Of a stretch of DNA of 32,836 nt, positions 1 through 32,836 are shown piece by piece. The DNA is from Acidobacteriaceae bacterium (GTDB lineage: Bacteria > Acidobacteriota > Terriglobia > Terriglobales > Acidobacteriaceae). The notes beneath the pieces were generated by a model that saw only the letters and a program-made list of their open reading frames with translations, searched no databases and had not been told where the DNA came from. Position 1 is the stretch's first letter; each line of letters begins with the position of its first letter. The DNA lies in contig PMAT01000028.1 in NCBI GenBank assembly GCA_003152695.1, positions 30,660 to 63,495 of the forward strand. The letters run 5' to 3'. Made by a program: the position numbers and the translations under genes.

Positions 1-728
1 CCCTCGCTCTCCTCGCCGTCGCCCGAATTGCGCAGGTCGAGAATGATCTTCTTGGCGCCTTCCTTCTGCACTGCTTTCAGCTTATTGGCGATTTCCTGCG
101 AACGCCCCTTGGGGAAGTCATCCACCTTGATGTAGGCGATGCCGTCTTCCATCATCTTGTCGCTGATCGGCGGGTCAACAACAATGGCGCGCGTCAGTTC
201 CGACTTCACCGGCTGCGCCCGCCGCGGACGCACCACGGAAACATTGACCACCGACCCCGGAGTCCCGGTCAGCAGGCCGTCAATCTCCGCCAGCGACATG
301 TCGCGCGTGGTCTTGCCTTCGATGGCCTCGATGATGTCGCCGCTCTCGATGTCCGCCTTGTCGGCCGGCCCGCCCGGAATCACCGAGATCACCGCCGCAT
401 AGCCGTAGCGCTTGGAAACCGCGGCGCCGATGCCAGCCTTGCCTTCCTTGCGCTGCTTGTAATCCTTGTACTCGGTGGGATCGAGATAGCTGGAGTTGGC
501 GTCCAGCGATTCCAGCAACCCGTGCAGGGCGCCGCTCGTAACGCTGGGAATGTTCGGTTCCTCGACGTACTCGGTACGAATACGCGACAGCACTTCGCTG
601 TAAACGCCCAGCTGGCGATACGAACCGTCGTCATTGGTGTTGGCGCGAACTCCCAGTCCGCCAACCACGGCAAACGTGGCCAGCACAAAAGAGAGGGTAA
701 GAACGATAAGCTTGGTGGTCTTTGACAT
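1..728 (-). CDS. S41 family C-terminal processing peptidase with PDZ domain (partial, N-terminal part)
   Basis: The gene starts with an ATG at 728 and runs off the left edge, so only about 242 residues are visible. Residues 1-28 form a hydrophobic signal/anchor segment (SKTTKLIVLTLSFVLATFAV). Next comes the S41 N-terminal helical region (YSEVLSRIRTEYVEEP, then LLESLDANSSYLDPTEY). A PDZ domain follows, containing VISVIPGGPADKADIESGD and the I-x-G-K-T-T-R-D stretch. The start of the protease core is also visible (IAYIKVDDFPKG, then IILDLRN). Proteases of this family sit in the periplasm and trim or degrade envelope proteins from their C termini, using a Ser/Lys dyad that lies beyond the window. 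The loop after DLRN reads SGDGEESEG instead of the usual N-P-G-G, so this is a divergent branch. Family assignment is secure; the substrate is unknown. Confidence 0.9.
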   Translation of the reverse strand, partial: MSKTTKLIVLTLSFVLATFAVVGGLGVRANTNDDGSYRQLGVYSEVLSRIRTEYVEEPNIPSVTSGALHGLLESLDANSSYLDPTEYKDYKQRKEGKAGIGAAVSKRYGYAAVISVIPGGPADKADIESGDIIEAIEGKTTRDMSLAEIDGLLTGTPGSVVNVSVVRPRRAQPVKSELTRAIVVDPPISDKMMEDGIAYIKVDDFPKGRSQEIANKLKAVQKEGAKKIILDLRNSGDGEESE

Positions 729-927
729 GTGTAATTCGCTGGGAGGGACACTCTCGCTCCCATTCTACCTCAGTTTCGATGCCAGACTGACGGGAAGGTG
801 GCAGGAAAAATTGCCTAACTTCCCGCAAATTGTCCACTTCCGGCTGTCGGTTGGACGTAGGCTGAAGGCGAATCGTAAGCGCCTCCCCGTAGACTCTCTC
901 GACCGGCAAATCAGCAAATCGTGGCAC

Positions 928-1302
928 TCACCGTTCATTCATTTTATCCCGGCCAAAGTGCCCACCGGCGTTGACGTGATCTAGCCGATTGATTTTCTCT
1001 AACTCCTTCTGCAGGAACTTTTTAGTCTGGTAAGCATCGTAATCCGCCTGCATCCCCAGCCAGAACGATTCCGTCGTGCCGAAGAACTTTGCCAGGCGCA
1101 CTGCCGTGTCGGCGCTGATCGCTCTCTTCTCGAGAACAATGTCATTGATCCGGGGGACGGGTACGTGGAGCTCGTGCGCCAGACGGTAGGGCGTTAGGTG
1201 CAAGGGCTTGAGATACTCCTCGCGAAGGATCTCCCCCGGATGAAGGGTCCATGTTCTTTCTTTTTTCATGTTCAGGCTGTGGCCCTTACGCGGATCGTTC
1301 AT
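928..1302 (-). CDS. higA: HigA-type antitoxin, XRE helix-turn-helix protein
   Basis: This 124-residue protein has the HigA signature. HPGEILREEYLKPL is at residues 22-35. A helix-turn-helix follows (TPYRLAHELHVPVPRINDI, then ISADTAVRLAKFFGTT) and then the family motif SFWLGMQADYDAY. HigA antitoxins neutralise HigB RNase toxins by binding them and also repress their own promoter. The gene lies 51 bases downstream of higB on the same strand, the toxin-first order typical of higBA. The ATG at 1302 was chosen because AAGGA lies 8 bases upstream; a second in-frame ATG at 1269 has no comparable ribosome binding site. The C-terminal tail after about residue 95 (KFLQKELEKINRLDHVNAGG) is charged and probably helical. 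Confidence 0.88.
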   Translation of the reverse strand: MNDPRKGHSLNMKKERTWTLHPGEILREEYLKPLHLTPYRLAHELHVPVPRINDIVLEKRAISADTAVRLAKFFGTTESFWLGMQADYDAYQTKKFLQKELEKINRLDHVNAGGHFGRDKMNER

Positions 1303-1353
1303 TTGCTTGTTCCTTCGTGCATGATCGTGCAGGCTTTTATGCCTGCGACACTA

Positions 1354-1635
1354 TCAGTGATAATCGACGATCGCTACGTCGTAAGCATCGCCGTTTCTGA
1401 ACTCAAAACAAAGCCGATACTGGTCGTTAATTCGAATACTATATTGTCCCTCGCGCTCGCCTTTCAAAGCCTCCAAGCGATTTCCCGGTGGAGAAGCCAG
1501 GTCGCTAAGCTGGCGCGCAAATTCAAGTTGGAATAGCTTGCGCTTGGCGACTCGGTGGAGACTGGCGGGAAGACGCCGGCTTCTTCCTGACCCATAAAAC
1601 TGCTCCGTCTGCGAATCAGCGAAGCTCTTAATCAC
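1354..1635 (-). CDS. higB: HigB/RelE-superfamily toxin
   Basis: This 93-residue basic protein belongs to the RelE/HigB fold. Visible hallmarks are KSFADSQTEQFY at the N terminus, RVAKRKLFQLEFARQLSDLASPPGNRLEALKG in the middle (quoted here as the basic helix followed by P-P-G-N-R-L-E-A-L), and the terminal strands YSIRINDQYRLCFEF and AYDVAIVDYH. Family members cleave mRNA in the ribosomal A site, using basic residues on the central sheet such as the R of QYRLCF. The start codon is GTG at 1635. It coincides with the predicted transcription start of the promoter described next, so the message may be leaderless. It is paired with higA immediately downstream. Confidence 0.88.
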   Translation of the reverse strand: MIKSFADSQTEQFYGSGRSRRLPASLHRVAKRKLFQLEFARQLSDLASPPGNRLEALKGEREGQYSIRINDQYRLCFEFRNGDAYDVAIVDYH

Positions 1636-1641
1636 CAGTGT

Positions 1642-1676
1642 ATAATAACGCTAGAAGTTATTAACGTCAAACGTTA
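1642..1676 (-). promoter_or_regulatory. higBA promoter with overlapping palindromic operator
   Basis: Read on the minus strand there is a -35 TTGACG (1670-1665), a 17-base spacer and a -10 TATTAT (1647-1642). Overlapping the -35 is a perfect inverted repeat TAACGT-CAA-ACGTTA (1662-1676). A second one, ATAAC-N7-GTTAT (1645-1661), covers the -10 and the spacer. HigA proteins are known to repress by binding such dyads at the higBA promoter, so these are the likely operator half-sites. Binding itself is inferred. Confidence 0.7.
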
Positions 1677-1808
1677 TCATTCAAAGGGTGGCAGTGCAAC
1701 CATCCATGCCCAACCACTGACGCTTGCTGGTGCCTTTTAGCGTGTGATCACCCTCACAACCTGCGCTACGCCCGCCCTGATAAACTTTTTTACGTTGAAC
1801 CCCGGAAA

Positions 1809-1834
1809 GCGAAGAGCGAAAGGCGAAGAGCGAA
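1809..1834 (+). repeat. 12-bp direct repeat just upstream of hemL
   Basis: GCGAAGAGCGAA occurs at 1809-1820 and again at 1823-1834, a period of 14 bases, ending two bases before the hemL ATG. The second copy occupies the ribosome-binding-site position (AGGCGAAGAG). It may be a simple slippage duplication in the leader; no function is claimed. Confidence 0.7.
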
Positions 1835-1836
1835 CT

Positions 1837-3132
1837 ATGACCCGCAATCTTGACAAGTCCCGCGCACTGCAAACCCGCGCGGAGCAGCTCATTCCCGGCG
1901 GAGTCAATTCGCCGGTCCGCGCCTTCCGTTCGGTGGGCGGCACGCCGCCATTTCTGGTCCGCGGCCTGGGCTCGTACGTGTGGGACGCCGACGGCAACCG
2001 CTACATCGACTACGTGGGCTCGTGGGGGCCACTGATCCTCGGCCACTCGCCGCCCGAGGTCATCGAGGCCATCGTCCAGGCTGCGCGCAATGGCACCAGC
2101 TTCGGTGCTTCTACTCCAACCGAAGCTGACCTGGCCGAACTGGTGATCGAGGCCTTTCCCGCAATCGAGAAGGTCCGCTTCGTCAGCTCGGGAACAGAAG
2201 CGACGATGTCGGCGATCCGGCTGGCCCGCGCGCATACTCGGCGCAAGTTCATCGTGAAGTTCGAAGGCTGCTATCACGGGCACAGCGACGCCCTGCTGGT
2301 GAAAGCCGGCTCCGGCGTGGCGACGCTCGGCATTCCCGGCTCGGCGGGCGTGCCAGAAGAGTTTGTCGAGTTCACCCTGGCGCTGCCCTACAACGATCGC
2401 AGCGCCGTTGAGGCCGCCTTCGCCAAATTCCAAGGCCAGATCGCCTGCGTGATCGTCGAGCCGGTGGTCGGCAACATGGGATGCGTTCCGCCCCAGCCGG
2501 GCTACCTCGCGGCCCTGCGCGAGATCACCGCGCGCGAAGGGGCGCTGCTCATCTTCGACGAGGTAATGACCGGCTTTCGCGTGGCCTTTGGCGGCGCCTC
2601 GGAGCTGCACAACATCAAGCCTGACCTCACGACACTGGGCAAGATCATCGGCGGCGGCCTGCCGGTGGGCGCGTACGGCGGACCGGCAGCGATCATGGAC
2701 TTGGTCGCGCCCGTTGGCCCCGTGTATCAGGCGGGCACGCTGAGCGGCAACCCGCTGGCAATGGCGGCGGGCATCGCCACGCTGTGCCAGTTGAAGGCCA
2801 ACCGGCAGCAGTTCTATCAGCAGCTCGATGACATGGCGGGCAAGCTGGTGGCGGGCGTCACCGCAGCGGCCAAAGAGGCGGGCGTGGCCATGACCGCCAA
2901 CCGCGTGGGGTCGATGTTCACGTTCTTCTTCACCGATAAGCAGGTCACCGATTGGGACAGCGCGGCCACCTGCGACACCGCCAAGTTTGGCCGCTTCCAT
3001 GGCGCCCTGCTCGACGCCGGCGTCTGGCTGCCGCCGTCGCAGTTTGAGGCCGCATTCCTCAGCATCGCGCATACCCAAGGGGATATCGACAACACCATCG
3101 CCGCAGCGAGAGAAGCGCTGGCGCTGCTGTGA
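1837..3132 (+). CDS. hemL: glutamate-1-semialdehyde 2,1-aminomutase
   Basis: This 431-residue cytoplasmic PLP enzyme converts glutamate-1-semialdehyde to 5-aminolevulinate, the last step of the C5 route to haem. Diagnostic motifs are [13 protein letters not shown] (18-30), [11 protein letters not shown] (60-70), [15 protein letters not shown] (117-131), FEGCYHGH (142-149), the cofactor aspartate in FDEVMTGFR (240-248) and the PLP lysine K269 in [16 protein letters not shown]. The length equals the family norm. The open frame extends upstream to 1744, but homology begins at the ATG at 1837, so that start is used. It is a single gene, divergent from higBA. The terminal segment [11 protein letters not shown]-type helix (here [13 protein letters not shown]) matches the usual end of the family, so the gene looks complete. 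Confidence 0.96.
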
Positions 3133-3145
3133 GGTGCTTTGGCTG

Positions 3146-3180
3146 TTGCTAATTGCTAGTTGCTAACTGCTACCTGCTGC
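3146..3180. repeat. 7-bp tandem repeat, five units
   Basis: Five consecutive 7-base units are visible: TTGCTAA, TTGCTAG, TTGCTAA, CTGCTAC, CTGCTGC. They span the gap between hemL and the convergent deacetylase gene. On the minus strand they encode the last residues (MQQVAVSN) and the stop codon of that gene, so repeat expansion may have fixed its current C terminus. Confidence 0.75.
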
Positions 3181-3884
3181 ATCTCCATCATTTCGGGAAT
3201 CGTCACGAACTCGAACCCCTCGCCCCGATAGCGCCTGAGGATGCGGTCGCTGGCTTCGACGCTGCGGCTGCGGTTGGCGCCCATGCGCACATGCGAGCCG
3301 TCGTGGAGCAGGATAACATCGCCGCCGCGGATCTGGCGCTCAGCATGGGCGACGATCTCGTCAGCCGACTTCGCTTTCCAGTCGTAACAGGTGACGTTCC
3401 ACATCACCGACTGCAGCCCGAAGGCTCGCACCGTGCGCAGCGTGGCCGTACGCCGCCCCCCAAACGGAGGCCGGAATATCTTCGTTTCGACGCCGGTGGC
3501 GTCAAAGATGGCTTGCCTGGTTTGCGCAAGCTGGCGGCGCACCTCGGTCGCCGGTGCAAAAATCAGGTTGGGATGGCTCCAGGTATGGCTGCCAATGGCA
3601 TGACCGGCAGCGACCAGGGCGCGCGCAATCTCGGGTGTCTGCTGAACATATTGTCCAATGAGAAAAAATGTGGCCTTCACGCCGTGGCGTTCCAGTACTT
3701 CCATCATGCGCCAGGTATAGGGATCGTTAGGCCCGTCGTCGTAGGTGAGCGCCAGCAGGCGCGAGCCGGGGCCCAGGCCGACGAATGTCTGGCCATAAAG
3801 CTGCGAGGTGGGCGACATGGTGTGGTAGCCCGCCCAGCAAGCCAGTCCCGCAATCCCGGCGCCGCCAATGAGTCCTGCAATCAT
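3156..3884 (-). CDS. polysaccharide deacetylase (NodB homology domain), membrane-anchored
   Basis: This 242-residue protein has an uncleaved hydrophobic anchor or signal at residues 1-19 (IAGLIGGAGIAGLACWAG) followed by one NodB domain. All five carbohydrate-esterase-4 motifs are visible: TYDDGP (47-52, catalytic base D49 and metal ligand D50), H100-T-W-S-H104 (metal ligands), RPPFGGR (138-144), the W-N/D region (162-169) and ILLHDG (191-196). Such enzymes use Zn or a similar metal to remove N-acetyl groups from peptidoglycan or chitin-like glycans outside the membrane. It is convergent with hemL and divergent from the kinase gene at 4010. The substrate cannot be read from the sequence. Confidence 0.93.
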   Translation of the reverse strand: MIAGLIGGAGIAGLACWAGYHTMSPTSQLYGQTFVGLGPGSRLLALTYDDGPNDPYTWRMMEVLERHGVKATFFLIGQYVQQTPEIARALVAAGHAIGSHTWSHPNLIFAPATEVRRQLAQTRQAIFDATGVETKIFRPPFGGRRTATLRTVRAFGLQSVMWNVTCYDWKAKSADEIVAHAERQIRGGDVILLHDGSHVRMGANRSRSVEASDRILRRYRGEGFEFVTIPEMMEMQQVAVSN

Positions 3885-4009
3885 GGAATTGGCTCGATTG
3901 TAACCGCGGCGGCGTTCCCCGGTGGAAAACTCGGGCCAACATTTACTATCACGACAATTGCGCCCAGGCGGCAGGCAAGATATTCTGCGATTCGTAACGT
4001 TTTATTCCC

Positions 4010-4678
4010 ATGGCGAACCTTTTCGAACCACCCCGCTACATCGCAGTCGAAGGCCCGATTCGCGTCGGCAAGAGCACCCTCTGCCAGGTCATCGCGGAAA
4101 CCCTGCACGCGCAGCGCATCACCGAGCCTGAGCGTAACCCGTTTCTGCGATCGTTCTACGACGGCGAGCGCGGGGCCGCCTTCCAGGCGCAGTTCGCGTT
4201 CCTGATCGCGCGCTATGAGCAACTGGGCAGCCTCGACGTCAAGCGCAATCCCAACAAGACCTACGTTGCCGATTACATTTTCGAAAAGGACAAGCTGTTC
4301 GCTTGCCTTAATCTGGGCGATGCGGAGCTGGAGGTTTACAACCGCTACTACGAGCTGTTCCGGCAAAACGTGCCCACGCCCGATTTGGTCATTTACCTAC
4401 AAGCCACGCCCGAGGTGCTGAAGAAGCGGCTGAAGAAAAAGAACGCCCCCGGCGAAAAGGCCATCAGCGACGACTATCTGGAAGAGGTGATCAAGGCGTA
4501 CGAACACTTTTTCTTTCACTACACCTCGTCGGACCTGCTGATCGTGAACACCTCCGAGATCGACTTCGTGGAACGCAGCGAAGACTTGCAGGCATTGCTG
4601 CGGCGGGTCAGCGAGCCCATCCGCGGCACGCAGTACTTCCTGCCGCTGGGCCCGGACGAGCAATCCGCCCGGGTGTAG
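4010..4678 (+). CDS. deoxynucleoside kinase (dNK/dGK-dAK family)
   Basis: This 222-residue P-loop kinase has IAVEGPIRVGKST (Walker A, residues 11-23). It also has the substrate-pocket segment TEPERNPFLRSFY, the Q-F-A-F-L-I-A-R-Y-E helix, a D-Y-I-F-E-K-D-K-L-F motif (88-97) where related enzymes have DRS, and PDLVIYLQA (124-132). The basic lid KKRLKKKNAPGEK is at 138-150. Members phosphorylate deoxynucleosides in salvage using ATP. It belongs with the dCTP deaminase at 6799 in deoxynucleotide metabolism, but the two genes are not in one operon (opposite strands). The C-terminal tail (about 15 residues after RGTQYFLPLG) is short. Nucleoside preference cannot be decided here. Confidence 0.88.
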   Translation: MANLFEPPRYIAVEGPIRVGKSTLCQVIAETLHAQRITEPERNPFLRSFYDGERGAAFQAQFAFLIARYEQLGSLDVKRNPNKTYVADYIFEKDKLFACLNLGDAELEVYNRYYELFRQNVPTPDLVIYLQATPEVLKKRLKKKNAPGEKAISDDYLEEVIKAYEHFFFHYTSSDLLIVNTSEIDFVERSEDLQALLRRVSEPIRGTQYFLPLGPDEQSARV

Positions 4679-4689
4679 AGCGATTCCAG

Positions 4690-4709
4690 GACCACCTCGG
4701 CCGGTGGTC
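4690..4709. terminator. possible bidirectional hairpin between convergent genes
   Basis: GACCACC (4690-4696) and GGTGGTC (4703-4709) form a perfect 7-bp stem around TCGGCC. It lies between the stop codons of the kinase (4678) and the convergent leuD (4747). There is no T-run on either side, so intrinsic termination is only a guess from position. Confidence 0.35.
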
Positions 4710-4746
4710 ACGCCGGCTTTTGGGCCAGCCCGCGAGGATGGGCAGT

Positions 4747-5388
4747 CTATACGCCGCAGGTTTGAGCAGTTGTCAGGGGTTCATGTACCGCGCTGCAGGA
4801 ACGTGTGGCGGCATTCTTCGAGCGCGCAATGTCAGCTTCGTGCAGCAACGTCATCCCAATCTCATCCAGCCCGTGCAAGAGGCGATGACGGCGGAATGCT
4901 TCGACCGCAAAGCCTTCAGAGAGACCAAACTCATCGGCGATCGTTTGCGCTTCAAGATCAATCGTCAATTCATACGGCCGCTGGGTCTGCGCGCTTTCCG
5001 CAATGCGGCGGACCAGCGGCTCTTCCATTTCGATCAGCAACAGGCCGTTGTTGCCCGCGTTGGTGCGAAAGATATCGGCGTACGATGGGGCGATGATGGC
5101 GCGGAAGCCAAACTCCGACAGCGCCCAGGCTGCGTGTTCTCGTGAGGAGCCGCAACCAAAATTCTTTCCAGCCACCAAGATGCTTGCGCAACAGTAGTGC
5201 TCCTGGTTGAGCACGAAATCGTGCCACGGCGTTCCATCGCCATGGAAACGCCAACCCGAGAAGAGGTGGACGCCAAAACCGGTGCGCTCGATGCTCTTCA
5301 GATGTTGCTTGGGGATGATCTGGTCGGTGTCGATGTTCTCCCGCAGCAGTGGCACAACGGCCCCGCGATGTTGGCGAAACGGTTCCAT
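4747..5388 (-). CDS. leuD: 3-isopropylmalate dehydratase small subunit
   Basis: This 213-residue swivelling-domain subunit works with LeuC to isomerise 2- and 3-isopropylmalate in leucine synthesis. Motifs visible are PLLRENIDTDQIIPKQHL (13-30), ILVAGKNFGCGSSREHAAWAL (about 70-90, quoted as two pieces G-K-N-F-G-C-G-S-S-R-E-H), SYADIFRTNAGNNGLL (about 102-117) and the C-terminal HGLDEIGMTLLHEADI. About 25 residues after that motif are a non-conserved tail. The ATG at 5388 has AGGAG five bases upstream. leuC is not adjacent and only a fragment of leuB lies upstream, so LeuD must partner with a LeuC encoded elsewhere or be a relic. Confidence 0.93.
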   Translation of the reverse strand: MEPFRQHRGAVVPLLRENIDTDQIIPKQHLKSIERTGFGVHLFSGWRFHGDGTPWHDFVLNQEHYCCASILVAGKNFGCGSSREHAAWALSEFGFRAIIAPSYADIFRTNAGNNGLLLIEMEEPLVRRIAESAQTQRPYELTIDLEAQTIADEFGLSEGFAVEAFRRHRLLHGLDEIGMTLLHEADIARSKNAATRSCSAVHEPLTTAQTCGV

Positions 5389-5458
5389 CTTTACTCCTTG
5401 TAATGCCAGCCGCGAACATCGACGAAGTGTCCCGCGACAGCTGCGGCTGTGGCTGGGC

Positions 5459-5689
5459 TCACCAGCCGCCGATACTCGCCGACGCCAGCATGCCCAGCGA
5501 TCCGCAAATTACCGAGGCTTCGTCCGAAAGGATGTCGCCAAACAGGTTTTCGGTGAGCACCACGTAATAGCGTGCAGGCGTCGTGATCATCTGCATGGCG
5601 AACGAATCCACCAAAGCGTACTCCAGTTTCACGTCGGGATACTGCTTAGCAATCTCGGTGACGGCACAAGCTCCTGCGGAGCGATACAT
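5459..5689 (-). pseudogene. leuB: remnant of 3-isopropylmalate dehydrogenase (leuB), both ends missing
   Basis: The reading frame contains about 66 residues typical of the LeuB/isocitrate dehydrogenase family: [20 protein letters not shown], then [20 protein letters not shown], then [25 protein letters not shown]. Intact enzymes have about 350 residues; the NAD/substrate-binding N-terminal half and everything after SASIG are absent. A stop follows two codons later. Homology starts near 5664. Upstream of that is unrelated sequence carrying an inverted repeat GCTCC-TGC-GGAGC (5670-5682). The remnant lies directly upstream of leuD in the same orientation, suggesting a former leuB(C)D operon that lost most of leuB and all of leuC. 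Confidence 0.85.
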
Positions 5690-5756
5690 GTGGCACGTAG
5701 AGCGTTAGCGAGGCGGCGTTTCAGAACAGCTTGCGGTAATGCCAAAGCTGGCCGGC

Positions 5757-6710
5757 CTATTTGGGCCAGGTGTTAGCGCTTGGTCCGGGAGCCGGGGCGC
5801 CCTTGGCGGGGGCGTTCTGTGGGTAATCGAGGTCCACCATCTGCGAGCCCGGTGGCTGCTGCAAGGCGAACTGATCATCCCTGATCGGGTCATTCATGAT
5901 CAGCTTGTTAACGGTCAGCCGGATGGAGTATTCCTCCTGTGGGCGCTCAATCTCAATCACTGTTGGATAGCTGACGCCGGTGTAATCCCTGTAGACCTGA
6001 TAGGTGACTTCGGTAGCGATTTCGCCGGTGGTGTCGTAAATAATCTGGTGGTGGGGAACCAGGTTCACGCGCTCGAATAGGATCTTGCGGAACAAATACC
6101 AGCCCGAGCCGGAGTCGGAACGGCGGATGATGTCGATAACATAATCCGGCTGCTGCACCAGTTTCTTGGTCTTCGCGTCCACCACGGTCTCGGTGTCGTT
6201 CTCCAAAACCGCAATTTCATCGTTATCGATCGCCGGCAGGAACAGTGCGTTGTAGATGACCTGGGGCCGCAGGTTCTCCAGCGGGTTGGCCGCAGGTCGG
6301 GTGACCTCGGCGCTGCCAACGTAGAACTTGTTCTTTGCCGGAATGGACAGTTTGAAGCGATCTCCATCGCTCACCATATCAAAGGCCTTGTTGCGCACGA
6401 TGGGAAACAGCCCGATCATGCGCAGCATGTCCGGCTTGCGCACCAGAATGTAGCCCATGATCTCCTGGTAGTCGGTAACCTTGCCTTTCTTTTCTCCTCC
6501 CACGGAGGTAGCAATCTCGACGGTCGCGTTCAGGGTCTTGATCTGCAAGGCTTGCTGGTTGATACGGTCCACCAGCTCCTGTTTGGTGGCCGTCTGCAGT
6601 TTGGCCGTGCTGGTCCGCATCTCGACGACACGGGTGCGGAACAGGCATCCAGTCTCGCCGGCCAGAAGTGCAACCAGGGCGACTGCGGCAAGGATGGGGG
6701 ATCGTCTCAT
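5757..6710 (-). CDS. LolA/LolB-like (DUF4292-type) envelope protein, probable lipoprotein
   Basis: This 317-residue protein has a signal segment RRSPILAAVALVALLAGETGC; the Cys at 22 may be lipidated, although the residues before it (E-T-G) are a poor lipobox. After a helical stretch (TATKQELVDRINQQALQIKT) it shows a beta-rich pattern reminiscent of LolA/LolB-type lipid-binding folds: NATVEIATSV, YILVRKPDMLRMIGLFPIVR, DGDRFKLSIPAKNKFYVG, then ATEVTYQVYR and GVSYPTVIEIERP. The C terminus is Pro/Ala-rich and low-complexity. A role in outer-membrane lipoprotein or lipid handling is inferred from the fold resemblance only. It is alone on the minus strand between leuB' and dcd. Confidence 0.7.
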   Translation of the reverse strand: MRRSPILAAVALVALLAGETGCLFRTRVVEMRTSTAKLQTATKQELVDRINQQALQIKTLNATVEIATSVGGEKKGKVTDYQEIMGYILVRKPDMLRMIGLFPIVRNKAFDMVSDGDRFKLSIPAKNKFYVGSAEVTRPAANPLENLRPQVIYNALFLPAIDNDEIAVLENDTETVVDAKTKKLVQQPDYVIDIIRRSDSGSGWYLFRKILFERVNLVPHHQIIYDTTGEIATEVTYQVYRDYTGVSYPTVIEIERPQEEYSIRLTVNKLIMNDPIRDDQFALQQPPGSQMVDLDYPQNAPAKGAPAPGPSANTWPK

Positions 6711-6798
6711 AATGGATCGGGGCGCAGCCGATCGACTGGATTATTCAGTATATAGCGCAGCCCGGCTTTGGGAGAATTCGATGGCGCGGAGAGCCTCT

Positions 6799-8142
6799 TC
6801 AACGATTCTTGGCGTTTAATCTATGCTCACCGCGATTGTGGAAAGCAATGTTTAGAATGGAGTCGTCGTCTTCCGCATCCGTAGTGCTTGGCTTTTCGAT
6901 GCTTTCGCAATGCGCGGTTTCTGGAGTGTCCTTTGCTTTTACAGTAGCGGTAGCACCGGAAGCGGGGTCTGATGTGTATTGCTGTTCTGGTTTAAACTGC
7001 TTACTGAGAGCCAATCCTTGCTGCTGGTAGGACGAACCTATGGAAACGCCGTAAACCTTCTCGGGAATAGCCGCCATCTTGTAATAGTGCAGCCTGCCCA
7101 CGTATTGATCGTCCTCTAAGACGATGGGCATCTCATGCACGCGGACTTCGAGCACCGCCTTGGTCCCGGGGATTTCCCCGCGCATTCCGTATCCAAAGCC
7201 GGGGTCAAAGAAGCCGGCATAGTGGGCGCGGAAATCTCCAATGGTTGGGTCGTAGGCCACCATTTCAGCCGCATGGTCAGGTCCCACGCGAACTCGTTGC
7301 TTCGATGCCAGGAGATAAAATTCTCCCGGCTCGAGAATGAATTGGCCGTTGCGCGGCCGGTCGATAGGAGTCCAGAACTCGGCCCGGTCGTAGTAGTTGA
7401 CCCGGCTAAGATCTATGGAGGGGGCGTGCTTCTTGGCCTGATAAGCGACAACCTCGGAATGTCCGTTGCCTTGGAGGTCAACGGTCATGTATAGGCCTCG
7501 ATTGATGTCGGCTTGCCCCGAGCCGTTTTCATCGCTCAACACCAAACCATCCCCTTTAGCCAACTCCTTCAGGTCGTCATCCGCAGCAGCGTTGGACTTG
7601 CCGCGCACAAACCGCAATTGATTGAGCCTCATGCCACATTGCACGACGATTGGAAAGGTTCGCGAAACCACCTCTACATACAATCCACCGCAATACCCTT
7701 TTCGGACATGCTCGAACTCGTCACCGGTTTCGGTAATTAGCCGGGTGAAAATATCCAGCCGCCCCGTTGTACTTTTCGAATTGGCGATTCCGTAAACGTC
7801 GGAAGGAAGCGCCAGACTCTCCATCAAGGGGATGATGTACACGACCCCCTTCTCCAGCAGGGTCGGCTCGGTTATGTCGATCTTTTTCTCGAGCAGGCCG
7901 TTAGCGGTGGCCTTATTGAGCAGCGTGGTGGATCTCCCCGGCAGGAATCTGGCGCGGACCCGGTACGCTTCGTGCCACAAGCGCAGGTCGATGCTGGCTG
8001 GCTGGATCTGGGCCTCGGGAATCTCGCGAGTCGAACGGATGATGCCCGTGTCGATAAAGGTGCGAATTTCCTGAGACGGCAGGATGCCTTCGCCGCTCGG
8101 CTGCCGAGCCGTGACTGCGGGAAACAGGGAGTCTGATGCCAA
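6799..8142 (-). CDS. dcd: dCTP deaminase, long-form (2'-deoxycytidine 5'-triphosphate deaminase family)
   Basis: The protein of about 447 residues belongs to the long DCD family, whose usual length is near 370. The dUTPase/Dcd hallmark QPASIDLRLW is near residues 47-56, and ANSKSTTGRLDIFTRLI (about 120-136) occupies the place of the S-S-x-A-R active-site motif. A second Dcd-like half follows with LEPGEFYLLASKQRV and PGTKAVLEVRVHEMPIVLEDDQ. The enzyme makes dUTP from dCTP for thymidylate synthesis. A TTG start at 8142 is preferred because GGAGG lies five bases upstream; a GTG at 8154 would add four residues but has no ribosome binding site. The last 75 or so residues are Thr/Ala/Asp/Glu-rich and look like an unstructured extension. 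Confidence 0.85.
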   Translation of the reverse strand: MASDSLFPAVTARQPSGEGILPSQEIRTFIDTGIIRSTREIPEAQIQPASIDLRLWHEAYRVRARFLPGRSTTLLNKATANGLLEKKIDITEPTLLEKGVVYIIPLMESLALPSDVYGIANSKSTTGRLDIFTRLITETGDEFEHVRKGYCGGLYVEVVSRTFPIVVQCGMRLNQLRFVRGKSNAAADDDLKELAKGDGLVLSDENGSGQADINRGLYMTVDLQGNGHSEVVAYQAKKHAPSIDLSRVNYYDRAEFWTPIDRPRNGQFILEPGEFYLLASKQRVRVGPDHAAEMVAYDPTIGDFRAHYAGFFDPGFGYGMRGEIPGTKAVLEVRVHEMPIVLEDDQYVGRLHYYKMAAIPEKVYGVSIGSSYQQQGLALSKQFKPEQQYTSDPASGATATVKAKDTPETAHCESIEKPSTTDAEDDDSILNIAFHNRGEHRLNAKNR

Positions 8143-8417
8143 GATTTCCTCCACCTTATCCGTTAGTAATGTCGCGCCGCGCTGTCCCGCGTTTGTCGAG
8201 ACTCCAAAGGGTAGCAGGTGATTCCCCCTGTGGATTTCTTGGGAATCTCACTCTTATTGTGAATTTCCCACAAGAGCATTTGCAATCAATGACTTGGTCG
8301 ATCCAAACACTGCGCGCGAAGCCATTGTCTGTGCAAAACTATTTTTTGCGATCCCTTGCAACTGCTGCAAGATGGTGCAGGAAGCAAGAACGACGTGGTG
8401 CGAGTGCCGACTCAATA

Positions 8418-10574
8418 TTACGGCGTCATGCCCAACTGCCAGAACAAAAACGAGTAGATGTCGGTCCACTCTTCCACCTGCTTCGAGATGGGCTTGCCCG
8501 CGCCGTGTCCGGCCTTCGGCTCGATGCGCAGCAGAATCGGATTCGGCCCGCTGTTGTCCGCCTGAAGCAGCGCGGTCATCTTTTTGGCGTGCATGGGATC
8601 GACGCGCGTGTCGGTGTCGGCAGTCATGAAGAGCACCGCCGGATACGCAGTGCCCTCCTTGACGCGGTGATACGGCGAGTAGGCGTACAGCCATTCGAAC
8701 TGCTTCGCGTCCAGCGACGAACCGTACTCCGGTACCCACAGCTTGGCAATCTGGAAATTCTGGTAGCGCAGCATGTCGAGCAGCGGCACCTGGCAGATGA
8801 CGGCGCGAAACAGATCAGGCCGTTGCGTGAGTGCAGCGCCCATCAGCAGGCCACCATTGCTGCCGCCACGAATTGCCAGGTGTTCTTTGTCGGTGTAGCC
8901 TTCCTTCTCCAGATACTCCGCCGCGGCGATGAAATCGTCGAAGACGTTCTGCTTTTTGTCGAGCATGCCGGCGCGATGCCAATCTTCACCGAATTCGGAG
9001 CCGCCGCGCAGGTTGGCCATGGCGTACACGCCGTCGTGATCCAGCCACGGAAACAGCACCTTGCTGAATTCCGGCGTCAGGCTGACGTTGAAGCCGCCAT
9101 AGGCGGTCAGCATGGCCGGGTTGTGGCCGGTGAGCTTCAGTCCCTTGCGCAGGACAAGGAACATCGGCACCCGAGTGCCGTCCTTCGAGGTGTACCACAC
9201 CTGCCGGGTCTCGTACTTGTTGGTGTCGATGCCGGTTGGGACTGAATCCCACAGTGTGCTCTTCGCCGTCTGAATGTCGAAGCGGTAGATCGTAGCGGGT
9301 ACGGTGAATGAAGTGAAGACATAGAACGCGCTGGTGCTGTCGTACTCGCCGCCGATATTGACGATCGTGCCGAGGGTCGGGAGTTCCACTTCACCGAGTG
9401 GCTTGCCGTCGGTGGTGAAGCGCTTGAGCAGCGAGTGCGCGTTCAACTCGTAGCGGGCGAAAAGTTGTCCGCCGATGATGTGGAGCGACGAGAGCACGGC
9501 ATCGGATTGCGGAATGATCTCGCGCCAGTGTTCGCGTGCCGGCGCCGTTACCGGAGTCTTGAAGACGCGGAAGTGCGGGCCATCTTCGTTGGTCAGGATG
9601 TAGAGATCGCCGTCGTACGGCTCCGCAAAGTAGAGAAAGTCCTTGCCGGTGCTGATGCGAATCGCTGGGGCGCCGGTTTGCACGTCCTGGAGAAAGAGTT
9701 CGGTCTTGGTCCAACCCTGCGCCACTATGATGCTGAGCCAGCGGGCGTCGTTCGATAAGGTTACGTTCGGCCAATCCTGCGGGTCGCGGCCTTCACCGAA
9801 AATGAGCGGGTCCTTTGCGGTATCTCCGCCCAGCGGGTGATAGAAGACGTGCCGGTTGTACATCTCCTGGCCTTCCGCAACATCACCCTTCTTGGGATAA
9901 CGCGTGTAATAAAAACCGCTGTCGTCGGGCTTCCACGCTATGCTGGCGGCGCGGGTGCGTTCGATGGTATCGGGCAGCAGCTTGTGGGTGGCGGTTTCGA
10001 TGACGTGCAGCGTGCTCATCTCGGAGCCACTTTCGGACGTGCCGTAAGCGACAAACTTTCCGTCGTGCGATGGCCGCCACCAGTCGAGCGCCACCGTCCC
10101 GCCCTTGGAGAGCGGGTTGACATCCACCAGCACTTCGTCCTTGCCGTCCACGTGTTTGCGGACGTAAAGCACCGGCTGGTTCTGTTTGCCTTCACGGCGA
10201 GTGTGGAAATAATACTCGCCACCCACCTCCGTCTCGCCCAGATTGCCGATTTCGATCAACTGCTCGATGCGGTCGTGCAGTTTATCCCGGCCCGGCAGTT
10301 TGTCGAGGATGCTGCGCGTATAGGCCAGTTGCGCCGCCACCCATTGCTGCGTTTCGGCACTGCTACCATCCTCCAGCCAGCGGTATGGGTCAACAATCTT
10401 GTGGCCGAAGTAGTCGTCGGTAACGGGCTGCTGCTTGGTAGCGGGAGGCTTGGGAATGTTCATCGTAGATGAGGTGCTGCTGTTGTTGTGGTTCTGTGCC
10501 GGTGCGGTTGCCAGCAGCAGGAGTGAGGCGCTGAGCGAGAATAGCGAATAACGGATGACGTCATAAGAATTCAT
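8418..10574 (-). CDS. prolyl oligopeptidase family serine peptidase (S9A), secreted
   Basis: The 718-residue protein starts at the ATG at 10574, giving a signal peptide YSLFSLSASLLLLATAPAQ; the frame is open further upstream but without homology. The N-terminal S9 segment (DYFGHKIVDPYRWLEDGSSA) is followed by a seven-bladed propeller region. A C-terminal alpha/beta hydrolase domain follows, with the catalytic triad visible as GGSNGG (S572), ADTDTRVDP (D655) and AGHGAGKP (H690). Also typical are YGGFNVSLTPEFS and YAMANLRGGSEFGEDWHRAG. Such enzymes cleave short peptides after proline; the signal peptide points to the periplasm or outside. It is a single-gene unit. Confidence 0.95.
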   Translation of the reverse strand: MNSYDVIRYSLFSLSASLLLLATAPAQNHNNSSTSSTMNIPKPPATKQQPVTDDYFGHKIVDPYRWLEDGSSAETQQWVAAQLAYTRSILDKLPGRDKLHDRIEQLIEIGNLGETEVGGEYYFHTRREGKQNQPVLYVRKHVDGKDEVLVDVNPLSKGGTVALDWWRPSHDGKFVAYGTSESGSEMSTLHVIETATHKLLPDTIERTRAASIAWKPDDSGFYYTRYPKKGDVAEGQEMYNRHVFYHPLGGDTAKDPLIFGEGRDPQDWPNVTLSNDARWLSIIVAQGWTKTELFLQDVQTGAPAIRISTGKDFLYFAEPYDGDLYILTNEDGPHFRVFKTPVTAPAREHWREIIPQSDAVLSSLHIIGGQLFARYELNAHSLLKRFTTDGKPLGEVELPTLGTIVNIGGEYDSTSAFYVFTSFTVPATIYRFDIQTAKSTLWDSVPTGIDTNKYETRQVWYTSKDGTRVPMFLVLRKGLKLTGHNPAMLTAYGGFNVSLTPEFSKVLFPWLDHDGVYAMANLRGGSEFGEDWHRAGMLDKKQNVFDDFIAAAEYLEKEGYTDKEHLAIRGGSNGGLLMGAALTQRPDLFRAVICQVPLLDMLRYQNFQIAKLWVPEYGSSLDAKQFEWLYAYSPYHRVKEGTAYPAVLFMTADTDTRVDPMHAKKMTALLQADNSGPNPILLRIEPKAGHGAGKPISKQVEEWTDIYSFLFWQLGMTP

Positions 10575-10721
10575 TGCATCGAGTTTACCAGTGCAGAGGG
10601 TAGGCAGTCCGCGATTATGGCGTCGAGAGCGGCGCCATGGCGCTACAAGGCCATCGGCAATCGGCGGCACTTCCTTTGCGCCAAAACGGAACGTCACGAT
10701 CGCGTCAAGTGTCGCAAATCT

Positions 10722-10750
10722 TTGACGACGCGCGTCGCTGCCGCTACAAT
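10722..10750 (+). promoter_or_regulatory. sigma-70-like promoter of the tRNA-Asn gene
   Basis: TTGACG (10722-10727), a 17-base spacer and TACAAT (10745-10750) fit the housekeeping consensus. The predicted start lies about 34 bases before the tRNA. This is the best promoter match in the window after higBA. Confidence 0.7.
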
Positions 10751-10790
10751 ACAGCTACAACTTGACGCGCTGCTGACAGCGCACAGACAC

Positions 10791-10865
<75 letters not shown>

Positions 10866-10901
10866 CTCTTGCAACAACTTATAAATCCCCAAAACAAAGC
10901 T

Positions 10902-11490
10902 TCACGGTTCAAGAGTAAAGATCCCCTTCTGCATGTCGGCAGCGACATAGGGATCATAGATGTCCATGCTGCGAATAATGGTGTCGTTAGTGCCGCGCAG
11001 GGTCAGTAACTCGGTGATGATGGCGCTCCAGTTCTGCTCAAAAGAAATCACCGCAGTGCGGACGCAGTCCAGATTATCGGCGCCGCCACAGGTGCCCTGC
11101 GTGTAATGGTCATGCGGCGTTGGCCACATCGTCTCCACCGATGTCCCAAGCCACCACTTGCGAATTGGCGATGTGGTTACGCACAACCGGATCGGTTTGA
11201 ATCGCGTTCAGCAGATCGCCGCTGTGCCAACCGGGCACGCCCAGGTTGATGGTATTGATATTGGAGCCGGTATCCTGGTTCGCGTAGCTGGCATAACGGG
11301 CCACGTAGCCTTCCTGGGCTAGCACACCGGAAGCCAGCGAGTCGCCCAGCGCCGAATAGTCCCAGGTTGCGACGCCGGGGTTGTCACCCGTGGTGCCACT
11401 CCCGCAACTGGCCACGCAGAACAACAGCCAGCGGGACAGGAATACGAGGAATAACTTTTTGCCGCAAAAAACGGGCTGCTTCTCTTTCAT
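10902..11490 (-). pseudogene. SGNH/GDSL-hydrolase lipoprotein gene, frameshifted and C-terminally truncated
   Basis: The first part (from the ATG at 11490) has a lipoprotein signal ending in VASC. It then shows the block I motif SALGDSLASGV (catalytic Ser), NLGVPGWHSGDLLNAI, and the block III-like VAWDIGGDD. The frame then hits a stop at 11110. The natural continuation, HYTQGTCGGADNLDCVRTAV then SFEQNWSAIITELL and DIYDPYVAAD, is in another frame on the same strand and ends at 10902. A single-base lesion near 11113-11125 explains this. Even joined, only about 195 residues remain, and the C-terminal D-x-x-H block of active SGNH hydrolases is missing. The truncated end lies 37 bases from tRNA-Asn. 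Confidence 0.8.
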
Positions 11491-11616
11491 TATTCAGTTT
11501 GATGCAATTTGACAGCTTTGCGCCTCGGATCCAGAGCTGCTCCGCGCGATACTCTTGTGTTCCGTGCAGCCTGCCGTATCCGGGAATGGGTGGCCGTCCT
11601 GCGCCTAGGCAGAGAC

Positions 11617-11642
11617 AAAAAAGGGGAGCCCGAAGGCTCCCC
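11617..11642 (-). terminator. rho-independent terminator of the TonB-dependent receptor gene
   Basis: Read on the minus strand, GGGGAGCC-TTCG-GGCTCCCC (11642-11623) forms an 8-bp GC-rich stem capped by a stable UUCG tetraloop and is followed directly by TTTTTT (11622-11617). It starts 27 bases after the receptor stop codon. Confidence 0.92.
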
Positions 11643-11668
11643 GAGTACTACAAGCTCAACAACCGCAA

Positions 11669-14600
11669 CTAGAAGATGTACTTCAATACCAGCGTCATAG
11701 TGCGGGGGTTGGAAGAGAACACCAAGTTCGGTTGATTGAAGTTTGCATTGTCAGGCAACAATATGGTGCGGATGAGCGATCCTGACTGCCCAAGCGACGC
11801 GATATCGTTGATATACCCAGGAGTGAACTGCGGGTGATTGAATATGTTCAGGGCCTGCGCCTGGAACTCCACCGATTGCCGCTCGGTGATGTTGAAGCGC
11901 TTCACTACTGACATGTCCCAGTTGTTGATGTGCGGCATGGCCAGCGTATTGCGTGGGGCGTTGGCCAGGGCGCCGTACGACGCCGTGATGTACTGGGCAT
12001 TCGGATTGTTCGCCAGATAGGCGACCGTGTAGCCCGACGAGTTGAGCAGCGGCGTCACACCGGATCCGGTGTTGGGTATGCCCGCGGGATTGTAGATGGT
12101 ACGATCGCCTGCCGAGTCTCCGTTCAGGTTGGCATCGACGCCGCTCTGCACGGTGGCCATTTCCGGCGATTCGAAGGTGTACACCGGGACGAATTCCCAG
12201 TTGCCGACCACGTTCTTCATGAACCAGTTAGCGTTCTTGAGGAAGGGTAGGTCGTAGATGGCTTCCAACGTCACGCGATGACGACGGTCCAGCGCAGAGG
12301 TGCTCCACTCGCAAGAGTAGCACTGGAAGTCCTGTGACCGGCGCGGCGTCAGGTAGGTGGAGAATACATCAGCCGTGGAGTTGTCGAAGTTATGGCTCCA
12401 AGTCCAAGCCGCCTGGAACTGGAGGCCATTGGTGAAGCTGCGGCTTAGCTGGGTTTGCAGGCCGTTGTACCTCGAAGCTCCCCAAGGCTGAAACGATACG
12501 ATGTCGCTGTAGAAGCCATTGTTAAAGTACGCGGGCACGAAGCCTCCAGTGCCGCTACCATAAAAGGCCGACTGATCAAGCAAGCCGCCCGGGCCGTCCA
12601 GAGTGTTCGGCAACGCATCGAGCTGGGCCTGTGTGGGGGCGTTTAAATAGGTCGGCAGGGCGTTCGAGGGGGTGACCCCGTTTTGAATGTTCATGCGTTG
12701 CTGCACTGGCAAGTGGATGCCCCTGGTTCCTACGTAACGCACCTCGGCCACGTACTTCTTGGCAAAGGTGTGCTGTATCCCAAGGGTCCAGGTTTCGCTG
12801 TAAGGCAGCTTCTGGTTGGGATCGAACGCAGCGGTTAACCCGCGTGCCGTTGCTGGGTCGGTAATGGGGAGCAGAATCGCCGGCATGCCGCCATTGGCCA
12901 GAAATGCATTCTGGCTATAATTGCACGCGGGGTTGCCGATGTCGCAAGTCTGCGACAACTGCGGTGGCAGCGAGAGGATGCCCAGGTTGTCGTAAAGCAC
13001 ATCGTAGGCCATCGAGAAGCCGCCGCGGATGGACGTATCACCCGAGCTGCCCGGCGAATAAGCAAAGCCTACGCGCGGAGCGAAGTTCTTGGTTTGCTTC
13101 TGCGGAGCGCCGAAGGTGATCAACCCCGGCACGTTGGAAATTGCGTTGAGGGGCTGGAATTCACTCTGCGCCAGGGGCACAGTCGTCAACTCATAACGCA
13201 ACCCCAGGTTTAACGACAAGTTCGGCGTGATGCGCCACTCGTCGTTGCCGTAGAGGTAAACCGCCTGCTGGTTACCGTGGTAAATAATGTTGCCCGCGGA
13301 CCGCTCACCGAATACATCCGGCGCCTGGTCCTCGGCGAACAGCGCCGTGGACGAATATTGGTAGTCGCCGCGAACCCGTTGCGTGAACGACTGCGGAGTG
13401 ATGTACTCACGATACTCGGCGCCGAACTTGAAGTTGTGCTTGCCCTTCACCCAGCTTACGTTGTCAACGCCCTGATAGGTATTCTGAATTGTCTCTTGCG
13501 GAGCGTTGGAGTCCGGTCCGATATTGAGGCCGCTGAGATCATTCAACGTGATGTTGGGGAAGTCGAAACTGCCGAACGTAAAAGGTCCCGACGGCGTTGT
13601 GTTGAAAAACCGGTTGAAGCCGAAACGGAACTCGTTGGTCAACGAGGGAGTGAAGGTATGGTACTCACTCAGTGCTACGGTGTGATACCGGTAGGGAATC
13701 GTTTGCCAGAATGCCGGGATCTGGGCCGCGGTGTCGATTCCATTCTGCTTCTCATACACGTAGCGGAAGCGCAGTTGGTCCGCCGAGGAAATATTGAAGT
13801 CAATCGATGCGGTGTTGGTAAAGGTGTTGAAATACGATGGACCCGAGAACGAGAGATTGCCAGCGGGAACCGTGAGCTGGCCCGCCGGGCAGTTGACGCC
13901 ATCAGGGAGCGGTACTGCGCAGATGAAACCCGACTGGCTGGATGCCGCCGGCACATACTTTTGCATCACCGCAAGATTGTTGGATCCGGGATACAGGCTG
14001 CTCAGCATCGCGTAGCCTGCCGCGGTCGGCGAGATCGCCGTGCCTGTGGTACCAGCTTCGCCGAGCGAGTTGTACTGGGCGTTGTCGAAGAAGAAAAGCC
14101 GGTTCTTAATGATCGGCCCGCCGACTTGTCCGCCCCAGCGGTTATTGTCGTAACGGGGGTTGAACGGCGTCAGGTCATTGGCCCTTTGTGCGATTGCATT
14201 TCTGGTGTCGATCGCGTTCAGGTCCTTGTTCTCGAAGTACTCATAAAGGCGGCCGTGGAATTGGTTGCTGCCGCTCTTGATCGTCTGGTTGAACTGTCCG
14301 CCGGAAGAGTGACCAAACTCGGGCGCGAACTGGTTCTGGAGGACGGTGAATTGGTCAACCGCGTCGTTGGGCACTTGCACCAGAGGACCGGTCGTCGACT
14401 TGTCGTTGTTATCGACGCCTTCAATCGTAAAGTTGTTGTTGCGCGGCCGCTGACCCGAAACGGACGGGCCGGTGCCAGCGCCGATGCCGCCGCCTGACGC
14501 CACTCCAGCGTCCAACAGCGAGAGGTTCAGCACCCCAGAACCACTATTATTCGAGGCCCAAGGGATATCCTGCGCCTGCTTGGACTCGAACGTGCTCTGG

Positions 14601-14995
14601 ATCTGAGGGGTCGTGGTGTCGATGGTGGCCACTGCGCCGCTCACCTCGACCGTGGTGGCGGAACCGGCAACACTCGCCGTAATGTTGGCGGTTGCCGTCT
14701 GGTTCAACTTTACCTCGACTTCAGAGCCGCCCTTGAGACCGGCGGTTGTTACTAATATCGTGTAGCGGCCAGCCGGCAAGTTGACGAAGTGGAATTCGCC
14801 GGTGGAGTTGGTCTTGGTGGTGGACTTTAGGTTGGTTGAGATCTGCGTCGCGTCAACTGTTGCGTCGGCAACAACCGCGCCGCTCGAATCCCTCACTGTC
14901 CCGACGATATCGCCGCTGATTGCCTGCCCCCATACTGCGACTGGCAACAGCGATATCAATCCGAGTATCAGAAGGTTCTTTAGTAGGTTTCGCAT
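11669..14995 (-). CDS. TonB-dependent receptor with carboxypeptidase-regulatory-like domain (Oar type)
   Basis: This 1108-residue outer-membrane protein has a signal peptide (KNLLILGLISLLPVAVWGQ). A carboxypeptidase-regulatory-like domain follows (GDIVGTVRDSSGAVVADATV to about residue 110), then a plug domain (SVSGQRPRNNNFTIEGVDNN, then AVDQFTVLQNQFAPEFGHSS). A long beta-barrel ends in the aromatic signature LVLKYIF with terminal Phe, as required for BAM insertion. Such large receptors are abundant in Acidobacteriota and are thought to take up glycans, peptides or siderophores. No TonB box, SusD partner or hydrolase gene is next to it, so the ligand is unknown. The start has a strong AGGAGGGGAG ribosome binding site, and a terminator closes the unit. 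Confidence 0.95.
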   Translation of the reverse strand: MRNLLKNLLILGLISLLPVAVWGQAISGDIVGTVRDSSGAVVADATVDATQISTNLKSTTKTNSTGEFHFVNLPAGRYTILVTTAGLKGGSEVEVKLNQTATANITASVAGSATTVEVSGAVATIDTTTPQIQSTFESKQAQDIPWASNNSGSGVLNLSLLDAGVASGGGIGAGTGPSVSGQRPRNNNFTIEGVDNNDKSTTGPLVQVPNDAVDQFTVLQNQFAPEFGHSSGGQFNQTIKSGSNQFHGRLYEYFENKDLNAIDTRNAIAQRANDLTPFNPRYDNNRWGGQVGGPIIKNRLFFFDNAQYNSLGEAGTTGTAISPTAAGYAMLSSLYPGSNNLAVMQKYVPAASSQSGFICAVPLPDGVNCPAGQLTVPAGNLSFSGPSYFNTFTNTASIDFNISSADQLRFRYVYEKQNGIDTAAQIPAFWQTIPYRYHTVALSEYHTFTPSLTNEFRFGFNRFFNTTPSGPFTFGSFDFPNITLNDLSGLNIGPDSNAPQETIQNTYQGVDNVSWVKGKHNFKFGAEYREYITPQSFTQRVRGDYQYSSTALFAEDQAPDVFGERSAGNIIYHGNQQAVYLYGNDEWRITPNLSLNLGLRYELTTVPLAQSEFQPLNAISNVPGLITFGAPQKQTKNFAPRVGFAYSPGSSGDTSIRGGFSMAYDVLYDNLGILSLPPQLSQTCDIGNPACNYSQNAFLANGGMPAILLPITDPATARGLTAAFDPNQKLPYSETWTLGIQHTFAKKYVAEVRYVGTRGIHLPVQQRMNIQNGVTPSNALPTYLNAPTQAQLDALPNTLDGPGGLLDQSAFYGSGTGGFVPAYFNNGFYSDIVSFQPWGASRYNGLQTQLSRSFTNGLQFQAAWTWSHNFDNSTADVFSTYLTPRRSQDFQCYSCEWSTSALDRRHRVTLEAIYDLPFLKNANWFMKNVVGNWEFVPVYTFESPEMATVQSGVDANLNGDSAGDRTIYNPAGIPNTGSGVTPLLNSSGYTVAYLANNPNAQYITASYGALANAPRNTLAMPHINNWDMSVVKRFNITERQSVEFQAQALNIFNHPQFTPGYINDIASLGQSGSLIRTILLPDNANFNQPNLVFSSNPRTMTLVLKYIF

Positions 14996-15457
14996 TCCGC
15001 TCCCCTCCTTAGGTGGTTATGCACAATATCGATACAGTATTTGCATCTACGCTTACTTCCTAACAAGCTGTCCTGACAGTCGTTCAATCCTTCTCCGAAC
15101 TCTCTCCGCAACAAATTGTCTGGAAAGGGGAATTTAGGAATTCGCCCTACCATCCTTTATGCACGAGAATAGCCACTACATACACGTTCATTACAAACAA
15201 GTTACGTCTATCCAACCCTTGCGTCTATTCTATTTTGTAGAAACCCCAGCCCCGGTATTCCGGATTCCGTAGAATTGGCCGGGGATGGGATCGCACTCTC
15301 GTACAACTAAGGTTGTAGAAGGGACTGGCTTGGCCACTCGTTTCCTGTATTTATATATGAGTTATTTTACAATTAGAGATATAACTGAGTAGTAAATACA
15401 GAATGCCCCGTCGCAGACATCTTCGCGGAAGTCGGGGTCGAATCGGCAGGTGTGAGC
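14996..15457. other. 462-base gene-free region upstream of the receptor gene
   Basis: No coding frame with recognisable homology is seen on either strand. The region lies between the sucA stop and the receptor start (both minus strand) and is clearly richer in A+T than its surroundings, especially 15150-15400. It contains the receptor ribosome binding site (15000-15010) and the nested dyad at 15345-15401. I see no tRNA, known riboswitch or insertion-sequence end. Confidence 0.6.
15345..15401. repeat. nested inverted repeat (possible regulatory RNA hairpin or operator)
   Basis: CTGTATTTA (15345-15353) is exactly complementary to TAAATACAG (15393-15401). Inside it, AGTTAT (15360-15365) is complementary to ATAACT (15381-15386). 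The two 6-base internal segments are of equal length on each side and the loop is 15 bases, so the whole 57-base element is symmetric. It lies 56 bases downstream of the sucA stop on the minus strand, and about 350 bases upstream of the receptor gene. Confidence 0.6.
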
Positions 15458-17935
15458 TTACTCTCCCTTGCCCAAGGCCAGCGTGAGAAGGGTTTTTTGT
15501 TCCAGTTCGTGGGCCTTCGCAGAACCGGTTGCCGGGGTCGCATTAGCGGCACGCTTGATGCTGCGCAACTTGGAGCCAACCAATCGCTTCAGGCGAGGAG
15601 TAACGAAGGTGAGCGCTCCCATGTTCGCCGGCTCTTCCTGCACCCAGATGAACTCAGCGGCATTCTTGTATCGGCCCAGAAGTTCCCGCAACTCGTCTTC
15701 CGGGAAGGGATACATCTGTTCCAGCGAGATGATCGCCGGCCCCTGCATCTTCAACTTTCTGCGCTCCATCCTCAGTTCGTGAGCGATCTTTCCGGTGCAC
15801 AGCAACACGCGTTTGGCATGAAGAGCGGTCTCATCGGCAATAACATCCTGAAAGCGCGGGCGCTCTAATTCACTCAGTGGCGACATGGCCTCGGGATGGC
15901 GCAACATGCTTTTCGGCGTGAAACAGATCAGCGGTTTGCGCCATTTGCGTAACACCTGCCGGCGCAGCAGATGGAAGTATTGCGCGGCCGTCGAGGGCTG
16001 GCAGACCTGCATGTTGTCGCGCGCGCACAGTTGCAGATAACGCTCGATGCGCGCGCTGGAGTGCTCCGGCCCCTGGCCTTCGTGGCCATGCGGTAACAGC
16101 AACACTAGCCCACTCAACAGGTCCCACTTGTCCTCGCCTGAGACGACGAACTGATCGATGACGGTCTGCGCCCCGTTGGCAAAGTCACCGAACTGCGCTT
16201 CCCAGGCGACCAGGGTTTCTGGATAGTCACGCGCATATCCGTATTCGAAACCCATGACTGCGGCCTCGGATAGTTCCGAGTTGTAGATTTCGACCCGGGC
16301 CTGCTGCGGCGCCAGATGACACAACGGCACGTATTCCTTCTCGTCAACGATGTCGATCAGCACGGAATGTCGCTGGTTGAAGGTGCCGCGCCGGCTGTCC
16401 TGACCGCTGAGGCGGATCGGCACGTTCTCCAACGCCAGCGATCCGAACGCCAGTGCCTCGGCCATACCAAAATCCAGCGGACGCCTGCCGTAGCCCATCT
16501 CGCGGCGCTGCTCCAGCAGCTTCTGCACCTTGGGATGGATGTGGAAGTCTTCGGGGTACTTCACCAAGGCATCGGTAATCTGGTGCAAGCGATCGACTGT
16601 CAGTCCAGTGTCAACTTCATCGGCGGGATTGTACGGGCCGCCGTGAAATGGCGACCAGTAGCTGGGCAACTGGCGCATCGCCGGCTTCTTCACCATGCTC
16701 TTGCCGGCCTTTTCGGCGGCATCAAGTTCGGCCTGAAATTTCTCGACGTGCGGTTGCGCATCCAGACCGACGCTGCGGGCGTAGATCTGATACAGCAAGG
16801 GATGATCTTTGATTTTGCGGTACAGGATCGGCTGGGTGATGGTCGGGTCGTCCACCTCGGAGTGGCCGTGGCGACGAAAGCCGATGAGATCAACCACCAC
16901 ATCCGTACCGAAGTCGTAGCGATACTCGAGCGCCATGCGGCCGACACGCACCACCGCATCAGGGTCCTCGCCGTTGACGTGGAAGATTGGGATCGGCAGC
17001 CGCTTGGCAAGATCGGAGGAGAAGCGGCCCGAATAGGCATCGCTCGGGTTGGTGGTAAAACCGATGAGATTGTTGACGATGATATGGACTGTGCCACCGA
17101 CGGTGTAGCCGCGCAGGTTGGCAAGATTCAAGGTCTCCGCCGTGATTCCCTGCCCCGCGAAGGCGGCGTCCCCGTGCATCAGGACCGGCAGAATCTTGGT
17201 CTTGCCCTCGCGCCCGATTCGCGTCTGTTTGGCCCGCGCGCGCCCCACCGCCACGGGATCGACGGCTTCCAGATGGCTGGGATTGGAGACCAGGTGAATG
17301 CGCACCTGACCGCCACTGGCGCCGGTGAAAATTCCGGTCGCGCCGACGTGATATTTCACGTCGCCGCCGCCCAGCACGCTTCGCGGGTCGACGTCCTCGA
17401 ATCCGGCGAAAATCTCCGCCGCCGGACGGCTCACGATGTTGATGATCACATTGAGGCGCCCGCGATGGCTCATTCCCAGTACAGCCTGCTCGGCGCCTTG
17501 CGCCGAGGCAGTGTTCAGAATTTCGTCGAGCAGCGGAATGAGTGCTGTGTTTCCCTCCAGCGAGTAGCGCTTGGTCCCGATGTAGCGGGAGTGAATCGTC
17601 TGCTCGAAGACGTCGGCGCGCACCAGTTGATCGAGAATTCTTGAGCGGTCAACCGGCTCCGGCTGCGGCGACTCCATGCGCTCCTGGATCCACTGGCGCC
17701 GCTCCGGATCAGGGATGTGCATGAACTCGACACCAATGCTGCCGCAGTAGATACGGCGTGCCAGATCGACGCCCTCGCCAGAGATGTTCAATTCAGGATG
17801 GGAAAGCGGGCCGAAGTGCCCCAGGGGATCAAGATTGGCCTGCAGGTAGCCCCAGCGGCGGAAGGCGTCCATGGCGCGTTCCAGCTTCTCGCTGTCAACG
17901 CCAGTGGTCTGGTTCGATATCGTTAGGGTGGACAA
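15458..17935 (-). CDS. sucA: 2-oxoglutarate dehydrogenase E1 component
   Basis: This 825-residue thiamine-diphosphate enzyme decarboxylates 2-oxoglutarate and passes the succinyl group to the E2 lipoyl domain in the TCA cycle. Motifs are AFRRWGYLQANLDPLG (24-39), SHRGRLNV (156-163), GDVKYHVGATG (191-201), SNPSHLEAVDPVA (217-229), and the TPP signature GDAAFAGQG (255-263) to NN (288-289). The C-terminal half includes RRGTFNQRHSVLID and EQMYPFPEDELRELL. Bacterial E1o is usually about 900-950 residues; the missing part is the N-terminal E2-binding extension. The listed start is TTG at 17935 with GGAG 11 bases upstream; no better start is seen, so the exact N terminus is uncertain. No sucB or lpd is adjacent. 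Confidence 0.94.
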   Translation of the reverse strand: MSTLTISNQTTGVDSEKLERAMDAFRRWGYLQANLDPLGHFGPLSHPELNISGEGVDLARRIYCGSIGVEFMHIPDPERRQWIQERMESPQPEPVDRSRILDQLVRADVFEQTIHSRYIGTKRYSLEGNTALIPLLDEILNTASAQGAEQAVLGMSHRGRLNVIINIVSRPAAEIFAGFEDVDPRSVLGGGDVKYHVGATGIFTGASGGQVRIHLVSNPSHLEAVDPVAVGRARAKQTRIGREGKTKILPVLMHGDAAFAGQGITAETLNLANLRGYTVGGTVHIIVNNLIGFTTNPSDAYSGRFSSDLAKRLPIPIFHVNGEDPDAVVRVGRMALEYRYDFGTDVVVDLIGFRRHGHSEVDDPTITQPILYRKIKDHPLLYQIYARSVGLDAQPHVEKFQAELDAAEKAGKSMVKKPAMRQLPSYWSPFHGGPYNPADEVDTGLTVDRLHQITDALVKYPEDFHIHPKVQKLLEQRREMGYGRRPLDFGMAEALAFGSLALENVPIRLSGQDSRRGTFNQRHSVLIDIVDEKEYVPLCHLAPQQARVEIYNSELSEAAVMGFEYGYARDYPETLVAWEAQFGDFANGAQTVIDQFVVSGEDKWDLLSGLVLLLPHGHEGQGPEHSSARIERYLQLCARDNMQVCQPSTAAQYFHLLRRQVLRKWRKPLICFTPKSMLRHPEAMSPLSELERPRFQDVIADETALHAKRVLLCTGKIAHELRMERRKLKMQGPAIISLEQMYPFPEDELRELLGRYKNAAEFIWVQEEPANMGALTFVTPRLKRLVGSKLRSIKRAANATPATGSAKAHELEQKTLLTLALGKGE

Positions 17936-18215
17936 AAGATGACAAACTCCCCGGCCGGGCTGCCGCGACCTGTAGCCTCGGCCTTTGCGTCTCGGATGTA
18001 TAAGTTATAGATTCCCTAGCGGCCGGACGGATGCGACCGCTGGTTTCTCGGACCCGAAAACCGAAGGCGACCGAACCACTCAGTATATAGAAACGCGGTA
18101 GGATTAGGTAACCAATTGGGGCACATCGCAGCATCGGCCAGCACCATGCTGCGACCCATTATTAGGCAAGCGCCTCAAGGGTGGCCAGCCACCGACACTT
18201 CAGTTAAGAAGGATA

Positions 18216-18940
18216 ATGACTCAATCGCTGACATCGCAGGACCGCGTGTTCGTGTTGACGGGTGCTGGCGTCAGTGCCGAAAGCGGGCTCCCGACCTTTC
18301 GCGGCGTCGATGGACTTTGGCGCGGACATCGGGTGGAAGAGGTAGCCACCCGCAAGCTTTCCACGCCAATCCCGAACTGGTCTGGCAATTTTATTCCGAG
18401 CGGCGCAAGCGGGCGGCAACGGTCAGTCCCAATCCCGGTCACCGGGCCCTGGCGGAACTGGAGCGCGCGCTGGACGAGCGCTTCTTTCTTTGCACGCAGA
18501 ACGTCGATTCGCTGCACGAACAAGCCGGCTCCCAGCGCCTCGTTCACATGCATGGCCGCTTGATGCAGACCCGCTGCTCGCGCGAAACCTGCCATATCGC
18601 ACCCTTTGACGACGAGCGTCTGTATCTTTCGCGAGCAGAAATTCCCACCTGCCTGCAATGTGGCGCGCTGCTGCGACCACACATCTGCTGGTTCGGCGAA
18701 GTGCCCTTTGCCATGGATCGCATCTTCGAGCAGCTCCGAGTTTGCACCGTGCTGTTGACCGTGGGGACCTCGGGCGTGGTCGAGCCGGCGGCCAGCTTCG
18801 TGCGCATGGCCCGCATCAATCGCACCCGCGCCATCTACATCGGACCGGAAGAGCCCGCCAACAGCAAGTTCTTCGATGAGGTGGTGCTGGGCAAGGCGGG
18901 AGAAGTATTGCCGGGGCTGGTGAAGGAACTTCGCGGTTGA
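18216..18940 (+). pseudogene. cobB: NAD-dependent protein deacylase (sirtuin, CobB/SIRT5 class), interrupted by a -1 frameshift
   Basis: The ATG at 18216 has AAGAAGGA in front. Frame one gives [23 protein letters not shown] and RVEEVAT. The rest continues only in another frame: [45 protein letters not shown] with the catalytic His, the four zinc cysteines (C-x4-C in RCSRETC and C-x2-C in CLQC), and VGTSGVVEPAASF. The switch falls at ACCCG (18348-18352); one extra C would restore V-A-T-P-Q-A-F. The Y-x-x-R pair in FYSERR is the class III desuccinylase/demalonylase signature. The restored protein would be about 241 residues, normal length. A sequencing error is as likely as a real mutation. Confidence 0.85.
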
Positions 18941-18973
18941 AGTAGTTGAGTAGGAAAGCCTGTGGCTTCCCGA

Positions 18974-19489
18974 TCAGTGATTCGCCTGCAATTCGCTCCA
19001 CAAATCGTTAAGCTGCAGAAATATCGCTGAACCGGCTACGCGAAATTCCTCAACCGGCAACCACGCTGCCGTGCTGCAGTCATAGCCCACTCGATTGGCG
19101 GGATCGATCACCCAAACATTTGGAATGCCCATCCGACGGTAGTCTGCGAGCCGCTCATTGTAACGCGAGATGCGATCCTCCGGAGAGAGTATCTCGATAA
19201 CTGCCTGCGGAGGTTTGGTAAGAACTTGCTCGATTTCCCCGCCTCGTGCAACCAGGCAGACATCCGGGATTCTCACGCGCTCGGGGGAGACACGGACTCG
19301 CATCTCGACCAACACGTGCAGACGCCAATCTTGTCTGTGTTGATAAAACCAGCTAGTCAGGAATGCCTGCACTGCCGCATGATCAAATTCTCCCAAGTTG
19401 CGCTCCTGCACCTCGCCCTCGACGTAGTCACGGTCAGGGTGGTAGCTCGTCCGCAGGTACTCTTCAAGCGAAATCTGTACGGTTGCCAT
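18974..19489 (-). CDS. Uma2 family (DUF820) restriction-endonuclease-like protein
   Basis: This 171-residue protein shows the Uma2 pattern. It starts with an N-terminal S-L-E-E-Y-L motif and then D-Y-V-E-G-E. The PD-(D/E)xK core follows as VRIPDVCLVARG, IEILSPEDR and the strand MGIPNVWVIDPANRVGYDC. The family resembles Holliday-junction or restriction nucleases in fold, is highly multiplied in some bacteria, and has no settled role. The ATG at 19489 is chosen because homology begins there; the frame is open to 19678 without homology. It is convergent with the sirtuin gene and 50 bases downstream of feoB on the same strand. Confidence 0.85.
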   Translation of the reverse strand: MATVQISLEEYLRTSYHPDRDYVEGEVQERNLGEFDHAAVQAFLTSWFYQHRQDWRLHVLVEMRVRVSPERVRIPDVCLVARGGEIEQVLTKPPQAVIEILSPEDRISRYNERLADYRRMGIPNVWVIDPANRVGYDCSTAAWLPVEEFRVAGSAIFLQLNDLWSELQANH

Positions 19490-19539
19490 GCCGAATTCCG
19501 ATTCGATGATTTTACCCCAATGAGCAAGCGGGAGATAAC

Positions 19540-21435
19540 TCAGTGAACGAGATGTCCGACGATGTTGTAGGCCGCGAAGGCCGAGATGTAAGCGACCACA
19601 GTCATGTAGCTGAACTGCAGTACCGGCCACTTCCATCCGTTGGTTTCGCGACGCACCACGGCAATGGTGGACATACATTGCATGGCGAACGCAAAGAAGA
19701 CGAGCAGGGCGACGGCGCCCGCGGGCGTGAGCTCTTGCTTCAACGCCGCCTGCAAATCAACAGCGTGGGATTGGGGATCGATTCCGTTCAAGGTTCCGAG
19801 CGTAGCGATAATCACCTCGCGCGCGGCGATGGAGGTCAGCAGTCCAACTCCGATTTTCCAATCGAACCCTAGCGGACGAATGGCAGGCTCGATGGCGTGA
19901 CCCACCCAGGCAACGACGCTGTCTTGCACTGCGGGCGGTTGCCCATGATGCATGGGGAAGTTGGTCGCCGCCCATAGCAGCAGCGAAACCAGCATGATCA
20001 CTGTGCCCGCGCGATAGAGGAATGCCTTGCCGCGATCCACCAGCCGCAATCCCAGGGAAACAAGCGTGGGCCAGCGATAAGGCGGCATCTCCAGAATGAA
20101 GGGCGCGTCCTTGCTCTTCAGAACCGACGACTTCAGCAGCCGCGCCGTGAACACCGCCATCAGGAAGCCGAGAACATACAGCCCCAGCATCGCCAGCGCT
20201 CGCGTTCCCAGAAAGACGCCGAGCACCGGCCGGTTCGGCAGGAACGCCGCGATCACCATGGTGTAAACCGGAAGGCGCGCCGAGCACGTCATGAAGGGCG
20301 CGATCAGGATGGTGGCAATGCGATCGCGCTTGTTCTCGATGGTGCGCGTTGCCATGATGGCCGGCACTGCGCACGCATACGCCGACAGCAGCGGTATGAA
20401 GCTCTTACCGTTCAGGCCAACCCGGGACATGGTGCGGTCGGCGATGACCGCGGCGCGCGAAAGATATCCGGAGTCCTCGAGAATTCCGATGACCAAGAAC
20501 AGCAGCAGAATCTGCGGCAGGAAGACCAACACCGAACCGGTTCCCTTCCACACGCCGTTCACGATGAGCGAACTGAACATCCCGTGCGGCAGATGACTGC
20601 TAATCTGCAAGCCGCTGACATCGAGGAAATGCTGCAGCAGGTTCGAGAGGGGCTGGCCAATCGCGAAGATCGTCTGAAAGACACCGATGACGACCACGCC
20701 AAAGATGACTGCGCCCCAGGTGCGGTGCAGGAATATGGAGTCAAGCCGTTGCGTCCAAACCGGAGTTGCCGGACGGCGATACCTCGCATTCGTGCCCACC
20801 TTCACGGCCCACTCGCGATAACCGCGCGTGCTTCCGACTACGGGCAGTTCCAAGGGCTCGGGGCTGGCTGCCGCCGAGGATAGAAAATTCTGCACCGCGA
20901 CAATGCCTTCGCCGGTAGTGGCGCTGACCAGCGCAACTGGGGTACCCAACTGGCGCGCTAACGACAGCACGTCCACGTGACCGCCCTGCTTACGCAGCTC
21001 GTCGGCCATGTTCAGCAACACCAGCGTTGGCAGGCCCAGCGCGATGACGCGGCCCGCCAATACCAAATGGCTATGCAGGTTGGTGGAATTCAAAACCACG
21101 ATGATCGCGTCCGGGCGTGGCGTGCCCGGCATCTGTCCGCTCAAGACATCGACCGCTACCTTTTCATCTTCGGACTTGGGAGTCAGACTATAAACGCCGG
21201 GCAGATCGATCAGCGCCACCTCATGGCCTTCGAAGTCGCGCACGTATCCGGTATGGTGTTCGACGGTGACGCCGGGGAAATTGCCGACTTTCTGACGCAG
21301 ACGGGTGAGCCGGTTGAAGAGGGTGGTCTTGCCGGAATTGGGAGGGCCGACGACCGCCACCGTGCGATACGACGCGCTGAGGGATTCATCCCTGGGCCGC
21401 GCCACCGCATGGCAGCTCATGGTCGAGGCGCCCAT
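19540..21435 (-). CDS. feoB: ferrous iron transport protein B
   Basis: This 631-residue inner-membrane Fe(II) transporter has an N-terminal G domain: G1 GPPNSGKT (30-37), switch region VGNFPGVTVEHHTG (50-63), G3 DLPG (77-80) and G4 NMAD (142-145). The membrane part contains the two Gate motifs, visible as GYLSRAAVIADRTMSRVGLNG-type and AREVIIATLGTLNGID, plus CAVPAIMATRTIENKRDRIA. The C-terminal cytoplasmic domain of gamma-proteobacterial FeoB is largely absent, giving the short form. G1 has Pro where most FeoB proteins have Asn (G-N-P-N). It starts three bases after the feoA stop, so the two genes are co-transcribed. Confidence 0.95.
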   Translation of the reverse strand: MGASTMSCHAVARPRDESLSASYRTVAVVGPPNSGKTTLFNRLTRLRQKVGNFPGVTVEHHTGYVRDFEGHEVALIDLPGVYSLTPKSEDEKVAVDVLSGQMPGTPRPDAIIVVLNSTNLHSHLVLAGRVIALGLPTLVLLNMADELRKQGGHVDVLSLARQLGTPVALVSATTGEGIVAVQNFLSSAAASPEPLELPVVGSTRGYREWAVKVGTNARYRRPATPVWTQRLDSIFLHRTWGAVIFGVVVIGVFQTIFAIGQPLSNLLQHFLDVSGLQISSHLPHGMFSSLIVNGVWKGTGSVLVFLPQILLLFLVIGILEDSGYLSRAAVIADRTMSRVGLNGKSFIPLLSAYACAVPAIMATRTIENKRDRIATILIAPFMTCSARLPVYTMVIAAFLPNRPVLGVFLGTRALAMLGLYVLGFLMAVFTARLLKSSVLKSKDAPFILEMPPYRWPTLVSLGLRLVDRGKAFLYRAGTVIMLVSLLLWAATNFPMHHGQPPAVQDSVVAWVGHAIEPAIRPLGFDWKIGVGLLTSIAAREVIIATLGTLNGIDPQSHAVDLQAALKQELTPAGAVALLVFFAFAMQCMSTIAVVRRETNGWKWPVLQFSYMTVVAYISAFAAYNIVGHLVH

Positions 21436-21438
21436 GCC

Positions 21439-21738
21439 TTAGTCTCCGAACACGGGCGCCCCAGCCAGCTCCACGTGAATGTGGCGTGACAGGTCGCGGC
21501 GCATGGCAACTTCGGTGCCTTCCACCCGGTACACGCGGGGATCTCCACCCGGGCTGCTGCGCGTCACCGTGACTTCCAGGCCAGGCACAAAACCCAGGTT
21601 CATGAGATGCTCCGCTACCGGAGGAGCGAGCTCTAACTCGGCGAGAATGGCTTTTTCTCCCACGTGCAGATCGGCGAGGGCGTTGGCCTGGCGCTTGCGA
21701 TGTTTCTTAGGACGGCCGAATATGAAGTTGAAAATCAT
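21439..21738 (-). CDS. feoA: ferrous iron transport protein A
   Basis: This 99-residue protein has one FeoA (SH3-like) domain from about residue 20: LADLHVGEKAILAELE, LMNLGFVPGLEVTVTR, and the end strand YRVEGTEVAMRRDLSRHIHV. FeoA is a small cytosolic accessory protein for FeoB. The ATG at 21738 is used because a ribosome-binding GGA and a promoter (-35 TTGCCG, -10 TAGAAT) lie just before it; the frame is open further to 21942 but without homology. The first 18 residues are basic (GRPKKHRKRQ) and precede the conserved domain. The start codon sits inside a Fur-box-like palindrome. Confidence 0.92.
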   Translation of the reverse strand: MIFNFIFGRPKKHRKRQANALADLHVGEKAILAELELAPPVAEHLMNLGFVPGLEVTVTRSSPGGDPRVYRVEGTEVAMRRDLSRHIHVELAGAPVFGD

Positions 21739-21744
21739 TTTCAA
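21728..21744 (-). promoter_or_regulatory. Fur-box-like palindrome over the feoA start codon
   Basis: TTGAAAATGATTTTCAA is a perfect palindrome around a central G and contains the 7-1-7 form TGAAAAT-G-ATTTTCA, close to the Fur consensus TGATAATnATTATCA (one change per half-site). It covers the feoA ATG (21738-21736) and lies about 10-27 bases downstream of the predicted transcription start. Iron-dependent repression of feoAB is inferred from established Fur biology. Confidence 0.65.
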
Positions 21745-21754
21745 TTCCAACTCT

Positions 21755-21782
21755 ATTCTAACTCTTTCCCGGGGATCGGCAA
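21755..21782 (-). promoter_or_regulatory. predicted feoAB promoter
   Basis: On the minus strand TTGCCG (21782-21777), a 16-base spacer and TAGAAT (21760-21755) resemble a sigma-70 promoter. It would start transcription about 12 bases before the feoA ATG, immediately upstream of the Fur-like palindrome. Confidence 0.5.
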
Positions 21783-21884
21783 CGACCAAAGTCACACTCG
21801 TTTGTGACGCGCGAACATCGGGAAAAACCGACTCCAGGCCTCCGAAATGGCCGGCGTCGGCCACTGGCCATGCCCGCTCCGGCT

Positions 21885-22310
21885 TCAGTGCGCATTCACT
21901 CTGACTTGGAACGTCTTCGCCGGAGCCACGTTGTGTTCCCATGGCCGGCGGTATTCCAAGCTAAGCGATGCTATCCCCGCGGAAACGGCGGTCAGCCTGA
22001 ACTCCTGCGTGACCGGCGCGCCTACGGCATGGCCGTTTTGACCGGTTTTCTTCGTAGAACTCTTCACCAGTTTGAGAGGCGAGGGATCGCCTTTTATCGC
22101 CCAACTGTAACCAGTTGACGGATTGCTCTCCAGACGGACCACCAGGGTGTCACGGGCGGGAAGGTCGATATCCTTTCCGTCGTCCTGATCAGCGATGGCG
22201 ATCACGGAGGAAGTGCTCTTCTGCTGAGCGCCTGGCGATTGCTGCGGTTGCGCCACAAGCATCAAAGAGAAAAGCAGCGAGTGCAAGACGACGACCGCGA
22301 TGCGAGTCAT
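21885..22310 (-). CDS. chagasin-like (I42) cysteine-protease inhibitor, secreted
   Basis: This 141-residue protein has a signal peptide at about 1-21 (RIAVVVLHSLLFSLMLVAQ) and a chagasin/ICP domain. The three inhibitory loops are recognisable: NPSTGYSW (63-70), the G-A-P-V-T-Q-E-F loop (97-104) and RRPWE (121-125). Members are tight inhibitors of papain-like cysteine proteases and act outside the cytoplasm. The ATG at 22310 is selected because it begins the signal peptide; upstream frame to 22394 has none. It is on the same strand as feoAB but separated by about 150 bases holding the feo promoter, so it is probably independent. Confidence 0.87.
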   Translation of the reverse strand: MTRIAVVVLHSLLFSLMLVAQPQQSPGAQQKSTSSVIAIADQDDGKDIDLPARDTLVVRLESNPSTGYSWAIKGDPSPLKLVKSSTKKTGQNGHAVGAPVTQEFRLTAVSAGIASLSLEYRRPWEHNVAPAKTFQVRVNAH

Positions 22311-22480
22311 AGGACGCCTTCTTTCTGTTATAAAGTTTTTAGCGTTGGCGGCATGAGAGTGATCGCTCGCCGAGAAATTGTCAACCGAAACCACAATCGC
22401 GCCGCCGCTTCCCCTTTGCCTGAGAGCACACCTGCCGCCAAGGCCACCACGATTGAACGATTAATGAGGACCACAGCCGA

Positions 22481-23737
22481 ATGATCGCGTCAATTGCGCG
22501 GGCGCTCACGCATGAACACATGATCATCGCCTGGGCGATCTTCCTGGTGAGCTACTTCGTGTTCGCGGTGGGCCGCCTGCCGGGCACCAAGATCGACCGG
22601 CCGGCGATGGCGGTCATTGGCGCGGTGCTCATGTTTGTCTTCGGTGTTTTTACGCCCGCGCAGGCCATCGCCAGCATCGATTTTTCGACCCTGGTGTTGC
22701 TCTTCTCCATGATGCTGATTGTCGCCAGCCTGCACCTGGCCGGTTTTTTCCAGTGGGTTGCGCATCTGGTGATCGAGCATCTCTCGCCGCAACACCTTCT
22801 GCCGGGCGTCATCTTTACCGGCGGCGTCTTGTCGGCGTTTCTGGTGAATGACGTGGTATGCCTGGTGATGGCTCCGCTGATTCTGGGCATTTGCAAACGC
22901 ATGAAGCTGCATCCACTGCCTTACCTGCTCGGGCTGGCGACGGCTTCCAACATCGGCAGCGCAGCCACCATCACCGGCAATCCGCAAAACATCCTGATCG
23001 GGTCGGTGTCAGGCATTTCCTACCGCGACTTCGTGGCACACCTTGGACCCGTGGCGCTCATTGGCCTGTTCGTGGATTGGGCGCTGCTTCACTGGATCCA
23101 CCTGCGGAGCGATACCACAGACCCGCGCCCGTTGCCTGCCCAAACAGCGGTACAGAACCAAGCACCCGATACCGATCTGGCATGGCCGCTGACGGTGACG
23201 CTCGCTGTATTGGCCGGGTTTCTGTTGGGATTTTCGCCGCCACTGGTCGCCGCCGCGGGGGGAGCATTGTTACTGGTGCAGCGCCACCGCGAGCCAAAAG
23301 CGATCTACGGCGATGTCGATTGGTCGCTGCTGGTGCTGTTTCTGGGTCTGTTCTTGATTCTTGGCGGCGCCGAACAAGCCGGAATTACCCAGGAACTGCT
23401 CACAACTGCCGAGCGCCTGAACTTGCACAACCCTGTGATCTTCGCGGCGGTCGTGACGTTGCTGTCGAACATCGTCAGCAACGTGCCGACCGTGATGTTG
23501 TTGAAGGGGTTGGTGCCGCAGTTTCACGATGCGCGCAGTGCATGGCTCCTGCTGGCAATGTCCAGCACGCTGGCGGGTAATCTGACCATCACCGGCTCGG
23601 TCGCCAATATTATCGTGGTGGAAAAAGCCCGAACTGAAGCTCACATCAGCTTCGTGGAGTACATGAAAATCGGTGTGCCAGTGAGCCTGATCACGCTGGC
23701 AATCGGTCTGCTGTGGCTGCGCTTCGTGCCTTACTGA
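22481..23737 (+). CDS. ion transporter superfamily permease (ArsB/NhaD/SLC13-like)
   Basis: This 418-residue, very hydrophobic protein has about 10-11 membrane segments. It carries the paired signature of the ion transporter superfamily: TASNIGSAATITGNPQNILI (154-173) in the first half and STLAGNLTITGSVANIIVV (362-380) in the second, each with a G-N motif at the substrate site. Relatives carry arsenite, citrate, dicarboxylates or exchange Na+/H+. The substrate cannot be read here, and no arsenic genes are nearby. TGAGGA lies upstream of the ATG. It is divergent from the chagasin-like gene. Confidence 0.87.
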   Translation: MIASIARALTHEHMIIAWAIFLVSYFVFAVGRLPGTKIDRPAMAVIGAVLMFVFGVFTPAQAIASIDFSTLVLLFSMMLIVASLHLAGFFQWVAHLVIEHLSPQHLLPGVIFTGGVLSAFLVNDVVCLVMAPLILGICKRMKLHPLPYLLGLATASNIGSAATITGNPQNILIGSVSGISYRDFVAHLGPVALIGLFVDWALLHWIHLRSDTTDPRPLPAQTAVQNQAPDTDLAWPLTVTLAVLAGFLLGFSPPLVAAAGGALLLVQRHREPKAIYGDVDWSLLVLFLGLFLILGGAEQAGITQELLTTAERLNLHNPVIFAAVVTLLSNIVSNVPTVMLLKGLVPQFHDARSAWLLLAMSSTLAGNLTITGSVANIIVVEKARTEAHISFVEYMKIGVPVSLITLAIGLLWLRFVPY

Positions 23738-23765
23738 GTCACTGCGCTCGCCGACGTAAGGAATA

Positions 23766-23792
23766 AAGAAAGGGAGGGGGATACCCCCTCCC
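23766..23792 (-). terminator. terminator hairpin between convergent genes
   Basis: GGGAGGGGG-ATA-CCCCCTCCC (23772-23792) is a perfect 9-bp stem. On the minus strand it is followed by TTTCTTTATT, so it best serves the gene at 23815-24573; the plus-strand side lacks a T-run. Confidence 0.75.
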
Positions 23793-23814
23793 TGCACGAA
23801 CGTTCCGTCGCACA

Positions 23815-24573
23815 CTACTCCACGTAGGGCTTCCAGGTGCCGTTATCTGATTCCATCAGAACAATGCCGGCCTTGGTTGGTGGCGCGCCGTAAAAATCGG
23901 CGCCGTAGGTCTTGATGAGAGTAGCGCGGTCCCAACCGGAAAAGCTCTTTACCAGGCTGCCGGAGGCGTCAAACTCGATTCCCAAGCGATTGGGGTCCCA
24001 CTTCCAGCTATATTCCACCCGCGCCAGATGCGGCTTGATCATGGTGACGTTGGACACGTCCACCAGCTTGCGGTCAGCCAAGGGAACCACATACGTCACC
24101 GTCCCGTCATTGTTGCTGGCCTTCTGCACACCCTTGATGGTGCTCAGCAACTTCTCGCCCGCAGGCGTCAGGGCGACGAGTAACGAACTGGAACCCTTTG
24201 CCTTCGGTTTGGTCACAATGACGCCGGTCTTGGCCAGCAGCTTGTAGTGCGGATCCTGCGGCTTTTCGTTGACGGTGGAGACTACAGTCCCGGTGCTGAA
24301 ACGGATGGTCGCTGGGCCCTGCTCGTCCAATATCCTGGTGACCGTGCTGCTCGCGACGGGTACGGTAAGAACGTCGCGCGCGCCTTTCACAAAGTAGAAA
24401 ATGGTTCCACCAACCACCAGAATCAATCCGGCAATCAACACTAAGGGCATGAAGCCGGAGCTCTTGCCTTCCATCGCGACTTCTGCGGCAAACAGTTCGG
24501 GTTCGTTGGAGACGGGGGGAACGGGTTGCACTTTTACTTCCTCGTTGGTTTTCGGTTCAATGACGGTTGGCAT
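23815..24573 (-). CDS. membrane-anchored protein of unknown function
   Basis: I do not recognise a family. The 252-residue protein has a Pro/Glu-rich cytoplasmic N terminus (residues 1-40), one membrane helix (about 41-62, MPLVLIAGLILVVGGTIFYF) and a soluble C-terminal domain of about 185 residues outside the membrane. That domain contains a beta-strand-rich stretch (TVTYVVPLADRKLVDVSNVT, then RVEYSWKWDPNRLGIEF). The start ATG at 24573 was chosen because GGAGGT lies seven bases upstream; the frame extends to 24663. A terminator follows it. The phrases KLLAKTGVIVTKPKAKGSS and ALTPAGEKLL recall helix-turn-helix winged motifs only superficially. Confidence 0.75.
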   Translation of the reverse strand: MPTVIEPKTNEEVKVQPVPPVSNEPELFAAEVAMEGKSSGFMPLVLIAGLILVVGGTIFYFVKGARDVLTVPVASSTVTRILDEQGPATIRFSTGTVVSTVNEKPQDPHYKLLAKTGVIVTKPKAKGSSSLLVALTPAGEKLLSTIKGVQKASNNDGTVTYVVPLADRKLVDVSNVTMIKPHLARVEYSWKWDPNRLGIEFDASGSLVKSFSGWDRATLIKTYGADFYGAPPTKAGIVLMESDNGTWKPYVE

Positions 24574-24732
24574 TGCTGACACCTCCGATACGGACATGCT
24601 GCCAGCCGCGAATACCAAGGCAAGCCGCGGGGAGAGCTCACCAGTAGCCATCGCAAGCGGCATTGGGCTTTGTTCCCAATGCCGGGCTATGGGCAGCCAT
24701 AAACAATTCCAGTATGGACCCTATAAACAAGG

Positions 24733-24756
24733 ACGCAGTGAGCCTGATCACTGCGT
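24733..24756 (-). terminator. candidate terminator of the hydrogenase/Hdr operon
   Basis: ACGCAGTGA (24733-24741) and TCACTGCGT (24748-24756) form a perfect 9-bp stem with a 6-base loop. On the minus strand the stem is followed by CCTTGTTTAT. It lies 86 bases after the mvhD stop. The weak T-run makes this tentative. Confidence 0.5.
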
Positions 24757-24842
24757 AATGTGAGGAATGAACCCGCTGAACTGGCGCGCAACTAGGGATC
24801 CAGAGTCGGCGTCTCCGGTCCACGTTGAGGACGAACCAGTTC

Positions 24843-25256
24843 TTATGACTTGTAGGGGCTGGGGCCGAGCTTCTGCACTTGCTCGGTAAAGCTGCTTACA
24901 ACTTCGGCGAATCTTGGGCCTTCCGCTGCCGAAACCCATTCCAGGCGAAAGCGCTCTTCTTCGAGTCCGAAATCGGTCAGCATCAAGCGGAGAGCGCCAG
25001 CCCTCTTCTCAGCCTTCAGGTTGCCATCCTGGTAGTGGCAGTCGCCGGGATGACAGCCGCACATGAGAACGCCGTCGGCGCCCTTGGTCAGCGCCTCGAT
25101 CACCAGGTTGGGATGGACCATGCCGGAGCACATCACGCGAACCATGCGGATGCTGGGCGGGTACTGGATGCGCGAGACACCAGCCAAATCGGCGCCGGCA
25201 TACGAGCACCAGTTGCAGCAGAAAGCGAGGATCAAAGGTTGAAAGCTATCTTCCAT
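24843..25256 (-). CDS. mvhD: MvhD-like iron-sulfur electron-transfer subunit (hydrogenase delta)
   Basis: This 137-residue protein is the [2Fe-2S] subunit that links hydrogenase to HdrA in methanogens and their bacterial relatives. Conserved cysteines are seen in AFCCNWCSYAGAD (11-23), VMCSGMV (41-47) and LMCGCHPGDCHY (64-75). QmoB carries the same domain at its C terminus. The ATG overlaps the stop of the giant HdrA gene (TGATG, 25254-25258), with GGAGGTG just before it, so translation is coupled. A GTG one codon upstream is possible but less likely. It is the last gene of the operon. Confidence 0.93.
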   Translation of the reverse strand: MEDSFQPLILAFCCNWCSYAGADLAGVSRIQYPPSIRMVRVMCSGMVHPNLVIEALTKGADGVLMCGCHPGDCHYQDGNLKAEKRAGALRLMLTDFGLEEERFRLEWVSAAEGPRFAEVVSSFTEQVQKLGPSPYKS

Positions 25257-28200
25257 CACGCCACCTCCAGGGCAGCCTCAATCTGGGCCCTGATTTGATC
25301 GAGGGTGAATCCCCGGATGAATATGCCGTTCTTGGGACAGGTCGCCTGGCAGCATCCGCAGCCTTTGCAGGTGCTCTCGTTGGTCTCGACGATTTTCTTA
25401 ATCGACCCCTGCCACATGTACTCGACCAGGGTGATCGACTTGAACGGACAGGTGTCCACGCAGTAGGCGCAGCCATCGCAGTTCTCGTCCACTACCTGGG
25501 AAATGTTGGCCTCCATCTCCAGGCTGTCCTGAGCCAGGATGGTGGCGGCCCTGGCGGCCGCCGCCTGGGCCTGCAGGATGGATTCATCGATGGTCTTGGG
25601 CGAGTGCGCCAGTCCGCAGAGAAACACGCCGTCGGTCATGAAGTCTACGGGGCGCAGTTTCATGTGAGCTTCGAGGAAAAATCCTTCACTGTTCAACGGG
25701 ACCTTCAGGAACTGCGCGACCTCCTTATTGCCTTCGTTCGGATCAATGCCCGCCGACAGGACCACTAGGTCGGCAGAAATCAACATTGGCATACCCAGGG
25801 TTTGGTCGAAGACGGTGACCTGAAGTGCATGGGGGTTCCGTGATACCTCGGGCTTGCGGTCTTCCTCGTAGCGCACAAACATGACGCCCTTTTTCCGCGC
25901 CTCGGTGTAGGAGCTCTCCTTGAAGCCATACGTCCTGATGTCCCGGTAGAGAATGTAGACATTTGTCCCTGGGAACAGCGCCTTGATCATGAGAGCGTTC
26001 TTGATTGCCACGGTGCAGCACACGCGCGAGCAGTAGGGCCGCCCCTCGTCCCGCGAGCCCACGCACTGGATCATGACCACCGTCTTTGGCGCTGGCTTCC
26101 CGTTAGTCGCGAGGAAGCCGTCTCCCGCAGCCAGACGTTGCTCCAGCTCCCGCTGCGTCAGTACCTTGTCATCCTGCCCATACAGGTACTCTTTCGGCTC
26201 GTACTGCTTGGCGCCGGTGGCAACGATGACGGTCCCGTGTGCGATCTCCGAAGTTGCGCCTTTGGCTGAAATCTTCGTCTTGAATTCGCCAACGTTGCCG
26301 TCAATGCCTTCAATAGTCGCCCCGGTGAAGAGATGAATGCGGCCGTTCTGCCGGACTTGCTCGCGCACGCGCCTCAGCTCGTCCTGGGGGTCCTCGCCGG
26401 CGAGCACGTAGTGGATATGCCGCAAGTTCCCGCCCAGCTCATCCTCTTTTTCCACCAGGTAAGCATCGAAGCCCTGCTCGGCCAGCGCCAGCGCAGCGGT
26501 CATGCCGGCGATCCCGCCACCGATAACCAGGCCAGACTTGTTGACCCTGACCGAGCGCCGGGTGAGGGGCTGCAGCAGCCGGGCCTTGGCGACCGCCATC
26601 CTCACCAGGTCTTTGGACTTTTCTGTGGCTTTCTCCGGCTCGTGCATGTGCACCCAGGAACACTGGTCGCGGATATTCGCCATCTCAAAGAGGTAGGGGT
26701 TCAGTCCCGTCTCGCGCAGGGTATTCCGGAATAAAGGTTCGTGGGTCCTGGGCGTGCAGGAGGCAACCACCACGCGATTCAAGTCATGCTCGATGATCTT
26801 TTGCTTGATCAGATCCTGGGTATCGTTGGAGCAGGTGTAGAGATTGTTCTCCGCGTACACCACGTTGGCCAAAGTCTTGGAGTACTCCACCACGGCGGGG
26901 ACGTCGGCCACCCCGCCGATATTTGTCCCGCAGTGGCAGACAAAGACGCCGACGCGAGGCTCCTGTCCAGCTACGTCCTTTTCAGGCGGATAGACCTTCT
27001 GCGTAATCAGCGAGCCGCGGGCTTGGCTCAGGTATGTGAGCACCTGCGCCGCCGACGCTGAGGCCTGCATGACCGTTTCCGGAATATCCTTGGGCTCGGC
27101 GAATGGGCCGGCCACGAAGATTCCTTCGCGCGACGACTCTGCCGGCTGGAAGGGCGAAGTCTCACAGAAGTTGAAGGCGTTGAGCGCCACGCCGAAGCGT
27201 TCGGCCAGCACCTTGACATCTTTCGGCGGCTGCATGCCTACCGACAGGACAACCAAGTCGTATTCCTGGGAGAGCTTCTTGTCGTTCTCGCCGAGATACT
27301 TCACCACCAGGTTCCGGGTCTCGGGAACTTCCTCCACGCTCGGCACACGGGAACGGAAGTAGCGCACGCCCAGCTCTTGCGCCCTGCGGTAGTACTGTTC
27401 GAAGCCCTTGCTGTAGGCGCGAAGGTCCATGAAAAAGATGTCGCACTGCAGCCCCTCGCCGAGATGCTCCTTGGCGATGATCGCCTCCTTGGTGGCATAC
27501 ATACAGCAGACCGAGGAGCAGTAGTCATGTTCGAAATCTCGCGACCCGACACACTGCAAGAACGCAATGCGCTTCGGTTCCTTGCCATCATGAGGACGCA
27601 GTACGTGGCCAGAATAGGGCCCTGACGCCGACAGCACCCGCTCGAACTCCAGCGCCGTGATCACATTGGGAAAGCGTCCATAGCCAAGGTCCTTTTTCAA
27701 CCGCGCATCGAAGACCTCATAGCCGGGAGCGAGGACGACCGCTCCCACCTGGAGTTCGATCTTCTCTTCCCGCTGCAAGTAGTCGATCGCGTGCGCCTGA
27801 CAGGCGGTCTCGCAGAGATGGCAATCGGAGCAGATCCCACAGGCGAGACAGCGTTTGGCCTCGGCAATGGCTTCTTCCGCCGTGTAGCCCACGTGGACCT
27901 CGGCAAACGTTTTTCCACGTGTCGCAGGGTCAAGGGATGGCACTGGTATCTGGCGCTGCATCAGCACACCCTGCGTGTCCACTTCGTATTCGGTGTGATA
28001 GGGCCCTTCCAACCCGCGTCCGCCGCGCAGGTCCTGGTGATTGAGCCAGCGGTCGATGGAGATTGCAGCTTTCTTGCCGGCCAGCTGGGCATGGATCACC
28101 ACGTCAGGACCGGTTACACAGTCGCCACCCGCAAACACTCCGGGCAACCCGGTTTCCAGCGTCAGCGGGTCGGCTGCCAGGGTTCCCCACTTGGTGGTCT

Positions 28201-29725
28201 CAAGGCCCAAGCGCTCTCCTAAAGCGCCCACATCGGGAGACTGGCCGATGGTGGCGATGACGGCGTCACACGGGAGAACGAACTCGGAGTTGGGAATCGA
28301 TACGGGAGCAGGCCGGCCGCTGGCATCGGGCGGGCCCAGTTTCATCTTCAGGCACTCCAGCCCGGCCACCCGACCGCCGCGCCCAGCCTTGAAAGCCTTG
28401 GGTGCAACGAGAAACATCAATTTGATGCCTTCGCGCTCCGCATCCTCGACCTCACGCTGATCGGCCGGCATCTCTGCGCGGGTGCGGCGATAAACGATCG
28501 TGACCTCTCCTGCACCGCTGCGAAGGGCCGTGCGCGCCGCGTCGAGAGCCGAGTTGCCCCCGCCTATGACTAATACCTTCTGACCAGGGGTCACGGCCTT
28601 TCCGAGATTGACTCGGCGCAGGAAGTCAATGCCCCCGATCACGCCGGGCAGGTCTTCTCCGGGAACTCGAAGTTTCCGTTCAACGTTGGCGCCGATGGCA
28701 ATGAAAACGGCGGCAAAACTCTTGCGCAGCTCGTCGAAGGCGAGGCTGCGGCCCACGGGCGTGCTCAGCTTGATCTCGATCCCGATTGCGCGCAGCCTGT
28801 CTATTTCTGCATTCAGCAATCGGCGCGGCAAGCGGAACGCCGGGATTCCGACGGCCAGCATTCCCCCGGCAGTCGGGAGCGCCTCGAAGATGGTTGGACG
28901 GTAGCCTTGTTGCCGGAGCTGATAGGCACAGACCAGTCCTGCCGGTCCGGAACCGATGATGGCAACTTTCTCCGCACGATCTGGAACCACCGGCTGTGGC
29001 AGCTTGTAGTCGGGATAATAGTCCGTGACAAAGCGTTTCAGCGCCGGTAGATTCACCGGGTCGTCCACGGTGCCACGAGTACAGGCGGCGGCGCAGGGGT
29101 GGGTGCAGACACGACCGCATATGGAGGGGAGTGGATTGTCGCGCAAAATGACCCGCAGCGCCTCATCAAAGCGCCCTTGCGCGATCAGAGCTACGTAAGC
29201 CTGTCCGCTCTGATGAATGGGGCACGCATTATGGCAGGGGGCGGTCCCGCGACGAGAGATGGTGAACACGTTGGGAACGGCCTGCGGGAACGGCCGGTAG
29301 ATCGCCTTGCGCTCTGCCAGTCCCTGGTCGAATTCCGACGGCAGTGTCACCGGACACTCCGTAACGCAGGCGCCACAACCGGTGCACTTCGTCTCGTCGA
29401 TATAGCGCGCTTGCTTCTTGATGCGGACGGTGAAATTGCCCGCTTGGCCGGTGATGCTTTCCACCTCGCTCAGGGTGAGGATCTGGATGTCCTTGTGGCG
29501 TCCGATCTCGACCAGGCGCGGCGCCATGGTGCACATGGCGCAATCATTTGTGGGGAATGTTTTGTCGAGCTGCGCCATGACCCCGCCGATGGCGGCCTTG
29601 CTTTCAACCAGATAAACCTTGATGCCCGCTCCCGCGAGATCCAGGGCGGCCTGCATACCACCGATACCGCCGCCTACGACCAGGGCTGCGCCCACCGGCT
29701 GGGTCTTGGAATCCTTAGACGGCAT
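25256..29725 (-). CDS. hdrA: giant fused HdrA/QmoA-like - GltD-like - HdrA flavoprotein
   Basis: This 1489-residue protein is probably cytoplasmic. Residues 11-125 are the start of an HdrA/QmoA module: FAD fold VVGGGIGGMQAALDLAGAG, FPTNDCAMCTMAPRLVEIGR, and cluster CTGCGACVTEC. Residues 160-565 are a GltD-type insert: a cysteine-rich domain (APCHNACP, CGRVCTHPCAAAC), FAD fold IIGSGPAGLVCAY, NAD(P) fold VIGGGNSALDAARTA and VFAGGDCVTGPD. Residues 626-900 resume HdrA (CLACGICSDCHLCETAC, FLQCVGSRD, YCSSVCC). Residues 925-1489 are a second full HdrA: VGVFVCHCGTN, CTPRTHEPLFR, FAD fold VIGGGIAGMTAALALAEQGF, IQCVGSRDEGRPYC, and two ferredoxin clusters (1416-1426, 1453-1464). The ATG at 29725 has GGAGG nine bases upstream and overlaps the qmoC-like gene by 11 bases. 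It is the likely electron hub of the operon. Confidence 0.92.
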   Translation of the reverse strand: MPSKDSKTQPVGAALVVGGGIGGMQAALDLAGAGIKVYLVESKAAIGGVMAQLDKTFPTNDCAMCTMAPRLVEIGRHKDIQILTLSEVESITGQAGNFTVRIKKQARYIDETKCTGCGACVTECPVTLPSEFDQGLAERKAIYRPFPQAVPNVFTISRRGTAPCHNACPIHQSGQAYVALIAQGRFDEALRVILRDNPLPSICGRVCTHPCAAACTRGTVDDPVNLPALKRFVTDYYPDYKLPQPVVPDRAEKVAIIGSGPAGLVCAYQLRQQGYRPTIFEALPTAGGMLAVGIPAFRLPRRLLNAEIDRLRAIGIEIKLSTPVGRSLAFDELRKSFAAVFIAIGANVERKLRVPGEDLPGVIGGIDFLRRVNLGKAVTPGQKVLVIGGGNSALDAARTALRSGAGEVTIVYRRTRAEMPADQREVEDAEREGIKLMFLVAPKAFKAGRGGRVAGLECLKMKLGPPDASGRPAPVSIPNSEFVLPCDAVIATIGQSPDVGALGERLGLETTKWGTLAADPLTLETGLPGVFAGGDCVTGPDVVIHAQLAGKKAAISIDRWLNHQDLRGGRGLEGPYHTEYEVDTQGVLMQRQIPVPSLDPATRGKTFAEVHVGYTAEEAIAEAKRCLACGICSDCHLCETACQAHAIDYLQREEKIELQVGAVVLAPGYEVFDARLKKDLGYGRFPNVITALEFERVLSASGPYSGHVLRPHDGKEPKRIAFLQCVGSRDFEHDYCSSVCCMYATKEAIIAKEHLGEGLQCDIFFMDLRAYSKGFEQYYRRAQELGVRYFRSRVPSVEEVPETRNLVVKYLGENDKKLSQEYDLVVLSVGMQPPKDVKVLAERFGVALNAFNFCETSPFQPAESSREGIFVAGPFAEPKDIPETVMQASASAAQVLTYLSQARGSLITQKVYPPEKDVAGQEPRVGVFVCHCGTNIGGVADVPAVVEYSKTLANVVYAENNLYTCSNDTQDLIKQKIIEHDLNRVVVASCTPRTHEPLFRNTLRETGLNPYLFEMANIRDQCSWVHMHEPEKATEKSKDLVRMAVAKARLLQPLTRRSVRVNKSGLVIGGGIAGMTAALALAEQGFDAYLVEKEDELGGNLRHIHYVLAGEDPQDELRRVREQVRQNGRIHLFTGATIEGIDGNVGEFKTKISAKGATSEIAHGTVIVATGAKQYEPKEYLYGQDDKVLTQRELEQRLAAGDGFLATNGKPAPKTVVMIQCVGSRDEGRPYCSRVCCTVAIKNALMIKALFPGTNVYILYRDIRTYGFKESSYTEARKKGVMFVRYEEDRKPEVSRNPHALQVTVFDQTLGMPMLISADLVVLSAGIDPNEGNKEVAQFLKVPLNSEGFFLEAHMKLRPVDFMTDGVFLCGLAHSPKTIDESILQAQAAAARAATILAQDSLEMEANISQVVDENCDGCAYCVDTCPFKSITLVEYMWQGSIKKIVETNESTCKGCGCCQATCPKNGIFIRGFTLDQIRAQIEAALEVA

Positions 29726-30881
29726 GGGGAACAACCTCCGCGGCCGGCGCTTGCCGCCCGGCTCTCTGCCTGACCGCCAGGAAATACAGGGCCAGCGGTC
29801 GATAAACCATGTGAGACCACTTTCCAAATGACATCTCTACCAGCAACATGGGCGTGGCGATGACAATGTGCAGGGCGTACAAGAAGTGGCAGGTGAGCCC
29901 AAAGCCGGCATAGCGGAAAATGTGTGCCGCCAGACCGCTGAGCACGGTCAACACCAGCAAAACGGGAAGAACCAGGTCCTGAAACCGCGTTTCTTTGTAG
30001 ATCTCCTTCTGTGCCCGCAGCCGGCCTAAGAAAATCTCTCCCAGGCCGTAGAGGATGAGGCCCGTCGCGAGGTATCCCACCCACCGCTGCGGATTGTAAA
30101 AGGGGTAGAGGTTGTCGGTTTGAAACCACTTCAGTCCAAACACCTTGATGGCGAGCATCATCACTGTGCCCAGCGCCAGGCACCAATGGCTGAACCACCG
30201 GCCTTGGTCCGGGCACTTCCGCAACAGGGAATGAGTCATCGACTGGTACACGTAGGTCCAGGATTCGGCCACGTAGCTGGAAAATGGAATGTGCGCACGC
30301 TGTTCTCCATTCATGGTGAGCCGCCAGATGCGGAAGACCCGCGATAGCAACAACAGCAGTGGAACCAGGATCACCGTTAGCGTGTAGTAGGTCATCAGCG
30401 GGAACATGTGTTCCAAGCCAAGCGGCGTGGTGACAAACTGTGCAGCCGGCATCTTCACGTACCACAAGTGATAGCCGAGGATCAGCAGGAAGGTGAGTGC
30501 CGCCACGAAGATTAACGAACCCAGGTACCACGCCGTGGACTGCAGCAGCTTGGGGGCGATGCCCGTCCAGTCGTACTGCGCGCTGAGAAAGCGCCGCAGT
30601 GTGAGCATGGAGATTCTGGGCTCGGCTTGACGCGGGCAGGTAACCGAGCAGTCGCCACAATCATGACAGACCCACGGGTCCAGGCTTTTGACCAGCGGTT
30701 CTCTTAATCCCAGTAGGGCGAAGCGAATGCTCTTGCGGGGAAAGGTGGCGCCATCGTCGACCAGATCGCAGATAAGCGTGCAACTCCCGCATTGGTAGCA
30801 GCCCGTAGGGTCGAACTTTCCATACCGCCGGATGTCGGCTAACAACGTGGGATCGCTAACCGAAAGGGTTTCCACTGCCAT
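29715..30881 (-). CDS. qmoC: QmoC-like protein: HdrC ferredoxin domain fused to a membrane cytochrome b domain
   Basis: The 388-residue protein has two [4Fe-4S] motifs in the N-terminal HdrC-like domain: C28-x2-C31-x2-C34-x3-C38 and C72-x2-C75-x2-C78-x3-C82. A C-terminal part with about six membrane helices (from residue 117) follows, with histidines suited to haem b binding (H232, H320, H332, H338). This is the architecture of QmoC, which connects Qmo flavoproteins to the quinone pool. AAGGTG precedes the ATG at 30881. The stop overlaps the hdrA start by 11 bases, implying a tight complex. HdrC-HdrE-type naming would also fit. Without HdrB, quinone is the likely membrane partner. Confidence 0.88.
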   Translation of the reverse strand: MAVETLSVSDPTLLADIRRYGKFDPTGCYQCGSCTLICDLVDDGATFPRKSIRFALLGLREPLVKSLDPWVCHDCGDCSVTCPRQAEPRISMLTLRRFLSAQYDWTGIAPKLLQSTAWYLGSLIFVAALTFLLILGYHLWYVKMPAAQFVTTPLGLEHMFPLMTYYTLTVILVPLLLLLSRVFRIWRLTMNGEQRAHIPFSSYVAESWTYVYQSMTHSLLRKCPDQGRWFSHWCLALGTVMMLAIKVFGLKWFQTDNLYPFYNPQRWVGYLATGLILYGLGEIFLGRLRAQKEIYKETRFQDLVLPVLLVLTVLSGLAAHIFRYAGFGLTCHFLYALHIVIATPMLLVEMSFGKWSHMVYRPLALYFLAVRQRAGRQAPAAEVVPHAV

Positions 30882-30907
30882 AGATCACCTTGCTTGCGGA
30901 GGTGCAA

Positions 30908-31108
30908 CTATTGCGTCATCACCGTAGCTGCGGTCACTACTCTCCGCGTGTAGACGAAAAATTGTCCTTCTTCTTCCGCTAAGCAGATCTCGAACTTGTC
31001 GTTGCGATACGCCTCCGCCGCCTGGAGGGCTTCCTCCGAGCTGACGTAGGGCCGACCGTCCCACATGAACTTCTTGCCGTCGCGGACCAGGGAAACATCT
31101 GGCTTCAT
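30908..31108 (-). CDS. 66-residue protein of unknown function in the hydrogenase operon
   Basis: No family is recognised. The protein is short and soluble: MKPDVSLVRDGKKFMWDGRP, then YVSSEEALQAAEAYRNDKFE, a strand-helix-strand pattern, ending EEEGQFFVYTRRVVTAATV. There are few cysteines (one), so it does not look like an electron carrier. The ATG at 31108 has GGAG nine bases upstream. It sits 22 bases after the maturation protease and 26 bases before the qmoC-like gene on the same strand, so it is almost certainly co-transcribed. An assembly or regulatory role is inferred only from position. The frame is open upstream to 31438, but that part overlaps the protease gene. Confidence 0.7.
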   Translation of the reverse strand: MKPDVSLVRDGKKFMWDGRPYVSSEEALQAAEAYRNDKFEICLAEEEGQFFVYTRRVVTAATVMTQ

Positions 31109-31130
31109 AGATTCAAACTCCGACGCACAA

Positions 31131-31685
31131 TTACGCGCTGGCTTGGCATTGGCATAGGTCACCTCGCCTCGCTGTGGTGCGGGGAAAATACTCGCGCACC
31201 AGCCACTGCGCCGCCTGCGGCACGGCCTCGCTGACGGCCTCCGACAAACCTTGGGATATTTCTTCCGGCAGTGGCCCTGTCTGGCAGGCCAGCACCCGCA
31301 CTTCGACCCCGCAACTTTCTTGCAACTCGCGCAGCAGATTGGAGGTGGGCAACTGGTGCAGCGAGAAATCGTCGAGTTTGACTGCCGGAATTTCGGCAGG
31401 ATCAATCTCGAATATCTCGCCTTGAGTGCGTCCGGCATCGATTGCGTCGAGGACTAGCAACCGCTGCGGACGCGCGGAACTCAGGCAGAGAGTGAATAAC
31501 AGCTTGCGCACGCCCGTGCCGACGTCCAGCAAGCAAACGTTTTCGGGCACTTGGTAATGTGACTCGATATAGTCAACGACCGCGCACCCGAAGCCGTCAT
31601 CTCCAAACAGAATATTCCCAACGCCGAGCACCAGGGTCGGCTTCTGGCAGAACTCGGGAAGATCGCAGGGATCGACCTCCCGCAT
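31131..31685 (-). CDS. [NiFe]-hydrogenase maturation endopeptidase (HycI/HybD/FrhD family)
   Basis: This 184-residue protease removes the C-terminal peptide of the hydrogenase large subunit after nickel insertion. The family fold is clear: LVLGVGNILFGDDGFG (18-33), LLVLDAIDAG (76-85) and the SLHQLP motif with H110. The nickel-sensing ligands in this family are Glu/Asp, Asp and His; here the first is Asp (G-D-D-G), as in the FrhD branch. AGGAGGT precedes the ATG at 31685, which lies 24 bases downstream of its presumed substrate gene. The last 15 residues after QWLVREYF are non-conserved. Confidence 0.93.
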   Translation of the reverse strand: MREVDPCDLPEFCQKPTLVLGVGNILFGDDGFGCAVVDYIESHYQVPENVCLLDVGTGVRKLLFTLCLSSARPQRLLVLDAIDAGRTQGEIFEIDPAEIPAVKLDDFSLHQLPTSNLLRELQESCGVEVRVLACQTGPLPEEISQGLSEAVSEAVPQAAQWLVREYFPRTTARRGDLCQCQASA

Positions 31686-31709
31686 GTGCTACCTCCTCTT
31701 TCGCTGCCC

Positions 31710-32836
31710 TTAGTTGGCAAGCGAGTCTAGCAATTTGCCGTCCGCACTGAAGATATCCAGCTTGACCGACAGCTTTCCGTCCAGCCGGTGGGTCGCACAG
31801 GACAAGCATGGATCGTAGGCGCGGATCGACATTTCTACTGTATTCAGCACTCCCTGGTCGTACACGCCGTTATGGATCAAACTCTTGGCGGCCTGCGTGA
31901 CCGACATATTGATGGGAGCGTTGTTGTGGGTGGTGCCCACAATCAGGTTGACGTTGGTGATCATGCCGTCGGCATCGGTGGTGTAGTCGTGGATGAGCGT
32001 GCCGCGCGGCGCTTCGGTGACGCCTACGCCTCGCGCTGCCCGTGGCGTAACTTTCACCCGCGTCTCCGTGCTGATGATCTCGGGATCGTCGAGCAAGCGC
32101 ACGGTGTTTTCGGCGTTGTAGAGCAACTCGATCAACCGCGCCCAGTGATAGAGCAGGGTGAGCTGTGCCGGCCGCCCGAACTTGGCGCGAAACTCCTCCA
32201 GTTCGGCCTGCGCCAGCGGCGTGTCGATATAGTCGCAGGTGTTGATGCGAGCCAGCGTGTTGGCACGATACACGCCCTTGGGGTTTTCCACATCCATGGA
32301 GAAACCTTCGCCCCATTGTTTGGCGTAGGGGAACTTCAAGTAGCTCCACGGTTCGATATGCTCAGAAATGAACTCCGTATAGCGGTCATACGGAAAGTCC
32401 TGGTAGGAACCAGTGGGCGTCATGAGGCGAAGCTTTCCGTCGTAGAGGTTGAGCGCCCCGTCTTCCTTGACCGTGCCGATAAAGCCGGTCGTGATAACTC
32501 CTAGCGACTTCACCACGTCGAGATATTTGGGGAAGACGTTCTCCTTGGCAAAAGCAATGGAGAACTTGGCGAGTTCCAGCGCGTCATCGGCCTGCTTGCG
32601 CAACTGATCGCGCTCGTCCGCTGCCAAAGGTTTGCTGAATCCGCCAGGAACCGCCGCCTGGGGATGGATCGATTTGCCCGCCAGGACTTCCAGCATCTTG
32701 GCGCACATGTGCCGCACTTTCACCACTTGTCTGGCAATGTCGGGGGCTGCCTGCAACACCCCGATAACATTGCGGACCGAGTAAGGCGCATCCGGCCCCA
32801 GCAGGAAATCGGCTCCCGCCAGGAAGTAGAAGTGCA
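31710..32836 (-). CDS. mvhA: [NiFe]-hydrogenase large subunit, group 3 (MvhA-like), N terminus beyond the window
   Basis: About 374 C-terminal residues are visible; the gene continues past the right edge (upstream frame HFYFLAGADFLLGPDAP). Catalytic-subunit landmarks are YLKFPYAKQWG, GVYRANTLARINTCDYIDTP, GVGVTEAPRGTLIHDYTTDA, NLIVGTTHNNAPINMSVTQA and the C-terminal Ni ligand motif DPCLSCATH. After that His, 25 residues remain (RLDGKLSV to DSLAN), the peptide expected to be cut by the adjacent protease. The E-A-P-R-G-T-L and C-A-T-H forms, together with MvhD, support group 3c (Hdr-linked) rather than group 1. The small subunit is presumably upstream, outside the window. Confidence 0.92.
   Translation of the reverse strand, partial: HFYFLAGADFLLGPDAPYSVRNVIGVLQAAPDIARQVVKVRHMCAKMLEVLAGKSIHPQAAVPGGFSKPLAADERDQLRKQADDALELAKFSIAFAKENVFPKYLDVVKSLGVITTGFIGTVKEDGALNLYDGKLRLMTPTGSYQDFPYDRYTEFISEHIEPWSYLKFPYAKQWGEGFSMDVENPKGVYRANTLARINTCDYIDTPLAQAELEEFRAKFGRPAQLTLLYHWARLIELLYNAENTVRLLDDPEIISTETRVKVTPRAARGVGVTEAPRGTLIHDYTTDADGMITNVNLIVGTTHNNAPINMSVTQAAKSLIHNGVYDQGVLNTVEMSIRAYDPCLSCATHRLDGKLSVKLDIFSADGKLLDSLAN

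Follow-up and report, generated by a model that had tools for sequence, protein, structure and literature searches.

The stretch of Acidobacteriaceae DNA analysed here (32,836 nucleotides from a soil acidobacterium, referred to as the window) carries on its minus strand a single gene in which two HdrA modules are fused with a GltD-like module. This gene lies in an operon with an Mvh-type [NiFe]-hydrogenase, a context which the earlier note on this DNA did not use and which is the pointer to function. The features are as follows.

24843..25259, minus: MvhD/FlpD (PF02662, E 7e-55), overlapping the end of the fusion gene
25256..29725, minus: HdrA/GltD/HdrA fusion gene (1489 aa), an HdrL-like, "type II + type III" HdrA
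25259..27010, minus: HdrA module 2 (residues 906-1489), with N-terminal domain, FAD fold and E1195/K1242
27011..27850, minus: second half of HdrA module 1 (residues 626-905), with the second cluster motif, C632-C642
27851..29251, minus: GltD/NfnB-like insert plus linker (residues 159-625; 9bov_A, Z 48.5)
29252..29725, minus: first half of HdrA module 1 (residues 1-158), with FAD fold and C65
within 29252..29725, minus: first cluster motif (C114-C124) of the inserted ferredoxin domain
29715..30881, minus: QmoC-like subunit, with an HdrC-like cluster domain and six hydrophobic segments, overlapping the start of the fusion gene
31131..31685, minus: hydrogenase maturation protease (HycI/FrhD type)
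31710..32834, minus: C-terminal part of an MvhA/VhuA-type [NiFe]-hydrogenase large subunit, whose gene runs beyond the window end

The open frame at 25256-29827 (minus) is uninterrupted, and the ATG at 29725 yields 1489 residues, in agreement with the single chain and the end coordinate given earlier; a candidate TTG start lies 102 bases 5' of this ATG, within the QmoC-like gene. Pfam detects three stretches of Pyr_redox_2 and a GltD-type Fer4_20 (residues 195-271 in the numbering of a 1523-aa form). The top-scoring curated models are the GltD-type PRK12771 (558 bits, above its cut-off of 516), HdrA2 (1024 bits, cut-off 1100) and HdrA (792 bits, cut-off 1400), the latter two both falling below their cut-offs. 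Identity of the two HdrA units with QmoA and QmoB, as the earlier note had it, is at most tentative.

The fusion gene overlaps the QmoC-like gene by 11 bases and the MvhD gene by 4 bases. MvhD matches the FlpD model well above cut-off, and the QmoC-like protein matches nearly the whole qmoC model at 167 bits (165 in the related locus L062; cut-off 300). The best model for MvhA is VhuA, below its cut-off of 800 with 307 bits for the truncated part in the window and 465 for the whole MvhA of L062. A VhuG-like MvhG gene lies farther upstream, outside the window (L005 11734-12660); MvhG scores 241 bits with the VhuG model (cut-off 450). The hydrogenase is presumably of the type named group 3c. Its motifs, ICGVCPWSH (L1, ICGxCxxxH) and AYDPCLSCATH (L2, AYDPCxxCATH), fit the MvhA definition in PMC6085437. 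No HdrB was found in the operon: a CCG search of the window genome gave no match on the operon contig (C63) and seven matches elsewhere, spread over four reading frames of contigs C89, C71, C100 and C61, among which there may be an unlinked HdrB. Complex1_51K, taken as a mark of the NuoE/NuoF-like BfuBC core, was likewise not found on C63, with two matches in the genome (C89, C3). A role in sulfur metabolism was set aside: no DsrA match at E <= 0.001 was found in the window genome, which is 99.4% complete, and coupling to DsrC is therefore unlikely there.

Domain layout of the fusion protein

Alignment to the solved HdrA structure 5odc_A places window residues 13-158 on 145-290 and 632-846 on 293-510, so that in 5odc numbering the GltD insert falls between about 290 and 293, flanked by the two cluster motifs of module 1's inserted ferredoxin domain. 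The earlier note had a GltD-like insert splitting the first HdrA, which is correct, but its extent of about 160-565 is too short; with the linker the insert spans about 160 to 625. The two halves of module 1 close into one fold in an AlphaFold model, as had been proposed for checking: residues 5-902 superimpose on 5odc_A with Z 45.1 and 2.0 A over 411 aligned residues. The second half also holds E695, C725/736/740/741 and K746, and two extra cysteines (626 and 629) stand just ahead of its cluster motif. The GltD module, which contains the NAD(P)-binding stretches GGGNSALDAAR and YRRTR, is 42-45% identical to those of NfnABC/StnABC (9bov, 9n5u, 8oh5; Z 44.8-48.5); this module is what the systems have in common, the matched chains being without HdrA units.

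Module 2 aligns to 5odc_A over 550 of 653 residues (Z 40.9, 4.6 A), with window residues 921-1099 corresponding to 2-180 and 1335-1484 to 503-648. It ends in a 2[4Fe-4S] ferredoxin, and its FAD fold has no inserted ferredoxin domain, the NDCxxC stretch of 5odc being missing from the sequence. The claim that a complete HdrA follows the split one must therefore be withdrawn for residues 921-1489. The HdrA fold with its FAD-binding thioredoxin-reductase unit is nonetheless present in both modules by comparison with 5odc_A, and the earlier count holds, with three FAD folds and one NAD(P) fold in a single chain alongside several cluster motifs, from which about eight or nine [4Fe-4S] clusters would be expected. 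Module 2 has the N- and C-terminal domains missing in module 1, and C65 of module 1 is the equivalent of Cys197 in 5odc; these complementary domains make the chain look like an asymmetric pseudo-dimer of HdrA. The AlphaFold model that holds C65 does not include residues 1201-1489.

Conservation was scored over 66 related sequences. C65 and the N-domain cysteines of module 2 (930, 932, 965, 990) are present in 66/66, while C203 (53/66), C626 (64/66), C629 (63/66) and C164 (65/66) are not constant. The equivalents of Lys409 and Glu356, whose roles at the flavin are given in PMC12054007, are K746/E695 in module 1 and K1242/E1195 in module 2; the pair is kept in all 66 sequences in module 1 and in 58 in module 2. 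The GltD dinucleotide motif is GxGxxA in 66/66 (A393 in the window). In Lyu et al. (PMC12054007), GXGXXG as opposed to GXGXXA in GltD is a mark for NAD; by this rule, with the motif matched to theirs by our own reading, A393 points to NADP(H). RR at 413/414, found in 55/66 including the window, occurs likewise in NADP(H)-bound 5jca_L. The GltD domain thus probably prefers NADP+ to NAD+, judging from sequence motifs.

This class of architecture is already in print, as HdrL (2009), as HdrA9-11 of ANME-1 and as "type II" and "type III" HdrA (2025). A GltD/NfnB insertion in the ferredoxin domain is shared by the window protein with type III HdrA (A9, A10; Lyu et al. 2025, PMC12054007) and HdrA9-11 (Chadwick et al. 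2022, PMC9012536), and two thioredoxin-reductase units with type II HdrA (A3, A4; PMC12054007), the C-terminal part of which Lyu et al. liken to class A12. The N-domain and Cys197 are complementary between units in HdrA3/4 as in the window, where Cys197 is in the first unit and the N-domain in the second, the opposite of the order in the Chadwick text (PMC9012536). The window protein combines types II and III in one 1489-aa chain, whereas the longest archaeal HdrA in PMC12054007 is 1182 aa.

Recurrence and proposed exchange of the inserted module

Of 80 related loci, 65 have all four modules in one unbroken ORF of 1380 aa or longer, nine have GltD joined to HdrA but broken or cut by a contig end, and six have no in-frame GltD. 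Because the architecture recurs across loci, chance and assembly error are excluded as its source. The earlier note had named an assembly join of separate genes as the refuting case, and the only sign in its favour is a 2-base N gap that breaks the MvhA gene of the window genome, on the same contig past the window end; the window itself is free of N, and the 65 intact loci stem from numerous assemblies, that of Desulforamulus putei DSM 12395 among them, so that a join is extremely improbable. Sixteen of the 80 are acidobacterial and have a GltD-HdrA junction; MvhA accompanies 13 and a QmoC-like gene 12 of them, in varying gene order. No QmoC-like gene was found at three of the 16 (L015-L017), and L014 is truncated at both ends.

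In some relatives the domain where GltD otherwise sits is occupied by NuoE/NuoF/NuoG-N modules, with HdrA split over two genes; MvhA is also seen in 8 of 12 such split-gene relatives. An identical insertion site for the two kinds of module was considered and rejected, as their junctions lie about 30 residues apart, within the same domain interval. Because relatives fill nearly the same slot with unrelated NADH modules, it has the look of a plug-in port for different electron carriers. We put at about 50% the reading that tandem HdrA has in its inserted ferredoxin domain a port for exchangeable carriers and that the window complex is an undescribed quinone-driven, H2-bifurcating NADP+ reductase. 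Unrelated pyridine-nucleotide modules (NADPH-type GltD, NADH-type GltD or a Bfu-like NuoE/NuoF/NuoG-N set) would have been inserted repeatedly between the two cluster motifs of one scaffold, which would often keep its hydrogenase partners despite the exchange; the NuoE/NuoF/NuoG-N set would cut HdrA into two polypeptides that must reassemble. The Bfu family, including Bam-Bfu with its HdrA-type module, shares NuoE/NuoF/NuoG-N-like parts with these sister loci (PMC9304861); unlike Bfu, the window operon has no such part.

The main tree was built from 121 rows, less 17 whose insert state was unknown and 10 duplicate loci; the remaining 94 were thinned by identity to 56. On these quick LG+G4 trees, which carry no bootstraps and gave long-branch warnings, 12 changes of insert type are needed and the GltD and HdrA histories conflict. 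Nesting of the split-gene locus L062 within the Terriglobia GltD rows, seen on the quick tree, is not required: in an AU test whose groups were named only after the trees were inspected, a better tree (p 0.924) resulted when the five Terriglobia GltD rows were held together, and for L062 only closeness to these rows is therefore claimed.

Proposed role of the complex

From the architecture, domain closure, conserved residues and operon, as given by sequence or model, we infer that the products form a complex, the route and direction of its electrons, and quinone as an acceptor. At even odds, the fusion would be the central subunit of a membrane-attached bifurcating hydrogenase that delivers electrons from H2 to menaquinone and NADP+. 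MvhAG would oxidise H2, and the two HdrA units would form a pseudo-dimer within the single chain, the Cys197-type C65 of module 1 ligating a cluster of the N-terminal domain of module 2. The bifurcating FAD would pass one electron to menaquinone by way of the HdrC-like domain in the QmoC-like subunit and the other out via module 1's inserted ferredoxin domain to the built-in GltD domain, where NADP+ would be reduced, for a net 2 H2 + NADP+ + MK -> NADPH + MKH2 (plus H+). Coupled in this way, dilute H2 could still make NADPH: with assumed potentials of -414, -380 and -74 mV, direct NADP+ reduction at 1e-4 atm H2 is computed at about +16 kJ/mol and the menaquinone-coupled reaction at about -27, or about -4 kJ/mol at 1e-6 atm.

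The same parts could run in reverse, as a confurcating producer of H2 from NADPH and menaquinol during anoxia. PMC6018796 describes the group 3 hydrogenases of peat acidobacteria as bidirectional and places group 1 and 3 enzymes among the genes upregulated in anoxic microcosms; the energetics favour H2 oxidation at both pressures, and reverse running is distinctly unlikely. Bifurcation may also be absent. The protein would then either wire hydrogenase, NADP(H) and quinone together or act as a simple H2:NADP+ enzyme, with the QmoC-like subunit serving otherwise. The module 2 E/K pair is altered in 8/66, so the marks of bifurcation can be lost at one flavin or more, and the QmoC-like match is below cut-off. 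Retention of the pair in both window modules and in most module 2 sequences, and the overlap of the QmoC-like and fusion genes, make this rather unlikely.

In a further scheme, of a kind proposed for type III HdrA by Lyu et al. 2025 (PMC12054007), NAD(P)H would be the mid-potential donor: GltD would oxidise it, and HdrA would split the electrons between quinone and H+, evolving H2. GltD fills the exit used by ferredoxin and could bar its passage, as suggested there, and the Syntrophaceae/Smithella loci, of the other HdrA clade, have MvhD and mostly HdrBC and no MvhA, though L076, in the clade of the window, has MvhA. Placement in the low-potential exit suits an acceptor equally well, however, and in the known Mvh-Hdr complex the hydrogenase enters at MvhD, the usual mid-potential entry, so we regard a donor role as unlikely. 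HdrABC-MvhADG (5ODC) shares with the operon MvhD, MvhA, MvhG and the HdrA fold of both units; it differs in that the window operon lacks HdrB, a QmoC-like membrane subunit would take the role of HdrC, and the ferredoxin exit, free in 5ODC, is filled by GltD.

If bifurcation of H2 to menaquinone and NADP+ is correct, soil and peat acidobacteria would turn dilute H2 into NADPH at the cost of quinone reduction. Natural carrier variants in one domain would allow direct study of the wiring between a bifurcating flavin and its low-potential partner and provide a template for swapping carriers in a redox machine, and HdrA units split over two genes would test the assembly of a bifurcating flavin site from two chains. 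Searches of open-licence full texts yielded no description of NADPH formation from dilute H2 paid for by quinone reduction, of QmoC together with Mvh and HdrL, or of HdrA fused to NuoE. The less expected findings are the operon content (Mvh-type hydrogenase, protease, MvhD, QmoC-like subunit and no HdrB) and the NuoE/NuoF/NuoG-N modules of some relatives. A Bathyarchaeota type III gene is described as lying with mvhADG. HdrL1-3 of Desulfobacterium autotrophicum HRM2 are described in Strittmatter 2009 (PMC2702500) as a large predicted HdrA/glutamate-synthase fusion with an NADH binding site. As with the window fusion, mvhD follows; compared by description only, the window protein differs in sitting with MvhA, MvhG and a QmoC-like subunit. 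HdrL1 and HdrL3 of HRM2 are selenoproteins according to the same source.

Architecture of the fusion and complementarity of its HdrA modules

The large HdrA/GltD/HdrA reading frame reported in the earlier note was borne out. It is uninterrupted, and an alternative TTG start further upstream falls within the preceding gene.

25256-29725, minus strand: HdrA/GltD/HdrA fusion gene, ATG at 29725, 1489 residues

Pfam and NCBIfam models place a GltD-like flavoprotein with HdrA-type FAD folds on either side and again after it, the HdrA models scoring below their curated cut-offs. In alignment to 5odc_A, the solved HdrA of Methanothermococcus thermolithotrophicus, fusion residues 13-158, 632-846, 921-1099 and 1335-1484 correspond to reference residues 145-290, 293-510, 2-180 and 503-648, respectively. 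Within the first HdrA (module 1), GltD separates the two cluster motifs of the inserted ferredoxin domain, a domain thought in HdrABC-MvhADG to pass low-potential electrons out to ferredoxin (PMC9012536). Whether the split HdrA halves close into a single fold, a question raised with the original observation, is answered affirmatively by prediction. In an AlphaFold2 model of residues 1-1200 made with 34 relatives (mean pLDDT 84.2, pTM 0.72), residues 5-902 superimpose on 5odc_A 137-568 (411 aligned, 2.0 Å, Z 45.1; VIA-align); the GltD part of NfnABC, 9bov_A, is matched by residues 160-649 (467 residues, 2.1 Å, Z 48.5; VIA-align). The halves are thus predicted to form one HdrA fold, with GltD folding by itself.

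The second unit (module 2, residues 906-1489) had been described as a complete HdrA, but the 5odc_A alignment shows it to be without the inserted ferredoxin domain. Module 1 is without the N-terminal domain and the C-terminal ferredoxin, both of which module 2 has. Modelled separately (mean pLDDT 81.6), module 2 aligns with 5odc_A at an rmsd of 4.6 Å, covering 550 of that structure's 653 residues. In HdrA dimers, Cys197, a ligand of the N-domain cluster, is supplied by the partner subunit (PMC9012536). Its equivalent, C65 of module 1, is kept in all 66 sequences (the window protein and 65 relatives), as are the N-domain cysteines of module 2 (930, 932, 965 and 990), suggesting that the two modules complete each other, each supplying what the other is without. 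The same complementarity was proposed by Chadwick et al. for fused archaeal HdrA, although the order in their text is opposite to that found here (PMC9012536). The equivalents of E356 and K409, printed as marks of bifurcating HdrA (PMC12054007), are present in module 1 in 66/66 sequences and in module 2 in 58/66, the window included. The module 2 lysine is lost in the other eight.

Operon context and a putative reaction

The same-strand operon reads, in transcriptional order, MvhG (beyond the window end), MvhA, a maturation protease, a QmoC-like subunit, the fusion and MvhD, and the fusion gene overlaps its neighbours on both sides. No HdrB gene was found within the window's operon. Both of the motifs that define Mvh (PMC6085437) are present in the window MvhA; the best curated models for the respective operon genes were VhuA, VhuG and QmoC, every score falling below its cut-off. 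The MvhA frame is broken in this genome by a 2-base N gap just past the window end (positions 11497-11498 of L005, the window's own locus with flanks), and is intact in relatives such as L010. GltD is joined to HdrA in 16 acidobacterial loci among the 80 retained from the homologue search (L010-L021, L038, L047, L077 and L078; L014 and L038 are cut). MvhA occurs in 13 of these and a QmoC-like gene in 12, with none seen in L015-L017; gene order varies, and the hydrogenase genes of L021 run in the opposite direction. Group 3 hydrogenases have been reported from the peat acidobacterial MAGs SbA1-7, including SbA4 (L016), and such genes were reportedly among those upregulated in anoxic microcosms; the main text of that paper does not use the term "Hdr" (PMC6018796). 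FeoA (21439-21942) and FeoB (19540-21435) genes on the minus strand, together spanning 19540-21942, lie near this iron-rich operon.

Only the architecture is established, and everything beyond it we infer: the complex would oxidise H2 and bifurcate the electrons, reducing menaquinone via the QmoC-like subunit and NADP+ via the GltD domain. With H2 at 1 atm taken as -414 mV, menaquinone as -74 mV and NADPH as -380 mV (PMC9304861), the calculated values at 1e-4 atm H2 are +16 kJ/mol for NADP+ reduction alone and -27 kJ/mol for the coupled reaction. DsrA was not found in the window genome. Of two NuoF-type matches in that genome, one, near a hydrogenase/NuoD-type family match on contig C89, probably belongs to complex I.

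Alternative inserts and their proposed exchange

Two genes encode the first HdrA in L062, L072, L086 and L087, the break falling inside that same inserted ferredoxin domain. L062 is from a Terriglobales MAG and shares 76% identity with the window in its HdrA parts.

L062, 1393-2304 and 7341-10610: split-HdrA locus, NuoE on the N-half and a NuoG-N-like domain on the rest

In these four loci the first gene fuses the HdrA N-half to a NuoE-like [2Fe-2S] domain and is followed by a small NuoE-like ferredoxin and a NuoF-like protein. The second joins a NuoG-N-like ferredoxin domain to the remainder of module 1 and to module 2, with MvhD, MvhG, MvhA and a protease downstream. The first gene is visible in 8 of 12 split-gene loci, with the HdrA-N/NuoE fusion in 8/8; MvhA occurs in 8/12, and DRTGG, PHP and HATPase-type genes in 9/12. 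NuoF is fused to GltD in four split-gene loci (L075:2-2734, L086:1429-4488, L133 and L138), which beside a split HdrA recalls Stn-type complexes. Separate NuoE, NuoF and NuoG-N-like genes adjoin the tandem HdrA of L146, and some other tandem HdrA have no insert whatsoever. The junctions of the GltD and NuoE/NuoG-N inserts lie ~30 residues apart, a spacing that favours independent insertions.

A quick tree built from 56 HdrA C-parts requires 12 changes among the three insert states; for the GltD label, six changes are already forced by the well supported branches. With four-state labels the count is 13, compared with a mean of 20.6 after shuffling. With groups named post hoc, after the trees were seen, and long branches flagged, tree tests rejected uniting the in-frame GltD rows from the window's clade (p = 1.8e-6), placing every split-gene row in one clade (p = 9e-47), imposing the HdrA clade on the GltD tree (p = 1.9e-10) and, on the GltD tree, joining L059 and L022 to the window's GltD group (p = 0.0018). 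On the opposing side, placement of L062 inside the Terriglobia GltD rows was not required (p = 0.924). Identities to the window agree with the tree evidence: L059 and L022 share 68% and 62% in the HdrA C-part and 46% each in GltD, as against 67% and 73%, respectively, for L015. The insert states thus appear, on quick trees and post hoc groups, to reflect exchange and not descent.

The window GltD carries the motifs GxGxxA and YRRTR, as in NADP(H)-bound 5jca_L. The RR pair is present in 55/66 sequences, and an acidic residue, in Rossmann folds generally an NAD-type sign, takes that place in 11/66. These 11 include L059 and L022, which combine the window's HdrA clade with GltD of a different lineage, so insert exchange may also change the carrier. 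Loss of the module 2 lysine coincides with the acidic residue in L058, L060, L061, L063, L065 and L066; the loss occurs alone in L055 and L052, and the acidic residue alone in L022, L051, L056, L059 and L080.

Distribution of the fusion

GltD-HdrA fusions were called HdrL in 2009 (PMC2702500), HdrA9-11 in ANME-1 in 2022 (PMC9012536) and type III HdrA in 2025, fused HdrA pairs being type II (PMC12054007); one Desulfurivibrio HdrA was likened to HdrL in 2025 (PMC12142623). No description of the QmoC/Mvh/HdrL operon or of a NuoE-split HdrA was found in the available portions of the open-licence literature. The homologue search found 343 relatives; the 80 loci retained comprise 65 with the full fusion, nine cut or broken and six with in-frame GltD absent. 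Represented among the relatives are Syntrophaceae, Smithella, Dehalococcoidia, Desulforamulus putei and a Lokiarchaeote; in the last of these the fusion (L073:7998-12944, 1648 aa) ends with MvhD. Within the window's genus the fusion occurs in 3/9 genomes (E <= 1e-100), and 23 of 396 sampled Acidobacteriota genomes have a tandem HdrA match (E <= 1e-150), the window's genome being counted in both. Most Syntrophaceae and Smithella loci have MvhD, HdrC and HdrB instead of a hydrogenase, L076 being an exception. In a Dehalococcoidia MAG (L034:5802-12825), a MetF-type methylenetetrahydrofolate reductase gene and an HdrC-like gene accompany an HdrL-like fusion. Desulfotomaculum relatives have, directly next to the GltD fusion (L080:8001-15489) or near it (L056), another tandem HdrA, 1018 aa long and lacking GltD.
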